From the NCBI RefSeq assembly GCF_001518815.1, contig NZ_CP013987.1, positions 2,812,501-2,876,500 on the forward strand: a stretch of 64,000 bases of DNA. Reading direction: 5' to 3'. The DNA is from Pseudomonas oryzihabitans (lineage in GTDB: Bacteria > Pseudomonadota > Gammaproteobacteria > Pseudomonadales > Pseudomonadaceae). Below, one piece after another: positions 1 to 64,000 of this stretch; the stretch's first letter is position 1; every line of letters begins with the position of its first letter. Both the position numbers and the translations under genes were made by a program. The notes under the pieces are model-generated. The model had not been told where the DNA came from and did no database searches. It worked only from the letters and a program-made list of their open reading frames with translations.

Positions 1-1
1 C

Positions 2-955
2 CGGCAGAACACCGGTCTGCTGCCGGTGGGCGATGAGCGAGCACCCGACGACTACAGCAAGCTCGGGCTGACCGGCAAGGTCCGGGTGTCCAAGAGCACC
101 CTGAAGGTCGGCACCCTGATTCCCCGGCTGCAAACCATCCGCAGCAGCAATTCGCGCCTGCTGCCGCAGACCTTCCAGGGCGCCCAGCTGGTGTCCAAGG
201 AACTGGACAACCTCACCTTCAACGCCGGGCGCCTGACCCAGAACCGGGTCCGCAACGACAGCGCGAACGAGGACATGACCGTGTCGGGCAGCGGCATTCG
301 CGGCGGCCGACCGAGTGACCAGTTCGACTTCGCCGGGCTGAGCTACAAATGGACCAAGCAGCTCACCACCGTCTACGACTACGGTCATCTCGACCAGAAC
401 TATGAACAGCATATGTTCAACGTGCTGCACGTCCTGCCGCTCGGCAAGAACCAGTCGCTGGAGACGGATCTGCGCTATGCCCGCTCGCGCAAGGACGGCG
501 GCACCAACGTCGACAACGATGCCTATGGAGCCAAGTTCACCTACAACCTCGGCCATCATGCCTTCGGCGCCGCCTACCAGCAGATGCACGGCGAGACCGG
601 CTTTCCCCATCTCAACGGCACCGATTCGTACCTGGTCAACTACGTGATGCTGTCGCCGGACTTCGCCAATCCGGGCGAGCGCTCCTGGCAGGTGCGCTAC
701 GACTACGACTTCGCGGCCTGGGGCCTTCCGGGACTCGCCTTCATGACCCGCTATCTCAAGGGCGACCATTTCGACGGACCCGGCGGGATCGCCGGCAAGG
801 AGTGGGAGCGCGATACCGAGCTGGAATACACCGTCCAGACGGGCGCCCTGAAGAACGTCAAGGTGCGCTGGCGCAACGGCAGCTACCGCAGCCGCAACGA
901 TACCGACCTCGACCAGAACCGCCTGATCCTCAGCTACACCCTGCCCCTGCTCTGA
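2..955 (+). CDS. OprD-family outer-membrane porin, C-terminal part (5' end outside window)
   Basis: The reading frame is already open at the left edge and ends in TGA, so this is the C-terminal ~317 residues of a larger protein; OprD porins are usually 400-450 residues. The visible part has the alternating aromatic/polar beta-strands of an 18-strand porin, and the end (LSYTLPLL) fits a final outer-membrane strand. OprD porins let small carboxylates and basic amino acids cross the outer membrane. The next gene, 60 bp downstream on the same strand, encodes an exported lyase, so porin and enzyme may serve one substrate. An internal GTG (codon 9) is not the true start. The family is clear; the substrate cannot be read. 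Confidence 0.9.
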   Translation, partial: RQNTGLLPVGDERAPDDYSKLGLTGKVRVSKSTLKVGTLIPRLQTIRSSNSRLLPQTFQGAQLVSKELDNLTFNAGRLTQNRVRNDSANEDMTVSGSGIRGGRPSDQFDFAGLSYKWTKQLTTVYDYGHLDQNYEQHMFNVLHVLPLGKNQSLETDLRYARSRKDGGTNVDNDAYGAKFTYNLGHHAFGAAYQQMHGETGFPHLNGTDSYLVNYVMLSPDFANPGERSWQVRYDYDFAAWGLPGLAFMTRYLKGDHFDGPGGIAGKEWERDTELEYTVQTGALKNVKVRWRNGSYRSRNDTDLDQNRLILSYTLPLL

Positions 956-1015
956 CGCCACGGCCGGCTACGCCTCCGCACCGGCCCCGATCCCGCCCCG
1001 AAAGGACCATCGCCC

Positions 1016-2608
1016 ATGCTCGCTACCCCGCGTTTACTGCCGCTTGCCCTGTTCATCGCCCTGGCCGCCGGGACTCCGGCGCTGGCCGCCAACACCGCCG
1101 ACGCGCCCTGCAAGACCACCGCCGAGTGCAAGGCCGAGGTCGCCAGGATCGGCGGCACCGTCACCCACAGCGGCGCCCGCGTTGGAGGCGTCGAAGACCA
1201 GTTCGACGGACTGAACCGCATCAACAAGGCGTCCATCGTGATGCTGACCGAGGAAGGCATCGTCACCCCGGAGATGGGACGCAAGATCGCCGGCGGGGTC
1301 GAATTCGCCATCGACCAGGGCGCTCGGCCGGACGGCAAGCGACCCAGCGACGTGCTCCAGCTGGAAAAGATCATGACCGACAAGATCGGTCCGGAAGCCT
1401 CGCTGATCCACTCGGGCCGCAGTCGCCAGGACATCTATGCCACCTACCGCCTGGCGTCTCTGCGTAGCCAGGTGCTGGCCTACAGCGACGCCGTGAACGC
1501 GACCCGCCAGCGCCTGCTGACCCTCGCCGCCGCCAACGTCGATACCCTGGTGCCGGCCTATACCAACGGCGTCCAGGCGATGCCGATCTCCTACGCCCAC
1601 TATCTGCTCGCCTACGCCGATTCCTTCGCCCGCGACGCCCAGCGCATCGCCCAGCTCTATCAGCGCCTCAACCTCAGCCCGATGGGTACCGCCGTACTGG
1701 CCAACTCCGCCTACCCGCTCAATCGCGAGCGCCTCGCCAGCCTGCTCGGCTTCGATGGCGTGCGCCAGAACTCGCTGGATTCCAGCCAGGTCTCCACCTA
1801 CGACATCCCCATCGAAGCCGCCGATATCGCCGCTTCCTCGGCGATCCGTCTCGGCGCGATGATCGGTGACATCCACACCCAGTACCACCAGATCCGCCCC
1901 TGGCTACTGTTGGAGGAAGGCTCCACCTACACCAGCAGCGCCATGCCGCAGAAACGCAATCCGGGGCTGTTGATGCGCACCCGGGAAGCCGCCTCGGACA
2001 CCATCGGCCTGGCGCAGACCATCACCCTGCGCGCGCACAACGTGACCACCGGGATGACGGACTACAAGTTCGCCTTCGATGACCTGAATTTCTATGATTC
2101 GGCCATCGGCATGTTCACCAGCATGGACCGCGTGCTCGACGCCCTGAAGGTCAATCCGCAGCGCGCCCTGGAAGAACTCGAGAACGAATGGACCACCTCG
2201 ATGGAGTTGGCCGATACCCTGGAGCGGGCGCACAAGGTGCCCTTCCGCATCGGTCACAGCTTCGCCTCGCTGATCGTCACGGAAGCCCGCAACGAAGGCT
2301 ACACACCCAAGACCTTTCCCTTCGCCAAGGCCCGGCAGCTCTACACCCAGGCTGCCGAGAAGTACCAGTGGAAGGAGACCAGCCTGCCGCTGCAGGAAGC
2401 CGAATTCCGCAACGCGCTCTCTCCGACCAACATGGTCAAGACGCGGGTCGGTACCGGTGGTCCGCAACCGGCCGAGGTGCAACGTATGCTCGGCGAGGCG
2501 AAGCAGGCCCTGCAGGCCGATGTCGACTGGACCAAGGCCCGGCGTCAGCGGTTGGCCGAGGCCGATACCGCCCTCGACCAGGCCTTCGGCAAGCTGCTGA
2601 AGAACTGA
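1016..2608 (+). CDS. exported argininosuccinate lyase-like enzyme (fumarase/aspartase superfamily)
   Basis: The 530-residue product begins with a typical signal peptide (hydrophobic stretch, then an ALA-A cleavage region near residue 25), so it should act in the periplasm. The body matches the ArgH branch of the fumarase/aspartase superfamily: an SRQDIYATYRL segment near 140 and the mobile catalytic loop GSTYTSSAMPQKRNPG near residue 305. Family members break C-N or C-O bonds and release fumarate or a related acid. ArgH itself is cytosolic and about 465 residues; the extra length here is mostly the N-terminal leader and a C-terminal tail. It follows an OprD porin gene and is convergent with a carboxylate/amino-acid symporter gene, suggesting an amino-acid-like substrate processed outside the inner membrane. 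The actual substrate is unknown. Confidence 0.8.
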   Translation: MLATPRLLPLALFIALAAGTPALAANTADAPCKTTAECKAEVARIGGTVTHSGARVGGVEDQFDGLNRINKASIVMLTEEGIVTPEMGRKIAGGVEFAIDQGARPDGKRPSDVLQLEKIMTDKIGPEASLIHSGRSRQDIYATYRLASLRSQVLAYSDAVNATRQRLLTLAAANVDTLVPAYTNGVQAMPISYAHYLLAYADSFARDAQRIAQLYQRLNLSPMGTAVLANSAYPLNRERLASLLGFDGVRQNSLDSSQVSTYDIPIEAADIAASSAIRLGAMIGDIHTQYHQIRPWLLLEEGSTYTSSAMPQKRNPGLLMRTREAASDTIGLAQTITLRAHNVTTGMTDYKFAFDDLNFYDSAIGMFTSMDRVLDALKVNPQRALEELENEWTTSMELADTLERAHKVPFRIGHSFASLIVTEARNEGYTPKTFPFAKARQLYTQAAEKYQWKETSLPLQEAEFRNALSPTNMVKTRVGTGGPQPAEVQRMLGEAKQALQADVDWTKARRQRLAEADTALDQAFGKLLKN

Positions 2609-2622
2609 TCGACTCGCCCGGC

Positions 2623-3867
2623 TCAGGAGGCGAGCGCGGCCGTCAGTCGTGGCCGGTCCAGCGTCCCCTGCCAGCGCGCCAGCGCCAGGCAGGCGACGCA
2701 GTTACCCAGCACATTGGTGAGCGACCGGCATTTCATCAGTCGCTCGACGCCCAGCAACAGGCCGACCGCCTCCACTGGCACGAAGTGCAAGATCGACAGG
2801 GTCGCAGCCAAGGTCAGAAAAGCCGAACCGGCGACACTGGTCGAACCCAGGGTGGTGATCAAACCGACGACGATGAAAATCGCCAGTTGCGCGGCTGACA
2901 GCTCCACGCCAGCGAACTGGGTCAGGAACAGCAGTGCCACCGCGATATACAGATTCGAGCCCGCCAGGTTGAAGGTGTAGCCGGTGGTGAGCGACAGCCG
3001 CACCAGCTCCGTCGGACACCCGGCGCGTTCGAGGCGACCGATCAGCAACGGCAAGGCCGCGACCGAGGAGCCGGTGACCGCCACCAGCAGCAACTCGCGC
3101 CTCAACCAGACGATCAGGCGCAGCAGCGAAAAGCCACAGAGCCGCGCCACCAGCCCCAGCACGCCGCAGATGAAACACAGGGCGGCGAGATAGACCGCGA
3201 CCAGGAACTTCAGGAGGGGCCACAGGGAAGCGCCGCCATAACGTGAGACGGTGAAGGCCATGGCACCAAAGGCGGCGAGGGGCGCCAGGCGGAGAAACAG
3301 GCGCAGCAGCCGCAACTGTAGCGCCAAGGCCTGTTCGATCCCGGCAAGCCACGGCATACCCCGCTCGCCCAGGCCGCGCAGCACCAGCCCCAGGGCGATG
3401 GCCAGGCACAGCATGGGCAGCATGGCGCTCTGGGTAAAGGCGCCCACCAGGGTGCCTGGCAGGCTGTCGAGCAGACTCGGCAAGGGCGTGGCGGCACTCG
3501 GCAGCAGCGGGTCCGCGGGTTCCGCGCCGTTCCAGTCGATGGGTACGGGGCCTAGCCCGGTGGCGGTACCCGGGTGGATCAGCAGGCCAACCAGTACGCC
3601 GACCAGCAGGGACAGCAACGACATGAGCTGGAAATAGAGAACCATGCGCGCCGCCATGGCGCCGGCACCCCGCCCCAACCGCGCGATGGCCGCGACGATG
3701 AGCGCGAACATGAGCAGGGGAATCACCAGGCCCAGGGTGCGCAGGAACAGATCGCTCAACGGCTTCATGGCAGCGCCCAGGTCAGGACGCCAGAGTCCGA
3801 GCAGCAAACCGCAGGCAAGGGCCACGCCTATCTGCACACTGCCATTGCGAGCGATCCGCGCGATCAT
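2623..3867 (-). CDS. dicarboxylate/amino acid:cation symporter (DAACS/SDF family)
   Basis: A 414-residue membrane protein with about eight hydrophobic segments and re-entrant loops of the GltP/DctA type. It contains a serine-rich VTGSSVAALPLLIGRL segment and a NLAGSNLYIAVALLFL segment that corresponds to the family NMDGT-like binding region. It should import a dicarboxylate or acidic amino acid with H+ or Na+. I start it at the ATG preceded by AGGAG; an upstream in-frame start adds 19 non-family residues. It is convergent with the exported lyase gene (14 bp apart) and divergent from a LysR gene. The substrate may be a product of that lyase (inference). Confidence 0.85.
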   Translation of the reverse strand: MIARIARNGSVQIGVALACGLLLGLWRPDLGAAMKPLSDLFLRTLGLVIPLLMFALIVAAIARLGRGAGAMAARMVLYFQLMSLLSLLVGVLVGLLIHPGTATGLGPVPIDWNGAEPADPLLPSAATPLPSLLDSLPGTLVGAFTQSAMLPMLCLAIALGLVLRGLGERGMPWLAGIEQALALQLRLLRLFLRLAPLAAFGAMAFTVSRYGGASLWPLLKFLVAVYLAALCFICGVLGLVARLCGFSLLRLIVWLRRELLLVAVTGSSVAALPLLIGRLERAGCPTELVRLSLTTGYTFNLAGSNLYIAVALLFLTQFAGVELSAAQLAIFIVVGLITTLGSTSVAGSAFLTLAATLSILHFVPVEAVGLLLGVERLMKCRSLTNVLGNCVACLALARWQGTLDRPRLTAALAS

Positions 3868-3973
3868 CCGGACTCCTGCCGTTGTTATTATTGTGCGGGT
3901 GGCGCCAGACACCGTGCGCCCCATCCTAACCGATCGGTCACCCTGGCCGGCGTCAACGAGGTCCTGCGAGCGA

Positions 3974-4924
3974 ATGGAATTGCGGCATTTGCGTTACTTC
4001 GTCACGGTAGCCGAGGAGCAGCATTTCACCCGGGCCGCCGCGCGGCTGAACATGCAGCAGCCTCCACTCAGCCAGCAGATCCGGGCCCTGGAAGACGAGC
4101 TGGGCTTCGCCCTCTTCCTGCGTCACCCCAAGGGCGTTGCCCTGACCGCCGGGGGCGCCGCCTTCCTGCTGGAGGCCCGCGACATCCTCGCCCGGGTGGG
4201 CCAGGGCGCTCACCGCGCGGCACGCGTCGCGCGCGGCATCGACGGCACCCTGGCCCTCGGCTTCACCAGTTCGGCGGCCGCCCATGCCCTTATTCCCCGC
4301 ATCATCCGCGCCTACCGAGAGAGTTACCCGGATGTGGAGATCGCCATCGCCGAAGACAACGCCCAGGGCCTTACCCAGCGGGTAGCCGAGGGCCGGTTGG
4401 ATATCGGCATCCTGCGCGCCCCCGTCAGCGCGCCGGAGGGTGTCACCTATCACCGGCTGCTCAACGAGGCGATGCTGTTGGCCTTGCCGAGCAATCACCG
4501 ACTCATCGCCGGGATCGGCGAAGAGGCCCTGGAAAGCCTGGAGCGCCGGGGACTGCCACTGGCGACCCTGGCCGACGAACATTTCATCCTGGTGCGCAAA
4601 CCGGGCGCGCCGGGCATGTATGCCAACCTGCTGGACGCCTGCCGCCATGCCGGCTTCGAGCCCTGGGTCGCCTTCGAAGTCGACCGCATGCTCACCAACC
4701 TCAGCCTGGTGGCCGCCGGCGCCGGTCTCTCGGCGGTCCCGGCCTCCATGACCGAGTTGCACAGATCCAGCATCTTCTACTGCCCCATCCTGGACGCCCG
4801 CCCCCGGCTGGCCGCCCCGATCACCCTGGCCTGCCGCGCCTTCAACCCTTCGCCCGCCCTGCAGAACTTCATCGCCCTGGCCCGGCAACTGGCCGGCAGG
4901 CCGCAGCGGCGGGATCGGGGCTGA
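3974..4924 (+). CDS. LysR-type transcriptional regulator
   Basis: 316 residues. The start MELRHLRYFVTVAEEQHFTRAA is the classical LysR N-terminal helix-turn-helix region, followed by the wing (QQIRALEDELG) and a type-2 periplasmic-binding-protein effector domain from about residue 90. The frame is open upstream to 3644, but the 110 upstream residues are low-complexity and not LysR-like, so the ATG at 3974 is chosen. It is divergent from the symporter gene with a 106-bp shared intergenic region, the usual arrangement for a LysR protein regulating its neighbour. The N-terminal half resembles the BenM/CatM branch, which would suit an aromatic or organic-acid effector, but this is not certain. 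Confidence 0.9.
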   Translation: MELRHLRYFVTVAEEQHFTRAAARLNMQQPPLSQQIRALEDELGFALFLRHPKGVALTAGGAAFLLEARDILARVGQGAHRAARVARGIDGTLALGFTSSAAAHALIPRIIRAYRESYPDVEIAIAEDNAQGLTQRVAEGRLDIGILRAPVSAPEGVTYHRLLNEAMLLALPSNHRLIAGIGEEALESLERRGLPLATLADEHFILVRKPGAPGMYANLLDACRHAGFEPWVAFEVDRMLTNLSLVAAGAGLSAVPASMTELHRSSIFYCPILDARPRLAAPITLACRAFNPSPALQNFIALARQLAGRPQRRDRG

Positions 4925-5041
4925 GGGAGTACGTCCACCCCCTTGGATATTCCGCGCTCAAGCAGGAGGGGGCTATCTGGCTAACGTGCCCTAAAAGGCC
5001 GGCCACAGCATTAAGGTGGCCCGTTCCCCCGCCAGGTGCGC

Positions 5042-5650
5042 TCAGCGGACCAGGAGGCGGATCGCCTTCTCGATCCGGTCCGCCGCCTGAGCCTGTAGCA
5101 ACTGGGGGTCATCACCCAGCAGCGCCCGCAGCTGATGCGGGGCAAACACCAGATCGATGAACGCCTCCAGCAGGTGATCGACGTCGTCCGGCCGATCCGG
5201 GCCCGCTTCGATCGCCTGCCGCACACGCAGGCGCCCGGCTTCCCAGCCGATGCGGGTCGCCTCGGCCGCGACCGCCGGGAAACGATCGGCCGTCGCGATG
5301 ACCAAACGCATCATGGCCAGGGTTTCCGACCGTGAGGCGTGCTCCAGCATGTCCTTACCGGCCAGCCGCAACCGCTCTGCCAGGGGCAGGCCCGTGGGTA
5401 GGGGCTCGATCTGCGGCAGCGTTCCGGAGTGGCGGCGGATCACGGCCTCGAACAACTGATCCTTGTTGGCATAGCGTGCATAGAGGCTGGCCTTGCCCGC
5501 CCCCGCGAGCCGCGCGACCGCCTCGCAAGAGGTACCGGCAAAGCCCTGCGCCAGGAACAGCTCGAACGCGGCGTCCAGCAATCGGCGATCGACATCGCCT
5601 GCCTCTTCCCGACGGGGTCGCCCGCCTCGTGGTTTGGTCATCTCGCTCAT
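5042..5650 (-). CDS. TetR-family repressor next to epoxide hydrolase
   Basis: 202 residues with an N-terminal TetR helix-turn-helix (LLDAAFELFLAQGFAGTS, then VARLAGAGKASLYARYANKD) and a helical ligand domain resembling the AefR-like C-terminal group. It is divergent from an epoxide hydrolase gene. The 87-bp region between them carries a perfect 9-bp inverted repeat over the putative -10 of the hydrolase promoter, so the protein most likely represses that gene, and probably its own, until a small hydrophobic effector binds. The lysine- and arginine-rich N-terminus (MTKPRGGRPRREE) is usual for the family. Confidence 0.9.
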   Translation of the reverse strand: MSEMTKPRGGRPRREEAGDVDRRLLDAAFELFLAQGFAGTSCEAVARLAGAGKASLYARYANKDQLFEAVIRRHSGTLPQIEPLPTGLPLAERLRLAGKDMLEHASRSETLAMMRLVIATADRFPAVAAEATRIGWEAGRLRVRQAIEAGPDRPDDVDHLLEAFIDLVFAPHQLRALLGDDPQLLQAQAADRIEKAIRLLVR

Positions 5651-5668
5651 GGCCGAACCTTAAGCGGA

Positions 5669-5705
5669 TTGACAGTGGCTGTAAACTGAACGATAACGTT
5701 CAGTT
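5669..5705 (+). promoter_or_regulatory. sigma-70-like promoter with overlapping TetR operator
   Basis: TTGACA (5669-5674), a 17-bp spacer and GATAAC (5692-5697) form a good sigma-70 promoter reading toward the epoxide hydrolase gene. A perfect inverted repeat, AACTGAACG-N4-CGTTCAGTT, spans 5684-5705 and covers the -10. Its size and position fit an operator for the divergent TetR protein. The repeat and promoter boxes are seen directly; the binding protein is inferred. Confidence 0.7.
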
Positions 5706-5737
5706 ATGCGACTGCGCCCTTCACTGCGAGGCTCTCC

Positions 5738-6892
5738 ATGACCGATCTCATCCAGCCCTTTCCTATCCAGGTGCCCCAAGCCCAGCTCGACGACCTGCTC
5801 GAAAGACTCCAACGGACCCGCTGGCCGGACCGCGAGACCGCCCCCGATGGGAGCCAGGGACCGCAACTGGAGCGTCTGAAGGCCCTGGTGGAGCGCTGGA
5901 TCAGTGGCTATGACTGGCGAGCGGCTGAGGCCCTGATGAACAGCTGGGGCAGTAGCCGCACCGAAATCGACGGGCTCGGCATTCATTTCCTGCATGTTCG
6001 CTCTCCCGAGCCGCAGGCCACACCGCTGCTGCTCACCCACGGCTGGCCAGGTTCAGTGCTGGAGTTTCGTGAGGTGATAGGCCCGCTCACCAACCCGGTC
6101 GCCCATGGGGGCGATGCGGGCGACGCCTTCCACCTGGTGATTCCCTCCCTGCCCGGCTTTGGCTTCTCGGACCAGCCGCGCGAATCCGGATGGGGAGTTG
6201 GCCACGCCGCCATGGCCTGGATCGAGCTCATGCGCCGGCTTGGCTACGGCGATCACTGGCTGGCGCAGGGTGGCGACTGGGGCGCTGCGGTGACAACGGC
6301 CCTGGCGCACCTGCGCCCAGCGGGCCTGGCAGGCGTGCATCTGAACATGGTGATGTTCCAGCCCACCGACCAGGAAGTGGCCGAGGCTACGCCGGACGAG
6401 CAACGGATGCTCGCGGATGCCACCCGCTACGAGCGCGAATACTCGGGCTACATGAAAGTACAGGCGACCCGGCCGCAGTCGGTCGCCTTTGCCTTGGCCG
6501 ACTCACCCGTGGGGCTCGCGGCCTGGATCTACGCCCTGTTCCAGGATGTATCGCACACCGCGGGCGAGCCCGAGCGCGTGCTGGCGCTGGATCATCTGCT
6601 CGACGACATCATGCTCTATTGGCTGCCCAATGCCGGTGCCAGTTCGGCGCGTTTCTACTGGGAAGCGATGCGCGAGATGGCGAATGGCATGCCCACCGCC
6701 CCGCTACCCCTACCCGCTGGCGTCAGCATCTTTCCCGGCGAGCAGCTGCGCCTGTCCCGCCGCTGGGCAGAGCGGCGCTTCGCCGATCTGCGGTTCTTCG
6801 CGGAAGCCGATCAGGGTGGGCACTTCGCGGCGATGGAAAATCCGCAAGCATTCGTGGCTCATCTCCGAGCGACCTTTCGGGCATTAGGCTGA
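5738..6892 (+). CDS. epoxide hydrolase (EHN domain plus alpha/beta hydrolase)
   Basis: 384 residues, the usual length of microsomal-type bacterial epoxide hydrolases. The first ~100 residues are the EHN domain. The alpha/beta-hydrolase core follows with the oxyanion-hole motif HGWPGS at residue 101, nucleophile Asp180 in GGDWGA, and catalytic His362 in QGGHFAAMENP. The enzyme should open an epoxide to a vicinal diol through an Asp-ester intermediate in the cytosol. It stands alone behind a promoter with an apparent TetR operator, as expected for a detoxification gene induced by its substrate. A weak hairpin follows the gene. Confidence 0.92.
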   Translation: MTDLIQPFPIQVPQAQLDDLLERLQRTRWPDRETAPDGSQGPQLERLKALVERWISGYDWRAAEALMNSWGSSRTEIDGLGIHFLHVRSPEPQATPLLLTHGWPGSVLEFREVIGPLTNPVAHGGDAGDAFHLVIPSLPGFGFSDQPRESGWGVGHAAMAWIELMRRLGYGDHWLAQGGDWGAAVTTALAHLRPAGLAGVHLNMVMFQPTDQEVAEATPDEQRMLADATRYEREYSGYMKVQATRPQSVAFALADSPVGLAAWIYALFQDVSHTAGEPERVLALDHLLDDIMLYWLPNAGASSARFYWEAMREMANGMPTAPLPLPAGVSIFPGEQLRLSRRWAERRFADLRFFAEADQGGHFAAMENPQAFVAHLRATFRALG

Positions 6893-6970
6893 GCCCGCAC
6901 TCTTCCATTGATTGCCGGTAGGAGATTTCGGGCTGCGTCGCTATCTACGCTTTACGCACTGACAGGCTAG

Positions 6971-6992
6971 GTGCCCTTGTAGCCAAGGGCGC
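6971..6992 (+). terminator. hairpin between convergent genes, weak terminator
   Basis: GCCCTTG (6973-6979), loop TAGC, CAAGGGC (6984-6990) gives a 7-bp perfect stem, extendable by a wobble and a GC pair. It is followed by CTTTGCTAAGG, which is only weakly T-rich. It sits between the epoxide hydrolase gene and the convergent EamA transporter gene and may end transcription of the former. Confidence 0.4.
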
Positions 6993-6996
6993 TTTG

Positions 6997-7920
6997 CTAA
7001 GGCTTTTTCTGGACGCATGAAATCAGCACACCCGCGCTCAGAATCATCAACATTCCACCCCAGGTAAGGAGATCTGGGATCTCGTGGAACAACACATATC
7101 CCCATAGGCAGGCGAAGATAAGGTAGGCGTAGTCGAAGGTACCGACCAGCGCCGCAGGGGCGATTTGATAAGCCCTGGCGGTGGCCGCATTGATGAAGAC
7201 CAACGCCATGGCATAGCAGACGATGAAGGCCATCTCCTGCCGACCAAGTGGCTGCCAGGGAGACAATAGGAAATTGGCTCGAGCAGCTACCGTGTTACTG
7301 ACCATGAGCGAGGTAAGGCCCCCCAAGCAGGCAGCCACCAAAAAGGCGATATTCAATCCCAGCGCCAATACCAAAGGGTGCTCGTTGCGACAGTGCCGCC
7401 GCGTGATCACCATCGCGCCCGCATAGAAGACCGCGCCGATGACCGGCAGCAGCGTGGCAGGAGTAAAGGCATCCGTACCTGGACGTAGCACCAGGGCCAC
7501 GCCAGCAAAGCCGATGCCCACCGCAGACCAACCCAGTCTGGGCAAGGACTCACCGCCATAGCGGGTCGCTAAAAGCGCGATGAAAATGGGTGTCGTATAG
7601 ATAGCGACGGCGGCAACCGACAGGGAAATGAAGGGAAGCGCGGAGTAGTAGCTGATCCACATCAGCAAGAGCAGGATACTTCTAACCATCACCCAGCGAA
7701 TCGAGCCTATTTCGAGGCGACCTGCCTGGAAGCGGCTGATCACCCAGAGGCCAAGGGCCGGCACCGAAAGACAGGACACCGAGAGAAACAGCTGCCAAAG
7801 CGGTAGTCGCGCACTGAAGTATTTGACCAACGCATCCGCCAGGGACAGGACAAACACCGCTGTGACGATCAAGCTGATTCCCTGGCGGAGGCGATCGTTG
7901 CCTACATCCTTTTGCGTCAT
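6997..7920 (-). CDS. EamA/DMT-family membrane transporter
   Basis: 307 residues with about ten hydrophobic helices in two EamA repeats, the drug/metabolite transporter layout. Sequence features include LADALVKYFSARLPLWQL near the start and a YAYLIFACLWGYVLFHE segment near the end, typical of permeases of the RhaT/EamA group. It should export or import a small metabolite across the inner membrane; the substrate cannot be predicted. The ATG is chosen because GGAGG lies 8 bp upstream; an in-frame GTG three codons earlier overlaps that ribosome-binding site. It is a single-gene unit, with a 209-bp region upstream in which I see no clear operator. Confidence 0.85.
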   Translation of the reverse strand: MTQKDVGNDRLRQGISLIVTAVFVLSLADALVKYFSARLPLWQLFLSVSCLSVPALGLWVISRFQAGRLEIGSIRWVMVRSILLLLMWISYYSALPFISLSVAAVAIYTTPIFIALLATRYGGESLPRLGWSAVGIGFAGVALVLRPGTDAFTPATLLPVIGAVFYAGAMVITRRHCRNEHPLVLALGLNIAFLVAACLGGLTSLMVSNTVAARANFLLSPWQPLGRQEMAFIVCYAMALVFINAATARAYQIAPAALVGTFDYAYLIFACLWGYVLFHEIPDLLTWGGMLMILSAGVLISCVQKKP

Positions 7921-8129
7921 CCGTAACACCTCCCTCTGAGGCTGTGCTGCTATGAGCCAGCGTTTGCCAGGGATGCGCCGACTGTGATCACCATCAGTGG
8001 CGCACTATGAAAGTCGTTCCCCTTGCCATCGTCAATGTCACCGCAAGCTAATTCCTTCCAGCGCCAGTGTATCCCTAGGGTGCCACGTCATGTCGGGGAT
8101 GGGTGGCGAAGCGGTAGATGACACGAGCG

Positions 8130-9932
8130 CTAGGCATTGCGCGCCATGACCGCATAGAGTCCCTCCTGCCTCACCAACTCGTCGTGGGTACCCTGCTCCA
8201 CCAGCCGCCCCGCCTGAATGACGAGAATCTGATCGGCCTGCCTGACGGTGCTCAGGCGATGCGCGATGGAGATCAAGGTCCGCTGGCCCTGCAGCGAAGC
8301 CAGGGCGCTGGCCATCGCGGCCTGCGTCTTGGCGTCCAGGGCGCTGGTCGCTTCATCGAGGAGGATGATCGGCGGATCGCGCAGCAGCATGCGCGCCAGC
8401 GACAGGCGTTGGCGCTCGCCGCCGGACAGCTGATAACCCCGGTCACCGACGCCCGCCTGCAACCCGTCGGCAAGCCCACGCACCGTCGCATCCAACTGCG
8501 CCCGTTCCAGTGCCCACCACAACTCCTCCTCGCTCGCCTCGGGCTTGGCGAAGCGCAGATTGGCCTCGATGCTGGCATTGAGCAGGAAGGTATCCTGGGT
8601 CACGATGCCTACCAGGTTGGCCAGGCTTTCGAAGCTCAGCGCGCGGACATCGATACCGTCATAGGTGATACGACCGTGATCGACGTCGTACAGCCGCGCG
8701 ATAAGGTAGGACACCGTGGTCTTGCCAGAGCCGGTCGGGCCGACCAGTGCCGTGTGCTTGCCGGCCGGTATCTCGAGCGTCAGATCCTTGAGCACGACCC
8801 GGTCGCCATAGGCGAAGCTGACGTCCTCGAAGCGGATGCCCTGCGTGAAGTCCTGGCGCGCCAGGCTCACCGGCGATGCAGCCTCGGTGACTGTCGCCGG
8901 CGTATCCAGGTAGCTGAACACACGCGCCAACAAGGCACGGCCCTTGGCGAACTCGATGCGGGTTTCGAATATCTCGATCAGCGGCCAGAGCAGCTGTTCC
9001 TGCAGGGCGATGAAGGCCACCAGGGTCCCGATGGATACCTCCAGGCCCAGGCCGATGAACAGGCCGCCGCCCATGAACGTCAGCGCGGGCAGGATATCGA
9101 GCGCCAGGAAGACGAGCGCGAACTCCCACTGTCCCGCGGTGCTGGCCTGGGTCTCCAGGCGGGCGAGCGTTGCCGAATCCCGCTGAAAACGGTGCACGAG
9201 GTAGTGCACGCGACCCATGGTGCGCGACAGGATGATGCCTCCGGCCGACAGGGACTCGGCGATATTGGCCGACAGGTCCGCCACCTGCTCCTGTTGCTGG
9301 TAGGTCACGCGCTCCCGTAACTGCGCGACGCGTCCATTGATCCAGACCAGCAGCGGAATGACCGCCAGCGAGGCACAGGCCAGTCGCCAATCCAGCAGCA
9401 GCATCGCTACCAGGGTTGCAGCCACCACGCTCAGGTGCTTGGCGAGATCCGTGGCGGAGTTGGTCAACAGGGCCTGCAGACCGGCGATGTCACTGGACAG
9501 GCGCGCCTGGACTTCGCCCGCGCGGGTACCGGAGAAAAAGCTCAGCGATAGGCTCTGCAGGTGCTGGTAGAGGCGTGTCCGCAGCGCGTGCATGATGCTT
9601 TGGCCGACCCGGATCGAGACGTAGGTCTGCGTCAGGTTGGCGATGGCGTTGAACAGCGCGACCCCGACCAGGCCGCCCGCCAGATAGCCCAGGAGCCTGA
9701 GGTCTTTCGCTGGCAAGGCATCGTCGACGATGCTGCGTATCAGGAACGGACTGACGACGCCGGTCATCCCGGCGACCGCGATCAGCAGCACCACCAGGAT
9801 GATCGCGGCCCGATGGGGAACAAGTAGCGTGAAGACCCGGGCGGCGGAGACGTGACGCTCGGCGAGGTCGCCATAGTGGTCAGGGGTCGCGGGATCGTCA
9901 TGCGGCTGAGCGGAAGAACGGAAACTGGACAT
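8130..9932 (-). CDS. ABC exporter, fused membrane and ATPase domains (MsbA/multidrug type)
   Basis: 600 residues. An ABC type-1 transmembrane domain (six helices, about residues 35-330) is followed by one nucleotide-binding domain with Walker A (GPTGSGKTT), signature LSGGERQRLSLAR and Walker B (PIILLDEATSALD). It should work as a homodimer exporting a lipid, peptide or hydrophobic drug. Its gene lies 9 bp downstream of a sensor-kinase gene on the same strand and is probably cotranscribed with it, suggesting an envelope-stress or drug response. The cognate response-regulator gene of that kinase is broken, so present-day regulation is unclear. The substrate is not predictable. Confidence 0.9.
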   Translation of the reverse strand: MSSFRSSAQPHDDPATPDHYGDLAERHVSAARVFTLLVPHRAAIILVVLLIAVAGMTGVVSPFLIRSIVDDALPAKDLRLLGYLAGGLVGVALFNAIANLTQTYVSIRVGQSIMHALRTRLYQHLQSLSLSFFSGTRAGEVQARLSSDIAGLQALLTNSATDLAKHLSVVAATLVAMLLLDWRLACASLAVIPLLVWINGRVAQLRERVTYQQQEQVADLSANIAESLSAGGIILSRTMGRVHYLVHRFQRDSATLARLETQASTAGQWEFALVFLALDILPALTFMGGGLFIGLGLEVSIGTLVAFIALQEQLLWPLIEIFETRIEFAKGRALLARVFSYLDTPATVTEAASPVSLARQDFTQGIRFEDVSFAYGDRVVLKDLTLEIPAGKHTALVGPTGSGKTTVSYLIARLYDVDHGRITYDGIDVRALSFESLANLVGIVTQDTFLLNASIEANLRFAKPEASEEELWWALERAQLDATVRGLADGLQAGVGDRGYQLSGGERQRLSLARMLLRDPPIILLDEATSALDAKTQAAMASALASLQGQRTLISIAHRLSTVRQADQILVIQAGRLVEQGTHDELVRQEGLYAVMARNA

Positions 9933-9941
9933 GTCACTGAT

Positions 9942-11321
9942 TCAGGAAGGTGAAGAAAAGCGCGGACCGCTGTCCGCCGCGTAACGCGCAGCAGCGCGCG
10001 ATGGTGTTTCAACGTCAGCCAGGAGGTGGTCGGGCAGCAGGATGGCGAACCGCGCCCCGCCCTTTTCGCTCTGGGCCAGGGTGAGCCGTCCTCCCTGCTT
10101 CTCTATCGCCCGACGACTGATCGACAGACCCAGGCCGAAGCCTCCCGTGGTCCGATCCCGACTGCGATCCAGCCGATAGAAGGGCTCGAATACCCGCTCC
10201 CGTTCGCCCGCCGGAATGCCTTCGCCGTCGTCCTCGACCAGGATCAGCAAACCTTCGGACTCGCGGCGAACGGTCAGCCATACCTGCTGCTGGCAATACC
10301 TCAGGGCGTTGCCGACCAGATTCTGCAATGCCCGGGCAGTGAGCCGTGGCGCCAGGACCACCCGTTCCGGCGCCTGGTCGACACTCAGGCTCAAGGTGAC
10401 GCCCCGCCTTTCCTGTTCCTCGTTGAAATCCGCCAGGACGCTGTCCAGAAACTCGTCGAGCCTGAGCAACTGGCGCTCGGGAGCCTCATGGCTGGCGTGC
10501 AGGCGGGCGTAGGAAAGCAGCTCGTTGACCAGCGCATCCAGCTCGCGCACATGGCGAATCTGCTGTTCGAGCCGGCGCTGCGTCTCGGCAGGGAGCGGAT
10601 CGGCTTGCAGCAGAGCCAGGCCGAATTCCAGGCGCGAGAGTGGCGTCCGCAGTTCGTGGGAGACGGCATTGAGCAGGTCACGCTGCTGCACGATCAGGGT
10701 TTCGAGGTCCTGCGCCATGTCATCGAACGCCCGGGCGAGCTGGCCGATGTCCGAGCGCGGCGAAATGGCGGTACGTTCCTGCAGATGCCCCTTGCCCAGG
10801 CGGGCCGCGGTACGCCTGAGCCGTTCCAGATCTCGCCAGTGGGGCCGCAACCAGAAGTACAGGCAGACCAGCAGCGCCGCGCCAATTAGGGCATTCATCG
10901 CCCAATAAGTCAGCGCTATGTCGGTGGGCGCCTCGGGAAAGGCTACCCAGAGCACCTGCCCGCCAGGCAGCGGTACCAGGGCGATGCTGGGATCACCGTC
11001 GTCGCCAAGGCGCACCCGCCGTTCGCCCTTCGCCAAGCCGTGGCGCTCGCTGCGGGTCAACCGGGGATCGGTTTGCAGCCCCAACTGCAAGGCGAGAGGC
11101 GCAATCTCGGTATTCAGATCGGCCAGCAGCGTGGGCCACCGGGAAAGCGGCGCTTCTACAAAGGTGCGCTCGACCAGCTTCAGCGGGCCATTCATCTGCT
11201 CCAGGCTGTATCGGCTATAGCGATCGCTGAACATCTGTACCAGCGCCTCGGGCACCAGATAGCTGGCGGCGCCATAGGTCGCCAACAGAACGAGATAGAG
11301 CCGGATCAGGATCTTGAGCAT
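9942..11321 (-). CDS. sensor histidine kinase (OmpR-system type), partner gene truncated
   Basis: 459 residues: an N-terminal transmembrane helix, a periplasmic sensor region to about residue 130, a second transmembrane helix (~137-157), HAMP (~158-208), a HisKA domain with phospho-acceptor His222 in SHELRTPLSR, and a HATPase_c domain with NLVGNALRY (N box), DDGEGIP (G1) and GFGLGLSISRRAI (G2). All catalytic motifs look intact. The order resembles RstB-like kinases. The upstream gene, which overlaps the kinase start by 16 bp, is only a remnant of a response regulator, so the kinase is now probably an orphan or talks to another regulator. The ABC exporter gene follows immediately. Confidence 0.88.
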   Translation of the reverse strand: MLKILIRLYLVLLATYGAASYLVPEALVQMFSDRYSRYSLEQMNGPLKLVERTFVEAPLSRWPTLLADLNTEIAPLALQLGLQTDPRLTRSERHGLAKGERRVRLGDDGDPSIALVPLPGGQVLWVAFPEAPTDIALTYWAMNALIGAALLVCLYFWLRPHWRDLERLRRTAARLGKGHLQERTAISPRSDIGQLARAFDDMAQDLETLIVQQRDLLNAVSHELRTPLSRLEFGLALLQADPLPAETQRRLEQQIRHVRELDALVNELLSYARLHASHEAPERQLLRLDEFLDSVLADFNEEQERRGVTLSLSVDQAPERVVLAPRLTARALQNLVGNALRYCQQQVWLTVRRESEGLLILVEDDGEGIPAGERERVFEPFYRLDRSRDRTTGGFGLGLSISRRAIEKQGGRLTLAQSEKGGARFAILLPDHLLADVETPSRAAARYAADSGPRFSSPS

Positions 11322-11536
11322 CTAACCTTCTCCACCCGGCTGGGCAGGCAACCCTGCCGGCCGTCCAGACCCGGCAACAGGGTATCGAGCCCCTCTTGCT
11401 GCGGCCCCAGGCACAACATCTCGATCAGGTCCTGTTCAACACGCCCGATGATGGTCACGGCGTAGTCCTGCCGCGCCAGGCAGGGGGCGCTGGGGCCGAC
11501 CAGGGCAGTGTCGTCTTCGGCGATAAGCAAGGGCAT
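11306..11536 (-). pseudogene. truncated response-regulator gene (remnant of receiver domain)
   Basis: The frame starts MPLLIAEDDTALVG, the acidic N-terminus of an OmpR-family receiver, continues with CLARQDYAVT and reaches LDTLLPGLDG, which matches the usual LLDxMLPGLDG phosphorylation loop. After that it runs about 15 unrelated residues and stops inside the kinase start region. The rest of the receiver and the whole DNA-binding domain (about 160 residues) are missing. Several residues also deviate from the family (GPSAPC in helix 1). I read it as an internal deletion followed by decay. It sits where the cognate regulator of the kinase should be. The 76-codon frame could still be translated but could not act as a transcription factor. 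Confidence 0.75.
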
Positions 11537-11610
11537 CACAAGGGGGCATCCCGGCAATAAAGCGCGGAGCATAACGGAGCGCCGAGCGCTCAAGCCCAGG
11601 CCTTAACACT

Positions 11611-11642
11611 CTTTCACAAGAGACCTACAGACCTTTACAAGG
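11611..11642 (+). promoter_or_regulatory. direct repeats resembling an OmpR-family operator
   Basis: CTTTCACAAG (11611-11620) and CTTTACAAGG (11633-11642) are near-identical direct repeats 22 bp apart, i.e. two helical turns, as expected for tandem binding of an OmpR/PhoB-type regulator. They lie between the broken response-regulator gene and the outer-membrane efflux gene, where the original regulator would bind to control both directions. Assignment is inference from spacing and position. Confidence 0.4.
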
Positions 11643-11689
11643 CGGTCCACGGGAGCCGCCTACCATGGCGTTCTCCACGAGGATGACCC

Positions 11690-11830
11690 ATGTTTCGCCA
11701 TCAGCACCCAGGCTTGCGCCCACCCTTGAATCAGGGGCCCGCGGCCCTCGATACCACCCTTGTCCCAGTCGCTCTGCCCCTGCCTACTCGTGCGGCACGC
11801 GCGGCCTGGAAGCGGTGCCAGCATGGCTAA
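11690..11830 (+). CDS. short ORF ahead of outer-membrane efflux gene
   Basis: A 46-codon frame with a good ribosome-binding site (GAGG, 8 bp before ATG). Its stop lies inside the first codons of the NodT-type gene, so the two could be translationally coupled. The product (MFRHQHPGLRPPLNQGPAAL...) has no signal peptide or recognisable family and is rich in Pro, Arg and Ala. It could be a leader peptide, the remnant of a lost membrane-fusion-protein gene, or not a gene at all. Confidence 0.3.
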   Translation: MFRHQHPGLRPPLNQGPAALDTTLVPVALPLPTRAARAAWKRCQHG

Positions 11831-13220
11831 GAGCATCGCCCTGGCCTTGGGTGTCCTGCTTGCCGGCTGCTCCCTGGCACCGCCCCACGAACGGCCGCCA
11901 GCGCCCATACCGGCGCGCTATCCGCTGGCCAGCGACACCGCTGGTATCCCCACTGACCGTCAGCGGCTATTCGCGGACCCGCATCTGCGTGCCTTGCTGG
12001 ACCAAGCCCTGAATGGCAACCGCGACCTGCGCCTGGTCGTGCTGGATATCCAGCAGGCGCGGGCCCGTTATCGCATCAGCCGCGCCGACCTCATGCTGGA
12101 AGTTAGCGCCACTGCCAGTCGGACGCGGGAGCGTACGCAGAGCCAAGGCTCCCGATCCGACGAGGAGAAATCCGCCCTCCAGACCGGTAATCGATACAGC
12201 GTCGGTCTCGGAACCAGTGCCTACGAAATAGACCTGTTTGGCAGGCTGGGAAACCTGCGGGATGCGGCGCTGGACGAATACCTTGCCCAAGACGAGACAC
12301 GCCGTGCCGTGGAGCTGTCGCTGACCGCGGAGGTAGCGACGGCCTATCTGAACCAGTGCGCCCTGGAAGAGCGGCTGAGCGTGAGCCGTAGCACCCTGGA
12401 AGGTCGCCGACGCGGACTCGCCCTCATCGAGCAGCGGCATGCCGCCGGACTGGGTTCGGCGCTGGATCTGGCGCAGGCGCAAAGCAGCGTCGAGCTGGCT
12501 GAAGCCGACCTTGCCGCGCTGGAGCGCAACCGGGCCCAGGCAGACAACACCCTACGCCTGCTGCTAGGCGGAGATCCGCCCGCTGATCTGCCGGCACCCC
12601 TGCCGCTCGCCCGTCAGGGTCTCGACCAGCCGATACCTGTCGGCCTGCCCTCCGATCTGCTGGAGCGCCGCCCCGATATCCGCGCGGCCGAGTATCGCCT
12701 GCGCGCCGCCAACGCCAACATCGGTGCAGCGCGGGCGGCCTTCTTTCCCCGCATCACCTTGACGACCAATGCGGGCTACCTGAGCTCCGACCTGGACGGC
12801 CTGTTCAGCGTGGGCAATAAGGTCTGGAGTTTCGTACCCCAGCTTCAGGTACCGCTGTTCGACGGAGGGCGTAACCGCGCCAACCTGAAGCTGGCAGAGG
12901 TGCGGCGAGACCAGGATGTCGCGCGCTACGAAAAGAGTATCCAGGTCGCCTTTCGCGAGGTGGCCGATCAGCTCGTCGCCAATGGTCCCCTGACGCGCCA
13001 GCTCGCCGCCCAGCGACGCCTGCGCGAGGCGACCGCACGCAGCCTGGCGCTTGCCACCGACCGCTATCGCCAGGGATTGGACAGCTACCTGAACCTGCTA
13101 GACAGCCAGCGCAGCCTATATCAGGCCGACAACGCCCTCATCGAGACCAGGCTGCAGCTGATGGTCTCCCAGGTCGAACTGTTCCGCGCGCTGGGTGGCG
13201 AGTGGAGCCCCGAGTCGTGA
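11823..13220 (+). CDS. NodT-family outer-membrane efflux lipoprotein
   Basis: 465 residues. A short signal ends in the lipobox LLAGC (Cys17), so the mature protein is lipid-anchored. The rest has the two OEP repeats of TolC-like channels, with long helices (LAQAQSSVELAEADLAALER) and VGLPSDLLERRPDIRAAEYRLRAANANIGAARAAFFP, the hallmark segment of NodT/OprM proteins. It forms the trimeric outer-membrane duct of tripartite efflux pumps. No membrane-fusion or RND pump gene is adjacent, so it must pair with a pump encoded elsewhere or be the survivor of a deleted operon. The start is the ATG directly before the lipoprotein signal; the frame is open 63 bp further upstream. Confidence 0.9.
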   Translation: MAKSIALALGVLLAGCSLAPPHERPPAPIPARYPLASDTAGIPTDRQRLFADPHLRALLDQALNGNRDLRLVVLDIQQARARYRISRADLMLEVSATASRTRERTQSQGSRSDEEKSALQTGNRYSVGLGTSAYEIDLFGRLGNLRDAALDEYLAQDETRRAVELSLTAEVATAYLNQCALEERLSVSRSTLEGRRRGLALIEQRHAAGLGSALDLAQAQSSVELAEADLAALERNRAQADNTLRLLLGGDPPADLPAPLPLARQGLDQPIPVGLPSDLLERRPDIRAAEYRLRAANANIGAARAAFFPRITLTTNAGYLSSDLDGLFSVGNKVWSFVPQLQVPLFDGGRNRANLKLAEVRRDQDVARYEKSIQVAFREVADQLVANGPLTRQLAAQRRLREATARSLALATDRYRQGLDSYLNLLDSQRSLYQADNALIETRLQLMVSQVELFRALGGEWSPES

Positions 13221-13391
13221 GGCGGACTGGCCAACGTCCAGAAACCAGGTAATTCGGAATCATGTGCGCCATATCGATTTAACAATCATTTACAGCCGCA
13301 CAGAGAGTTTTACACGGCTTACTTTCTCGATAGTTACTCTTGGTCCAACGCTAATTCGCCAAGCAGTATGTTTGCAAAAGAGGAGCTCAGG

Positions 13392-13607
13392 GTGAGGCAC
13401 TTGGTAAAAAGCATCGGCTTAATCTCCATGATAGCAGGCGTCACGGCAGTACTTTTCGGCTGGCTTATTGACCCCACCATATCCTTGAACAACGGAATAA
13501 AGTTGGTCTCGATAAAGCGAGAGTTCCTGCAAACCGACTTCTTCCTCTGGGGCGCCATACTGTTTGCCGCAGGGTTCAATGGCTATTCGCTGCATACCGA
13601 TCTCTGA
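13392..13607 (+). CDS. small two-helix membrane protein, unknown
   Basis: 71 residues from a GTG with AGGAG 6 bp upstream; an in-frame ATG 24 bp earlier lacks a good site. Two hydrophobic segments, at about residues 8-27 and 49-64, flank a short polar loop (NNGIKLVSIKREFLQTD), so it is probably an inner-membrane hairpin protein. The gene and the 170 bp before it are clearly more AT-rich than the surroundings, hinting at later acquisition. No family is recognised. Confidence 0.5.
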   Translation: MRHLVKSIGLISMIAGVTAVLFGWLIDPTISLNNGIKLVSIKREFLQTDFFLWGAILFAAGFNGYSLHTDL

Positions 13608-13744
13608 CCCCGGCCTGGTCCCTGCCGCGAACGCCGACCGTTCAGCCGACGTTCGTTGCCGTGCTGCCAGGCACGCGGCCAATCGCACAGGGGCAGCCAT
13701 CTGCCGCCTTGGACGCAGCCTTCACCTCTTCGCTCACCACTCGG

Positions 13745-14506
13745 ATGCTACGAGCCTTGCCTATGCGCGTGTTCGGCCTTGCGACGGCTCTCCTGCTGAC
13801 CTGCCTATCGGCGGCACTGTGCCTGGTCGATCTCGATGCGCCTGACCTGATACGGATCGCCGTCTATCGCGGACCTGCCGCCTGTGAGGGCTGCGCCGAA
13901 GCGGTGAAAGGTGCCCTAGAAAGACGTGGTCCGGCTTATAAGGTCGATTTCCTGGGGCCAACTGAGCGCCTGGATGTTTCCATTGCAAACCTGGCGCGCT
14001 ATGAGGCCTATGTTCAGCCAGGTGGCGGTCAGGATATACCGGCGGCCCTGCACAGTTTGGGCAAGGACAGAATCGAGGCCATACGCGCCTATGTCGCAAG
14101 TGGCGGTCAATACCTGGGGATCTGCATGGGCGCCTATCTGGCCGACGCCGCCAATCTTAGCTTGATTGATCAGGAACTGGATTCGGAGGTCGGTCGTCCA
14201 GGCTTTCCGATCACCTCCCTTGAAGACAGCGTGGTGCGGGTGCGATGGGGTGGTAAGAAGAATCGGCTGTTTTTCCAGGATGGCCCTTATCTGCCACAAA
14301 CGCCCGGCACTGGTTTTCGCGTGATAGGCGTCTATGGCAACGGCGATATCGCCGCTGCGCGCTATCGCTTCGGAGCCGGCGTCGTGGTCTTGAGCGGCCC
14401 CCATCCCGAGGCGGATGAATCCTGGTTTCAAGACGCCGACTTACCCGAGAAGGTGAGGCCCCGGCGTGATCCCTTCAAGGTCCTGCTCGACGCCCTCGAC
14501 CTGTGA
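13745..14506 (+). CDS. BPL-N domain (class I amidotransferase-like) protein, membrane-anchored or exported
   Basis: About 253 residues from this ATG; an alternative ATG at 13763 gives 247. An N-terminal hydrophobic stretch (FGLATALLLTCLSAALCL) is followed by the BPL-N fold: IRIAVYRGPAACEGC, then QPGGGQDI, and the nucleophile elbow YLGICMGAYLA with a Cys in the glutaminase position. This domain family is named for biotin-protein-ligase N-termini, and stand-alone copies have no firm function. The Cys elbow is kept, so amidase- or peptidase-like chemistry is possible. It overlaps the following Nudix frame by 4 bp if that gene starts at its first GTG. Confidence 0.7.
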   Translation: MLRALPMRVFGLATALLLTCLSAALCLVDLDAPDLIRIAVYRGPAACEGCAEAVKGALERRGPAYKVDFLGPTERLDVSIANLARYEAYVQPGGGQDIPAALHSLGKDRIEAIRAYVASGGQYLGICMGAYLADAANLSLIDQELDSEVGRPGFPITSLEDSVVRVRWGGKKNRLFFQDGPYLPQTPGTGFRVIGVYGNGDIAAARYRFGAGVVVLSGPHPEADESWFQDADLPEKVRPRRDPFKVLLDALDL

Positions 14507-15030
14507 CTCGCCTCAAGCGCCCTCCTCTCAGGGCAACGGCCGGATCGACGACAGTTGCCTTTTCGACCTCCTGGCTGCAGGGTGATCCGCCCCTCTCGAC
14601 CGGTACCCGTACGTTGACCATTACCCTCAAGATCGCCGCCGCCATCCTCCTGAATCACCGCCAGCAGATGCTGTTGGTGCGCAAGCGCGGCACCACGGCC
14701 TTCATGCAACCCGGAGGCAAGGTGGATCAGGGTGAGCTCCCGTTGGCGGCCCTGATCCGCGAGCTGGAAGAAGAGCTCGGCCTGGTCATCACCGCGGACG
14801 CTGCAACCTTTCTCGGCAGCTACCAGGCACCCGCCGCCAACGAACCCGGCTTCATCGTCAATTGCGCCCTGTATCAGGTGGCGATGAAGCCGGACGACCG
14901 CGCGATTCCTGCCGCCGAAATCGAGGAGGCACTGTGGGCGTCGGTGCTGGAGCCCTGTGATCTGGCGCTGGCCCCCCTCACCCGCGAGGTGATCTTTCCT
15001 CTGCTCAGGCAGCAGCTGTTGTCCCGGTAG
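14503..15030 (+). CDS. Nudix hydrolase
   Basis: The Nudix box is complete: GGKVDQGELPLAALIRELEEELGL fits G-x5-E-x7-R-E-U-x-E-E-x-G-U (given here as a pattern, with the metal-binding REXXEE core present). The enzyme should hydrolyse a nucleoside diphosphate linked to another group. The first 38 residues, from a GTG overlapping the previous stop codon, look unlike Nudix proteins, so the true start may lie further in, near the LTITLKIAAAILL strand. It is convergent with dabA, 4 bp apart. The family is sure; the substrate is unknown. Confidence 0.85.
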   Translation: MTRLKRPPLRATAGSTTVAFSTSWLQGDPPLSTGTRTLTITLKIAAAILLNHRQQMLLVRKRGTTAFMQPGGKVDQGELPLAALIRELEEELGLVITADAATFLGSYQAPAANEPGFIVNCALYQVAMKPDDRAIPAAEIEEALWASVLEPCDLALAPLTREVIFPLLRQQLLSR

Positions 15031-15034
15031 CGCC

Positions 15035-17506
15035 TCAGTGCGCCCGCTGGCCGCCCACCCCGGCCTCTGGCAAGGGCTGCCAGCCCCCCGCCGTGCGTTG
15101 CTCCAGGCAGGCCGGCGCTCCATCGAGACGCAGCAGGTACAACCAGCCATTGCGCACCAGATCCCGGACCACCGCGTGCGCCGCGATCACCTGGTCGATC
15201 ATCGCACGGGGCGCCTCGATCACCACGTGCAGGCGTAGCGGGCGATGCACCCACTGCTGGCCATCGTGCAACGACTGACGGGCCAGACCGATACGCAGGT
15301 CGCCGCCGTTGCCCTCGAACACCCCGATATGGCCGCCGACCACGTTGTGCAGCAGCTTGTTGCCGCTGCCAAAGCGCAGGTTGTCGGTGGTCGAGGTGAA
15401 GTACTGCAGGTTGATCCAGTGCGCCACCACCATGGGCGCCGTCATGATCAGCTCCAGTACCCGGCCGTCCCCATCCTGCCGCCAGTCGTAGTCATGCAGG
15501 AAGGCACGCCCCTGCAGGTCCACGCCGCGGGTGCGGGCACGCGGCGCGGCGATGAAGGCGGCATTGCCGGCCAGGCCCCATTCGGGCCGGGTTTGCGCCC
15601 AGTCACGGGCACGCCGCCGCAGCCGCCCGAGCAGCTTGTCCGGCTGCTCACGCAGCGGCGCCAGGCCCAGGGCGGCGGCCCGCTGACGACGCACCTCACG
15701 GCTGGCAACGTCCAGCGCCGCTCGCAGACGCTGCCAGCCGGGCTGCAGGGCGGCGGGCAATTCCTCGTGGGCGAAGACCTGCACCTCGTCGGTGGTGGTG
15801 TTGTGCAGGCCAGCAAGGACCTGGCAGTGCGGCGGCAGGTCGAGCCCACGTGCGCGCAGTCCCGCGCGGACCTCGCTGTCGTTGAGCAGGCGTGCCAGCA
15901 GACGGGCATTGACCTCGCCGCGCTGACCACAGCAGGCGCCGCAGTCGAGGCCGGCCGCCTGGGGATTGTTCGCGCTCTGGCTGCCGTGTCCGAGCAGTAC
16001 CAGCAGCGCCGGCATGGGCCCGCTGAGTCCCATGCCCTTGAGGATACGTGCGGCCAGATCGACCTGCTGTTGCATCGCCATGGCAGGCAGCTGGGGGTGC
16101 AGGCGTTGCCATTCGCCGCGGCGCCAGGCGATGCGCTCTGGTTGCGGCACACCCTCACTCACCCCATAGGTCCGTCCCAGCAAGGCGCCGGCGTAGCCCA
16201 GGCCAATACTCTCGACCAGGGTGAAGGTGGAAGCCGGCAACCGCTCGAACAGGCGCCAACCGCCCTGGCGCGCCAGACGATCCTGACGCACCGCCGCCAG
16301 TTGCCGATCCTGGACGGCATCGCCACTGCTCTCGCTGACCTGCAGCTGCGGGGCGAGCAGGCCCGGCAACTGCGGGCGCGTGGCGCTGGTGCCCAGGGGG
16401 GTGTAGGCGATGGGCAAGCCGAAGAAACCGGCGAAGCCGCCCGTCTCGAGTTCAGGGCACGCCTGCTCCAGGGCGCGCCTCAGCGGTTCGGAACGCACGT
16501 CGATGCAAAAGAACAGCTTGGCCAGCGGTGCCTGGGGCAAGGCTGCCGGGGCGCTCTGGCACAGGGCCTGTTGCAATTGCTCCTGCCAGGCCAGCTCATC
16601 GGCGCGCTGCCACAGCTGCAGCGCCTGCCAGTTGGCCGATGGGGGTTGCTGCAGCCGCGCCTGCCAGGCCGAGCGCCAAATTTGCCAGCGGCTATCAGCG
16701 TCGCGCCGACGATCATCCACCAGGCATTCCCAGGCGGCGCGGATGGCCAGCAAGTCGAGCAAAGTCTGGTCATCCCCACCCTCCAGCCTGGCCTGCCAGC
16801 GCCGGTAAGCGCACCAGGACGCCCAACCCAGGCTACGCAGCAACAGGCAATCGAACCAGGGCGCCCAGTCTTCCGCCGCCAAGCCCAGTCGCTGCACCGC
16901 CGCTTCCAGGACCGCCCGGGGCTCGGCGGGCAACTCGGCGATGCGCTGGTGCAGATCGCGACAGGCGCTGAGGACGGTCAGGCCGCGGTCGGCCAGCAAG
17001 CTGGCGTGCCAGGCCTGATAGAGTCCGGTACTGTTTGCGGGACGCCAGTCCGCTTGCTCGTGATCGAACCAGGCCGCGCAGCTCTGGCCAATCTGTTGGG
17101 TGATCAGGGTCGGCCAACCCGGGAGCGAACTGCGTGGCTCGGCGAGATCCTCCAGGAGCGGCAATCCCGGACAGGCCTCTGCGGAGGCATCCAGGGCCTC
17201 CAGCAGCCGTGCCGGCTTGCAGGACTCGCCCTGTTCGGCCAATGCCTGTTGCAGATGGCGTTCGGCGATACGGCCGTCTTGCCAGGCCTGGCGATAGTCG
17301 GCGGCGCTCAGGGTGAGGCGGCTACCGGCGCGCTGCCAGAGTTGTGCGGCAACGGTCTGCCAGGCCTGATCGCGACGTTCCCATAGCGGGCTGACCGCAA
17401 TCATTCGGTCCAGCGGCCAGGTCGGCGCAATGCGCGCGCAGGCCTGCCGCGCCACTTCGTGCAGGGCCTGGTATTCGAGGTCGGGCGTGGGTTCGAAGGC
17501 AGTCAT
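15035..17506 (-). CDS. dabA: DabA-type inorganic-carbon pump subunit (DUF2309)
   Basis: 823 residues, the usual length of the DUF2309/YbcC family. The carbonic-anhydrase-like zinc site of DabA is visible: Cys334 and Asp336 in FFCIDVRSE, His507 in LLGHGS, and Cys522 in GLDCGACC. DabA is a cytosolic peripheral subunit that hydrates CO2 to bicarbonate when coupled to the DabB membrane partner, driven by the cation gradient. The ATG is chosen because it forms an ATGA overlap with the dabB stop codon and is preceded by GGAG; the frame is open 17 codons further. A heterotroph would use the pump to supply bicarbonate to carboxylases at low CO2. Confidence 0.88.
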   Translation of the reverse strand: MTAFEPTPDLEYQALHEVARQACARIAPTWPLDRMIAVSPLWERRDQAWQTVAAQLWQRAGSRLTLSAADYRQAWQDGRIAERHLQQALAEQGESCKPARLLEALDASAEACPGLPLLEDLAEPRSSLPGWPTLITQQIGQSCAAWFDHEQADWRPANSTGLYQAWHASLLADRGLTVLSACRDLHQRIAELPAEPRAVLEAAVQRLGLAAEDWAPWFDCLLLRSLGWASWCAYRRWQARLEGGDDQTLLDLLAIRAAWECLVDDRRRDADSRWQIWRSAWQARLQQPPSANWQALQLWQRADELAWQEQLQQALCQSAPAALPQAPLAKLFFCIDVRSEPLRRALEQACPELETGGFAGFFGLPIAYTPLGTSATRPQLPGLLAPQLQVSESSGDAVQDRQLAAVRQDRLARQGGWRLFERLPASTFTLVESIGLGYAGALLGRTYGVSEGVPQPERIAWRRGEWQRLHPQLPAMAMQQQVDLAARILKGMGLSGPMPALLVLLGHGSQSANNPQAAGLDCGACCGQRGEVNARLLARLLNDSEVRAGLRARGLDLPPHCQVLAGLHNTTTDEVQVFAHEELPAALQPGWQRLRAALDVASREVRRQRAAALGLAPLREQPDKLLGRLRRRARDWAQTRPEWGLAGNAAFIAAPRARTRGVDLQGRAFLHDYDWRQDGDGRVLELIMTAPMVVAHWINLQYFTSTTDNLRFGSGNKLLHNVVGGHIGVFEGNGGDLRIGLARQSLHDGQQWVHRPLRLHVVIEAPRAMIDQVIAAHAVVRDLVRNGWLYLLRLDGAPACLEQRTAGGWQPLPEAGVGGQRAH

Positions 17507-19029
17507 GGGCGGGCTCCGGAGGGTGCCATAACGGGCTGCGGCGTGCGCGCCGGCCACAGGCGGAAGGTCAGACGGGTGACGTGTTCATCCAGGTAGAAGC
17601 CGGCGAAGGCCAGCGGATAGAGTCGCCGGGCCAGGGCGCCATGGGGATGGGCCAGAAGCAGGCCTTGCAGCAGGTAGAGGCCGAGCAGCAACCCCATCGC
17701 CAAGCCACTCAATGGCAGCGGTGCCTCGGCAAGGCGCTGGTCGAGCAGCCAGCCGGCCACCTGGTGCCAGAGCAGGTAGGCGCCCAGCAGTAGGCTGAAC
17801 ATGAGCAGCCCATGAACCCGCTGTCCGCGACCCAGGCACCAGGGCGCCAGGCCGATGGCCAGGATCGTCAGGGCCACCCAGGGCAGCGCAAGGTCCGGCA
17901 GCAGCCAGGCCCAGAGTCCCTTGACCCCTATCAGGGCCAGGGCCGCCAGCAGCAGCGCACGCACCAGGCCGCCCAAGTCGGGGACCGGCGTTGGCGGCTG
18001 CAGCGCCCGTTGCCGCGCGTGCGCCACCGTATCCCCGGCCGCCAGGAAGGCATGCGCCTTGTACAGCGAGTGGGCCAGCAGGTGCACCAGGGCCAGCTCG
18101 TACAGTCCCAGCCCACATTCCAGCAGCATCAGCCCCATTTGCGCGCAGGTCGACCAGGCGAGGCGGACCTTGATGCTGATCCGCGTCATCATCACCAGCG
18201 CCGCGAGGACCGCCGTCAGTCCCCCCACCAGCACCAGCAGGCTCTGCGCCGGCACGGCGACGGAAAACAGCGGCGCGAAGCGCAGCAGCAGGAAGCCACC
18301 CAGGTTGACCACCCCGGCATGCAGCAAGGCCGATACCGGCGTCGGGGCTTCCATCACCTGGATCAGCCAGCCATGCACCGGCAACTGGGCCGACTTGAGG
18401 ATCACTGCCAGGGCCAGCAGCAGCGCCGCCGCCTGCAGTTCCCAGCCGAGCTGACCGCTGGCCTGCACCTGGGCGGTCACGGCAGCGAGGATCTTCGTGA
18501 TCTGGCTGTCACCGCTCGCCTGTACCAACAGCAGGGTCGCCAGCAGCAGGCAGACATCGGCCAGGCGGCTGGCGAGAAATTTCTTGTGGGCGGCCACCAC
18601 GGCCTGAGGGCGGTCGGGGTAGAAGGTGAGCAACTGATGCAGGCACAGACTGGACAGGATCCAGGCACCGACCAGCAGGTACAGATTGGCGCTGGTCACT
18701 ACCGTAGCCACCGCCGCGAGGGTGGCAAGCAGCGCAAGCACATACCGCCTTTGCCCCGGCTCCCCCTCCAGATAGCGCTGGGAATACTCGATGATCACCA
18801 GCGCCAGCAGACCGATCAGCCCCGCCATCGCCAGGCCGAGGCGGTCGTGGTGCTGCCCGGCGAACACGGCCTGCAGCCAGGCGGCGAGGATCAGGATAAA
18901 GCCCAGATAACCAGCCACCCGGGCGGGCCACCAGAAGCGGCGAGGTGAAGTGACCAGCGCCACCGGCAACAGCGCCAGGGCATAGACCCAGGGCACTAGC
19001 GGCGCCACGGAAAACAGCAGGCTAGACAT
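17503..19029 (-). CDS. dabB: DabB-type proton-conducting membrane subunit (NuoL-like)
   Basis: 508 residues with about 14 transmembrane helices and the Proton_antipo_M fold of complex I subunit L: ESPTPVSALLHAGVVN-like sequence appears here as MEAPTPVSALLHAGVVNLGG, and HSLYKAHAFLAAGD is the conserved helix 7-8 motif. It lies directly upstream of dabA with a 4-bp ATGA overlap, so the two are translationally coupled and form the DabAB complex. AGGAG lies 8 bp before the chosen ATG. It carries the cation flux that powers CO2 hydration by DabA. A divergent NhaR-like regulator gene starts 103 bp away. Confidence 0.88.
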   Translation of the reverse strand: MSSLLFSVAPLVPWVYALALLPVALVTSPRRFWWPARVAGYLGFILILAAWLQAVFAGQHHDRLGLAMAGLIGLLALVIIEYSQRYLEGEPGQRRYVLALLATLAAVATVVTSANLYLLVGAWILSSLCLHQLLTFYPDRPQAVVAAHKKFLASRLADVCLLLATLLLVQASGDSQITKILAAVTAQVQASGQLGWELQAAALLLALAVILKSAQLPVHGWLIQVMEAPTPVSALLHAGVVNLGGFLLLRFAPLFSVAVPAQSLLVLVGGLTAVLAALVMMTRISIKVRLAWSTCAQMGLMLLECGLGLYELALVHLLAHSLYKAHAFLAAGDTVAHARQRALQPPTPVPDLGGLVRALLLAALALIGVKGLWAWLLPDLALPWVALTILAIGLAPWCLGRGQRVHGLLMFSLLLGAYLLWHQVAGWLLDQRLAEAPLPLSGLAMGLLLGLYLLQGLLLAHPHGALARRLYPLAFAGFYLDEHVTRLTFRLWPARTPQPVMAPSGARP

Positions 19030-19101
19030 CGTGCACACTCCTTGAACACCAGAGGCCACTAGTGTCGGGATGTGTACGAATTATTTAAAATAGATTGATA
19101 A

Positions 19102-19114
19102 GAACCTAACGTTC
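19102..19114. promoter_or_regulatory. possible LysR binding site between dabB and its regulator
   Basis: GAAC-N5-GTTC is a small inverted repeat in the AT-rich 103-bp divergent region, close to the regulator start, where LysR proteins usually bind for autoregulation. The site is short and could be chance. Confidence 0.3.
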
Positions 19115-19132
19115 ATTTTTGAAGAACCATCC

Positions 19133-20032
19133 ATGCGCCGACTTAATTTCCATCACCTGCACTACTTCTGGGCCGTGGCCAAGGAAGGCAACCTCACCCG
19201 CGCCGCCGAGGCGCTGCACGTTTCCCAGTCCGCGCTTTCCACCCAGATCCGCGTGCTGGAGGGCCAGCTCGGCCATCCCCTGTTCCTCCGCTCCGGACGC
19301 AGCCTGCGGCTGACCGAAGCCGGGCAACTGGTGCTGGACTATGCCGAAACCATCTTCGCCCTGGGCAGCGAATTGCAGAACACCCTGCAGAACGCTCAGG
19401 AGGCGAACCAGACGCTGCGCATCGGCTCCGTCGCGACCCTGTCGCGCAACTTCCAGGAAAACCTGCTGCGCCCCTTTCTCGGCCGTGAGGATCTGGTGCT
19501 CACCCTGGAATCTGGCGGTGTGGACGCGCTGCTGGAACGCCTGGCCCTGCACAAGCTGGACGTGGTGCTGACCAACCAGGCGGTCAGCGCCGACAGCCAG
19601 CGCACCTGGCAATGTCGCCTGCTGCATCGCCAGCCAGTGTGCCTGATCGGCCCGCCTCGCCAGGACAGCCGCCCCTTCGACGTGCACCGCGACCTGCAAC
19701 AGGCGCGGCTGATCGTGCCTGGTCGCAGCAGTGACGTGCGCAGCCAGTTCGAGGTCTATTGCAGCGGCCAGGGGCTGAGCCCGCTGATCTGCGCCGAGGT
19801 CGACGACATGGCCATGCTGCGCCTGCTCGCCCGCGACTCCGGCGACATGGCGCTGCTGCCCGCCGTGGTGGTCCAGGACGAACTGCGCAGCGGTGCGCTG
19901 CAGCTATACGCCGAATTGCCGGAGATCGCCGAGTGCTTTTATGCGGTGACGCTGCAGCGGCAGTTCAGGCTGAGCATTCTGGATGAACTGCTTGGGCAGA
20001 CGCCGGGACAGGGTGTGGCCTCAGCGCTTTGA
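19133..20032 (+). CDS. LysR-type regulator, NhaR-like, probable dabBA regulator
   Basis: 299 residues. The start RRLNFHHLHYFWAVAKEGNLTRAAEAL is very close in style to NhaR (a HLYYFW-AKEGS-RAAEAL pattern), followed by SQSALSTQIRVLEGQLG and a substrate-binding domain with LRIGSVATLSRNF. It is divergent from dabB. NhaR-type regulators often sit beside cation-transport genes, which fits a NuoL-like target. It likely activates dabBA under low CO2, alkaline or sodium stress; the signal is inferred, not seen. A short GC-rich hairpin (GCCGCC...GGCGG near 20037-20052) follows the stop and may end the transcript. Confidence 0.9.
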   Translation: MRRLNFHHLHYFWAVAKEGNLTRAAEALHVSQSALSTQIRVLEGQLGHPLFLRSGRSLRLTEAGQLVLDYAETIFALGSELQNTLQNAQEANQTLRIGSVATLSRNFQENLLRPFLGREDLVLTLESGGVDALLERLALHKLDVVLTNQAVSADSQRTWQCRLLHRQPVCLIGPPRQDSRPFDVHRDLQQARLIVPGRSSDVRSQFEVYCSGQGLSPLICAEVDDMAMLRLLARDSGDMALLPAVVVQDELRSGALQLYAELPEIAECFYAVTLQRQFRLSILDELLGQTPGQGVASAL

Positions 20033-20138
20033 GTAGCCGCCGTTCAGGCGGTACTTCTAGGCTTACCCAGGCGACCGCCTATCACGAGCTGCGGATGGCA
20101 AAGCTGCGAAGCGGGGCACGCCCTTCCCCATCCGCCTA

Positions 20139-20330
20139 GCCGCTGCAGTGCGAGCCCTGTTGTGCCACACCTCATCGAAGAAAAGCGCTAGATCCCTGCA
20201 AAGCAAAAGCCAGAACGGCTTGGTCGTGCCTGCGATATCAGCATAGCCACCCCACACGATGGCAATGCTGAATACATCGGCGGGCCGAGCTTCGGCACGT
20301 GGTGCAAGGCCGGCCACGAGCCAAGCAAGG
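20139..20330 (+). pseudogene. decayed copy of the rlhA promoter and 5' coding region
   Basis: This stretch aligns with 24572-24770, the promoter, leader and first ~50 codons of rlhA. A 29-bp block in the leader (20149-20177) matches with only five differences, and 20273-20292 is identical to 24717-24736 over 20 bp. Read in the corresponding frame, it ends in YIGGPSFG exactly as RlhA does, with the start codon lost and many substitutions before it. Since the match includes non-coding leader DNA, it is a DNA duplication and not a paralogous gene. It fills most of the 332-bp space between the LysR gene and the DUF1932 gene. Confidence 0.7.
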
Positions 20331-20364
20331 ACACCGTTCGCCCAGCGCTATGCTGAGTGACTGC

Positions 20365-21234
20365 CTACTTTACCACCCCATTCACCTTGAACAGCCAGTC
20401 GAAGGCCTGGTCAAGGGTAGGCGAAGCCGTTTCGAGAGGTTCCTTCGCCAGCTGGTCGGAGGTACGCGCGAATACCTCCCTGACCCCCGGCAACACCGCG
20501 ACCGGCATCTCGGCCACCCGCAGTTGGCGCTCCGCCTCTTCGACTTCCTTGAGACGACGCGGAGCATGCACGACATGCGTTCTGATCAGGGCGCCGAGAA
20601 AGTCTCTGAGCGACGCCTGGTCGATGTCGCTCAAGGCATCGTGGAGCTGTTCCGTGATGCCCTGCTTTTCCGCCGCCATGAAGCACTCGATGGTCAGGGC
20701 CTCCAGCCCCTTGGTGAAGACGCTGCGCAGGATCTTCAAGGCGGCGGCATCGCCTGCAGCGCCCCCCTCGACCGGCTTGAGCGGTGCGCCGGCTTCGGCG
20801 AAAAGGGCAACCGCGCGCTCCAGGCCGACGCCCGCGCCCAGCAGGTTGGTCCTAGCCTGCGTCAGCGCGATGGCACCCAGGATCGCCACGTCCACGTAGG
20901 GTATCGCGCGCTCGGCCGCGATGGCCGCAGCCTGCCTGATCTGCTGCGGATCCGCGGTGGTCATGTCGATGAACAGCGCACCCGCCTGCATAGGGGCGAG
21001 CGCCTGTTCGGCGACCTGAAGCGAGACGGTACCGAAGACGCAAGAGACGACGATGTCGCAGTCAGGTACCGCGTCCTCTATCGAGGTGAAGAGGGCCAGG
21101 CCATGCTCTTTGGCAAAATCCTGGGCTCTGGGTGACGGCTTGAGATCACACAATATGAGCTCGTGACCCGCTGCCACCCAAGGGTTCGCATAGGTGAGGC
21201 CCACTTCGCCTGCGCCGATAATCGCTATCTTCAT
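20365..21234 (-). CDS. NAD(P)-dependent 3-hydroxyacid dehydrogenase-like protein (DUF1932 C-terminus)
   Basis: 289 residues. The N-terminus MKIAIIGAGEVGLTYA is a Rossmann dinucleotide-binding motif (GxGxxG), followed by the 6-phosphogluconate dehydrogenase-like fold (FIDMTTADPQQIRQ). The C-terminal ~75 residues match the DUF1932 helical domain (LSDIDQASLRDFLGALIRTHVVHAPRRLKE). Family members oxidise beta-hydroxyacids. The gene is 14 bp downstream of an RraA-like gene on the same strand and clearly in its operon, so both should act on one organic acid. The usual catalytic Lys of the family is not obvious to me. The substrate is unknown. Confidence 0.8.
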   Translation of the reverse strand: MKIAIIGAGEVGLTYANPWVAAGHELILCDLKPSPRAQDFAKEHGLALFTSIEDAVPDCDIVVSCVFGTVSLQVAEQALAPMQAGALFIDMTTADPQQIRQAAAIAAERAIPYVDVAILGAIALTQARTNLLGAGVGLERAVALFAEAGAPLKPVEGGAAGDAAALKILRSVFTKGLEALTIECFMAAEKQGITEQLHDALSDIDQASLRDFLGALIRTHVVHAPRRLKEVEEAERQLRVAEMPVAVLPGVREVFARTSDQLAKEPLETASPTLDQAFDWLFKVNGVVK

Positions 21235-21248
21235 TTGCTATTCCGTAA

Positions 21249-21869
21249 TCAATGGGCCGCGTAGGCGCCCCGGTAGGTTCCAGCGGCAATTTGCGCCAGC
21301 ATGTCCGCTTCCTTGCGTTCGGTCGCCAGGCACCGATCGAGCAGCTCAGCGGCCTGGGCGATGGGAAAGGCGACGATGCCGTCATGGTCGCCCACGACGA
21401 GGTCACCCGGGGACACGATCATGTCGCCAATGCTCACCGGCACGTTGATCTCGCCAGGGCCGTTCTTGTAGGGGCCACGGTGGTAGCCGCCGCGGGCGAA
21501 GATGGGAAAGCTGCCTTTGCTGATCGTCGCCAGGTCGCGAATCGCTCCGTCGACCACCACTCCCGCGGCACCGCGCTTTTCCGCGATAGCCGCCATGATG
21601 TCTCCCATCAGGGCGCGACTCAGGTCTCCACCGCCATCGACCACCAGCACCTGACCAGGCACGAGGAGCTCCAGCGCCTGGTGGATGGCGCGGTTGTCGC
21701 CGGCGGGTACTTTGACGGTGAGTGCAAGCCCGGCCATGGTGCCTTCGATACGGTGGAAGGGCCGCAACGGGGCGCCAGGAAGCCGATCGAGACAATCGCT
21801 GATGATCGAGGTGGAGGTGCGGGCGAAGGCTTCGACCAGCGCGGTTGGACTGGAAGCGATGACGGTCAT
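21249..21869 (-). CDS. RraA-like / HMG-CHA aldolase family protein
   Basis: 206 residues of the RraA/dimethylmenaquinone methyltransferase-like fold: ISDCLDRLPGAPLRP near the start, GDLSRALMGDIMAAIA around residue 80, and VVDGAIRDL near 105, where the Arg-Asp pair binds metal and substrate in class II pyruvate aldolases (4-hydroxy-4-methyl-2-oxoglutarate / 4-carboxy-4-hydroxy-2-oxoadipate aldolase). True RraA regulators of RNase E are ~160 residues; the extra length and catabolic neighbours favour an enzyme. It is first in a two-gene unit with the DUF1932 dehydrogenase, divergent from a LysR gene. Confidence 0.8.
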   Translation of the reverse strand: MTVIASSPTALVEAFARTSTSIISDCLDRLPGAPLRPFHRIEGTMAGLALTVKVPAGDNRAIHQALELLVPGQVLVVDGGGDLSRALMGDIMAAIAEKRGAAGVVVDGAIRDLATISKGSFPIFARGGYHRGPYKNGPGEINVPVSIGDMIVSPGDLVVGDHDGIVAFPIAQAAELLDRCLATERKEADMLAQIAAGTYRGAYAAH

Positions 21870-21966
21870 GGGGGCTCCTCTTGTTGGATTACGTCGAGGA
21901 TAGGCCTGTGGCCAAATAGAAAAAGCGATATTAAGGTATGGTCATTCATGCCTGGAAGGAATGCTA

Positions 21967-22866
21967 ATGGTCACGCTTCGGCAATTGCTGGCGCTGCACT
22001 GGATCGAACGGCTGGGTACGTTCGAAAGGGCCGCCGAGCACCTCAACACAACCCAGTCGGCCATCTCGAAACGGGTGCAGGAGCTGGAGTCCTCCACCGG
22101 CCTGCAGCTGTTCGATCGCTCGCAGCGGGGTGCCCGTTTCACCGCCGAGGGTGAAGAGCTTCTGGTCATTGCCCGGGAGATGCTCGACCTGAGCGAGCGC
22201 ATCAGCTCGCTCAAGGACGGCAAGCACGTCACCACGCGCCGGCTGCGGCTCGGCGTCACGGAGCTCACCGCCTGGACCTGGCTACCTCGGCTGGTCACGC
22301 GCCTGGTCGAGGATTTTCCCGGGCTTACCGTGGAGCCCGAGGTCGACATGAGTCGCAACCTCCATGAACGCCTGATGGACGACCTGGTCGACCTTATCGT
22401 GATCCCGGATACCTTCACGGCACCCGAGGTCACCAGCGTGCCGCTGGCGACGGTGGAGAATGCCTGGATGGCGGCGCCGGGGCTGGTCCGCAGTTCGGGG
22501 GTGGTGAGCCTGGCAGAACTGGCCAGGTATCCCATGCTGATGCAGGGCAAGAAGTCTGGATCGGGGCTATTCGTGAATCGCTGGCTGCATGCACGGGGCA
22601 TCGAGCTGCCCAGGATTCTCTCCTCCGACAGCCTCACCGCCATGCTTGGACTGGCCTCGGCGGGCCTGGGCGTCACCTATCTGCCGCGCGAGTGCTTCCG
22701 GCCGCTGGTCGACGAAGGAAAACTCGCCATCGTCGAGACCGATCCCGAACTGCCTCCGGTCCCCTACATGGCGATGTATCGCAATGATCGGCCTTCGACC
22801 TTCGTGGCCGAGATCGCGACCTTGGCTACGCAGCTCTGCGACTTCACCAAACAGTTGCAGCGTTAG
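21967..22866 (+). CDS. LysR-type regulator of the RraA/dehydrogenase/MFS cluster
   Basis: 299 residues, starting MVTLRQLLALHWIERLGTFERAAEHL with the usual winged helix-turn-helix (TQSAISKRVQELES) and a C-terminal effector domain. Two ATGs lie 6 bp apart; the second is chosen because AAGGA stands at a normal 6-bp distance. It is divergent from the RraA-like gene across a 97-bp region and convergent with the MFS gene. It most likely activates both units in response to their substrate. A 7-bp-stem hairpin lacking a T-run (CTGCCGT...ACGGCAG, 22887-22907) separates it from the MFS gene. Confidence 0.9.
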   Translation: MVTLRQLLALHWIERLGTFERAAEHLNTTQSAISKRVQELESSTGLQLFDRSQRGARFTAEGEELLVIAREMLDLSERISSLKDGKHVTTRRLRLGVTELTAWTWLPRLVTRLVEDFPGLTVEPEVDMSRNLHERLMDDLVDLIVIPDTFTAPEVTSVPLATVENAWMAAPGLVRSSGVVSLAELARYPMLMQGKKSGSGLFVNRWLHARGIELPRILSSDSLTAMLGLASAGLGVTYLPRECFRPLVDEGKLAIVETDPELPPVPYMAMYRNDRPSTFVAEIATLATQLCDFTKQLQR

Positions 22867-22966
22867 CCCCGGACCGCCTGGCGGCCCTGCCGTCACGGGA
22901 ACGGCAGCGTGGTCGGTGGGCCCGATCACGCCGCGGACGCAACCCTGGCACTCCAGGCCCTTTCGG

Positions 22967-24340
22967 CTAGGCAGCAGCGGCTTCGGCAGGCGCGGTAGCC
23001 GGCTCGGAAATGGTCAGCACGAAGGCCAGGGCCGCCAGGGAGCAGACACCGAGGAAGATGAACACCGCCGTCCAGCTATAGCTGTCCAACAGAAAACCGG
23101 TGATCAGCGGCGCCATGGCCCCGCCCGCCTGGCCGGCGCTGTTGACGACCGACGCGGCGACCGGATAGGTCTTGCGAGTCGTCAGGCTCATCGAATAGAC
23201 CGAAAACGACGAGTAGCCGATGTTGAGCAGAAAGCCGGTACCGAAGAGCAACAGACTGACCGCGAGCAGGCCGTTGGGCGCATAGACCAGGGCGATCATC
23301 ATCAGGCAGGTGGCGACCGCGCTGATCATCATCGTGGGTTTGCGGCGGCGGTCCAGGATCCGGTCCGATAGCCAGCCGCCGACGATGTTGCCCAGCACGC
23401 CACCGACAAAGGGCAGCGCAGCGACGAAACCCACCTGCATCAGCTCGAAGTGCTTTACCTCGCCCAGGTATTTGGGAAGCCAGGCCAGCAGCACGTTCAC
23501 CACACCGGTCATGAGCAGATAGCCCAAACCGCAGCCCCACACGTTCCAGGATCTGAAGACGGACCGGGACGTCTCCAGGGTGGGCGTACGCTCATAACGC
23601 AGAACCCGGTCGAAGGTGCCGAAGTCCTTGTGTGTGCGGACCGCCCCATTCTGCGTGGTCGTCTGATCCTCGATATGTTCAGCCTCGGCGTCGCTCACCC
23701 GCTTGCAGGTCCGTGGATCGTTCGGGACCAGCCACCACCACAACAGCGCCAGCAGTACCCCAGGAACGGCGAAGGCGATGAACATGGTCCGCCAGCCATC
23801 CAGCAGGATCAGCGCAGCGCCTACCGGCGGCGCAATGACCGCCCCCATCTTCGCTGCAGACAAAAAGGCTCCGGTAGCCATGCCCTTCTCCCGCGGCGGA
23901 AACCAGCGATTGATGGTACTCAGCATGGAGAGCGGCAAGGCAGCCTCCGCCACGCCCAGGGCGGAGCGATAGAGCTTGAGCATGCCGATGCTGTGGGAGG
24001 TACCTATCAACAGCGTGACGACTGAGGTGAGCCCAATCGCGGCGGGAGCAACTACACGCACGCTGACTTTGCTGAGCAGAAAGCCGGCGGGTATCTGGCC
24101 AAGGGAATAGAACAGGAAGAAAGCGCTGACCAGCAGGCCTACCTCGGCATTGGTCGCACCGAACTCCTTCTGGATATAGGGCAACGCGATGCCGATATTG
24201 GCCCGATCGGCCGCCGCGAGCATGTACACGACCACGATGACCGCCAGCACCACCCAGCGATAGCGGGTCATGGACGCGGTCTTCCCAACCGCCCGCTCCG
24301 CTGTGCCAGGCGCTGCCTTCGAAGCCAAAGATTCGCTCAT
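22967..24340 (-). CDS. MFS transporter, anion:cation symporter (ACS) type
   Basis: 457 residues with twelve predicted helices. AADRANIGIALPYIQKEFG and FSLGQIPAG-like FFLFYSLGQIPAGFL in the first helices are signatures of the ACS family (hexuronate, tartrate, phthalate, 4-hydroxyphenylacetate carriers). It should import an organic acid with protons. It is encoded next to the RraA-like and dehydrogenase genes and their LysR regulator, and is the likely uptake system of that pathway. The central cytoplasmic loop (~residues 215-260) is longer than usual. It has its own upstream region facing rlhA. Confidence 0.87.
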   Translation of the reverse strand: MSESLASKAAPGTAERAVGKTASMTRYRWVVLAVIVVVYMLAAADRANIGIALPYIQKEFGATNAEVGLLVSAFFLFYSLGQIPAGFLLSKVSVRVVAPAAIGLTSVVTLLIGTSHSIGMLKLYRSALGVAEAALPLSMLSTINRWFPPREKGMATGAFLSAAKMGAVIAPPVGAALILLDGWRTMFIAFAVPGVLLALLWWWLVPNDPRTCKRVSDAEAEHIEDQTTTQNGAVRTHKDFGTFDRVLRYERTPTLETSRSVFRSWNVWGCGLGYLLMTGVVNVLLAWLPKYLGEVKHFELMQVGFVAALPFVGGVLGNIVGGWLSDRILDRRRKPTMMISAVATCLMMIALVYAPNGLLAVSLLLFGTGFLLNIGYSSFSVYSMSLTTRKTYPVAASVVNSAGQAGGAMAPLITGFLLDSYSWTAVFIFLGVCSLAALAFVLTISEPATAPAEAAAA

Positions 24341-24577
24341 GGGTCCTCCAGTTTTTTATGCTTATCAGGAATAGAGGACGTTGTACGGCGGTCTTGCAGG
24401 TGAAAAAAGCGATAAATAGGCACATAGAACCATTCCTCTATGGAATGGTTACGGCGCAGGCTGGGCTAGTCGTCAGTACCGAAATAACGCGGAGGCACCA
24501 CCTTTACCGGCGAACACCTCAAGGTCCCGGGATCAACCACCCAGCACCCCAGAGGTGCCCTCCTCCCCCTCGCCCGC

Positions 24578-24583
24578 TACAAT
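24578..24583 (+). promoter_or_regulatory. -10 element of rlhA promoter
   Basis: TACAAT followed by a short GC-rich leader of ~35 nt before the ATG. The same block is present in the decayed copy at 20.1 kb, with this box mutated to TGCAGT. No good -35 is seen. Confidence 0.45.
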
Positions 24584-24623
24584 GCGCGCCTTGTCGTGCC
24601 ACGCCTGATCGAGAAGACCCGCC

Positions 24624-26639
24624 ATGTCCCTGCCCAAGCACCATCTGGAATTGCTCAGCCCTGCCCGCGATGTCGGTATCGCACGGGAGGCCATCCTGCA
24701 TGGGGCCGATGCCATCTACATCGGCGGGCCGAGCTTTGGTGCACGGCACAATGCCTGCAACGAGGTCAGCGAGATCGCCGCGCTGGTGGAGTTCGCCCGG
24801 CGCTATCACGCGCGGGTGTTCACCACCATCAACACCATCCTGCATGACGACGAGCTGGAGCCGGCCCGCAAGCTGATCCACCAGCTGTACGACGCGGGGG
24901 TGGATGCGCTGATCGTGCAGGACCTGGGCGTGCTGGAGCTGGACATCCCGCCGATCGAGCTGCATGCCAGTACCCAGACCGACATCCGCACCCTGGCACG
25001 GGCCAGGTTTCTCGACCAGGCCGGCTTCTCCCAGCTGGTACTGGCGCGCGAGCTGAATCTGCAGGAGATCTCGGCCATCGCCGCCGAGACCGACGCCGCC
25101 ATCGAATTCTTCATCCATGGCGCCCTGTGCGTGGCCTTCTCCGGCCAGTGCAACATCTCCCACGCCCAAACCGGGCGCAGCGCCAACCGTGGCGACTGCT
25201 CCCAGGCCTGCCGCCTGCCCTACACGCTCAAGGATGACCAGGGCCGGGTAGTGGCCTTCGAGAAGCACCTGCTGTCGATGAAGGACAACAACCAGAGCGC
25301 AAACCTGCGCGCCCTGGTAGAGGCTGGCGTGCGCTCCTTCAAGATCGAGGGGCGCTACAAGGACATGGGCTACGTGAAGAACATCACCGCCTACTACCGG
25401 CAGCTGCTCGACGAGATCCTCGAAGACCGCACCGACCTGGCCCGCGCCTCCAGCGGCCGCACCGCGCACTTCTTCGTGCCCGATCCGGACAAGACCTTCC
25501 ACCGCGGCAGCACCGACTACTTCGTCACCGACCGCAAGGTGGACATCGGCGCCTTCGACTCGCCGACCTTTACCGGTCTGCCGGTGGGTCAGGTGGAGAA
25601 GGTCAACAAGCGCGACTTCATTGCCGTGACCGAGGAGCCCCTGTCCAACGGCGACGGCCTCAATGTGCTGGTCAAGCGCGAGGTGGTGGGCTTTCGCGCC
25701 AATGTCGCAGAGCTGAAGAGCGAATTCGAGGAAGACGGTGCGAAGCGCTACCGCTATCGCGTCGAACCCAACGAGATGCCGGAAGGGCTGTATCGCCTGC
25801 GCCCGAATCACCCGCTGTCGCGCAACCTGGATCACAACTGGCAGCAGGCCCTGCTCAAGACCAGCGCCGAGCGCCGCATCGGTGTGCGCTGGCAGGTCGA
25901 GCTGCGCGAGCAACGGCTGCAGCTGACCGCCACCAGCGAGGAAGGCGTCAGCGCCACAGTCGCCCTGGACGGCCCCTTCGGCGTGGCCAACAAGCCGGAA
26001 CAGGCGCTGGACGGCCTGCGCGATCTGCTGACCCAGCTGGGTACCACCGAGTACCACGCCCTGGACGTGACGCTGGATGCACCCCAGGCCTTTTTCGTAC
26101 CCAATTCGCAACTCAAGGCGCTGCGCCGCGAGGCCATCGAACAGCTGACCGCCGCGCGCGTCGCCGCCCATCCGCGTGGACGTCGCAAGGCCGAGACCAG
26201 CCCGCCGCCGGTGTACCCCGAGTCGCACCTGTCGTTTCTCTACAACGTCTACAACCAGAAGGCCCGCGACTTCTACCACCGCCATGGCGTGCAACTGATC
26301 GACGCGGCCTACGAGGCCCACGAGGAGCCTGGCGAGGTGCCGGTGATGATCACCAAGCACTGCCTGCGCTTCTCCTTCAACCTCTGCCCCAAGCAGGCCA
26401 AGGGCGTCACTGGCGTGCGCACCAAGGTCGCGCCGATGCAGCTGGTCCACGGTGATGAGGTGCTGACCCTGAAGTTCGACTGCAAGCCCTGCGAGATGCA
26501 CGTGGTGGGCAAGATGAAGGGCCATATCCTCGACCTGCCGCTGCCCGGCAGCCAGGCCGCCGCCAAAGCGGTCGCCAGCATCAGTCCGGAAGACCTGCTC
26601 AAGACCATCCGCCACAAGCCGACCGGCTATAGCCACTGA
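24624..26639 (+). CDS. rlhA: U32-family protein RlhA (23S rRNA C2501 hydroxylation)
   Basis: 671 residues, matching the long YdcP/RlhA branch of the U32 family; the tRNA enzyme TrhP (YegQ) is only ~450. The N-terminal TIM-barrel-like part starts HLELLSPARDVGIAREAILHG and contains NANTLHASTQ-like IELHASTQTD. The central U32 signature holds clustered cysteines (GALCVAFSGQCNISH, GDCSQACRLPY) that probably bind an Fe-S cluster. A DUF3656-like middle and C-terminal region follow, with a second Cys set (FNLCPKQ, CKPCEMHVVG). RlhA hydroxylates C2501 in 23S rRNA with prephenate-derived chemistry. It is a single-gene unit. Its 5' end is duplicated in decayed form 4.4 kb upstream. Confidence 0.85.
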   Translation: MSLPKHHLELLSPARDVGIAREAILHGADAIYIGGPSFGARHNACNEVSEIAALVEFARRYHARVFTTINTILHDDELEPARKLIHQLYDAGVDALIVQDLGVLELDIPPIELHASTQTDIRTLARARFLDQAGFSQLVLARELNLQEISAIAAETDAAIEFFIHGALCVAFSGQCNISHAQTGRSANRGDCSQACRLPYTLKDDQGRVVAFEKHLLSMKDNNQSANLRALVEAGVRSFKIEGRYKDMGYVKNITAYYRQLLDEILEDRTDLARASSGRTAHFFVPDPDKTFHRGSTDYFVTDRKVDIGAFDSPTFTGLPVGQVEKVNKRDFIAVTEEPLSNGDGLNVLVKREVVGFRANVAELKSEFEEDGAKRYRYRVEPNEMPEGLYRLRPNHPLSRNLDHNWQQALLKTSAERRIGVRWQVELREQRLQLTATSEEGVSATVALDGPFGVANKPEQALDGLRDLLTQLGTTEYHALDVTLDAPQAFFVPNSQLKALRREAIEQLTAARVAAHPRGRRKAETSPPPVYPESHLSFLYNVYNQKARDFYHRHGVQLIDAAYEAHEEPGEVPVMITKHCLRFSFNLCPKQAKGVTGVRTKVAPMQLVHGDEVLTLKFDCKPCEMHVVGKMKGHILDLPLPGSQAAAKAVASISPEDLLKTIRHKPTGYSH

Positions 26640-27155
26640 TGCCTCGCGGGCTTACCAGGATCTGATCCGGACTGTCCCCCACGTCAGCTGATCGATTCGG
26701 GAGCCCGCCTGGTCGCCATGACCTTGGCAGGCTGGCGAAACCTCCGCTGCCCTACTTACCTTCTCGCTATCGGCGCACGGCCATCCCGGCCGGCGCTGCT
26801 GTGCGCTCATCACCCTGCGCTCGAGCGTCGGACCGCCCTATCGAGGGTGGACGACCCCTTCTATTCAGCCAGTCCGCACCCCCGCCAGAACGCCCAGGCC
26901 AAAGGCGCTCACTATTGATCGCGGCTGCTTTGCCACTGGTTGCATGCGCCAAAAAGCGAAAAAAAATGGCACGGCACCGGCTCAATGGACTCAAACCCGG
27001 CTGATGCGATCCGCAGGTTCCTGATAGAACGGCGAACTGGCGGACTGCGTCCTGTGTTCCAGTTGGCCAAGAGAGCGCTGGATAAAACGAGTCGCGACAA
27101 CGCCTGACCGGGCTGGTCGTGATTATTTTTAAATCAGCTAGAAGACCCCTGCTTT
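26640..27155 (+). other. 516-bp intergenic region, mostly empty
   Basis: Between rlhA and the MscS gene. I find no tRNA, terminator or convincing promoter. An A-rich run (26957-26966) and one short possible ORF (listed separately) are the only structure. Longer frames on both strands here have non-biological composition. Confidence 0.5.
26985..27107 (+). CDS. possible 40-codon ORF upstream of the mscS-type gene
   Basis: The frame reads MDSNPADAIRRFLIERR, continues through LRPVFQLAKRALDKT and ends in TGA. Its composition is helical and basic and looks more protein-like than other frames in the region, but no clear ribosome-binding site or family was found. It may be a small protein or a remnant of a larger gene. 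Confidence 0.25.
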   Translation: MDSNPADAIRRFLIERRTGGLRPVFQLAKRALDKTSRDNA

Positions 27156-28301
27156 ATGGATCTAGGATTTTTCAACGTCATGCTATCGACCAGTCTGCTC
27201 GGCATCTCGCTGGCCAACTGGTTCGCCATGCTGTGCACCATCCTGCTCAGCTTCACCCTCGCCCGAACCGTCATCGGCTTCGTCCTGAGAAACCTGCGGT
27301 CCCGCGCAGAGAAACCGGGTGCCCATGTCAGCCATATCGCCATTCAGGTCTTGTCCAGCACCAGCAATACGCTGTTGCTGCTGGCCGCCATTCTGATCGG
27401 CGTAGGGATACTGGACTTGCCCGAACGCTGGCTGACCCGGGTCAGCAGCCTCTGGTTCGTGGTGGCGGCGCTGCAGGTCGGGCTATGGGCCAACCGGGCG
27501 GTGGCCCTGGCGGTACACCACTACTTCGTCAAGCATAGCCAGGCGGACGTCTACCAGGGCAGCGCCCTGGCCACCTTGTCGCTCTGGGGGGCCAAGATGT
27601 TGCTCTGGGCCGTGGTCGGCCTGGCCATGCTGTCCAACCTCGGGGTGAACATCACTGCCTTCGTCGCCAGCCTTGGCGTCGGCGGCATCGCCATCGCCCT
27701 GGCCGTGCAGAACATCCTGGGCGATGTGTTCGCATCCCTCTCCATTGCGGTGGACAAACCCTTCGAGGTCGGTGACTTCATCGTCGTGGGCTCCCTGGCG
27801 GGCACGGTCGAACACGTAGGCCTCAAGACCACCCGGATCAGAAGCCTGGGCGGCGAGCAGATCGTCATGGCGAACGCCGAGATGATCGGCAGCACCATCC
27901 AGAATTACAAGAAGCTGCAAGAGCGCCGTATCGTCTTCAAGTTCGGACTGACCTACGCCTCCCAGCCAAACCAGATCAAGCAGGTCACCACGGCCCTGAA
28001 GGAGATCATTCAACGGCAGGACAAGACGCGCTTCGACCGCGCCCACTTGCTGACCTTTGGTGACAGTTCGCTGGAATTCGAAGTCGTCTACATCGTGCTG
28101 GATGCCAGCTACAACGTGTACATGGATATCCAGCAGGCGATCAATATCGAGATGATGGAAGCCTTCGCCAAGATCGGCGTGCGTTTCGCCCTCTCCAGCC
28201 GAAGCCTCTATGTCGAAACCCTGCCCGCGGACTTTCCGCTGGAAAAGGATCGGCAGGATGACACTCAGCGGGATGCCTGGACGCAACACGGCATCCAATA
28301 G
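27156..28301 (+). CDS. MscS-family mechanosensitive channel
   Basis: 381 residues: three to four N-terminal transmembrane helices, then the pore helix region NITAFVASLGVGGIAIALAVQNILGDVFASLSIAVDKPFEVGDFI, which holds the Gly/Ala-rich TM3 and beta-domain entry typical of MscS (given as an extended segment; its key parts are GVGGIAIALAVQ and DKPFEVGD). The C-terminal cytoplasmic cage domain follows. Such channels release solutes upon hypo-osmotic shock. An extra N-terminal helix pair makes it longer than E. coli MscS (286). The next gene, 20 bp downstream, is a Na+/H+ antiporter, and the two likely form an ion/osmotic-homeostasis operon. Confidence 0.9.
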   Translation: MDLGFFNVMLSTSLLGISLANWFAMLCTILLSFTLARTVIGFVLRNLRSRAEKPGAHVSHIAIQVLSSTSNTLLLLAAILIGVGILDLPERWLTRVSSLWFVVAALQVGLWANRAVALAVHHYFVKHSQADVYQGSALATLSLWGAKMLLWAVVGLAMLSNLGVNITAFVASLGVGGIAIALAVQNILGDVFASLSIAVDKPFEVGDFIVVGSLAGTVEHVGLKTTRIRSLGGEQIVMANAEMIGSTIQNYKKLQERRIVFKFGLTYASQPNQIKQVTTALKEIIQRQDKTRFDRAHLLTFGDSSLEFEVVYIVLDASYNVYMDIQQAINIEMMEAFAKIGVRFALSSRSLYVETLPADFPLEKDRQDDTQRDAWTQHGIQ

Positions 28302-28321
28302 ATCCCCCTCGGAGACGGCCC

Positions 28322-29581
28322 ATGCTGGAACTGGCAGCGATCATTCTTTTCATAACGGCGGTTCTGGCTTTTCTGAACCGTCGTTATGTCGGGCTTCCCT
28401 CAGCGATCGGCGTGATGGCCATCGCCCTGGCGCTTTCCCTCGGGTGCATCGGGCTGGACTGGCTCGGGTTTCCTCTGGTCCGCGACTACGAGCAGAACCT
28501 GCTGAGCTCCATCGACTTTTCCGAACTGCTGATGCAGGGGATGCTGTCGGTGTTGCTCTTCGCCGGGGCCCTGCATATCGATCTGAGCGAGCTCAGAGCC
28601 TTTCGCTGGCAGCTGTCGCTGCTGGCGGTCGTGGGCACGACCGTATCCACCCTGGTGGTCGGATTTGCGCTGTTCTATCTGTTGTCCTTTACCCACGTCT
28701 CGCTCTCGCTGATCCACTGCCTGATCTTCGGTGCGCTGATTTCACCGACGGACCCCATCGCCGTCATGGGCATCCTCAAGACGGCCGGAGCGCCCAAGAA
28801 CACCGAACTGGTCATCGCGGGCGAGTCGCTGTTCAACGATGGCGTGGGTGTGGTGCTCTTTTCGGTGCTCCTGGCGACGTTGGTCAACGACGAACCCATC
28901 ACCGTGACCAGCACCCTGGAAATCTTCGCCCACGAAGCGGGTGGTGGCATCCTGCTGGGGCTGGTCGTGGGCTATCTGGCCTTTGTCATGCTGCGCAGCA
29001 TCGACAGCTATCCGGAAGAGATCCTGATCACCCTGGCGACGGTCCTGGGCGGCTACACCCTGGCCAACCGCCTGGGCGTATCCGGTCCGCTGGCAATGGT
29101 GGTCGCCGGCTTGATCATCGGCAACCATGGCCGGGCGCTGGCGATGTCGGACACCACACGCAAACGGATCGACGCCTTTTGGGAAGCCCTGGATGAGATC
29201 CTCAATGCCGTGCTGTTCGTGCTGATCGGACTGGAAATCATCCTGATCGACCTGGCCCCTCCGCTGCTGCTGGGCGGGGTTATGGTCGCGGTGCTGACGC
29301 TACTGGCGCGCCTGGTCACGGTGGGAATCCCCGTGGGGCTGCTGGGCAGGAAATTTCGGCTGGTCCCCGGCTCCTGGCGGATTCTGACCTGGGGTGGCCT
29401 GCGCGGTGGGATCTCGGTAGCGCTGGCCCTTTCCCTGCCCATCGGCGGCGAGCGCGACGTAATCCTCACCCTGACGTACGTGGTGGTGATCTGCTCGATA
29501 TTGGGTCAGGGCCTGACCATCGGCAAGGTTGCGAAAACGGTATGCAATCCTGCCGCAACCCCATCGCAGGAGCGGCACTGA
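28322..29581 (+). CDS. CPA1-family Na+/H+ antiporter (NhaP-like)
   Basis: 419 residues, about twelve transmembrane helices. The CPA1 core motifs are present: FGALISPTDPIAVMGIL (helix 4) and AGESLFNDGVGVVLF (helix 5, with the ND pair of electroneutral antiporters), plus GGLRGGISVALALSLP near the end. It should exchange cytoplasmic Na+ or K+ for protons, giving salt and alkaline tolerance. It lies 20 bp downstream of the MscS gene and is probably cotranscribed. There is no C-terminal regulatory domain. A weak inverted repeat (CCCATGCT...AGCATGGG, 29641-29672) lies downstream without a T-run. Confidence 0.9.
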   Translation: MLELAAIILFITAVLAFLNRRYVGLPSAIGVMAIALALSLGCIGLDWLGFPLVRDYEQNLLSSIDFSELLMQGMLSVLLFAGALHIDLSELRAFRWQLSLLAVVGTTVSTLVVGFALFYLLSFTHVSLSLIHCLIFGALISPTDPIAVMGILKTAGAPKNTELVIAGESLFNDGVGVVLFSVLLATLVNDEPITVTSTLEIFAHEAGGGILLGLVVGYLAFVMLRSIDSYPEEILITLATVLGGYTLANRLGVSGPLAMVVAGLIIGNHGRALAMSDTTRKRIDAFWEALDEILNAVLFVLIGLEIILIDLAPPLLLGGVMVAVLTLLARLVTVGIPVGLLGRKFRLVPGSWRILTWGGLRGGISVALALSLPIGGERDVILTLTYVVVICSILGQGLTIGKVAKTVCNPAATPSQERH

Positions 29582-29687
29582 CCCACTGCGGAGCACCGTA
29601 TCCAGCCGCTGGCGGCTCGATACGGGAAAAGACGAGTCGACCCATGCTCACCGGACACCAATTCAGCATGGGTCGCCCGCTACGTCT

Positions 29688-30386
29688 TCACGCGGCCTGC
29701 GGCGCCTGTCGAGCCAGGCCGTTGTAGGCGTCGAGCATGCGTTCGCACCAGGCCGTGAGGGGATCGTCCTGGGCCAATAGCGATTGGGTGCTGACGACCC
29801 GGGCCCACTGGAAGGCACCGAATACGATGTGATCGGCGTAGGCCGGCGCGTCACCCGCCAAATAATCCTGTTGGGCCAGGGTGCTACGCAACGGCTTCAG
29901 GATCGCCCGAAAGGCCTGCAGCGATGCCTCGCGCTGGCTAGCCAGCTCATCCAGGGATACCCCAAACGCCGCTTCGCGGGTCTGCTTGAAATAGTCCTTG
30001 TCGGCTTCGTCCAGCACGGCATGGACATCAGGCAGGATCAACCGGGCGAGTGCCGGATGCACGCTGTCCGCCACCCATTGACTGACGAAACGCGTCAGCG
30101 CCTTGAGCGAAGCGTCGCCCAGCAGCGAGGGCCGATCAGGGTACTGGTGATCCAGATACTCGGCGATGGCCCAGCTGTCGCTCACGCAGTGCTCGCCGTC
30201 GACCAGCACAGGCACCTTGCCCTGCCCGGAGAAGGCAATGGCCTCCTTCTCGTGGAAGCGCCAGGCGACGGTTTCGACCGGTAGGCCCTTGTGAGCCAGC
30301 GCCAGGCGCACGCGCCAGCAATAGGGGCTGAAGCGGCAGCTGTCGTCGGCACCAGCCAATTCGTACAGGCGTAGCGGAGTGGTCAT
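29688..30386 (-). CDS. glutathione S-transferase, LigE/beta-etherase-like N-terminus
   Basis: 232 residues from the ATG beginning MTTPLRLYELAG; the frame is open further upstream without family resemblance. The N-terminal thioredoxin-like domain contains SCRFSPYCWRVRLALAHKGLP, an atypical active-site loop seen in LigE/LigF-like and related bacterial GSTs, with GQGKVPVLVDGEHCVSDSWAIAEYL as the glutathione-binding part (cis-Pro in KVPVL, DS in SDSWAI). The C-terminal helical domain spans ~85-225. It probably conjugates or cleaves a small electrophile with glutathione; ether cleavage is only a possibility. It is a single gene. Confidence 0.85.
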   Translation of the reverse strand: MTTPLRLYELAGADDSCRFSPYCWRVRLALAHKGLPVETVAWRFHEKEAIAFSGQGKVPVLVDGEHCVSDSWAIAEYLDHQYPDRPSLLGDASLKALTRFVSQWVADSVHPALARLILPDVHAVLDEADKDYFKQTREAAFGVSLDELASQREASLQAFRAILKPLRSTLAQQDYLAGDAPAYADHIVFGAFQWARVVSTQSLLAQDDPLTAWCERMLDAYNGLARQAPQAA

Positions 30387-30713
30387 TGGGGGTTCTCTCG
30401 TTAGTCGGTCAATGGGCGTGTTCCAGGCGATAGCCGTTGTACGCCGGGTCTCTTGAGACAGCGACAACGGTCCATCAGCACCGAATCGACTGCCTTTCTT
30501 CAGCTCGCATTGACCTAGCATCAGCTGAAGGCGCTACCCGCTTCCTATCGAATGGTAACTTTGCTGACGAACGAAGCCGGCCAGGCGGATGAGGCAGGAG
30601 CGTGTCCTCCGCCGGGCGAAGGCCCCATGGACATCGGCTACAGTTCACCAAGAACCTTTATCCGCTGCGAAAGCCGTGGGCTAGCGCAAACCACCTAGAG
30701 CAAGGAGCCGGGC
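30387..30713. other. 327-bp intergenic region between divergent GST and FMN-protein genes
   Basis: This space should hold both promoters. I see no clear inverted repeat, terminator or RNA gene. Confidence 0.4.
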
Positions 30714-31346
30714 ATGGCGCAGAACGACGACAACCAGGACTACATCTCCACGATCCAGGCATTGGAAAGCCTCTATGGCCAGGTCGCGACACCGTCGATT
30801 CTCAAGGAAGTCGATCATATCCACCCGGTCTATCGCCCCTTCATAGAGGCAGCATCTTTCGTCATCCTGGCGTCTTCAGGGCCCGAGGGACTCGATGCCT
30901 CGCCACGAGGCGACGCACCGGGTTTCGTCCATGTCCACGATTCGAAAACCCTTTACCTGCCAGATCGCCGTGGCAACAACCGCCTGGATACGCTGCGCAA
31001 TATTCTTCAGGATCCTCAGGTAGCCCTGCTGTTCCTCATTCCCGGCATCGGCGAAACCCTGCGCATCAACGGCACCGCCCGGATAGCGGTCGATCCGGCG
31101 CTGCTGGCGCGTTTCGAGGTCAACGGCCAGCGTCCCCGCACCGTTCTGGAAGTCACGGTCTCCAGCGTCTACTTCCAATGCAGCCGCGCGGTCATCAGGG
31201 CCGGCCTGTGGGATGCGTCCAAACACCTGGCGCGCAGTGCGCTGCCTACTCCTGGCGCGATTCTAAAAAGCCTCTGCCCCGAGAAGGTGGATGGAGACGC
31301 CTACGATCAAGCCCTGCCACAGCGTATCGCCAGTACGCTCTACTAG
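30714..31346 (+). CDS. pyridoxamine 5'-phosphate oxidase-family FMN-binding protein (MSMEG_1061-like)
   Basis: 210 residues with the split-barrel flavin-binding fold: FVILASSGPEGLDASPRGDAPGFVHV followed by LYLPDRRGNNRLDTLRNILQDPQVALLFLIPG, a pattern typical of the MSMEG_1061 group, where Arg and Asn residues hold FMN. (Key motifs: SPRGD, PDRRGNNR.) These proteins are thought to reduce or oxidise small molecules with FMN or F420; the substrate is not known. The C-terminal third carries VYFQCSRAVIRAGLW. It is probably cotranscribed with the DUF1993 gene 94 bp downstream. Confidence 0.82.
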   Translation: MAQNDDNQDYISTIQALESLYGQVATPSILKEVDHIHPVYRPFIEAASFVILASSGPEGLDASPRGDAPGFVHVHDSKTLYLPDRRGNNRLDTLRNILQDPQVALLFLIPGIGETLRINGTARIAVDPALLARFEVNGQRPRTVLEVTVSSVYFQCSRAVIRAGLWDASKHLARSALPTPGAILKSLCPEKVDGDAYDQALPQRIASTLY

Positions 31347-31440
31347 TGCGTGCTGGTAGACCAGGTCTGTTTGCCACCGCCCTCTCAGCTCACGCGCCGA
31401 GTGCCCTCGTCTCCCTGCGACAACCCTCAAGGACCTCACC

Positions 31441-32004
31441 ATGAACTTCACGGATATCCTCGTCCCCACCTACGTGAGCATGCTCCAGGCCTTGTCGGCC
31501 TGGCTCGACAAGGCGGAGGTCCAGCGGCCGGACGGCGCCGCCGAAGCCTTGTTGGTCGCACGACTGGCGCCCGATATGTTTCCCCTGGCGACTCAGATTC
31601 GCTTCGCCTGCGTCCAGGCCCAGGAAGGCCTGTTGCGCCTATACGGCCAGAGCTTTCCACCCGAGCTGAAAGTTCTGCTCGACGAGGGACGCAATGGGGC
31701 GGAACAGCCGGGTACGCTCGCCCAGGCACAGACCCGAATCCAGGAAACCCTGGACAGGGTAAAAACCATTCCGGCCGACGGGTTTCCCCTCACGGAAGGA
31801 GCGGCCGTCGCGCACGAACTACCCCAGGGGCTGGTGTTCGATTTCACCGCCGAACAGTTCGTCCGTGACTGGGCGCTGCCGCAGTTCTACTTTCATGTGA
31901 TGACCGCCTACGCCATCCTGCGGGCCCAGGGTGTGGAGCTGGGCAAGGCCGACTATGTGGCCCATGTGCTGCCCTGCCTACGCTCCGGTGCGCCGTCTGC
32001 CTGA
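31441..32004 (+). CDS. DUF1993 family protein
   Basis: 187 residues, mostly helical. The start (MNFTDILVPTYVSMLQALSAWLDKAE), the PDMFPLATQIRFACVQAQEGL segment and the end (FYFHVMTAYAILRAQGVELGKADYV) match DUF1993, a four-helix DinB-like family with unknown role, often near stress or redox genes. Conserved motifs are APDMFPL and PQFYFHV. Histidines suitable for metal binding occur in the C-terminal part. It follows the FMN-protein gene and may share its transcript. Confidence 0.8.
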   Translation: MNFTDILVPTYVSMLQALSAWLDKAEVQRPDGAAEALLVARLAPDMFPLATQIRFACVQAQEGLLRLYGQSFPPELKVLLDEGRNGAEQPGTLAQAQTRIQETLDRVKTIPADGFPLTEGAAVAHELPQGLVFDFTAEQFVRDWALPQFYFHVMTAYAILRAQGVELGKADYVAHVLPCLRSGAPSA

Positions 32005-32456
32005 GGGCTAGTGGTAAGGCGCCTTGGATGGGGGCGATCAGGACAGGCGTCATTGCTCCGCAATCGCACTGCGCGCCAGGCGCGGGTTATGTAATGACGG
32101 ATACTTTCCCCATTCTACCGACCCGGTATAGGCTGAGTACCGCGACGCCCGCCCTCAGCCAAGTCAATTGGGCGACAGCAGCGTTAGGGGAACGCCTGGG
32201 GTCATCCTCGCGAGGCTTGAAGCGGCTTGATCAATCGAACAAGGACTCGCTAACTGAGCTAGCCTTTTATAAAGCTATTCTTTTCATGGATCCCAGCGAC
32301 GATAGTTGTTGTGCGGCACAGGCCAGCACCCAGAAAGGGTCTTCTATTGCCGACTGTACAAAACATGTACAAGCACCAGCTCGTCGTACAACGCGGAAAC
32401 AGCAGCCGACATGGCGGTCCCTGTCTAACGACGTCCTACGATAGCCAGGTCCATCC
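32005..32456. other. 452-bp region without supported genes
   Basis: A 138-codon frame crosses it, but its composition and lack of any motif argue against coding. The DNA is less GC-rich than its surroundings. It may contain remnants of lost genes and the promoter of the receiver gene that follows. Confidence 0.4.
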
Positions 32457-32813
32457 TTGAATCGCCTTGTCCTTATTGCTGAAGATGAAAGGCTACTTGC
32501 TGAGATGCTCCGAGATATCTTCGAAGAGCATGAATGCGAAGTATTGGTCTTTAGTACCGCTGATGACGCCTGTCGCTATCTGGAACAGAATCATCCGCCA
32601 TTGGACCTGCTGTTCACCGATGTAAGGATGCCAGGCTCGAAGACCGGATTTGATCTGGCGCTCAGTGCGCGGCGGCTCCAACCGACGCTACCCATCGTCG
32701 TCTCATCCGGGTACTTCGATGGCCCTGCCCAGCACCTCTCCGAGATGACCTTGCTGCCAAAACCGTGGAATCTGGAGCGACTATTGACCGTCTGCTCGTT
32801 GAAGCGCAGCTAG
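32457..32813 (+). CDS. orphan single-domain response regulator (receiver only)
   Basis: 118 residues, starting at TTG with a modest AGG upstream. It is a stand-alone CheY-like receiver: acidic pair Glu9/Asp10, phospho-acceptor Asp55 in LLFTDVRMPG, Ser83/Ser84 in the switch position and Lys102 in LLPKPW. There is no output domain, so it acts by phosphotransfer or by protein binding. The FTDVRMPG style is common in receivers attached to hybrid kinases. The next gene, 381 bp downstream, encodes a chemoreceptor; a link to chemotaxis is possible but not shown. Confidence 0.85.
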   Translation: MNRLVLIAEDERLLAEMLRDIFEEHECEVLVFSTADDACRYLEQNHPPLDLLFTDVRMPGSKTGFDLALSARRLQPTLPIVVSSGYFDGPAQHLSEMTLLPKPWNLERLLTVCSLKRS

Positions 32814-32832
32814 CTCGATACTTGCCGGAAAG

Positions 32833-32860
32833 TTGAGCGGCACCAGTTTTCTATTATAAT
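32833..32860 (+). promoter_or_regulatory. strong sigma-70-like promoter with no gene directly after it
   Basis: TTGAGC (32833-32838), a 16-bp spacer and a perfect TATAAT (32855-32860). No ORF follows for over 300 bp, and a terminator-like hairpin lies at 33153-33180, so it may drive a small RNA or the long leader of the chemoreceptor gene. Confidence 0.55.
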
Positions 32861-33090
32861 CCGCGACGTTGAAAAGTCCTTATAGTGCATTCGACCGCTA
32901 GAGTCGCCATCCGCCACGCGGCTCTCCACGACGCCACTCTTCGATCTACCAAACCCTTTCTACAGGAGATTACCCTTACTATATAGTTATCGGGATAACT
33001 GGAATGGCAACAACCAATTGCGCGTTAAATATATGCGCGACGGCCTAGCTAATAACCCGAACCACTCATCTCCATGGCTTAGCGCCACTA

Positions 33091-33117
33091 TAAATTTCTA
33101 CACGACCCATCCGAAAG
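33091..33117 (+). promoter_or_regulatory. FliA (sigma-28)-like promoter of chemoreceptor gene
   Basis: TAAATTTC, an 11-bp spacer and TCCGAAAG resemble the flagellar sigma-28 consensus (TAAAGTTT-N11-GCCGATAA), with six and five of eight positions matching. It is placed ~80 bp before the chemoreceptor start, as expected for a chemotaxis gene. Confidence 0.45.
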
Positions 33118-33152
33118 CCTGACTAATGGCGTCACTACTCCCTCTTAGTTGC

Positions 33153-33180
33153 GGGCTGGACTTTACCGTCCGCCCTTTTT
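33153..33180 (+). terminator. terminator-like hairpin in chemoreceptor leader
   Basis: GGGC-(T)-GGAC, loop TTTACC, GTCC-GCCC forms an 8-bp stem with one bulged T, followed directly by five T. It ends 14 bp before the chemoreceptor start codon, just ahead of the AGGAG ribosome-binding site. It could block read-through from upstream, end a small RNA, or attenuate the chemoreceptor gene itself. Confidence 0.6.
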
Positions 33181-33194
33181 AGCAGGAGCTTCAC

Positions 33195-34853
33195 ATGTTC
33201 AAGAATTTCAGGATCGGCACCCGCCTTATCGTGTCCTTTATTGCCGTCGCAGCCATCAGCCTGGTGGTTGGGGTCGCGGGTCTGAACAACAGCAGCCAGA
33301 TCAATGATCTGGCAACTCAACTCTATGAAAACGAACTGCTGGGGTTGTCATACATCAAGGACGCCAACCTGAATCTTATTTTCATTGGTCGTGCGCGCAG
33401 TAACTACCTGTTGGCAGCCAGCGACGAGGACCGGAGTCGCGCCCAGGCGGAAGTCAAACAAGGCCTCGCCAACGTAAGGGAAAATCTGGCCAAAGCCCGC
33501 CCTCTGTTCAACAGCGAAGCGTCGGCGAACAACTTCCGGCAAATCGACGACCTGCTCACCAGCTATACCACCCAATTGGATCAGGCCATGACGCTCGCTC
33601 GTGACCGTGCGTTGCGCGAGGCAGATCCGGTACTGGACAACCAACTCGCCAGTGTCCGTCGCTATGGTGATCAGGTTGGCGCGCTGATGGCCGAGCTGTC
33701 CAAGCGTAAAGAGCAGAATGCCAGCGACGCCAACGACCTCACCGACCAGCTCTATGAACACAGCCGGGTGATGCTGATCGGTATCATCTCCGTGGGTGTG
33801 GCCTTCGGCATCCTGCTGGGCTTCTTGATGAGTCGCAGCATCACCCGCCCCCTGCGGGCCGCCGTCGAGATTGCCGATCGCCTGGCCGCTGGCGACCTCA
33901 CCCAGCGCATCGAGGCCGAAGGTCGCGACGAGACGGCCGCTCTGCTACGCGCCATGGACGGCATGAACCAGCGGCTGTCGCAGATCATCAGTGACGTGCG
34001 CAGCGCGTCCGATGGACTGGCCAGCGCCTCGGAAGAAATATCGGCCACCGCTCAGAGCATCAGCCAGGCCAGCACCGAGCAGGCGGCATCGGTCGAGGAA
34101 ACCAGCGCCAGCGTCGAGCAGATGTCGGCCTCCATCGCGCAGAATACCGAAAACGCCAAGGTCACCGACGGCATGGCCGGCAAGGCGAACCGCGAGGCCA
34201 GCGAAGGGGGGCAAGCGGTGAAAGATACCTTGATTGCCATGAAGACCATCGCGACCAAGATCAGCATCATCGACGACATCGCCTACCAGACCAATCTGCT
34301 AGCCCTTAACGCCGCCATTGAGGCAGCCCGTGCCGGCGAGCACGGCAAGGGCTTTGCAGTGGTCGCCTCCGAGGTACGCAAGCTGGCCGAACGCAGTCAG
34401 GTGGCGGCCCAGGAGATCAGCAACGTCGCCCAAGGCAGCGTGGCCCTGGCCGAGCGAGCCGGCGCCCTGCTGGACGAGATGGTGCCGTCCATCAGCAAGA
34501 CCTCCGACCTGGTCCAGGAGATTACCGCAGCGTCTGAAGAGCAGACGTCCGGTGTCGAACAGATCAATGGCGCCATGTTGCAATTGAGCCAGGTCACCCA
34601 ACAGAACGCCTCGGCCTCCGAAGAATTGGCCGCCACGGCAGAAGAGATGAGCAGTCAGGCCGAACAGCTTCAGCAACTGATGGAGTTCTTTACCCTGAAC
34701 GGCGCCGCGGGAGACCAAGAGGCGCCACGCTCTACCGCCAAGCGTTCAGACCCAGGCCTGGCCAAGCGTACGTCGGCGTTGATCGGTACCCAGCGTCACG
34801 GACCCCATGGTGGAGCGCCGGCTGGCTTCGCTCGTTTCGAAGAGACTGCCTGA
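33195..34853 (+). CDS. methyl-accepting chemotaxis protein (4HB sensor)
   Basis: 552 residues. An N-terminal transmembrane helix (~10-30), a four-helix-bundle periplasmic sensor to about residue 187, a second transmembrane helix (~188-210), HAMP (~211-265) and the long coiled-coil signalling domain with the conserved tip [24 protein letters not shown]...[16 protein letters not shown] (key motifs: [10 protein letters not shown] and GFAVVA). It senses an unknown ligand and controls CheA. A ~40-residue basic tail follows the coiled coil; no CheR-docking pentapeptide is seen at the end. AGGAG lies 6 bp before ATG. Confidence 0.95.
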
Positions 34854-34889
34854 CCGGTTGATGGCTTCTGAGCGCAGCCAATGGGCTCT

Positions 34890-34912
34890 GGTGCCGGCTG
34901 ATAGCCGGCACC
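34890..34912. terminator. perfect 10-bp stem-loop between convergent genes
   Basis: GGTGCCGGCT-GAT-AGCCGGCACC is a flawless 10-bp stem with a 3-nt loop, 36 bp after the chemoreceptor stop and before the convergent hypothetical gene. It lacks a T-run on either strand, so it may stabilise mRNA 3' ends or be a REP-like element as much as a true terminator. Confidence 0.5.
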
Positions 34913-35003
34913 TAGCGTCTCGCTAACGCCGCTTTCAATCGAACGGGATGGCCGCGTATCGAGGCGACGCCACAGCACGTGAATACCCGCCCGCCTCAAC
35001 TTT

Positions 35004-35375
35004 TCACTCGTTCAGGCGAAGAAACTGCTTCAGTCTCAGCACGATGCATTCGACGTTTTCCTTCGTGGAGAAACCCACTCGCGGCCAGTCGTATCGGCTA
35101 TCGCGCGCCGTGGCCTGGCCATTCATGGCCTTCAGCTCCGCAAAGAACTTCTTGCTTTCAGCAATGCCCCTCCCCGCCCTGCGCGCATGGGATTCGACGT
35201 CAAAAGCAATTTCGCCAAGATTGCCATCGGCTGCTCCAGCGCCTGGCCGGTACAAGAAGATCTGGCCCTTCTCGACTTTCACGCACCTGAAGCCACTGCC
35301 ACTCTCCATCTCGTAGAGGGCCCCATAGATATCGGTCAACAGGCGCCTAGCCGTCTCGAACACATATGCATCCAT
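35004..35375 (-). CDS. hypothetical protein, 123 residues
   Basis: It begins MDAYVFETARRLLTDIYGALYE with a fair ribosome-binding site (GGGAG). The predicted product mixes helices and strands, is soluble and has no signal peptide. Segments such as FRCVKVEKGQIFLYRPG and DVESHARRAGRGIAESKKFFAELKAMNG look like a genuine folded protein, but I do not recognise a family. It is isolated, convergent with the chemoreceptor gene, and has a 14-bp palindrome 85 bp upstream. Confidence 0.6.
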   Translation of the reverse strand: MDAYVFETARRLLTDIYGALYEMESGSGFRCVKVEKGQIFLYRPGAGAADGNLGEIAFDVESHARRAGRGIAESKKFFAELKAMNGQATARDSRYDWPRVGFSTKENVECIVLRLKQFLRLNE

Positions 35376-35788
35376 CTATCCTGCTCCCTGTTTTTCAAGC
35401 GAACGACGGCCGCCACAACTGCCTGGATACAGTTGATTGAAAAACCTTAGCAGCAGGTAAGGAATTAATTCCTGACGGACATATCCCCTCACAGTTGTCA
35501 GGGATGCTGCACAAAACGCGCGACAGGTACGTCGTAGCGCCCCAATCGCCAGGTGGCGAGGTGCTACAAAGACCCGCTAACGCCTGGACCCTTGAAGATG
35601 GCAACGAACGACGGCAGACAGCGGATACGCCTAGCCAACGATTTCCGCGCGATAAGCGGCAAATGACCCTGACCAAATGGCCAGAAGCGCACCTACCCCT
35701 GCTTACGGTCGCGGTTACCCCCGTGGCGAACAGGCGTTTCCGCGGACCTTCGAACAGATTGAAAAGCGCGCGCTGGCGCCTGGACGGC
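35376..35788. other. 413-bp intergenic region with operator-like palindromes
   Basis: The perfect palindrome AGGAATTAATTCCT (35460-35473) overlaps a second inverted repeat, CCTGAC (35471-35476) with GTCAGG (35498-35503). Both lie upstream of the hypothetical gene on the minus strand and could bind a regulator. The rest of the space toward rlmE shows no supported gene. Confidence 0.4.
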
Positions 35789-36409
35789 TCAGCCCTTGAA
35801 GCCCTTGCCGACCAGATAGACCTCACGCGAGCGGGGACGCGAGGCTTCGGGCTTGCGGATCGAGACCTTCTCGAAGGAGGTACGCACATCCTTGAGGAAT
35901 TCGTCGGAGCCCTCACCCTGGAAGACCTTGACCACATAGTTGCCGCCGGGCTTGAGCACCTGGCGCACCATGTCGAGGGTCAGCTCCACCAGGTACATCG
36001 CCGCCGCCTGGTCGGCCGCCGCGACACCGCTGATGTTGGGCGCGATGTCGGAGACGATCAGATCGGGCTGTCGGCCTTCGAGCATGCCGAGGATCTTCTG
36101 GAAGACGGCGTCCTCGGTGAAGTCACCCTGGACGAAGTCGACGTTATCGAGTGCGCCCATCGGCAGGATGTCGGTCGCCACCACCCGGCCCTTCTCGCCG
36201 ACGATGCCACCGGCCACCTGCGACCAGCCACCAGGGGCCGAGCCCAGGTCCATGACCAGCATGCCGGGGCGGATCAGCTTGTCCTTCTCGTTGAGCTCGA
36301 TCAGCTTGTAGCTGGAGCGTGAACGCAGGCCGTCTTTCTGAGCGCGCTTTACGAAGGGATCGTTGACGTGTTCGTCCAGCCAGCGACGGCTGCTTTTGGA
36401 TCGTTTCAT
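35789..36409 (-). CDS. rlmE: 23S rRNA 2'-O-methyltransferase RlmE (RrmJ/FtsJ)
   Basis: 206 residues, the usual length. The catalytic tetrad is intact: Lys35, Asp121 (IVSDIAPN), Lys161 (YVVKVFQG) and Glu196, each three positions earlier than in the E. coli enzyme; the SAM site [13 protein letters not shown] is at ~53-65. It methylates U2552 of 23S rRNA during 50S assembly, at the expense of S-adenosylmethionine. In most pseudomonads rlmE is followed by ftsH; here the downstream 400 bp contain no ftsH, so the usual linkage is broken. Divergent from the FAD-protein gene, with a 245-bp space between them. Confidence 0.93.
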
Positions 36410-36654
36410 GTTGGAGCTACCACGGGAAATCGGGTGAGAAGCGGACGCACGCCAAACCTGGCCGGCCGCAAAGAGGCGGCGATTATAAGCCGATAACGCC
36501 CTGGCACGAATCAGGGATCGCCGTGGCGACCGCTAGACCGCCGAATCGAGCGCCCATCGTCCTGGCCTGACAGCGCCGATACCGCCGGGTACAATCGCCG
36601 CCCTACCCCTCCTCCTCCCTTCCTTTGCCGGAGTCACCGGCCAGGACTATTGTC

Positions 36655-38304
36655 ATGATTCGCATCAACGAACTGTCGCTGCCGCTTGATCACACCCCCG
36701 ACGAACTGCGCCAGGCCATCCTTGGCCGCCTGAACCTGCGCGACGCCGATCTCCTGAATTTCACCGTGTTCAAGCGCAGCTACGATGCGCGCAAGAAGAA
36801 CAGCGTCATCCTGTTCATCTACATCATTGACCTAGAGGTAAGGGACGAGGCAGCGGTGCTGGCGCGCTTCGCCAATGACCTGCACGTACGTCCCGCCCCG
36901 GACACCGGCTATTACCCGGTCGGCGAGGCGCCGGCGAACCTGACCGAGCGCCCGCTGGTGGTGGGTTTCGGCCCCTGCGGGCTGTTCGCTGCCCTGCTGC
37001 TGGCCCAGATGGGCTTCAAGCCCATCGTGCTCGAACGCGGCAAGGATGTGCGCAGCCGCACCAAGGACACCTGGGCGCTGTGGCGCAAGAAGGTCCTGAC
37101 GCCCGAGTCCAACGTGCAGTTCGGTGAAGGCGGTGCTGGCCTGTTTTCCGATGGCAAGCTCTATAGCCAGATCAAGGATCCCAAGTTCTACGCCCGCAAG
37201 GTGATGCACGAGTTCGTCCGCGCTGGCGCGCCTGAGGAAATCCTCTATGTCAGCAAACCGCACATCGGCACCTTCCGCCTCACTGGGGTGGTGGCAGCCA
37301 TGCGCGAGGAAATCATCGCGCTCGGCGGCGAAGTCCGCTTCGAGAGCAAGGTGACGGATCTGGTGATCAACGATGGCCAGCTCGAAGGCGTGGTGCTCGC
37401 CAATGGCGAGACCCTGCACAGCCGCCATGTGGTCCTCGCCCTGGGCCACAGCTCCCGCGACACCTTCCGCATGCTGCACCGCCAGGGCGTATATATCGAA
37501 GCCAAGCCCTTCGCTGTCGGCTTCCGCATCGAACACCCCCAGGGCATGATCGATCAGGCCCGCCTGGGCAAGTACGCCGGCCACCCGGAACTGGGCGCCG
37601 CCGACTACAAGCTGGTGCACCACGCCAAGAATGGCCGCGCCGTGTACAGCTTCTGCATGTGCCCGGGCGGTACCGTGGTGGCCGCCACCTCCGAGCCGGG
37701 CCGGGTCGTGACCAACGGCATGAGCCAGTACTCGCGCAACGAGCGCAATGCCAACTCCGGCATCGTGGTGGGCATCAATCCCGAGCAGGATTTCCCCGGC
37801 GATCCGCTGGCGGGCGTCGAGCTGCAGGAGCGACTGGAGTCGCGCGCCTACGAGCTGGGCGGTAGCGACTATTCCGCACCCGGCCAACTGGTTGGAGACT
37901 TCATTCGCGGCGTGCCCTCCACCGAATTCGGTGAAGTGGAACCTTCCTACAAGCCCGGCGTACGCCTGGGCGACCTAGCGCCGTCGCTGCCCGCCTACGC
38001 CATCGAGGCCATCCGCGAAGCGCTGCCCGCCTTCGGCAAGCAGATCCGCGGCTTCGACCGCCATGACGCCATCCTGACCGGCATCGAAACCCGCACCTCC
38101 TCGCCGGTGCGCATCACCCGTGACAACGACAGCCTGCAAAGCCTGAACCTTCGCGGCCTCTATCCGGCCGGTGAAGGCGCCGGTTATGCCGGCGGCATCC
38201 TGTCGGCGGGCGTGGATGGCATCAAGGTGGCCGAGGCCCTGGCCAAGTCGATGCTTGCGGATGCCGACGAGCAGCATGCCCCGCTGGCCCGAGCCGCTGG
38301 CTGA
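36655..38304 (+). CDS. FAD-dependent oxidoreductase-like protein (COG2509)
   Basis: 549 residues from ATG (AGGA 9 bp upstream); a TTG 30 bp earlier is less likely. The first ~85 residues are an extra N-terminal domain (RINELSLPLDHTPDELRQAI) and the FAD-binding Rossmann motif follows at about 100 (VVGFGPCGLFAALLLAQMG). SNVQFGEGGAGLFSDGKLYSQ and the C-terminal GEGAGYAGGILSAGVDG are signatures of this widespread but uncharacterised dehydrogenase family. The gene overlaps the next by one base (TGATG) and is thus translationally coupled to an RNA methyltransferase gene. Function: unknown redox reaction, cytosolic. Confidence 0.85.
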   Translation: MIRINELSLPLDHTPDELRQAILGRLNLRDADLLNFTVFKRSYDARKKNSVILFIYIIDLEVRDEAAVLARFANDLHVRPAPDTGYYPVGEAPANLTERPLVVGFGPCGLFAALLLAQMGFKPIVLERGKDVRSRTKDTWALWRKKVLTPESNVQFGEGGAGLFSDGKLYSQIKDPKFYARKVMHEFVRAGAPEEILYVSKPHIGTFRLTGVVAAMREEIIALGGEVRFESKVTDLVINDGQLEGVVLANGETLHSRHVVLALGHSSRDTFRMLHRQGVYIEAKPFAVGFRIEHPQGMIDQARLGKYAGHPELGAADYKLVHHAKNGRAVYSFCMCPGGTVVAATSEPGRVVTNGMSQYSRNERNANSGIVVGINPEQDFPGDPLAGVELQERLESRAYELGGSDYSAPGQLVGDFIRGVPSTEFGEVEPSYKPGVRLGDLAPSLPAYAIEAIREALPAFGKQIRGFDRHDAILTGIETRTSSPVRITRDNDSLQSLNLRGLYPAGEGAGYAGGILSAGVDGIKVAEALAKSMLADADEQHAPLARAAG

Positions 38305-39035
38305 TGAAGCTCGACGACCTCAAGAAACTCCACCAGAAGAAGTACCGCGCCGAATTCGGCCACTTCCTGGTGGAGGGCGAACATCTGGCACTCGAACTAC
38401 AGAAGGCCGCGCTGCAGAATCCCCAGCTGCAACGTGCCGAACTCTATGTGACGGGTGCCTACGAACACTGGCGGAGTCCGTTCCGGACGCACCTGATCAG
38501 CGACCGGCAGATGGGGCAGCTCGCCGACACCAAGACCCCGCAAGGGATCCTGGCAGTGGTGCCAATGCCCGTGCCTCTGACCAGCGCGCCGGCAATCGCC
38601 GAAGGCGAACGCGCGGTCTATCTGCACGAGATCCAGGACCCGGGCAACCTGGGCACCATCCTGCGTACCCTGGCCTGGTTCGGTGGCTTTCGCTGCCTGC
38701 TGAGCCCCGGCAGCGTCGACCCCTACAACCCCAAGGTCGTCCGCGCCAGCATGGGCGCCATCTTCCATACGCCGCTGGAGCTCGACGTCGAACTCGACGG
38801 CTTGCAGGAACGCTTCCCTCGCCTCGCCTGCTTGGACATGCACGGCGAGCCCGTGCAGTCGGCCCAGTTCAAGGCCTTCGACTGTTACCTGTTCGGCAAC
38901 GAAGCCCGCGGCGTTCCTCGTGAACAACTCACCGCCCTGAACGCTCAGCCCTTCACCATCGGCGGCTCGGGAGCCATCGAGTCCCTGAATCTGGCGGCGA
39001 CGGTGAACATGTGCGCCTATGAGTTGAGCCGGTAG
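38304..39035 (+). CDS. TrmH/SpoU-type RNA 2'-O-methyltransferase
   Basis: 243 residues. An N-terminal substrate-binding domain (LKKLHQKKYRAEFGHFLVEGEHLALE) precedes a SPOUT domain with all three motifs: DPGNLGTILRTLAWFG, LFGNEARGVP and IESLNLAATVNMCAYE. It binds SAM in a trefoil knot and 2'-O-methylates rRNA or tRNA; the exact nucleotide cannot be told from sequence. The start codon overlaps the stop of the FAD-protein gene, implying coupled synthesis. Confidence 0.9.
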   Translation: MKLDDLKKLHQKKYRAEFGHFLVEGEHLALELQKAALQNPQLQRAELYVTGAYEHWRSPFRTHLISDRQMGQLADTKTPQGILAVVPMPVPLTSAPAIAEGERAVYLHEIQDPGNLGTILRTLAWFGGFRCLLSPGSVDPYNPKVVRASMGAIFHTPLELDVELDGLQERFPRLACLDMHGEPVQSAQFKAFDCYLFGNEARGVPREQLTALNAQPFTIGGSGAIESLNLAATVNMCAYELSR

Positions 39036-39169
39036 CGTCCGGCCACCATTCCTAGTCGCGTGGTGCCCTTTGAGCGTCGGAAGACCAGCCAGAAGACCCT
39101 CGGGCCCAGTGACGGACACACCCTTGTTACACAGGACGCCGCCTGGCGGCCCGAGCGATCTGATTAGCG

Positions 39170-39813
39170 TCCGCCAGCTGCTCGACCTTCCAGCGGGTAT
39201 CGATCAACCTGTGCGTCGGCTCGCTCGGCAGGATGCCTTCGGCGGATTACCGCCTGCCGCCCGAACATCCCTATCCAGCCGCTCTGGATGATTGCCTTAC
39301 GGCCTATCGGCATGCGCTGGGCCAGTACTCACCCGCCAATATTGTCCTCATCGGCCGCTCGGCGGATGGCAATCTTGCCCTGGCGATGCTCTTGCGCGGC
39401 CGCGATGAAGGGTTGCCGATGCCGGCCGGACTGGTGCCGCTGTCGCCGGAAGTCGACCTGACCGAATTGGGAGACCGCCTCCACACCAACCGCCATGTGG
39501 ATGTGATGCTTCCCTTCCCCCTCATGCCAATCAATCGGCTCTATGCCAGCGATGCGGATCTCGGCCACCCCTGTTTATCCCCTCTGTTCGGCCAGCTCAA
39601 GGGATTACCGCCTACCTTCCTACAGACGGGTACCCGCGACCTCTTCCTGGCCAATGCGGCGCACCTGCATCGCCGGTTACGCCAGGCGAAGATTCCGGTC
39701 GACCTCTACGTGGGCGAAGGCAGGTCCCATGGGGGCTCCCTGGGGGAACGGTAGAGGATAAGGAACTCGCACAGGAGACGCGTGACATCGTCGAGACCTG
39801 TTGGCAACGCTAG
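39170..39813 (+). pseudogene. broken alpha/beta hydrolase (HSL-type esterase) gene
   Basis: A 173-codon frame begins in ADYRLPPEHPYPAALDD, the middle of an HSL-type esterase, and keeps a nucleophile-like elbow GRSADG where GDSAGG is usual. Near 39750 the frame is lost: the family C-terminus continues in the next frame as EDKELAQETRDIVETCW up to TAG at 39811. Just upstream, another frame reads QPVRRLARQDAF, resembling the helix before DYRLPPEHP. So at least two frameshifts are present and the N-terminal HGGG oxyanion motif is missing. The product cannot be functional as an esterase. Confidence 0.7.
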
Positions 39814-40092
39814 ATGCCGCCATGTATGCGGCCTCTGGATTCATACCCCGGGCGCTCAACGGCACGCGCGCTTGCCACCTACTTGGGTAGCATCGCGTAA
39901 GCGCTTCGAACGCCTGGTCTTTGTGGGCGGGGTCCTTGGTAGAGCCGAAGATCTCGTTGCCAAGCCGAGCGTTCTCAGCCAGCGGTGCTCCTGCGCGAGT
40001 TCTGGCTCATGGATAGGACCTTCGGTGCCATCAAGCTGAACAGTCCCGTGCACACCCGGTCCGTATGGGAACAACCACCGGGAGAATCGACG

Positions 40093-40584
40093 ATGACGAC
40101 AGCCAGCAATCTGTTGTGGGGCGCTGTGGCGATTGGCGTGGTGACTGGCATGCGCAGCATGTTGGCGCCGACCATGGTCAGCCAGGCGTTGGCCGAGCGT
40201 GCGGGCATAGCAGACGCCGGCGAACCCGCGCGCACCCTCGCGTCGCACCGCGTACGACGCTACGTGATGCCCCTGGCCGCCGGGGAGCTATTGGGCGACA
40301 AGATGCCCTTCGCGCCAGACCGTACCATCGTGCCATCGATGCTGGTTCGTGCCGTATCGGGTGGTGTCAGCGCGGCAGCACTGGCAGGTGCGCGGCGGCA
40401 ACCGATAATGCTGCCGGCACTGATCGGGGCGACCGCCGCCTGTATCGCCGCCAAGGTTGCGATCGATCTGCGCAAGCGCTACGGCACCAACGCCTGGCTC
40501 AATGCGGGTCTTGGCGTGGCCGAGGATTGCATGGCCGTATCGCTGGGCAATGCCGGGTTGCGTCGAGCACTACAGGATTGCTAG
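40093..40584 (+). CDS. DUF4126-like membrane protein
   Basis: 163 residues from an ATG with GGGAG 8 bp upstream; the frame is open 36 codons further without similarity. Several hydrophobic segments (NLLWGAVAIGVVTGMRSMLAPT, AVSGGVSAAALAGA, PALIGATAACIAAKVAID) and the GMRS motif near the start are typical of DUF4126 proteins. Likely an inner-membrane protein of unknown function. The 279 bp before it hold the end of the broken esterase gene's surroundings and no other feature that I can support. Confidence 0.7.
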   Translation: MTTASNLLWGAVAIGVVTGMRSMLAPTMVSQALAERAGIADAGEPARTLASHRVRRYVMPLAAGELLGDKMPFAPDRTIVPSMLVRAVSGGVSAAALAGARRQPIMLPALIGATAACIAAKVAIDLRKRYGTNAWLNAGLGVAEDCMAVSLGNAGLRRALQDC

Positions 40585-40803
40585 GCCGAAGGTTGCACGC
40601 TGCTCGCAATCCGCACTTCGGTCCGGTCTGTCCAGTACGACGTAGGCGGCCAGACAGGACCTGTCAATTCATCGGTATCGCTTTCACTGCATAGCGTCCC
40701 GTGGTGAAGAGACCTGGCTCTTCTGCTCGAATGGCGACGAGCCAGCGTCCCTTGAAAGCTGGGCAATCACACCTTGGTCAAATGTTATGGGGTACGAAGA
40801 CGC

Positions 40804-41019
40804 TCATCCGCCAGCATCGGTACCTGGCGGGAGCTGGAAAGTACGCGCCCATTCGAGCAGATCATTTTCTTCATCGGTACGATCGTCTGCACCAGATTCC
40901 TCAAGCACGGCCACTAGCCGATTCATGAAGGCTCGATCAGCGCGAGCCTGATCGATGATCCTGTTCAGGTTCAATTGACCGAGCCGCTGGAGAGGAGCCT
41001 GAAATTCATTGTCTTCCAT
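40804..41019 (-). CDS. hypothetical small acidic protein
   Basis: 71 residues from ATG: MEDNEFQAPLQRLGQLNLNR, then a helical, acidic middle (ESGADDRTDEENDLLEWARTF). The composition is protein-like, but the ribosome-binding site is weak and no family is recognised. An upstream in-frame ATG would add 20 basic residues. It stands alone. Confidence 0.45.
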   Translation of the reverse strand: MEDNEFQAPLQRLGQLNLNRIIDQARADRAFMNRLVAVLEESGADDRTDEENDLLEWARTFQLPPGTDAGG

Positions 41020-41281
41020 GCGAGGACGTCTGTTCCTAGAAGCACGGCTGCCGATTGCCGACTGGCCTATTGCCATCATCTACCAGGAAAGTAGCCGGCC
41101 GGAATTGGTTATCGCAAAAAGTGTCGAGAATGATGACTGAACCGCAGTCGGTAGCTGGCTTGGGGCTGTTGCCCTAGGCATTGCATAGCTGTTCGTCAAT
41201 GGCAGGCGAATCCTAGCTCGCCTGCCCCGTTCTTCCCGCTAGCGTCGCTCAGACGCCTGGCAGGCCAAGATCCCTGGCCCG

Positions 41282-41902
41282 TCACGCAGGCACCGCACGC
41301 ATGCCCTCGAACATCAGGCGCGTGGTGTTGCGGACGTTGGCGGCATGCCCTTGCCGATCCATCTGGTCACTGGCCGTCAGGCGAAGCAGCTGCAGATGGG
41401 AGTAGTCGTTGAGCAGGAAGGCGGCCAATTCCACATCCAGGTCGGCGCGCAGCTTGCCGGCGGCCTGCAATTCGCGCAGCACGTTGGCGATCTCGCCCTG
41501 TAGCCCCCTATTCATCTGCCGGTAGGCCTCGGGCAGACCACTGTTGCCACCTACCAGCACCAGTGGCAGCAGCTCACGCCAGAGCGCGGCGGGCAGCACC
41601 TCGAGGGCATAGCTGACGAGAAGGTGTTCGAGGTGGCAGAGCGCATCGACGGGATCATCGAATTCGCGGATGCGCTTGCGCACATCGATCAGGGCGCGGC
41701 GATCGGACTCCTTGATCATCTCCAGGATGATCTCGTGCTTGCTGCCGAAATACTTGAACACCGTAGGTGCCGAGACACCGGCATCACGAGCGATCTGCTC
41801 GACGGTGGTCTCGCGAAAACCCTGGCGTTGAAACAGTGCCACCGCCGCTGCCGAGATGGCGCTTCGGCGTAATGCCTTCTGACGTTCGCGTAAGCCGCTC
41901 AC
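41282..41902 (-). CDS. TetR-family regulator of hydrolase/porin/MFS cluster
   Basis: 206 residues: helix-turn-helix RSAISAAAVALFQRQGFRETTVEQIARDAGVSAPTVFKYFGSK (key part: VEQIARDAGVS) and a helical effector domain. It is divergent from a five-element cluster beginning with a serine hydrolase gene. The shared 141-bp region has an AT-rich promoter overlapped by an inverted repeat, so it is most likely the repressor of the cluster. The inducer is unknown. Confidence 0.9.
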   Translation of the reverse strand: MSGLRERQKALRRSAISAAAVALFQRQGFRETTVEQIARDAGVSAPTVFKYFGSKHEIILEMIKESDRRALIDVRKRIREFDDPVDALCHLEHLLVSYALEVLPAALWRELLPLVLVGGNSGLPEAYRQMNRGLQGEIANVLRELQAAGKLRADLDVELAAFLLNDYSHLQLLRLTASDQMDRQGHAANVRNTTRLMFEGMRAVPA

Positions 41903-41968
41903 CGTCGCTCCTGATTTCTGGGATAGCGGAAAGCATAGCTGCCCCGGTTTGGTCGAGAAAATATTTTA

Positions 41969-41997
41969 TTGACTAAAGAAATTAACAGGGTTAATTA
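41969..41997 (+). promoter_or_regulatory. promoter with overlapping TetR operator-like repeat
   Basis: TTGACT (41969-41974), 17-bp spacer, TAATTA (41992-41997). The perfect inverted repeat AATTAAC-N3-GTTAATT occupies 41980-41996, covering spacer and -10. A second self-complementary block, AAAATATTTT (41958-41967), lies just upstream. The arrangement suits repression of the hydrolase gene by the divergent TetR protein. Confidence 0.6.
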
Positions 41998-42043
41998 TTT
42001 TCCCGTACCTGCTCGACGCAGGGCAACTGCCAGGATGAGTCTG

Positions 42044-43306
42044 ATGAACCAGATCCTCGACCGCTCCCTGGTTTCCCGAAATCGGGAAGTCAGCGAGATG
42101 TACGACCAACAAGAACAAGAGCCCGTACTGATGCAGGGTTTCCCTGCCGAGCCGGAACAGCGCGTGACCTGGGCCAACTGGATGTCGCCGCCGTTCAATC
42201 GCTGGGGCTTCCGCAACCTGGCGCGCCTGCGCCCCACCATCGACGTCGCCGCCGGCCCACGCCCCGACGCGGTGCTGGCCTATGCGCCGGTAGCCCTGGA
42301 AGGTCTGACGTTCGAGAGTTCTTGCGGCCGCAGCGTTACCGCCCTCGACCATCTGCTGGCCAGCAAGACCGACGGCTTCCTGGTGCTGCACAAGGGGCGC
42401 GTGGTGTACGAGCGCTACTTCAATGGCCAGGTCGCCACTGACCGTCACATCATGTTCTCGGTCACCAAGTCGCTGATCGGCGTACTCGGTGAACAGCTGG
42501 TCCACCAGGGCGTCCTCGATCCCCAGGCGCAAACCCGGCACTATGTGCCGGAGCTGGCTGGCAGTGCCTTCGGCGACGCCACCGTGCGTCAGCTGTTCGA
42601 CATGGCTGTGGGCGTTCATTACACCGAGCTGTACGACGATCCGACGTCGGAAAGCTCCCAATACGGCTACGCCTGCGGCTTCAAGCCGGCACCCCCCGAG
42701 TACGCCCAGTACGAATCCCTGTACCAGTACCTGCCGGCGCTGCGTAAACGCTGCGAACATGGCGGGCTGTTCCATTACGTGACGGCCACCACCGAGGTGC
42801 TGGCCTGGGTGATGGAGCGCGCCAGCGGCGTGAGCTGCGCCGAGCAGTTGCAGGCGATCTGGCAGCAGCTGGGCTGCGAGCGCGACGGCCATTTCATGGC
42901 CGACCCCTGGGGCCGCAGCGTCGCCGGCGCCGGTTTCAACGCCACCCTGCGCGACATGGGTCGCTTCGGCCTGATGCTCGCCAACGGCGGCCTGGTCGAG
43001 GGCCAGCAGGTCATCGCCCAGGCGGTGATCGACGCCATCGCAGGCGGCTCGGACCCTGCCATCTACGCCGTGCACAAGGACTTCTCCGAGTGGACGCCGG
43101 GCGCGTCCTACCGCAGCCAGTGGTACGTCTTCAACGACCACAGCCCGGCCATCATGGCCAGCGGCATCCACGGCCAGTACCTGTTCGTCGACTTCACCTC
43201 GGACGTGGTGATCGTCAAGCAATCGTCGCTGCCCGATGCGGTCACCGAACTGGATATCGACACCGTGCGCCTGCTGCGGGCCATCGCTGCCCAGTTGCAC
43301 GGCTGA
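42044..43306 (+). CDS. beta-lactamase-fold serine hydrolase (class C / 6-aminohexanoate-dimer hydrolase-like)
   Basis: 420 residues from the ATG with AGGA 8 bp upstream; two earlier in-frame ATGs are less well placed. The active-site SxxK motif is Ser139-Val-Thr-Lys142 (FSVTKSL), and HYVTATTE around residue 250 supplies the Tyr. HGQYLFVDF towards the C-terminus is the third motif. No signal peptide, so a cytosolic esterase or amide hydrolase, not a periplasmic beta-lactamase. It is the first gene of a TetR-controlled cluster with a porin, a DUF3237 protein and an MFS transporter, suggesting hydrolysis of an ester or amide imported by those proteins. Confidence 0.85.
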   Translation: MNQILDRSLVSRNREVSEMYDQQEQEPVLMQGFPAEPEQRVTWANWMSPPFNRWGFRNLARLRPTIDVAAGPRPDAVLAYAPVALEGLTFESSCGRSVTALDHLLASKTDGFLVLHKGRVVYERYFNGQVATDRHIMFSVTKSLIGVLGEQLVHQGVLDPQAQTRHYVPELAGSAFGDATVRQLFDMAVGVHYTELYDDPTSESSQYGYACGFKPAPPEYAQYESLYQYLPALRKRCEHGGLFHYVTATTEVLAWVMERASGVSCAEQLQAIWQQLGCERDGHFMADPWGRSVAGAGFNATLRDMGRFGLMLANGGLVEGQQVIAQAVIDAIAGGSDPAIYAVHKDFSEWTPGASYRSQWYVFNDHSPAIMASGIHGQYLFVDFTSDVVIVKQSSLPDAVTELDIDTVRLLRAIAAQLHG

Positions 43307-43323
43307 CCGACACTACAAGATCC

Positions 43324-43349
43324 AGGAGCGCCGGCTCGCCAGCGCTCCT
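43324..43349 (+). repeat. 8-bp-stem hairpin between hydrolase and porin genes
   Basis: AGGAGCGC, a 10-nt loop, GCGCTCCT; no T-run follows. It may set differential expression or mRNA processing within the operon. Confidence 0.4.
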
Positions 43350-43429
43350 ACCTGCTGCGTCAGGTATCAGGTGGCCGCCTTGGCGCCCTTCACTGCCCTG
43401 TAATAAAAAAAATTAGACAGGAGCTTCAT

Positions 43430-44764
43430 ATGTACGGACTCAAGCGCTGTTTCCGCGCGCTATTCGCGCTCGGCGTTCCGCTGGCCAGCCAGCCGGCTCT
43501 GGCGGGCTATCCGTTCCAGTACGAGAACCTCACAGGCGAGGTCAACCTGACGGTTGGCGGCGCCTCCATCACCACCCGCGGCGTCAACTTCGGCACCGGC
43601 CGCGTTGACGTGCGCAGCGGCGAGAACGACGGCAGCAAGATTGGCTGGCAGGAGTTCTACGTCAAACCCGGCGTTACCCTCGATTACTCGCTCAGCGATA
43701 CCGTCCGGCTGCTCGCGGGTGGTTCGGTGGTCGCCGCCACCACCTTCGGTGATGGCGATGCCGGCGGCTTCACCCGCAGCTCCGACGGCCGCGTGGCACC
43801 TGAAGAACTCTATGCCGGGGTGCAAGCGGGTGACTGGACGCTCACCGTTGGTCGCCAGAACTACCTCATCGGCACCGGGTTCATCGTCATGGACGGCAAC
43901 CTCGATCTGTTCGGCGATGGCGCCTATTGGCTCGGCCCGCGTACCGCCTTCAGGGACTCGGCGATCCTGGCATGGAATCCTGGACCGATCCAGGCACAGG
44001 CCTTCACCCTGCGCACCGACGACCACTACGGCGATTTCCGCCTGAGTGGCGTCAACCTGGACTACGACCTCGACGGCCAGGTAACGCTCGGTGCCATGGC
44101 CATGACCGTCGACACCCTGGCCAGCAGGAGCAGTACCGCCGTGCGCCGCGATGGCATGCAGGTCTACAACCTGCGCGCCCTGCGCGGCCACCTGCCGGGC
44201 GTGCCGAACCTGACCTTGAATGGCGAATACGCTGTGCAGCGCGGCGGCGACGGCCCCTTCACCTACGACGCCAACGCCTGGTACGCCCAGGCCGACTACC
44301 AGTTCCAGGACCTGCCGCTCACCCCCACGCTGGGCTACCGCTACGCCGTGTTTTCCGGCGACGACAACCCTACCGACAACCGCCAGAAGGCCTGGGACCC
44401 GCTCAGCAAGGGCTTCACGGACTGGAGCAACTGGCTGGTCGGTGACGTGGTGGGCAACTACCTGCTGTTCAACAGCAACGAGCGCGTCCAGCAATTCTCG
44501 ATCAAGAACCGCCTGACCGACACCTTCACGCTGGGCGCCATTCACTATCAGTTCTGGCTCGACGAGAAGAACTTTCGCGGCGCCGCGGTGAGCGACCGAC
44601 GCTTCGCCGACGAGACCGTGGTGTACCTGGACTGGACGCCGAACAAGCACTTCTACAGTTCGCTCTCGTACAACTGGGTGCAGGCCAAGTCCGCCGCCAA
44701 GCAGGCGTTCGGCGATAACGACCGCTTCAGCGCCCTCGAGCTGTATTTCACCTATCGCTATTGA
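43430..44764 (+). CDS. outer-membrane porin of the alginate-export (AlgE-like) family
   Basis: 444 residues with a signal peptide (FRALFALGVPLASQPALAG, cleavage after ALA) and a beta-barrel body; the end FSALELYFTYRY has the C-terminal aromatic of outer-membrane proteins. Segments such as GWQEFYVKPGVTLDY, LTVGRQNYLIGTGFIVMDG and FRDSAILAWNP are typical of alginate_exp-domain porins, many of which serve uptake of aromatic or other hydrophobic acids and not alginate. AGGAG precedes ATG. It follows the serine hydrolase gene and precedes the DUF3237 gene in one cluster. Confidence 0.85.
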   Translation: MYGLKRCFRALFALGVPLASQPALAGYPFQYENLTGEVNLTVGGASITTRGVNFGTGRVDVRSGENDGSKIGWQEFYVKPGVTLDYSLSDTVRLLAGGSVVAATTFGDGDAGGFTRSSDGRVAPEELYAGVQAGDWTLTVGRQNYLIGTGFIVMDGNLDLFGDGAYWLGPRTAFRDSAILAWNPGPIQAQAFTLRTDDHYGDFRLSGVNLDYDLDGQVTLGAMAMTVDTLASRSSTAVRRDGMQVYNLRALRGHLPGVPNLTLNGEYAVQRGGDGPFTYDANAWYAQADYQFQDLPLTPTLGYRYAVFSGDDNPTDNRQKAWDPLSKGFTDWSNWLVGDVVGNYLLFNSNERVQQFSIKNRLTDTFTLGAIHYQFWLDEKNFRGAAVSDRRFADETVVYLDWTPNKHFYSSLSYNWVQAKSAAKQAFGDNDRFSALELYFTYRY

Positions 44765-44805
44765 ACCCGAGTCACAGACGCCCCTCGGGGGCACAGGAGT
44801 GCGTG

Positions 44806-45294
44806 ATGACAACGACGACGCAAACCGGACTCGGCGTGCCGACTCTGGAATGGGTAATGAGCATCCATGTCGCCATCGCCGTCGGCGATGGACTGGGCGC
44901 CTGCACGGATGGCCAGCGCCGCAACTACCGGATACTGGGTGGGCATTTCGAAGGCCTGAACGTTCGTGGCGAGGTGGTCGCCGGCGGCGCCGACTTTTAT
45001 CTGCAGCGCAGCGATGGCGTGGGTGAGCTGGACGCGCGCTACAGCCTGCTCAGCGACCGAGGCGAGTGGATCAACATTCACAATACCGGCCTGATCGTGC
45101 TCAGCGACCAGGGACGAGAGCTGGAGGCTCAGGGCATCTGGCCCATCGCCGAAGAGGAATACCGCTGCCACTGCTCTCCACGCTTCCAGGTGGCGCGCGG
45201 GCGGCTCGACTGGCTGACCCGCAGCGTGCTGATAGGCAAGGTGAGCTATCCCGCCGCCGACCAGGTCGCCATTCACTGCTATCGACTCGCCTGA
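44806..45294 (+). CDS. DUF3237 family protein
   Basis: 162 residues; AGGAG stands 6 bp before ATG. The sequence shows the small beta-barrel pattern of DUF3237: YRILGGHFEGLNVRGEVVAGGADF, DGVGELDARYSLLSDRGEWINIHNTGL and FQVARGRLDWLTRSVLIGK (key motifs: GGHFEG, GGADF, DARY, IHNTG). The family occurs widely in catabolic clusters and has no firm biochemical role. It lies 41 bp downstream of the porin gene and is surely cotranscribed. Confidence 0.85.
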   Translation: MTTTTQTGLGVPTLEWVMSIHVAIAVGDGLGACTDGQRRNYRILGGHFEGLNVRGEVVAGGADFYLQRSDGVGELDARYSLLSDRGEWINIHNTGLIVLSDQGRELEAQGIWPIAEEEYRCHCSPRFQVARGRLDWLTRSVLIGKVSYPAADQVAIHCYRLA

Positions 45295-45370
45295 CCGGCC
45301 TCCCCTATCCCCAGGCATGCTTTCCACTGAAGCGGCCGCCACCCCGTGGCCAGGCCGGCAGGTATCGATC

Positions 45371-46543
45371 ATGACCCTCGCCAAGCAAACCGTCGTGCGC
45401 GCCGCGTGCATCCTCATCGCCGCGGCCTCCATTCTCGTCATAGGCGTGCAGCCGATCTTCATCGGGCTGCTGACCGAGCGCCTGACCCTAAGCCTGGCCC
45501 ATCAAAGCTGGACCATGTCCGTCGAAATGTGCGGTTCCATCGTCGGTACGCTGTTGTACCTGCCGATGATCCGCTACCTCGGGCCACGCGCCATCGCCCT
45601 CAGCAGTGCGCTGTTGCTGCTGTTCGCCAACGCCGCCACCGCCAGCATCACCGCGCTCGATCCGCTCCTGGTGCTGCGCTGCCTGTCGGGCCTCTGCTCC
45701 GGCGTGCTCTATTCCTATGCCATCTACTGGCTGGGCAGCATGAGTGGGCAGGACAGGTCCTTCGGCATCCTGCTGTTCGTGCAGACCGCGCTTTTTTCCA
45801 GCAGCGCGGTGATCATGCCGATGATCGCCGAATGGCGGGGCTTCGCGGGGGCGATCTACTACCTGTCGGGCTGGTTCGGGCTGGTCTGCCTGCTGTGCTT
45901 CTGCCTGCCGGTCAAGCAGAGCGCGGATCAGCAGCACCGCTCCAGCGAGCCACTGCTGTCCGGGCTGACCCTGGTCGGCGTCTGCTCCCTGCTTGGCATG
46001 CTGTTCCTGCAGCTGTCGATCTATTCGCTGTGGGGCTTCGTCGAAGGCATCGCCAGCGATGCTGGCGTGGCGCCGGTGGAGATCGGCTGGGCGATCAGCA
46101 TCGGGCTGCTGGGCGGCCTGCCCGGAGCGGCCCTGCCCAGCGTGGCAGGCCGGCACCTGGGCCGGGTACCGATGATCCTCACGGGCTCCCTGGCCGTGCT
46201 CGGCGCCATCTACCTGCTGGCGGCCCGTATCCACACGGCGTCGGACCTGATGATCGCGGTATTCCTGATGAACTTCGGCTGGAACCTGGCGCTGTCCTAC
46301 TACATGTCTTCGGTGGTGACCCATGATCCGACCGGTCGCCTGACCAAGCTGGTCGGCGTGGTCCAAGTGGCCTCGGCCGCCGCGGCGCCGACCCTGCTGA
46401 GCCTGTTCATCGAAGGCAACGACCGGCGCAGCATCTTCGTCCTCTCCTCGGGCGCCATCCTGATCGGCTGCGTCCTGATGGTCGTCATGCTGTCGTTCGG
46501 GCGCCGCAAAGTGCCTGGCAAGGCCCTGGACTACTCGGCCTGA
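45371..46543 (+). CDS. MFS transporter
   Basis: 390 residues, about twelve hydrophobic helices. The start ATG at MTLAKQTVVRAACILIAAASIL is chosen; an ATG 54 bp earlier would add a polar stretch. Helix motifs include MSVEMCGSIVGTLLYLPMIRYLG and RCLSGLCSGVLYSYAIYWLG. It should import the substrate of, or export a product from, the upstream hydrolase/porin/DUF3237 system; it is the last gene of that cluster. A GC-rich inverted repeat (GGACGGC...GCCGTCC, 46563-46599) follows without a T-run. Confidence 0.85.
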   Translation: MTLAKQTVVRAACILIAAASILVIGVQPIFIGLLTERLTLSLAHQSWTMSVEMCGSIVGTLLYLPMIRYLGPRAIALSSALLLLFANAATASITALDPLLVLRCLSGLCSGVLYSYAIYWLGSMSGQDRSFGILLFVQTALFSSSAVIMPMIAEWRGFAGAIYYLSGWFGLVCLLCFCLPVKQSADQQHRSSEPLLSGLTLVGVCSLLGMLFLQLSIYSLWGFVEGIASDAGVAPVEIGWAISIGLLGGLPGAALPSVAGRHLGRVPMILTGSLAVLGAIYLLAARIHTASDLMIAVFLMNFGWNLALSYYMSSVVTHDPTGRLTKLVGVVQVASAAAAPTLLSLFIEGNDRRSIFVLSSGAILIGCVLMVVMLSFGRRKVPGKALDYSA

Positions 46544-46904
46544 TCCTGGAAACTGAACGAGCGGGACGGCGGTGGGCCCTGTCCAGGCTCCCCTGCCGTC
46601 CTGCGCAGCAAGGGGGTGCCCGGTCAGGGATAGCGCTCCTGCCTGGATCGAGCGCCTTGCCTTCCCACCGTGATGCCCATCTACGGTCACTTACCGCCAG
46701 CTCTCGACCTGATCGAACGGAAGCCTCTAACGCCGCTGTCATATGCCGCGGGTTAGCTCGCTGTCCGCTTGCTTGACGCTGGCTTTGGGCGGACAAACCG
46801 TCTATCAGCCAAGGTCCTTCTGCGTTAAGGATTATTGCACCACCTAATCCGTGGAGGCATAGTGGCCATACGCCACCTTCCAAACCCAGATCTCGAGTGC
46901 GTGC
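46544..46904. other. 361-bp intergenic region
   Basis: Apart from the GC-rich inverted repeat just after the MFS gene, I see no gene, terminator or RNA here. Confidence 0.4.
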
Positions 46905-47108
46905 ATGTCCAGTGACAACGACATCCAAGTCCGCGAAGCCTTGCTGGCCCTGCATCGTCAGCTCCAGGAAAACGTCGCCCAGCTAGGTAGCATCGATTGC
47001 GAGGATTCAGGCGCCCGCGCCATGATCGACGCGATCAACGCCCTCAATGAACTCGCAGCGACGCTGGTGGTAGAAGCGTCCCTGCTCGTTCCCTTACCCG
47101 CGCTCTGA
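46905..47108 (+). CDS. hypothetical small protein, 67 residues
   Basis: MSSDNDIQVREALLALHRQL starts a helical, mildly acidic protein (HRQLQENVAQLGSID, DAINALNELAATLVVEASL). The heptad-like spacing of Leu/Ile suggests a short coiled coil. The ribosome-binding site is weak. No family is recognised. Confidence 0.5.
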   Translation: MSSDNDIQVREALLALHRQLQENVAQLGSIDCEDSGARAMIDAINALNELAATLVVEASLLVPLPAL

Positions 47109-47249
47109 GCAGGCTCGACCAACAGGTACCTGGGACCACGTCTGAATGACTGGCTGGCATCGCCCCCCGCCCTCTCTGTCCCTGATTTCGTATGCCCTTA
47201 TGTCGAACCTTGCGCTTACGGGAGGGATTCGCTGGCGATGTACGGCAGG

Positions 47250-47389
47250 CCTGCACGCGCGAAAACGGCCGCGAGAATGCACCAGCGCAAGACCGTGATA
47301 GGAACTCTCATTAGACATCGCGATCATAGTTAGCATGAGTGCTCCAACCCTCATTAACTTTAGCCCCGCCTTACCGCGGGGCTTTTTTT
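47250..47389 (+). ncRNA. candidate small RNA upstream of a strong terminator
   Basis: A canonical terminator stands at the end of a ~250-bp stretch without ORFs, on the plus strand. The 100 nt before it are unstructured and pyrimidine-rich next to the stem (CTCCAACCCTCATTAAC), as in Hfq-binding regulators; CTCATTA occurs twice (47309 and 47351 regions). The 5' end is not defined and no clear promoter is seen, so start and even existence are uncertain. A known Pseudomonas sRNA such as RgsA should be tested as a match. Confidence 0.35.
47362..47389 (+). terminator. strong intrinsic terminator
   Basis: AGCCCCGC, loop CTTACC, GCGGGGCT and a run of seven T. This is the best intrinsic terminator in the window. 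The nearest plus-strand ORF ends 254 bp upstream. Confidence 0.85.
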
Positions 47390-47482
47390 GTCTAGCGAAA
47401 GCGCACGATGACGGTTGTAGGGCGCCACCTCTGAGGTGCTGACACAGCGGTCAGCCCCCTTCCTCACCACGAGAACCTTGCC

Positions 47483-47800
47483 ATGCGCCCTCTGTTGCTA
47501 CCCCTGCTGCTAGCGCCCGCGATTCTGTTTGGCACTCCCGCGTTCGGCCAACAGGCGTTGGAAACGGATAGCGACTACCTTCAGCAGCGCGCCGCCTCTC
47601 TGAATGAGCGCATAGATACTGCCGTGAAGGAGCGCCAAGTCTCCAAGCCAGAGGCAGCGAAGCTGCATTTGGCCGTGGGGCAGGTGCAGACCCTGGCGGG
47701 GCATCTGCAAACGCGCAACGGAACCATCAGCCGGCCGGATGCGGACGCGATGAACCAGAAGCTCACTGACGTCGAAAGGATCCTCACCCACCAGCCTTGA
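47483..47800 (+). CDS. small periplasmic protein, unknown
   Basis: 105 residues with a clear signal peptide (LLLPLLLAPAILFGTPAFG, cleavage after AFG). The mature part is helical (YLQQRAASLNERIDTAVKE, KPEAAKLHLAVGQVQTLAGHL) and ends near VERILTHQP. It resembles small uncharacterised pseudomonad exported proteins. Probably soluble in the periplasm. The gene follows the strong terminator, so it has its own promoter. Confidence 0.65.
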   Translation: MRPLLLPLLLAPAILFGTPAFGQQALETDSDYLQQRAASLNERIDTAVKERQVSKPEAAKLHLAVGQVQTLAGHLQTRNGTISRPDADAMNQKLTDVERILTHQP

Positions 47801-48012
47801 TGGGCAAGGCGATCGCCGACCGTCACTCAAGACGCGCACGCCTGCCTGGCGCAGCGGCGTTGCGAACGGCGGGCTGGGCAGCGAGATCGAACCCGCACCT
47901 GAAGCCAAAGGAGCGCCCGTTGCTCGATTCGACAAGGATCTAGCTGACTACGCCCGCCGTGCTCCGGGCAAAAGCTATACAATTCGGCGCCCTATTCGAC
48001 CTGTGAAGATTC

Positions 48013-48987
48013 ATGCGCCTTTTGCTCTCGCTGCTCCTCGCCGCTCCGCTGCTGGTTACTTCCGCTTACGCCGCGCCGCCTGACACCTTCGTTGAAGCCA
48101 AGGTGATCGCCAAACAGAAAGTCTATTTCGACCAGAACACGAGCGCCCAGGGTGATCTGTACTGCGGTTGCAAATGGGAGTGGGTAGGCAAGTCCGGCGG
48201 CCGGCTCGATGCCTCGTCGTGCGGCTTCCAGGCCCGCAAGCAGGAAACCCGCGGCGAGCGTACCGAGTGGGAGCACATCGTGCCGGCCTGGACCTTCGGC
48301 CATCAGCGCCAGTGCTGGCAAAACGGCGGACGTGAACACTGTGTCGCCGACGATCCCGTGTTCCGCGCCATGGAGGCTGATCTTTTCAACCTCTACCCCG
48401 CCGTGGGCGAGGTGAATGGCGACCGGGCCAACTTCAACTACGGCATGGCTCAGGGCGTACCGTCGCAATATGGCCAGTGCTCGACCAAGGTCGATTTCCA
48501 GGGGCGCACCACTGAGCCCCGCGATGACGTCAAGGGCCTGGTGGCCCGAGTCACCTTCTACATGTTCGATCGATACGCGCTGAACATGTCCCGTCAGCAG
48601 CAGCAACTGCTCATGGCCTGGGACAAGCAGCATCCGGTGACCGCCTGGGAACGCGAACGCGATCAGCGGATCGCCGCCGTGATGGGTTATGGCAACCCGT
48701 TCGTGTCCGGTGAGCGCCATTGGACGCTGGGCTACAAGCCGGTCGGTGACGGCATCGTCAGCCCCCTGCCGGCCCCGAAGACGGCGCCGGTTGCGCCAAT
48801 GAAGAGCGCCAGCCCCGTGAAGGCTGGCCAGGGCGTGATCATCGGCAACCGTAACAGCCATGTCTATCACCTGCCCGAAGGCTGCCCCAGCTACACCCAG
48901 GTATCGCCCAAGAACCAGGTCAGCTTCGCTTCCGAAGCCGAGGCAAAGGCGGCAGGATTCACCAAGGCCGGCAATTGCGCGCCTTGA
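48013..48987 (+). CDS. secreted/periplasmic endonuclease I with C-terminal metal-binding domain
   Basis: 324 residues. A signal peptide (RLLLSLLLAAPLLVTSAYA) precedes the NucM/EndA nuclease domain: conserved EWEHIVPAWTFG with the catalytic His, DLFNLYPAVGEVNGDRANFNYG with the metal-binding Asn, and several Cys pairs for disulfides (DLYCGCKWEW). The last ~55 residues (IIGNRNSHVYHLPEGCPSY, then AEAKAAGF, CAP end) form an extra small domain like the Ada/'sunset' metal-binding module often attached to exported nucleases. It degrades extracellular DNA non-specifically. TATACAAT near 47978 is a probable -10. Confidence 0.9.
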   Translation: MRLLLSLLLAAPLLVTSAYAAPPDTFVEAKVIAKQKVYFDQNTSAQGDLYCGCKWEWVGKSGGRLDASSCGFQARKQETRGERTEWEHIVPAWTFGHQRQCWQNGGREHCVADDPVFRAMEADLFNLYPAVGEVNGDRANFNYGMAQGVPSQYGQCSTKVDFQGRTTEPRDDVKGLVARVTFYMFDRYALNMSRQQQQLLMAWDKQHPVTAWERERDQRIAAVMGYGNPFVSGERHWTLGYKPVGDGIVSPLPAPKTAPVAPMKSASPVKAGQGVIIGNRNSHVYHLPEGCPSYTQVSPKNQVSFASEAEAKAAGFTKAGNCAP

Positions 48988-49262
48988 GCTGAAGAGCGCA
49001 TCCGGACAGCAACCAGCCGCCTTGCACCAGGCGACGGCGTGGTCCTGCTGTCTGGTATCCGGGCGCTCCTGTTTCAGGACCAAGGCGCTGTCCGCGAGCT
49101 TCCGTCCAGAAACGGCCACCGCGGCCCACCCAGCACCACCACGGCTCACCGATAGCCATCATCGACTGGGTTTTCCCTGGCTGATGGCCCCTCGACTCGG
49201 TAACCTAGCGGTGCACTGTTCATGGATTCTTTCCCCTACATTCCCCAGACATAGGGAAGGCA

Positions 49263-50030
49263 ATGTTCGAGCTGGACAACGTCGGCTTTTCGCTCAACGG
49301 TCGTGCGCTTCTGCATCCGGTGACCCTGCAACTGCCTCGCGGCCGGATCATCGGCTTGATCGGACACAACGGCTCGGGAAAGTCGACGCTACTCAAGCTG
49401 CTGGCGCGCCAGCTCGTACCCTCCAGCGGGTCGCTGACCTTTGATGGCGAAGCCCTGGCGACCTGGAAAACCCAGCGCTATGCGCAGCAGGTGGCCTATC
49501 TGCCGCAACAGTTGCCAGCGGCCGAGGGCATGACCGTCCAGGAACTCGTCGGCATGGGTCGCTATCCCTGGCACGGCGCCCTGGGTCGCTATGATCGCCA
49601 GGATAGGGAACACGTCGAGCGGGCGCTGCGGCTCACGGGCACTGACCGCTTCGCCCAGCAACTGGTCGACACCCTGTCCGGGGGCGAGCGTCAGCGGGTC
49701 TGGCTGGCTATGCTGCTGGCGCAGAACACCCGCTACCTGCTGCTCGACGAACCCACCTCTGCGCTGGACATCGCCCACCAGGTCGAGGTGCTGCAGCAGA
49801 TCCAGACGCTGGGTCGACAGCTGGACCTCGGCATCATCCTGGTGCTACACGAGATCAACATGGCGGCCCGCTATTGCGATCACCTGATCGCCCTGCGGGC
49901 GGGCCGGGTACTGGTGGAAGGCAGCCCCACCGAGCTGATGAACGGCTCGACGCTACAGGCCATCTATGGCATTCCCATGGACGTCCTCCCGCACCCCCAC
50001 GATGGCACACCGCTCGGTTTCCACTGCTAG
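49263..50030 (+). CDS. ferric-siderophore ABC transporter ATPase (FhuC-type)
   Basis: 255 residues: Walker A GHNGSGKST (34-42), Q-loop VAYLPQQLP, GMGRYPWHGALGR (a hallmark of the FhuC/FecE group), signature LSGGERQRV and Walker B YLLLDEPTSALD. It powers import of the siderophore by the FhuB-type permease. It is on the plus strand, convergent with the FhuF-type gene (stop codons overlap by four bases), whereas permease and binding protein are on the minus strand, so it is transcribed separately. GGGAAGG precedes ATG. No Fur box is evident in the 275 bp upstream. Confidence 0.9.
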   Translation: MFELDNVGFSLNGRALLHPVTLQLPRGRIIGLIGHNGSGKSTLLKLLARQLVPSSGSLTFDGEALATWKTQRYAQQVAYLPQQLPAAEGMTVQELVGMGRYPWHGALGRYDRQDREHVERALRLTGTDRFAQQLVDTLSGGERQRVWLAMLLAQNTRYLLLDEPTSALDIAHQVEVLQQIQTLGRQLDLGIILVLHEINMAARYCDHLIALRAGRVLVEGSPTELMNGSTLQAIYGIPMDVLPHPHDGTPLGFHC

Positions 50031-50773
50031 CCCGCGGCCGTGGGCTGCGGGTCCTTCAGGAGCGGGCAGTTGCTGCAGAGTTCTTCTTCCGGCAAGCGGT
50101 AGCGGATGCAGCACACTCGCCGCTGCCGCCACTGCCAGGAAGTTCCCTCGACGCCACCCGCCAGGGGTAGCTCCACATAGATCACCGGCTTGAATAGCGG
50201 ATTGCGCCCGCCCTGAGCGTCGCACGGCTGCTCGAGCCAGTGCTCGAAGGGTGGCAGCGATCCGGGCTGAGGCCGGACCTTGCGCAATTCGCCAGCGAAC
50301 CATTCCAGATAATTGCCCGCATTGCTCCAGAGCACCTTGGGCGACAACCTGATCTGCGCGCAGGCCCCTTCGATGAAGGGACGCAGATTCTCCCGCACCA
50401 GCGGTTCCAGGAGGTCCGAGTGGTCGTCCGCAAAGGCTTCACCGCCATGGGGCAGCACGAAGGCCGCTGGGAGCCGGGCCTCGTTCAACACCAGCCCCAG
50501 TTGGTCGACAGCGATCGGAAGCCGCCAGCGCAGCAGCAGCGAGGCCGCCACCACCGGCGGAATCAACCGGGAAAAGTAGTACTTGGACCAGACCGAGAGA
50601 AGCGCGCGGCGATCCAGCCCCGGATCGCCGCCATAGCCCTCCAGCAGCTCTGGCAGCCCTTCTTCCAGCAACCGGCCAAGCGGCATCACCGCCGCCTCCT
50701 CCGCGTGCAGCCGCAGCACCGAAGCGAACGGCTGGAGGGGGCCGGTGAACAGGGGTGCCAGCGCAGGAATCAT
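50027..50773 (-). CDS. FhuF-type [2Fe-2S] siderophore-iron reductase
   Basis: 248 residues. The C-terminal cysteine motif Cys221-Cys222-x10-Cys233-x2-Cys236 is the [2Fe-2S] signature of FhuF, and the body shows YYFSRLIPPVVAASLL and WSNAGNYLEWF as in that family. FhuF reduces Fe(III) from hydroxamate siderophores in the cytosol to release iron. It is the last gene of the minus-strand cluster, 93 bp after the acyltransferase gene. Its presence supports a hydroxamate-containing siderophore. Confidence 0.88.
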   Translation of the reverse strand: MIPALAPLFTGPLQPFASVLRLHAEEAAVMPLGRLLEEGLPELLEGYGGDPGLDRRALLSVWSKYYFSRLIPPVVAASLLLRWRLPIAVDQLGLVLNEARLPAAFVLPHGGEAFADDHSDLLEPLVRENLRPFIEGACAQIRLSPKVLWSNAGNYLEWFAGELRKVRPQPGSLPPFEHWLEQPCDAQGGRNPLFKPVIYVELPLAGGVEGTSWQWRQRRVCCIRYRLPEEELCSNCPLLKDPQPTAAG

Positions 50774-50866
50774 CAGCCGGGCGATCCGGCAGCAAGAAGA
50801 GCGGAATTCATCGGGTCACCTCAGGTCGTTGTCCCGTACGGGCCCAGTGCAGCGGCGGTGCCTCTC

Positions 50867-51865
50867 TCATGCCAACACGCAACGGTCGAAGAAACGTTCG
50901 CGCTCCAGCAGCATGAGCGCGGCGCGCTTGTGAGGAAAGTCAAAGTCCTTCTGCCGGTAGAACCCCTGGCGCTGCAGGTAGCCGATCATGCGCTCGTTAT
51001 CGGCGCGAGGCTCGGAGACGATACGGCGGGTGCGTGGCTCGTCCAGCAGCAGATAGTGCACCAGCGCTGGCAGCCAGCACGCCACCCGCTGCGGGCCCCG
51101 CAGACGCTCCTCTCCTACCAGCATATGGATGCCGCGATCATAGTCGTCGACCGCGTAGAAAGGGGCGATACGATCCTCGGCCGCCCAGTAGGCTTCGAAA
51201 TAGGCGAAGGGCTCGTCATCCAGGCTACCGACCAGGGTCAATACATGAGGGTCGGCGGCCTGTCGCTGCAGATAGGCACGGTGCTGGTCGAGGCTGCCCT
51301 CCTCCTCCCAGAAGGTCGCCACGCGCGGCTGGTTCTGCCAGCGATGGAACAGCGGCAGATCGGCCTCCAGGGCCAAGGCGCGCAGGCTGATCCAGGCGCC
51401 GAGCCGATGATCGTAGCGACGATAGACGTCCCCCTCCGGCTTGGGCGGACGGCAGGGGTGACGGCGCTGGCCGGTCAATTGCGCCAAGGCGGGATAGCCT
51501 GCGCTGCTCACCGGGCCCAACCAGGGCTGGGGTCGTTGCCAAAACTGGGCGCGCCAGCTGCGTAGGCCGCCCTCGATGCCCTGGGTCAGCAGCCCCTGGC
51601 GCAGCGCCTCAGGTAGCGCCGGCAAGCCTTCCCAGAGCAGCGCCGGCGCCTCGGGCTCACGCAGCAGCAAGGCCAGGGCGAGCGCCGCCAGACGCTCGGT
51701 GGTCAGGTCAGAGCAGCCACCCGAGACCTGCACCCTCAGCCCCTCGGGCGTGGCGTGCTGGCGACAGCGCAACCAGAGTTCATCACCCACTCGCCAGAGG
51801 CTCTCACCATCGAGCTCTTCGTGCACCAGGCGCAGGCCACCCGGCAGTTGGACGACAGACGTCAT
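50867..51865 (-). CDS. siderophore N-acyltransferase (GNAT, IucB/PvdYII-like)
   Basis: 332 residues. The C-terminal half is the GNAT fold of the IucB/AlcB group: LPLFHRWQNQPRVATFWEE, then FAYFEAYWAAEDRIAPFY, DRGIHMLVGEERLRGP and RIVSEPRADNERMIGYLQRQGF (key motifs: FWEE, FEAYW, EPRADN). The N-terminal ~130 residues are a divergent leader region. Such enzymes transfer an acyl group to an N-hydroxylated amine, making a hydroxamate. It overlaps the hydroxylase stop codon (ATGA) and is translationally coupled. No N-hydroxylase (PvdA/IucD-like) gene is in the window. Confidence 0.85.
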   Translation of the reverse strand: MTSVVQLPGGLRLVHEELDGESLWRVGDELWLRCRQHATPEGLRVQVSGGCSDLTTERLAALALALLLREPEAPALLWEGLPALPEALRQGLLTQGIEGGLRSWRAQFWQRPQPWLGPVSSAGYPALAQLTGQRRHPCRPPKPEGDVYRRYDHRLGAWISLRALALEADLPLFHRWQNQPRVATFWEEEGSLDQHRAYLQRQAADPHVLTLVGSLDDEPFAYFEAYWAAEDRIAPFYAVDDYDRGIHMLVGEERLRGPQRVACWLPALVHYLLLDEPRTRRIVSEPRADNERMIGYLQRQGFYRQKDFDFPHKRAALMLLERERFFDRCVLA

Positions 51866-52854
51866 ATTGGGATCTCCCGGGGCAAAGGGTCTTCATGGCG
51901 GCCTTCGGTCATGGCCACCACCACCTTGCGCGGCCCCTTGAACGGGGCGCGGCCGTGGGCGGTGAGCATGTTGTCCAGCAGCAGGATGTCGCCGGTGCTC
52001 CAGGGAAAGAGGATGCGACTCTCGTCGAGCACACCGCGAATCTCGTCCAGCGCGCTGTCCTCCAGCGGCGTGCCATCGCCGTAGAAGACATTGCGTGGCA
52101 GGTCATCCTCACCGACCGTCTCGAGCAGCACCTCACACATCTCCGGCTCCAGTGCCGAGACATGGAACAGATGCGCCTGATTGAACCAGACCCAGTCGCC
52201 GGTACGCGGGTGCTGGGCCACTCCCTGGCAGAGCTGGCGGGTCCGCAGTTCGCCGTCCGCCTTCCATTCGCACGCGATACCTCGAGCGGCGCAGAAACGC
52301 TCCACCGCCACGCGATCATCGGTGTCGAACACCTGCTGCCAGGCCACGTCCAGACCATTGCCATAGTTACGTATATAGCTCAGCCGCTTTTCGGCAAACC
52401 GCCGACGCAAGGCCGGATCGATGCGGGCGAACACCTGACGACTGTCGGCGATGGGCGTCTCTCCCCCCTCCTCCGCGGCCTGGGCGCAATAGAACCAGAT
52501 GCGCATGGGCCAATCGCAGGTGTAGGCCTGCTCGTTATGCAGTGGAATCCACTGACGCGCCGGATATTCGGTGGAGGTGTAGACGCCATCGGCCGTCACC
52601 CGGCTGCGCGGCGTGGAGCCGAACTCGTAGTTCAGCAACGGGTGGCCGAAGCGAGTCGCGAAGGCCTGGAAGCCGGCGACGTCTGGATTGGCGAAACCGT
52701 GCAGGAGAATCCCACCGGCCGTTTCCAGATGCTGCTCGACCAGCGCGTGCAGCGAGGCGAAGACATCCTCCAGCCCGCAGCCGGGTGCGCGCGGAGACAG
52801 GCGCAGTGGCAGACCAGGCTCCAGCTGCAGGAGATCCGCAGGTACCGTCGTCAT
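51862..52854 (-). CDS. SyrP-like Fe(II)/2-oxoglutarate hydroxylase (TauD superfamily)
   Basis: 330 residues. The facial triad is visible: His106-x-Glu108 in IPLHNEQAY and His300 in LLLDNMLTAHGRAPF, plus Arg309 for 2-oxoglutarate. The HNE pattern with Glu, not Asp, and the GRAPFKGPRKVVVAM end resemble SyrP-type enzymes, which beta-hydroxylate peptide-carrier-bound aspartate in NRPS pathways. This predicts a beta-hydroxyaspartate iron ligand in the siderophore. GGAGG precedes ATG; 13 bp downstream of mbtH. Confidence 0.85.
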   Translation of the reverse strand: MTTVPADLLQLEPGLPLRLSPRAPGCGLEDVFASLHALVEQHLETAGGILLHGFANPDVAGFQAFATRFGHPLLNYEFGSTPRSRVTADGVYTSTEYPARQWIPLHNEQAYTCDWPMRIWFYCAQAAEEGGETPIADSRQVFARIDPALRRRFAEKRLSYIRNYGNGLDVAWQQVFDTDDRVAVERFCAARGIACEWKADGELRTRQLCQGVAQHPRTGDWVWFNQAHLFHVSALEPEMCEVLLETVGEDDLPRNVFYGDGTPLEDSALDEIRGVLDESRILFPWSTGDILLLDNMLTAHGRAPFKGPRKVVVAMTEGRHEDPLPREIPI

Positions 52855-52867
52855 TGAGGCCTCCGGT

Positions 52868-53071
52868 CTAGTTGGCCATGGCCTGGCGCAGGCTCAGGGG
52901 ACGCATGTCGGTCCAGACCTGCTCGATATGGGCCAGACAGGTGGCCTTGTCGCCGCTGAACCCGATGGCGGTCCAACCGGCCGGCAGGGCCTTGTAGTCC
53001 GGCCAGATCGAATACTGCTCCTCGGCATTGATGACGACCTGGAACTGAGTGGTGTCGCTGTCGAAACTCAT
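52868..53071 (-). CDS. MbtH-like NRPS helper protein
   Basis: 67 residues with the family pattern: [30 protein letters not shown] (key parts: N-E-QYSIWP, PAGW) and a C-terminal LSLRQ. It binds and activates adenylation domains of the NRPS of this locus. An excellent ribosome-binding site (AGGAGG, 6 bp before ATG) suggests high expression. Confidence 0.95.
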
Positions 53072-53150
53072 GGCAAACCTCCTGCAGAGCGACCGCCTTG
53101 TGCGGCTTTCCTTCTAGAGGACGAACGAGGTGCCCTGCTGTTCAGCACCT

Positions 53151-54077
53151 TCATGGCGCCGCTGGCAGTCCACGCAAGGCGGCGGCAACCTGGCGCGCCA
53201 GCAGCGCCACGCTGGCCGGCCCGCCAAAGGTCCAATAGGGGCTGGGCAGGCTGGCGTATCGACCGCTGCGTGCCAGCGGCATGGCCCGCCAGAGGTCCGA
53301 GCGAAAGAAGGGATGCCCGGTCTGCTCGCCGACGAACAGGGCCGTGAGATCCGGTACCGCGGCGATCTCCTGTACGTCATGGTAGCGGTGCAGCACCCGC
53401 TCGGAAGCCAGGGGCCAGGGGTCGCGTCCTCCCAGGCGGCGGACCAGGGCATTGATCAGTACCCGCCGGTTGAGGGCGATGAATACCCCCTGCTGTGGCA
53501 AGGGAAAGAGCACGGCCAAAGGTCGACCGACGACACCTGCCGCCTGCGCGGCGGCCTCGGCATCGGCCATGGCGCTGGCGGCCTGGAGATTCACCGTGGC
53601 CGCCGCCGGCTTCCGTCCAAGCCGCTCACCCAGGTCGGCGAGCAGCGCGCTGGCGCGAGCCACGGCGTCATCATCCCCCGTCTCCAGCCCATATCGATAG
53701 AGCAGCGTCGGCGCCAGGCTTTGCAACCGGCGGAACAGCCCCAGATGCAGATAGCCGGAGCCCAGGATCAGCTGCGGACGCAGTCGGGCGATGGCTTCCA
53801 GATCCGGCTGCTGAACGCTGCCCAGTGGCTGGCTGGCTTTCAGCAGATCGGTACCGAGCCCAACGTAACGTCGGTAGCCTTCCAGGTTGGCCACCCCGAC
53901 CGGGGCCAGGCCCAGGGAGGTCACCAGTTCGGTCGCCACGTCATCGAGGGTGACGATACGCAGCGGCTGCTCGGGCAATGCCGCTGACTGGCGCGCCACC
54001 AGGTCTGGGTTGGCGGCTGCCATACCGGAAACGCCGAGCAGGATCAGCAGCAGGCCAAACAACAGAGGGACACTCAT
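53151..54077 (-). CDS. siderophore-binding periplasmic protein (FhuD-type)
   Basis: 308 residues from the ATG one base after the permease stop. A signal peptide (LLFGLLLILLGVSGMAAAN) is followed by the two-lobed class III binding fold: RIVTLDDVATELVTSLGLAPVGVANLEGY, LGSVQQPDLEAIARLRPQLILGS (typical) and a C-terminal SPYWTFGGPASVALLARQV. No lipobox Cys. It delivers the ferric siderophore to the FhuB-type permease. The frame stays open 68 codons upstream within the permease gene but is out of the protein's homology there. Confidence 0.88.
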   Translation of the reverse strand: MSVPLLFGLLLILLGVSGMAAANPDLVARQSAALPEQPLRIVTLDDVATELVTSLGLAPVGVANLEGYRRYVGLGTDLLKASQPLGSVQQPDLEAIARLRPQLILGSGYLHLGLFRRLQSLAPTLLYRYGLETGDDDAVARASALLADLGERLGRKPAAATVNLQAASAMADAEAAAQAAGVVGRPLAVLFPLPQQGVFIALNRRVLINALVRRLGGRDPWPLASERVLHRYHDVQEIAAVPDLTALFVGEQTGHPFFRSDLWRAMPLARSGRYASLPSPYWTFGGPASVALLARQVAAALRGLPAAP

Positions 54078-54078
54078 C

Positions 54079-56091
54079 TCAGGACCGCCGATAGCTGCGG
54101 GCCAGCAGCAGTAGAAAGGCCGGGGCCCCGAGCGCCGCCGTGGCGATGCCCAGGGGGATATCCAGCGGTGCCAGGGCCCAGCGCGCCAGGAGATCGGCCA
54201 GGACCAGCAGGCAGGCGCCCAGCAGTGGCGCCACCAGCAGGCGTTGATGGGCGCGATGCAGGCCGAGCAGCCGGACCCCATGGGGCACCAGCAGCCCGAC
54301 GAAGGCGACCGGGCCCACCACCGCCACCGCGGCCGCGATCAACACGCTCGCCAGGGCTACCAGCAGGAGCCGGCGGCTGGCCACGGACAGGCCCAGCCCC
54401 GTCGCCACGCCTTCATCCAGCCCCAGCAGATCCAACCAGCGCGAGGTCAGGCCGGCGGCGCCCAGGCCGAGCACCAGCCAGGGCCACAGCATCCCGACAT
54501 CCTCCCAGGTCCGACCGTAGCTGCTGCCAACCAGCCAGGTCAGAGCCTGGGCCACATTGCTCGCATACTGGGCGATCAGCACACTGGACAGTGCCAGAAC
54601 CAGCCCGCTGATGGCGAAGCCGGTCAGCACCAGGCGCAAGGGCTCCAGCCCGCGCCTCAGGTTGGCGCCTATCACCCAGGCCAGGGCGAGCCCGGCACCC
54701 AGCCACGCCAGCGGAAAGCGCCACTCGGCCGCCAGATCCGGCGCCAGGACGATGGCGCCCAGCACGGCCAGTCCAGCGCTCTGGCTGACTCCGAGGATCT
54801 CCGGTCCGGCCAGCGGATTGCGGGTCACCGCCTGCAGCAGCAGCCCACTGGTGGCCAGCAGGGCACCGGCGCCGGCATCCACCAGCAGCCGCGGCAAACG
54901 CAGATCCAGCAGCACCCAGGCCGTGGGCGCACCGCCGAGCAACGCCTGGAAGAACGCCCAGGCGCCCGTGCCACCACCGAGGCCTGCCAGGCCCAGGCCC
55001 AGCAGCAGCACCAGCAGCCCGCCGGCAAGGGGCATGGCCGCGCCACGGCGCGCAGGCATCTCGCCCCCGCTCAGGCCCACGGCGCTACGGGGCCCGACAC
55101 TGAGGCGGCGCAGTAACAGCAGCAGGCAGAGCGAACCCAACAGGGCCGAGAGCACTCCCAGGGGCAGGCTGATCCAGCCGGCCATCAGGCGTACCAACAG
55201 GTCGGCGGCCAGGGTCAGCACGGCGCCCCAGAGCCCGGATAGGGCGACCAGGTGGGAGGGTCTGTTGACCCCCAGGCCGAGGCGCAGCAGATTGGGCGCG
55301 ATCAGACCGATGAAGCCCAGAGGGCCGGCCAACTGGATGGATAGCGCCGTCAGGACACTGGCCAACAGCAGGCTGATGGCCTTCACCCCGGCAGGTGGCA
55401 GGCCCAGGCCGCGCATCTGGTTATCTCCCAGCCGCGACAGGTCCAGTGGCCGCCGTAGCAGCCAGACGCTCAGCAACGCCAGCGGCAACAAGGACGCGGC
55501 CAGCGCCAGGTGGCCCCACCCCAACTGGCGCAGGGAACCGGTATTCCACAGCGACAGGACCAGGGCGGCGCGATCATTGAGGCTGAGGAACAGCGTGATG
55601 GCAGCAGCGAAGGCCTGGGCGATGGCCACACCGGCCAGTGTCAGGCGCAGGGGCGTGGTGTGCCAGCCGCCGGCCATGGCGAAGGTGAACACCCCTGCCA
55701 GCAAGCCGCAGACGAATACCAGCGGCAGGCCGAGGAAGGCCGGCAGCAGCAGACTCAGGATAAGACCCAGCTGGGCCCCGGCGGTGATGCCGAGCAGATC
55801 GGGGGACGCCAGCGGATTGCGGGTCACTACCTGCATGAGTGCCCCGGCGATCCCCAGACTGGCTCCTACCACCAGACCGGCCACGGCACGCGGCAGTTGC
55901 AGCCACCAGAGCGCCAGCCCTGCCCAGGACGGCGAGCTCGACCAGGGCGCCGCCCAGGCCTCGGCACCTGGCCAACCCGAGGCGAACAGTGCCTGCCAAA
56001 GAAAAAGGCCGAGCAGCAACAGGCTACCTAGCCCAAGGGAAAGAGGCCAGGCGGGCGACCTGGAGAGGAAGCGCCTTGAAAACCGCGACAT
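54079..56091 (-). CDS. fused FecCD-type siderophore permease (FhuB-like)
   Basis: 670 residues, twice the length of a normal FecCD permease: two halves, each with ~10 transmembrane helices and the motifs GASLGIAGALMQVVTRNPLASPDLLGI / GALLATSGLLLQAVTRNPLAGPEILG and LAGPLGFIGLIAPNLLR / VVGPVAFVGLLVPHGVR. Such fusions are diagnostic of FhuB-type hydroxamate transporters. With the FhuC ATPase (separate unit at 49.3 kb) and FhuD protein it completes the inner-membrane importer. The key repeats are RNPLA and the GF(I/V)GL segments. Confidence 0.92.
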   Translation of the reverse strand: MSRFSRRFLSRSPAWPLSLGLGSLLLLGLFLWQALFASGWPGAEAWAAPWSSSPSWAGLALWWLQLPRAVAGLVVGASLGIAGALMQVVTRNPLASPDLLGITAGAQLGLILSLLLPAFLGLPLVFVCGLLAGVFTFAMAGGWHTTPLRLTLAGVAIAQAFAAAITLFLSLNDRAALVLSLWNTGSLRQLGWGHLALAASLLPLALLSVWLLRRPLDLSRLGDNQMRGLGLPPAGVKAISLLLASVLTALSIQLAGPLGFIGLIAPNLLRLGLGVNRPSHLVALSGLWGAVLTLAADLLVRLMAGWISLPLGVLSALLGSLCLLLLLRRLSVGPRSAVGLSGGEMPARRGAAMPLAGGLLVLLLGLGLAGLGGGTGAWAFFQALLGGAPTAWVLLDLRLPRLLVDAGAGALLATSGLLLQAVTRNPLAGPEILGVSQSAGLAVLGAIVLAPDLAAEWRFPLAWLGAGLALAWVIGANLRRGLEPLRLVLTGFAISGLVLALSSVLIAQYASNVAQALTWLVGSSYGRTWEDVGMLWPWLVLGLGAAGLTSRWLDLLGLDEGVATGLGLSVASRRLLLVALASVLIAAAVAVVGPVAFVGLLVPHGVRLLGLHRAHQRLLVAPLLGACLLVLADLLARWALAPLDIPLGIATAALGAPAFLLLLARSYRRS

Positions 56092-56184
56092 GGAGACTTC
56101 GCTTGAGCAACGCGGGCGCAGCCTTGCGGCTCCGCCCGTAACGGGACAGTGGATCCCACGCCGGGTGTGGCGTGGGACTCGACC

Positions 56185-58356
56185 TTACCAGCGATAGGCA
56201 ACAGTGCCGATGACGCTGCGTTCATCGCCCCAGTAGCAACGACCGGCGTCGTTGCAGCCCGAGACATACTCCTTGTCGAACAGGTTCTTGGCGTTGACGT
56301 CCAGCGACCAGTGGCGACCGAAGTCATAGCCGATGCCCGCGTCCACCAGGGTGACGTCGCCGGTGTCCAGCTTGCCGTAGGTAGTGGTGTAGGAGGACAC
56401 GCTGTCGATGTAACGAACCCCGCCCGACAAACGCAGGCCGCTCAGGGCACCGTCCTTGAACCTATAGGTCAGCCAGCTGGAGGCGAAGTTGCGGGGTACC
56501 CCGCTCATCTGGCGATCCTCGAACCGCGAGCCGGGAGCGTCCTTGGTGATGCGCGCGTCGGTGTAGGTGTAGGCCGTCACCCAGTTGAGGTTGTCGGTGA
56601 GGTTGCTGTTGACCTCCAGCTCGAAGCCTTTGGAGCGGCTGGCCCCGACCTGGCGCGGCAGGTTGTTCTCGGTGATGACGTCGTTGTCCTTGCGCAGGTC
56701 GAACGCCGACGCCGTGACGCTGGTGTTCCAGCCCTTGGGTTCGTACTTCAGCCCTACTTCGTATTGCTCGCTGGTGATGGGGCTGAACGCCGGGCCGTTC
56801 ACCGGTGGCTGCTGCACCGGTACGAAGCCGCGCGCATAGCTGACATAGGGCGACAGGCCATTGTCGAACTGGTACATCAGCCCGGTCTGCCAGGTGAACT
56901 TGTGGTTCCAGTCGCTCTCGTCCTGGGCCGCCGCGGCGAAGGTGCGGCGGTTGCGGTACTCGCTCTGGGCCCAGTCCATGCGTCCGCCCAGCAGGAAGAT
57001 CCAGTTGTCGTACTTGGTCTGCAGCTGGCTGTAGGTGCCGTACAGGTTTTGGGTCAGCAGGCTGTCGGCAACGGAGAGCGGCGTCGCCGGGTCACCGGCA
57101 TAGGCCGGGTTGAAGACATCGACGAGAATCGGCGCCCGGGGATCGTTGGCGTTCCAGTCCTGACTGAAGGACGTACGGTCGTATCCCGCGCCCAACAACA
57201 GGGTGTGGTGGAAGTCGCCGGTATCGAACTTGCCTTCGAGCTGGTTATCCAGCGAATAGACCATTGACTTGTTCTGGCGATCGTACGCCGACACCGCGAC
57301 GGTGGTGCCGAACCCGCCCTGATTCAGGGCCCCCGGCCAGATCTCATGCCGGTCGATGCGCGACTGCAGGTAGCGGGAATTCTGGCGGAAGGTCCAGACC
57401 TCGTTGAACTGGTGAGAGAACTCGTAGCCCAGGCTCCAGGTCTCGCGCTCGAACTTGTCCCAGTCGGGGTTGCCGAGCATGGCGTGCCGGCTGATCTTGC
57501 CGTTGGGGTTGTCGAGCAGGGTGCCAGCGGCCGGATAGCCCAGCTCGATGGCCGTGCGATCGCGCTGATAGCTGGACAGCAGCGTCAGGGCGGTGCTGTC
57601 GCTCAGGTTGAAGGTGATCGAAGGCGCAATGTAGAAGCGGTCATCGGGTACATGGTCCACCTGGGTGTCGGACTTGCGCCCCAGCATGACCACCCGCCCA
57701 AGCACACTGCCGTCATCGGTGAGCGGTCCGGAGACGTCCAGTCCGAGCTGGCGCCGATTGTTACTGCCATAGCTTGCCTGTACTTCGCTACGCGAATCAG
57801 CCGTCGGCCGCTTGCTGACCAGGTTGACCAGGCCACCGGGAGCGTTCTCGCCATAGAGGATGGAGCTCGGACCGCGGAACACCTCGACCCGCTCCAGCCC
57901 ATAGGGCTCCGAGGTAGTGTCGTAGCGGTTGCCCTGCACTCTCAGGCCGTCGCGATAAAGCCCATAGCCGTAGTCGGTCGCATTGAAGCCGCGGATGAAG
58001 AAGTAGTCGCCGGCCAGACCGTCGCCCACCGCGAAGGGCGGCGCGAAGATGCCTGGCGTATAGCCCAGGATGTCGGTGAGGGTTTGCGCCTGCTGGTCCT
58101 TGATGCGCTGCTGGGTGACCACCGACACCGAACGCGGGGTCTCCGCGAGCGGCGTGCTGGTCTTGCTGGCGGCCATGCTGTTGTTGGCCTTGTAGCCCAC
58201 GTCCGGGCCGACCGCCGAGGGCTCGGCCTCCGCGGTGATGGTCGTCGGTGCGATGGCGGCAGGCGTTTCTTTCGCCTGGGCCACCGCCTGGGTCTGCCAG
58301 GCAACGGCTGCCGCCAGCAGAGTGATATGGATTCCGTGAGCTACGACGTTGTTCAT
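56185..58356 (-). CDS. TonB-dependent ferric-siderophore receptor (FhuA/FoxA-like)
   Basis: 723 residues from the ATG at MNNVVAHGIHITLLAAAVAW, with AAGGA upstream; a TTG 87 bp earlier is less plausible. Signal peptide, then the plug (residues ~75-200: ETPRSVSVVTQQRIKDQQ as TonB-box/plug start, DYFFIRGFNATDYG, RVEVFRGPSSILYGENAPGGLVNLVSK) and a 22-strand barrel ending in VAYRW. No N-terminal STN signalling domain, so it does not act through an anti-sigma factor. It takes up the ferric siderophore, presumably the one made here. A Fur-box-like palindrome lies about 100 bp upstream. Confidence 0.93.
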   Translation of the reverse strand: MNNVVAHGIHITLLAAAVAWQTQAVAQAKETPAAIAPTTITAEAEPSAVGPDVGYKANNSMAASKTSTPLAETPRSVSVVTQQRIKDQQAQTLTDILGYTPGIFAPPFAVGDGLAGDYFFIRGFNATDYGYGLYRDGLRVQGNRYDTTSEPYGLERVEVFRGPSSILYGENAPGGLVNLVSKRPTADSRSEVQASYGSNNRRQLGLDVSGPLTDDGSVLGRVVMLGRKSDTQVDHVPDDRFYIAPSITFNLSDSTALTLLSSYQRDRTAIELGYPAAGTLLDNPNGKISRHAMLGNPDWDKFERETWSLGYEFSHQFNEVWTFRQNSRYLQSRIDRHEIWPGALNQGGFGTTVAVSAYDRQNKSMVYSLDNQLEGKFDTGDFHHTLLLGAGYDRTSFSQDWNANDPRAPILVDVFNPAYAGDPATPLSVADSLLTQNLYGTYSQLQTKYDNWIFLLGGRMDWAQSEYRNRRTFAAAAQDESDWNHKFTWQTGLMYQFDNGLSPYVSYARGFVPVQQPPVNGPAFSPITSEQYEVGLKYEPKGWNTSVTASAFDLRKDNDVITENNLPRQVGASRSKGFELEVNSNLTDNLNWVTAYTYTDARITKDAPGSRFEDRQMSGVPRNFASSWLTYRFKDGALSGLRLSGGVRYIDSVSSYTTTYGKLDTGDVTLVDAGIGYDFGRHWSLDVNAKNLFDKEYVSGCNDAGRCYWGDERSVIGTVAYRW

Positions 58357-58452
58357 GGCTGCCAGCTGTCCTTGAAATGATCCGTAAAACCGCGTGCCAG
58401 GCACGCTTCCCCCTAAACCGCCCAGTACTCTATTACATGGCAATGAGATATC

Positions 58453-58473
58453 AAATAATAATCGTTACTATTT
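58453..58473 (-). promoter_or_regulatory. Fur-box-like palindrome upstream of TonB receptor gene
   Basis: A 21-bp AT-rich imperfect palindrome, AAATAATAATCG followed by TTACTATTT, with 16 of 21 positions matching its reverse complement. It lies in the only sizeable gap of the cluster, between dat and the receptor gene. Fur would repress the receptor when iron is plentiful. The match to the classical GATAATGATAATCATTATC is only moderate. Confidence 0.5.
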
Positions 58474-58519
58474 ACGCGACAGGGGATTCTCGGGTGCCAT
58501 CCCTGGCCCGATGGCGCGC

Positions 58520-59905
58520 CTACGAGGCCGCCATCACCGTGCGCAGGGCGGTAGCCAGACAGTCGGCGATCTGATCCACCTGCGCTGGCTGCACGATGAG
58601 CGGCGGCAGGAAGCGCAGCACGGCGCCATGGCGGCCGCCCACTTCGATGATCAGGCCACGCCTCAGGCATTCCTGTTGCAGGCGAGCCGCCAGGACACCG
58701 TCGGCCAGGGGATGCCCCTGACGGTCGGTCGGGCCATCGGGGCTTACCACTTCCACTCCCAGCATCAGTCCCTGACCGCGCACGTCGCCCAGCTGGGGAT
58801 AGTCGCGCTGAAGAGCCCTTAGATGGCCAGCGAGCCGTTCCCCCATGGCCGCCGCATGCACTTCCAGCCGCTCTTCACGCACCAGCCGCAAGGTAGCGGT
58901 CCCGGCGGCCATGGCCAGCTGATTACCACGGAAGGTACCGGCATGAGCGCCGGGCGCCCAACGATCCAGTGACTCGTGGTAAACCACGACCGCCAGTGGC
59001 TGGCTGCCACCGATGGCCTTGGACAGGACCAGGACATCAGGCTCGATATCCGCATGCTCGAAGGCGAAACGCCGGCCGCTACGGGCGATGCCGGACTGAA
59101 TCTCGTCCAGCACCAGGGGGACGCCAGCCTCCCGGGTGATCCGCCGGACCTCGCGCAACCAGGTGACGGACGCCGGATTGACCCCGCCCTCCCCCTGGAT
59201 CGGCTCGACGATCAATGCCGCGGGCGGCAGTACCCCACTCTCAGGGTCATTCAGCATGGTTTCCAGGTAGTTCAGCGCCGCCCGCTCGCCCAGTTCGCCG
59301 CCCAGGCCGAAGGGGCACCGATAGGCATGCGGAAAGGGCAGGAACTGCACGCCGCCGTTCATACCGTCCAGGTGGCGCTTGGGACCATGGCTGCCCATCA
59401 GCCCCAGGGCGCCCTGGGTCATGCCATGGTAGGCCCCGTGACAGGCCAGCAGCTGACGGCGGCCGGTGGCGGTACGGACCAGTTTGATGGCGGCCTCCAC
59501 CGCATCGGTACCGGCCGGGCCGCAGAACTGGATTCGGGCGCTGCGAGCGAAGCCCTGGGGCAACAGCGCATACAGCTCGCGGATGAAATCGTCCTTGGCC
59601 TCGGTCATCAGATCGAGGGTGTGCAAGGGGCGCTCACCGTCCAGCAGGCCACGCATGGCGTCCAGCACCACCGGGTGGTTGTGGCCTAGGGCCAGGGTAC
59701 CGGCGCCGGCCAGGCAGTCGATGAACCAGCGCCCTTCGCTGTCCTGCACATGGATGCCTTCGGCCCGACGCAACTCCAGGGGCAGCCGCCGGGGATAGCT
59801 ACGCGCATTGGACTCCAGGGCAGCCTGACGCTCCAGCCGCGGGGTGCCGGTGAAGCGGTAGTCGGCATCGGCGGGAACGCGCTGCAGGCGATGATTAACG
59901 GACAT
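58520..59905 (-). CDS. dat: diaminobutyrate-2-oxoglutarate aminotransferase (PvdH/DABA-AT type)
   Basis: 461 residues of class III aminotransferase. PLP lysine Lys297 in VLVLSKAIGG, Asp267 in LVLDEIQSG, and CGPAGTDAVEAAIKLVRTATGR for phosphate binding. The N-terminal ESNARSYPRRLPLELRRAEG and HTLDLMTEAKDDFI segments are specific for diaminobutyrate aminotransferases. It makes L-2,4-diaminobutyrate from aspartate-4-semialdehyde and glutamate for the NRPS. It overlaps the NRPS gene end by 11 bp, with GAGGA before ATG, so it is cotranscribed with it. Confidence 0.93.
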   Translation of the reverse strand: MSVNHRLQRVPADADYRFTGTPRLERQAALESNARSYPRRLPLELRRAEGIHVQDSEGRWFIDCLAGAGTLALGHNHPVVLDAMRGLLDGERPLHTLDLMTEAKDDFIRELYALLPQGFARSARIQFCGPAGTDAVEAAIKLVRTATGRRQLLACHGAYHGMTQGALGLMGSHGPKRHLDGMNGGVQFLPFPHAYRCPFGLGGELGERAALNYLETMLNDPESGVLPPAALIVEPIQGEGGVNPASVTWLREVRRITREAGVPLVLDEIQSGIARSGRRFAFEHADIEPDVLVLSKAIGGSQPLAVVVYHESLDRWAPGAHAGTFRGNQLAMAAGTATLRLVREERLEVHAAAMGERLAGHLRALQRDYPQLGDVRGQGLMLGVEVVSPDGPTDRQGHPLADGVLAARLQQECLRRGLIIEVGGRHGAVLRFLPPLIVQPAQVDQIADCLATALRTVMAAS

Positions 59906-62900
59906 GATCGTATTCCTCGAAGCCCGATGTGCGGGCGCTGTGGGCGGATGGAGAACTCAGGCGTTCGGCGACTTCGGCCAGCAGGCGCGGATCGCGGACG
60001 ATGCCCAGGTGATCGGCATCGATCCAACGGGACTGCGCCAGCGGACGTCCCAGTCCCCGCTCCAGCAGGGCGTGGCCGTTATGGTTGTTTTCCGGTGAGC
60101 GACTGGCCCACCAGGCATGGACCGGGGCCCGCAGCGGCTTCAGCTGCGGATGCCGACGAGCCAGGCCGTGCAGATGGGCCTCGACGGCCAGCAATTGCGC
60201 CCAGGCGCCACCTTCCTCGTGCGCCCCCTCCCCGGCGACGGGGACGGACCGCCGAGCCAGTCCCGCCCCCGGCACATAGCCGTCGATCAGGCCAACGAAG
60301 GCCACCGTCTTGCCCAGGCGCTCGAGCAGACTCGCCATTTCCAGCACCAGGGCGCCACCCAGGGACCAGCCCAGCAGCCGATAGGCCCCGCTAGGCTGAG
60401 TGTCCAAGAGCACCCGGACATAGTCCCGCGCCAGCTGCGCCAGGTCGGTATCCCGCCAGTTGGGGTCGAGAATCTGGCGATTCTGCAATCCCCAGGCGTC
60501 CCAGGCGCCAGCCAGATGCTGCGCCAGGGGGTAATAGCCCACGACCGTTCCACTGACCGGATGCGGACAGAACAGCGGCGGCCGACCCGTTGCACCTGGC
60601 GTCAGGTGCACCCGGGGATCAGCGCCTTGGGTAGCGCCACCGGGCGCCGGCACCCTGGTGTCTGCCACGAGCGTGGCCAATGCCCTGACGAAGGCCGCGA
60701 GCAGGCGTTCCACCGTGGCCGCCGCATAGCGCTCACCACTGTAGCGGCAGCTCAGCCCCAGCCGGCCGTCATAGACCTGGGCATTGATCTCCAACTCCCG
60801 CACCAGGGGGGTGGCGGGATCGACCAGCGCCCCGGAGGATTCCCGGGCCGACACGAAACGCCCGTTACCCAAGGCGCCGTCGAGTTGCCCCAGGTAGTTG
60901 AAGGCCAGGGGCGGCTCTGGTTGGTCGACCAGTGCCGCGGCCTTGGCGAGATAACGCAACGCGCCATAGTCGAGGCCGCGCGGGCCAGCGGTGGCGAGCT
61001 GGGCACGCAAGCCCTGCAGAGTGGCGCGCGGATCTTCGCCGCAGGCCAGGCATAGCGGATACAGGCTGGTGAACCAGCCCAGGGTGCGGCCCGGATCGAG
61101 ATCGGCGAACAGGGCCTCTCGGCCGTGCCCCTCCAGGGCGATGACATGGCCGTCCCGACCGCTCCAGTCGCGTACGGCTTCCGCCAGCGCTGCCAGCAGC
61201 ACCTCGTCGAGTCGAGCGCCCAGCGCGGTCGGCGCCTCACGCAGCAGCCAACGGGTCCGCTCGGGATCCAGCTGCACCTCCGCCGTATGGACCTTGCCCT
61301 GGGTGGCTTCGCCCGCGGGGTAGTCCACTGGCCAATCCGATCGGGGCACCAGAGCCTGCCAGTGCGCAAGTCCTGCCTGGGTCTGCGGCTGTATCGCCCA
61401 GTGTGCCAGGCGTTCGGCCCAGGCCTGGTAGGTCGGGGGCCGGGGCTCGTCGAGCAGCGACGCTTCGCGACCCAAGGCCGAATAGATGCGTCCCAGGTCG
61501 TCGAGCAGCAGCCGCCAGGAGACGCCGTCCATGATCAGGTGGTGAGCGCAGATGAAGAGACGCTGCCCCCCTTCCGGATAGTTCGCCAGGACCAGGCGCA
61601 GCAAGCCGCCGCGCTCCAACTCGAAACTCCGCTGGGTACGGGCACAGAGCGCCTCGAGTGCGACCGCATCGGCAACCTCAACCTCCTGCAGCAGGTGTTC
61701 GACGTGGATGTCGTCACGATATCCGGCCTGCCAGCCTGCAGCGGTCTGGCGGAAGGCCAGGCGCAGCACGTCATGCCGTTGCAGCAGCGTGGCGACGGTG
61801 GCGGTGAAGCGCGCCGACTCCAGGGGCTCGCGCACCTCCAACAGCAGCGCCTGGTTCCAGTGCGCCGGGTTGGGCAAAGGCTGCGCGAAAAAATGAGCCT
61901 GGATGGGCGTCAGGCGCTGGGTGCCCTGAGCCGGCTCCCAGCGGGGTTGCGCCGCGAGCGGTTCGAGGCAGAGGGCCAGTTCGGCGAGGCGCGGACGGCG
62001 GAAGACGTCCTTGGGCCCCAGTTGCCAGCCCTTGCGCTGCAGACGACTGATCAGAGCCAGGGACTGAATGGAGTCACCGCCCAACTCGAAGAAGCCGGAC
62101 AGGCGCCCGATACGCTCGACACCCAACAGCTCGCGCCAGAGTTCGGCCAGCAGTTCCTCTCGCGTCCCCTGAGGGGCTTCTTCGAGAAGGTGGCTGACCC
62201 GCTGCGGTGCAGGCAGCGCCTGGCGATCGAGTTTGCCGTTGGGCAACTGCGGCAGGCGCTCCAGCAACACCAGGTGCTGGGGCACCAAGTGGCCGGGCAG
62301 TTGCTGACGTAGCAGCTCCAGCAACGCCATCTCCTGCAAGGCGCCGCCGCCGACATAGCCCACCAGCCGGTCGCCGGCCGGGGTCTCGCGGACCATGACC
62401 AGCGCCTCGCGCACGCCTGGGCACGCCTTCAGCGCTGCCTCGATCTCGCCAGTCTCGATACGGAAGCCGCGCAGCTTGATCTGCTGGTCGGCGCGGCCGA
62501 GGTATTCCAGCAATCCCTCGGCATTGAGCCGCACCCGATCACCCGTGCGATAGAGCCGTTCGCCAGCGCGGAAGGGATTGGGCACGAAGCGTTGCGCCGT
62601 CTCGGCGGGACGCTCCAGGTAGCCACGAGCCAGGGCACCGCCCAGGTACAGCTCGCCTTCCACTCCTACCGGCAGCAGGTTGAGGTCCTGGTCCAGCACA
62701 TAGCCCTGGCGCTCGCCTACCAGGTTGCCGATGGGGGCGTAGGCACTGGTGAAATCCGCGGTGGCTGCAGGGGCGCGCCACAGGGTCGGGGTGATGACGG
62801 TTTCGGTCGGCCCGTAGCCGTTGATGACCCAGTCGGGCTGGAGATGCTCCACCACCTCGCGCAGCAGGCCGCGGTCATAGGCCTCGCCTGCGAAGCAGTA

Positions 62901-64000
62901 GGTCTTCACCCCCGGGCCGCGGCCCTGCACCCGCCCCCAGTCGGCCAGCTGGCGCAGATAGCTCGGTGGGAAGGCGACGACGGTAATGCCCTGCTCTTCC
63001 AGCGCCTGCCAGGTCTCCTGCACGCTCCACAGCGCCTGGTCGCGGATCACGACACGGGCGCCCTGGCTCAGCGGCGTCAGCCAGCGCTCCTGGGCACCGT
63101 CGAAGCTGATGGACAGGAAGTGCAGCTCACGGTCCTGCGCGGTGAGTTCGTAGCGTTGCGCGATGCCTTGGCAGTGAAGCGCCAAGGGCCCATGGGCCAC
63201 GGCCACGCCCTTGGGCCGACCGGTCGACCCGGAGGTATAGATAACATAGGCCAGTTGCTCGGGATGCAGGACCACGTCTGGCGCGCTGTCGGGCAAATCC
63301 GTGAGATCCAGGCGGTCCAGAACAACTCGCTCGACGTCAGCGACCTGGGGCAACCGTTCGAGCAGTTCGTGCTGGGTCAGCACCAGCCTGGCGCCGCTGT
63401 CTTCCAGCATCAGCGCCAGGCGCTCGGCGGGATAGTCCGGATCCAGCGGCAGATAGGCACCACCGGCCTTGAGTACCGCCAACAGAGCGACGAACAGTTC
63501 GATGCCCCGCTCGCAGGCCACGCCCACGCGGGTTTCAGCGGAAACGCCCTGCCCGTGCAGCCAATGCGCCAGGCGATTGGAGCGTGCTTCCAGGGTGGCG
63601 AAGTCCAGCCGCAGCTGGCCGTGCACCAGGGCGATGGCCCGGGGCTGGCGGCGGGCCTGTTCGGCGATCAAAGCGGGCAGCAGCGGCCTATCCGCGCTGG
63701 CCTGCGCCGGCGAATTCCAGCGTTGCCAGGTGGCCAGGCCCTCGGCATCGAGCAACGGCAGATCACCCAGGGGTGTGTCCGGCTGGCGAACCAGACCGTC
63801 GAGCAGGGTCAGCCAGGTGCGCAGGAAACGCTGGGCGGTCGCCCGTTCGAAGAGGTCGCTGGCGAAGTCCAGGTAGCCGGAAATACGGCCGTCGGCCTCG
63901 TCGAAGGTGCCCAGCGACAGGTCGAAATGCACCTGGTCGCCTGCACCGTCAAGGGCTTCGGCCTTGAGGCCGGGCAGCCGAGCCAGCGCTTGTTCGCCAC
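59895..64000 (-). CDS. non-ribosomal peptide synthetase, C-terminal module A-T-E-TE (5' end outside window)
   Basis: The frame is open to the right edge; ~1367 residues are visible. Counting from the internal GTG at 63932: end of a condensation domain (1-60), adenylation domain (75-590; YTSGSTGRPKG at 232, YRTGDRV at 461, NGKLDR at 565), carrier Ser621 in LGGDSIQS, epimerisation domain (670-1095; HHLIMDG at 797) and thioesterase (1115-1330; Ser1190 in GWSLGG, His1308). So the last residue is converted to the D form and the chain is released here. My hand alignment to PheA gives binding-pocket residues D-G-E-A-C-A-G-I-T-K, suggesting a basic substrate such as Lys; uncertain. Confidence 0.93.
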   Translation of the reverse strand, partial: GEQALARLPGLKAEALDGAGDQVHFDLSLGTFDEADGRISGYLDFASDLFERATAQRFLRTWLTLLDGLVRQPDTPLGDLPLLDAEGLATWQRWNSPAQASADRPLLPALIAEQARRQPRAIALVHGQLRLDFATLEARSNRLAHWLHGQGVSAETRVGVACERGIELFVALLAVLKAGGAYLPLDPDYPAERLALMLEDSGARLVLTQHELLERLPQVADVERVVLDRLDLTDLPDSAPDVVLHPEQLAYVIYTSGSTGRPKGVAVAHGPLALHCQGIAQRYELTAQDRELHFLSISFDGAQERWLTPLSQGARVVIRDQALWSVQETWQALEEQGITVVAFPPSYLRQLADWGRVQGRGPGVKTYCFAGEAYDRGLLREVVEHLQPDWVINGYGPTETVITPTLWRAPAATADFTSAYAPIGNLVGERQGYVLDQDLNLLPVGVEGELYLGGALARGYLERPAETAQRFVPNPFRAGERLYRTGDRVRLNAEGLLEYLGRADQQIKLRGFRIETGEIEAALKACPGVREALVMVRETPAGDRLVGYVGGGALQEMALLELLRQQLPGHLVPQHLVLLERLPQLPNGKLDRQALPAPQRVSHLLEEAPQGTREELLAELWRELLGVERIGRLSGFFELGGDSIQSLALISRLQRKGWQLGPKDVFRRPRLAELALCLEPLAAQPRWEPAQGTQRLTPIQAHFFAQPLPNPAHWNQALLLEVREPLESARFTATVATLLQRHDVLRLAFRQTAAGWQAGYRDDIHVEHLLQEVEVADAVALEALCARTQRSFELERGGLLRLVLANYPEGGQRLFICAHHLIMDGVSWRLLLDDLGRIYSALGREASLLDEPRPPTYQAWAERLAHWAIQPQTQAGLAHWQALVPRSDWPVDYPAGEATQGKVHTAEVQLDPERTRWLLREAPTALGARLDEVLLAALAEAVRDWSGRDGHVIALEGHGREALFADLDPGRTLGWFTSLYPLCLACGEDPRATLQGLRAQLATAGPRGLDYGALRYLAKAAALVDQPEPPLAFNYLGQLDGALGNGRFVSARESSGALVDPATPLVRELEINAQVYDGRLGLSCRYSGERYAAATVERLLAAFVRALATLVADTRVPAPGGATQGADPRVHLTPGATGRPPLFCPHPVSGTVVGYYPLAQHLAGAWDAWGLQNRQILDPNWRDTDLAQLARDYVRVLLDTQPSGAYRLLGWSLGGALVLEMASLLERLGKTVAFVGLIDGYVPGAGLARRSVPVAGEGAHEEGGAWAQLLAVEAHLHGLARRHPQLKPLRAPVHAWWASRSPENNHNGHALLERGLGRPLAQSRWIDADHLGIVRDPRLLAEVAERLSSPSAHSARTSGFEEYDHVR

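Follow-up and report, generated by a model that had tools for sequence, protein, structure and literature searches.

The siderophore locus at one end of the window (the whole stretch of 64,000 nucleotides of Pseudomonas oryzihabitans DNA that was analysed) very probably belongs to a complete marinobactin-type cluster, which would cover biosynthesis, export, uptake, and the release of iron. When the adjoining DNA was read, the cluster was found to extend over approximately 40 kb (genome positions 2861763–2901783), with positions 49263–64000 of the window forming one of its ends. The window edge at 64000 cuts the gene of the second synthetase (NRPS2), which runs as a whole from 59895 to 75893 (window numbering) and encodes 5332 aa, and the sigma gene of the cluster ends at 89283. 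The adjoining DNA supplies the ornithine N-hydroxylase, the exporter, the ECF sigma factor, and the remaining parts of the two synthetases.

Profile matches placed every gene named in the initial annotation within 49263–64000 (Table 1). The FhuD-type protein probably begins near 54000 rather than at the start of its longest ORF, and its homologues in the congeners G006 and G003 align over only 284 and 289 aa. The TonB receptor is 66% identical to its counterpart in the P. chengduensis cluster and 67% to the one in the P. schmalbachii cluster. In Marinobacter, Terasakiispira, P. chengduensis, P. schmalbachii, and P. graminis, the NRPSs have a homologue of the TauD-family enzyme next to them (62–71% identical). 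Within the genus, the genomes G005 and G010 carry further TauD homologues (63–64%), which adjoin different NRPS genes. The ornithine hydroxylase matched the L-ornithine 5-monooxygenase 3s5w of the PDB at 1.3e-121, and its sole NCBIfam match was a histamine N-monooxygenase model, far under the cut-off of that model. A gene of the phosphopantetheinyl-transferase family lies elsewhere in the same genome. The search for a fatty-acid acylase adjoining the cluster led to a single gene of the penicillin-amidase family, which is 0.2 Mb away in the genome, and therefore no link to the cluster is claimed.

Table 1. Features of the cluster end within the window (window numbering) and A-domain codes of the six modules.
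Feature	Position	Strand	Evidence or code
FhuC-type ATPase, ferric-hydroxamate importer	49263..50030	+	PF00005 1.1e-34; best NCBIfam model FhuC 392 bits, below cut-off of 433
FhuF-type ferric-siderophore reductase	50027..50773	-	PF06276 and PF11575 over cut-off
GNAT N-acyltransferase (Acetyltransf_8, IucB/SidF-type), predicted N5-hydroxyornithine acetyltransferase	50867..51865	-	PF13523 6.2e-58; SidF chain 7qf6 9.3e-54
TauD-family Fe(II)/2-oxoglutarate dioxygenase, predicted Asp beta-hydroxylase	51862..52854	-	PF02668 1.7e-42
MbtH-like protein, 67 aa	52868..53071	-	PF03621 5.8e-23
FhuD-type periplasmic binding protein	53151..54281 (longest ORF)	-	PF01497 3.8e-11
FhuB-type double permease	54079..56091	-	PF01032, two stretches, 1.8e-134
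TonB-dependent ferric-siderophore receptor	56185..58443	-	PF00593 and PF07715
2,4-diaminobutyrate:2-oxoglutarate transaminase (DAT)	58520..59905	-	NF005393 747 bits, cut-off 671
NRPS2 C-terminal part: module 6 (C-A-T-E) from inside its C domain, and TE	59895..64000	-	
Module 1 A domain, Asp			DLTKVGHVGK
Module 2 A domain, Dab			DVWELTADDK
Modules 3 and 5 A domains (same code), Ser			DVWHVSLIDK
Modules 4 and 6 A domains (same code), OHOrn			DGEACAGITK

The rightward extension and whole-cluster domain reading that the initial annotation had proposed yielded six modules in the marinobactin order. The domain calls were FAAL-T-C-A-T-E-C-A-T for NRPS1 and C-A-T-E-C-A-T-C-A-T-C-A-T-E-TE for NRPS2, i.e., six modules over two NRPSs with a FAAL start and a terminal TE, as in marinobactin clusters, with the FAAL domain assigned from its position and YGLAE motif rather than a FAAL-specific model. 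The six A-domain codes read Asp-Dab-Ser-OHOrn-Ser-OHOrn, which is also the marinobactin order, and the aligned codes of T. papahanaumokuakeensis, P. chengduensis, P. graminis, P. schmalbachii, and G006 present the identical six-fold order. At most two positions per code differ from those of the reported producer in the alignment. Against this reading, position 8 of the OHOrn code is I here and V in five comparators, and position 2 of the Dab code is V here and I in the same five, the residue being shared in both cases with G006 alone. A TauD-type Asp beta-hydroxylase, another component of marinobactin clusters, is indicated by the family of the enzyme and its cluster context.

In the proposed pathway, the FAAL domain of NRPS1 would load a fatty acid, after which module 1 would add and epimerise Asp, to be beta-hydroxylated by the TauD enzyme, and module 2 would add Dab supplied by the transaminase. 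Module 3 would then incorporate Ser, with epimerisation, followed by N5-hydroxyornithine in module 4, Ser in module 5, and N5-hydroxyornithine, again epimerised, in module 6, before the TE releases the chain. The hydroxamates would be formed by the ornithine N5-hydroxylase and the GNAT enzyme, most likely through acetylation. The lipopeptide may be secreted by the ABC exporter, and its ferric form would re-enter through the TonB receptor and FhuBCD, with the iron being reduced by FhuF. Given that the Asp module of the bokeelamides has an E domain and yet provides L-erythro beta-hydroxy-Asp (PMC11574851), the stereochemistry of this residue is not decidable from the genes.

The cluster corresponds closely to the predicted marinobactin clusters of Ectopseudomonas (PMC13037486), represented here by P. 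chengduensis 402, in which each of the nine accessory genes from the window end has a counterpart, including DAT, FhuB, FhuC, FhuD, GNAT, and FhuF. The six-module order of P. chengduensis 402 is also the same, and its exporter and hydroxylase adjoin NRPS1 as they do here, with identities of 48–77% for the nine accessory proteins and 58–60% for the NRPSs; the sigma gene of this strain lies outside the compared stretch. We take P. chengduensis to be a member of Ectopseudomonas.

The GNAT, TauD, MbtH, and receptor genes were also found in all five of the marine comparators, that is, the four named Marinobacter genomes and Terasakiispira, and the species T. papahanaumokuakeensis is the reported source of ions consistent with marinobactins A–E (for which m/z 932.5, 958.5, 960.5, 986.5, and 988.5 are given), with MS/MS for A–D (PMC12971057). 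Unlike the present cluster, the compared stretches of these five have no Dab transaminase, which for Marinobacter is in line with PMC13037486, and those of Terasakiispira have no FhuBCD, FhuF, exporter, or sigma gene. The condensation-domain layout of Marinobacter BGYM27 is the same as that found here. Codes were obtained from Terasakiispira and from M. lutaoensis, whose synthetases comprise just four modules. An iterative line was considered for this four-module synthetase pair, but the assembly collapse of near-identical repeats is likelier, because BGYM27 has the full layout and the condensation domains of the other two Marinobacter genomes are spread over several contigs.

P. graminis DSM 11363 (P. 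lutea group) belongs to the species reported as the producer of formomarinobactin (PMC13037486), and shares the backbone order, DAT, MbtH, TauD, FhuF, sigma, exporter, and hydroxylase with the present cluster. In this strain, however, a transformylase replaces the GNAT, and its compared stretches have no FhuB or FhuD, and only a weak ABC match for FhuC. The product encoded here might be a formomarinobactin, with the peptide unchanged and the hydroxyornithines formylated, given the shared backbone order and near-identical codes, and the placement of one P. oryzihabitans receptor beside the formomarinobactin receptors (PMC13037486). This is very unlikely, however, as the GNAT stands where the transformylase would be, and the P. 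graminis transformylase, used as the query, had no match at E 0.001 in the genome of the window, P. chengduensis, or Terasakiispira, and yet recovered a 79% identical protein in P. schmalbachii, as a positive control. An acetylated marinobactin is predicted, since the GNAT that characterises marinobactin clusters is present and the search for the PvdF-like N5-hydroxyornithine transformylase of the formomarinobactin clusters was empty. The acetyl group and the tail length are both predictions, and a new congener series, with the marinobactin head group and a non-standard ornithine acyl or unusual fatty tail, overlaps with this reading, differing in the acyl parts alone. The GNAT is just 51% identical to that of P. 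chengduensis, and 59–63% to those of the four Marinobacter over 70–80% of its length, and its best solved-structure match is SidF, a user of the larger anhydromevalonyl-CoA, so that its acyl group is only predicted; tails are also shorter in formomarinobactin than in marinobactin (PMC13037486). Such a series is nonetheless unlikely, given that the nearest relatives of this GNAT outside the genus, among those compared, belong to Marinobacter and Terasakiispira, both of which have been reported to produce acetylated marinobactins. The exchange of a single tailoring gene, GNAT or transformylase, offers a clean case in which an acetyl or formyl product can be predicted.

The initial annotation had read Dab, beta-hydroxy-Asp, and probably N-acyl-N-hydroxy amine residues into a single peptide, with ABC import and FhuF, and the gene content bears this out, for an NRPS lipopeptide with N-acyl-N-hydroxyornithine. 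It had also set the visible genes apart from a standard pyoverdine set, which agrees with the 10 condensation-domain places of the genome, of which nine belong to this cluster and the tenth is EntF-like; pyoverdine was rejected on this count, as these places leave no further NRPSs, a chromophore module included. The suggestion of a corrugatin-like or new compound was not supported. Corrugatins are octapeptides with other residues, and a corrugatin- or ornicorrugatin-like lipopeptide, for all the FAAL start, the Dab and beta-hydroxy-Asp chemistry, and the Pseudomonas host, is extremely improbable for a line of six rather than eight modules that reads Asp-Dab-Ser-OHOrn-Ser-OHOrn. The bokeelamides of Ectopseudomonas khazarica share the FAAL-type lipid start, TauD beta-hydroxy-Asp, and OHOrn, but were rejected, as they are described with five modules, OHOrn-Asp-Ser-Ser-OHOrn, starting with OHOrn and lacking Dab (PMC11574851). 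The product is not corrugatin-like, and probably does not represent a new compound class, because the module count, order, and codes are those of the marinobactin family, and a putative marinobactin cluster has already been named in one P. oryzihabitans strain (PMC13037486). The observation itself is confirmed, and the kind of cluster is already described, the gene set corresponding essentially to the marinobactin clusters of Ectopseudomonas (PMC13037486) and P. chengduensis; this is in essence the outcome that the initial annotation had named as refuting its proposal.

The cluster was found in three of the 13 genomes examined of this genus, and the range of this siderophore, originally known from marine bacteria, is thereby extended to them. 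Gene set and order are the same in G006 and G003, the latter followed to the contig end inside NRPS2, and this recurrence places the gene set beyond chance; the accessory proteins are 82–97% identical, and the sigma factor, measured in G006 only, 78.5%. Two congeners have no cluster at the same chromosomal site. A comparison of six NRPS2 genes showed that, in each of the six lineages, the repeated A domains for Ser and for OHOrn have been homogenised, which suggests recombination sites in a natural assembly line that may be useful for NRPS engineering. It is possible, if rather doubtful, that the strain makes a new marinobactin series, differing in the ornithine acyl group or the tail, and represents a non-marine Pseudomonas lineage with the cluster at a variable position of the chromosome. 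In this reading, gene conversion would act separately in each lineage, within the A domains only, and so maintain the identity of the repeated Ser and OHOrn specificities.

Finally, the cluster may be under Fur control. The 19-base Fur consensus had no match in L013, where the 7-1-7 pattern identified two Fur-box-like sites with two mismatches each (0.04 expected), immediately ahead of the ORFs for sigma and the hydroxylase, and similar sites precede the same two genes in G006. At three mismatches or fewer, this pattern was absent from L011, and no such site precedes the receptor; at four mismatches, two more sites appeared, located ahead of the receptor ORF and within the sigma gene, respectively.

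The genes that the initial annotation had named in this region, i.e., a synthetase, an MbtH-like protein, a diaminobutyrate (Dab) aminotransferase, a SyrP-like hydroxylase, an acyltransferase, a TonB receptor, an FhuB/FhuD/FhuC-type importer, and an FhuF-type reductase, were all recovered in their places by Pfam and NCBIfam matches. The window covers positions 2812501-2876500 of the genome, a single contig of 4,834,356 bases, and examination of the adjoining DNA to the right established that position 64000 is the edge of the window, not the end of the cluster. Open reading frames were listed over 53 kb around the locus, and the cluster is real, complete in its gene content, and of a kind already described, the marinobactin type. 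The assignment of the ornithine N5-hydroxylase draws on its match to the L-ornithine 5-monooxygenase of PDB entry 3s5w (1.3e-121). Its sole NCBIfam match is to a histamine N-monooxygenase model, with a score of 198 bits where the model's cut-off is 700.

Genes of the siderophore cluster and its chromosomal site (genome coordinates, unless window numbering is indicated)
Feature	Position	Strand	Remark
ECF-type sigma factor	2901112-2901783	minus	
ABC exporter	2899442-2901115	minus	TIGR01194 (cyclic peptide export) and NF007813, both above cut-off
Ornithine N5-hydroxylase	2898009-2899331	minus	matches 3s5w
NRPS1	2888393-2897935	minus	3180 aa
NRPS2	2872395-2888393 (window 59895-75893)	minus	5332 aa
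Dab transaminase, TonB receptor, FhuB, FhuD, MbtH, TauD dioxygenase, GNAT, FhuF		minus	in this order after NRPS2, by falling coordinate
FhuC		plus	convergent with FhuF
Cluster site	window 48988 to 89540		between Endonuclease I gene (left) and AraC-type gene (right)

The two synthetases have the domain orders FAAL-T-C-A-T-E-C-A-T (NRPS1) and C-A-T-E-C-A-T-C-A-T-C-A-T-E-TE (NRPS2). Specificity codes were drawn from the aligned A4-A5 segments, with nine positions read and the tenth (K) assumed, using the code positions of the standard scheme, and the residue names given to the codes are supported by the comparators. In module order, the codes are DLTKVGHVGK (Asp), DVWELTADDK (Dab), DVWHVSLIDK (Ser), and DGEACAGITK (N5-hydroxyornithine, OHOrn), followed again by Ser and OHOrn. 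The same module order, in which no code differs by more than two positions, is found in P. graminis, Terasakiispira papahanaumokuakeensis, P. chengduensis, P. schmalbachii, and the congeneric genome G006, although the codes are not identical throughout, given that the window has I for V in the OHOrn code and V for I in the Dab code, both in common with G006 only. The P. graminis genome compared here is that of DSM 11363, presumably the same type strain as LMG 21661T, and the Terasakiispira record is that of strain PH27A, the chemistry being that of DSM 29361. In the passages cited, Asp-Dab-Ser-OHOrn-Ser-OHOrn is predicted for P. graminis, and formomarinobactin, the formylated counterpart of the acetylated marinobactin, was detected by MS in LMG 21661T (PMC13037486), while ions consistent with marinobactins A-E, with MS/MS for A-D, are described from DSM 29361 (PMC12971057). 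The prediction of the head group of the product, made from the genes, is strong. The NRPS pair of Marinobacter lutaoensis has four modules only, which probably represents two near-identical module pairs collapsed in the assembly.

A Formyl_trans_N protein follows TauD in P. graminis and P. schmalbachii, whereas a GNAT occupies this place in the window cluster, and the P. graminis transformylase, used as a query, had no match in the window's genome at E 0.001, nor any in P. chengduensis or Terasakiispira. Given this replacement of the transformylase by a GNAT, the hydroxyornithines of the product are predicted to be acetylated. The NRPS pair of P. schmalbachii Milli4 likewise has six modules and an identical order of residues, and the same query matched its transformylase at 79% identity; on these grounds this species is predicted to make formomarinobactin.

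The repeated adenylation domains of NRPS2 are closer to each other than to their orthologues, with DNA identities of 97.3% (A3/A5, Ser) and 98.0% (A4/A6, OHOrn) within the gene and 86-88% between each domain and its orthologue in G006, where the two pairs reach 93.1% and 90.6%, respectively. At the protein level, repeated domains are 94-99% identical within each of the six clusters compared, from which M. lutaoensis, having one copy of each, was left out, and 63-73% identical between the window and four distant clusters (A3 and A4 only). In all six NRPS2 genes compared, the high identity spans the A domain and drops outside it, in an ungapped comparison whose low outer values may in part reflect loss of register, and which fails for most of A3/A5 in Terasakiispira. 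This is the pattern that would be expected of repeated gene conversion of the A domains, a homogenising process mentioned in general terms in PMC9205934.

The chromosomal site of the cluster is variable among congeners, as both flanks are co-linear with those of the window (84-90% DNA identity) in two other genomes, where they are separated by 2.6 kb (G009) and 9.1 kb (G002), against 40.6 kb here, and the intervening DNA has other ORFs and gave no hit when compared with the cluster by blastn, while the FhuC side adjoins other genes, alike between the two, in G006 and G003. Only in G009, G002, and the window's genome, among the 13 of the genus, do the flank genes lie near each other; the AraC-type gene has matches in four, the one in G012 (58%) being on another contig.

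The co-linear gene set is present in three of these 13 genomes, i.e., the window's own, G006, and G003, the last traced to a contig end inside NRPS2. The GNAT is found in five, and in G005 and G010 TauD adjoins different NRPS genes. A TauD alignment scan of genome contigs confirmed 567 relatives; among the 80 top-ranked loci that were kept, a GNAT match was obtained at 17 and an FhuB match of at least 57% at six (an uncultured Pseudomonas MAG, the same record as G003; four Marinobacter; and P. chengduensis), counts in which contig ends cut some loci and may hide further genes. The FhuB match in P. khazarica was 35%. The passage cited from PMC13037486 speaks of a single putative marinobactin cluster within Pseudomonas, in one P. 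oryzihabitans strain, which may be that of the window, and G006 and G003 look like additional cases.

The hydroxylase and sigma ORFs are preceded, at distances of 17 and 19 bases, by Fur-box-like sites that each depart from TGATAATNATTATCA at two positions; 200 shuffles of the stretch searched gave a mean of 0.04 such sites, never reaching two. Two-mismatch sites also precede both genes in G006. At the receptor and importer end, no site was found at up to three mismatches, and a four-mismatch candidate lies 13 bases ahead of the receptor ORF. In P. graminis, NRPS and receptor genes were tested and called iron regulated in the passage cited (PMC13037486).

Finally, a second siderophore locus lies outside the window, at genome positions 3130000-3149999, with an EntF-like NRPS (scanned for the condensation domain only), an enterochelin esterase, a TonB siderophore receptor, and both the substrate-binding protein and the permease of an enterobactin ABC system; a turnerbactin cluster is mentioned, in the passage cited, for P. 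oryzihabitans RIT370 (PMC4400433).
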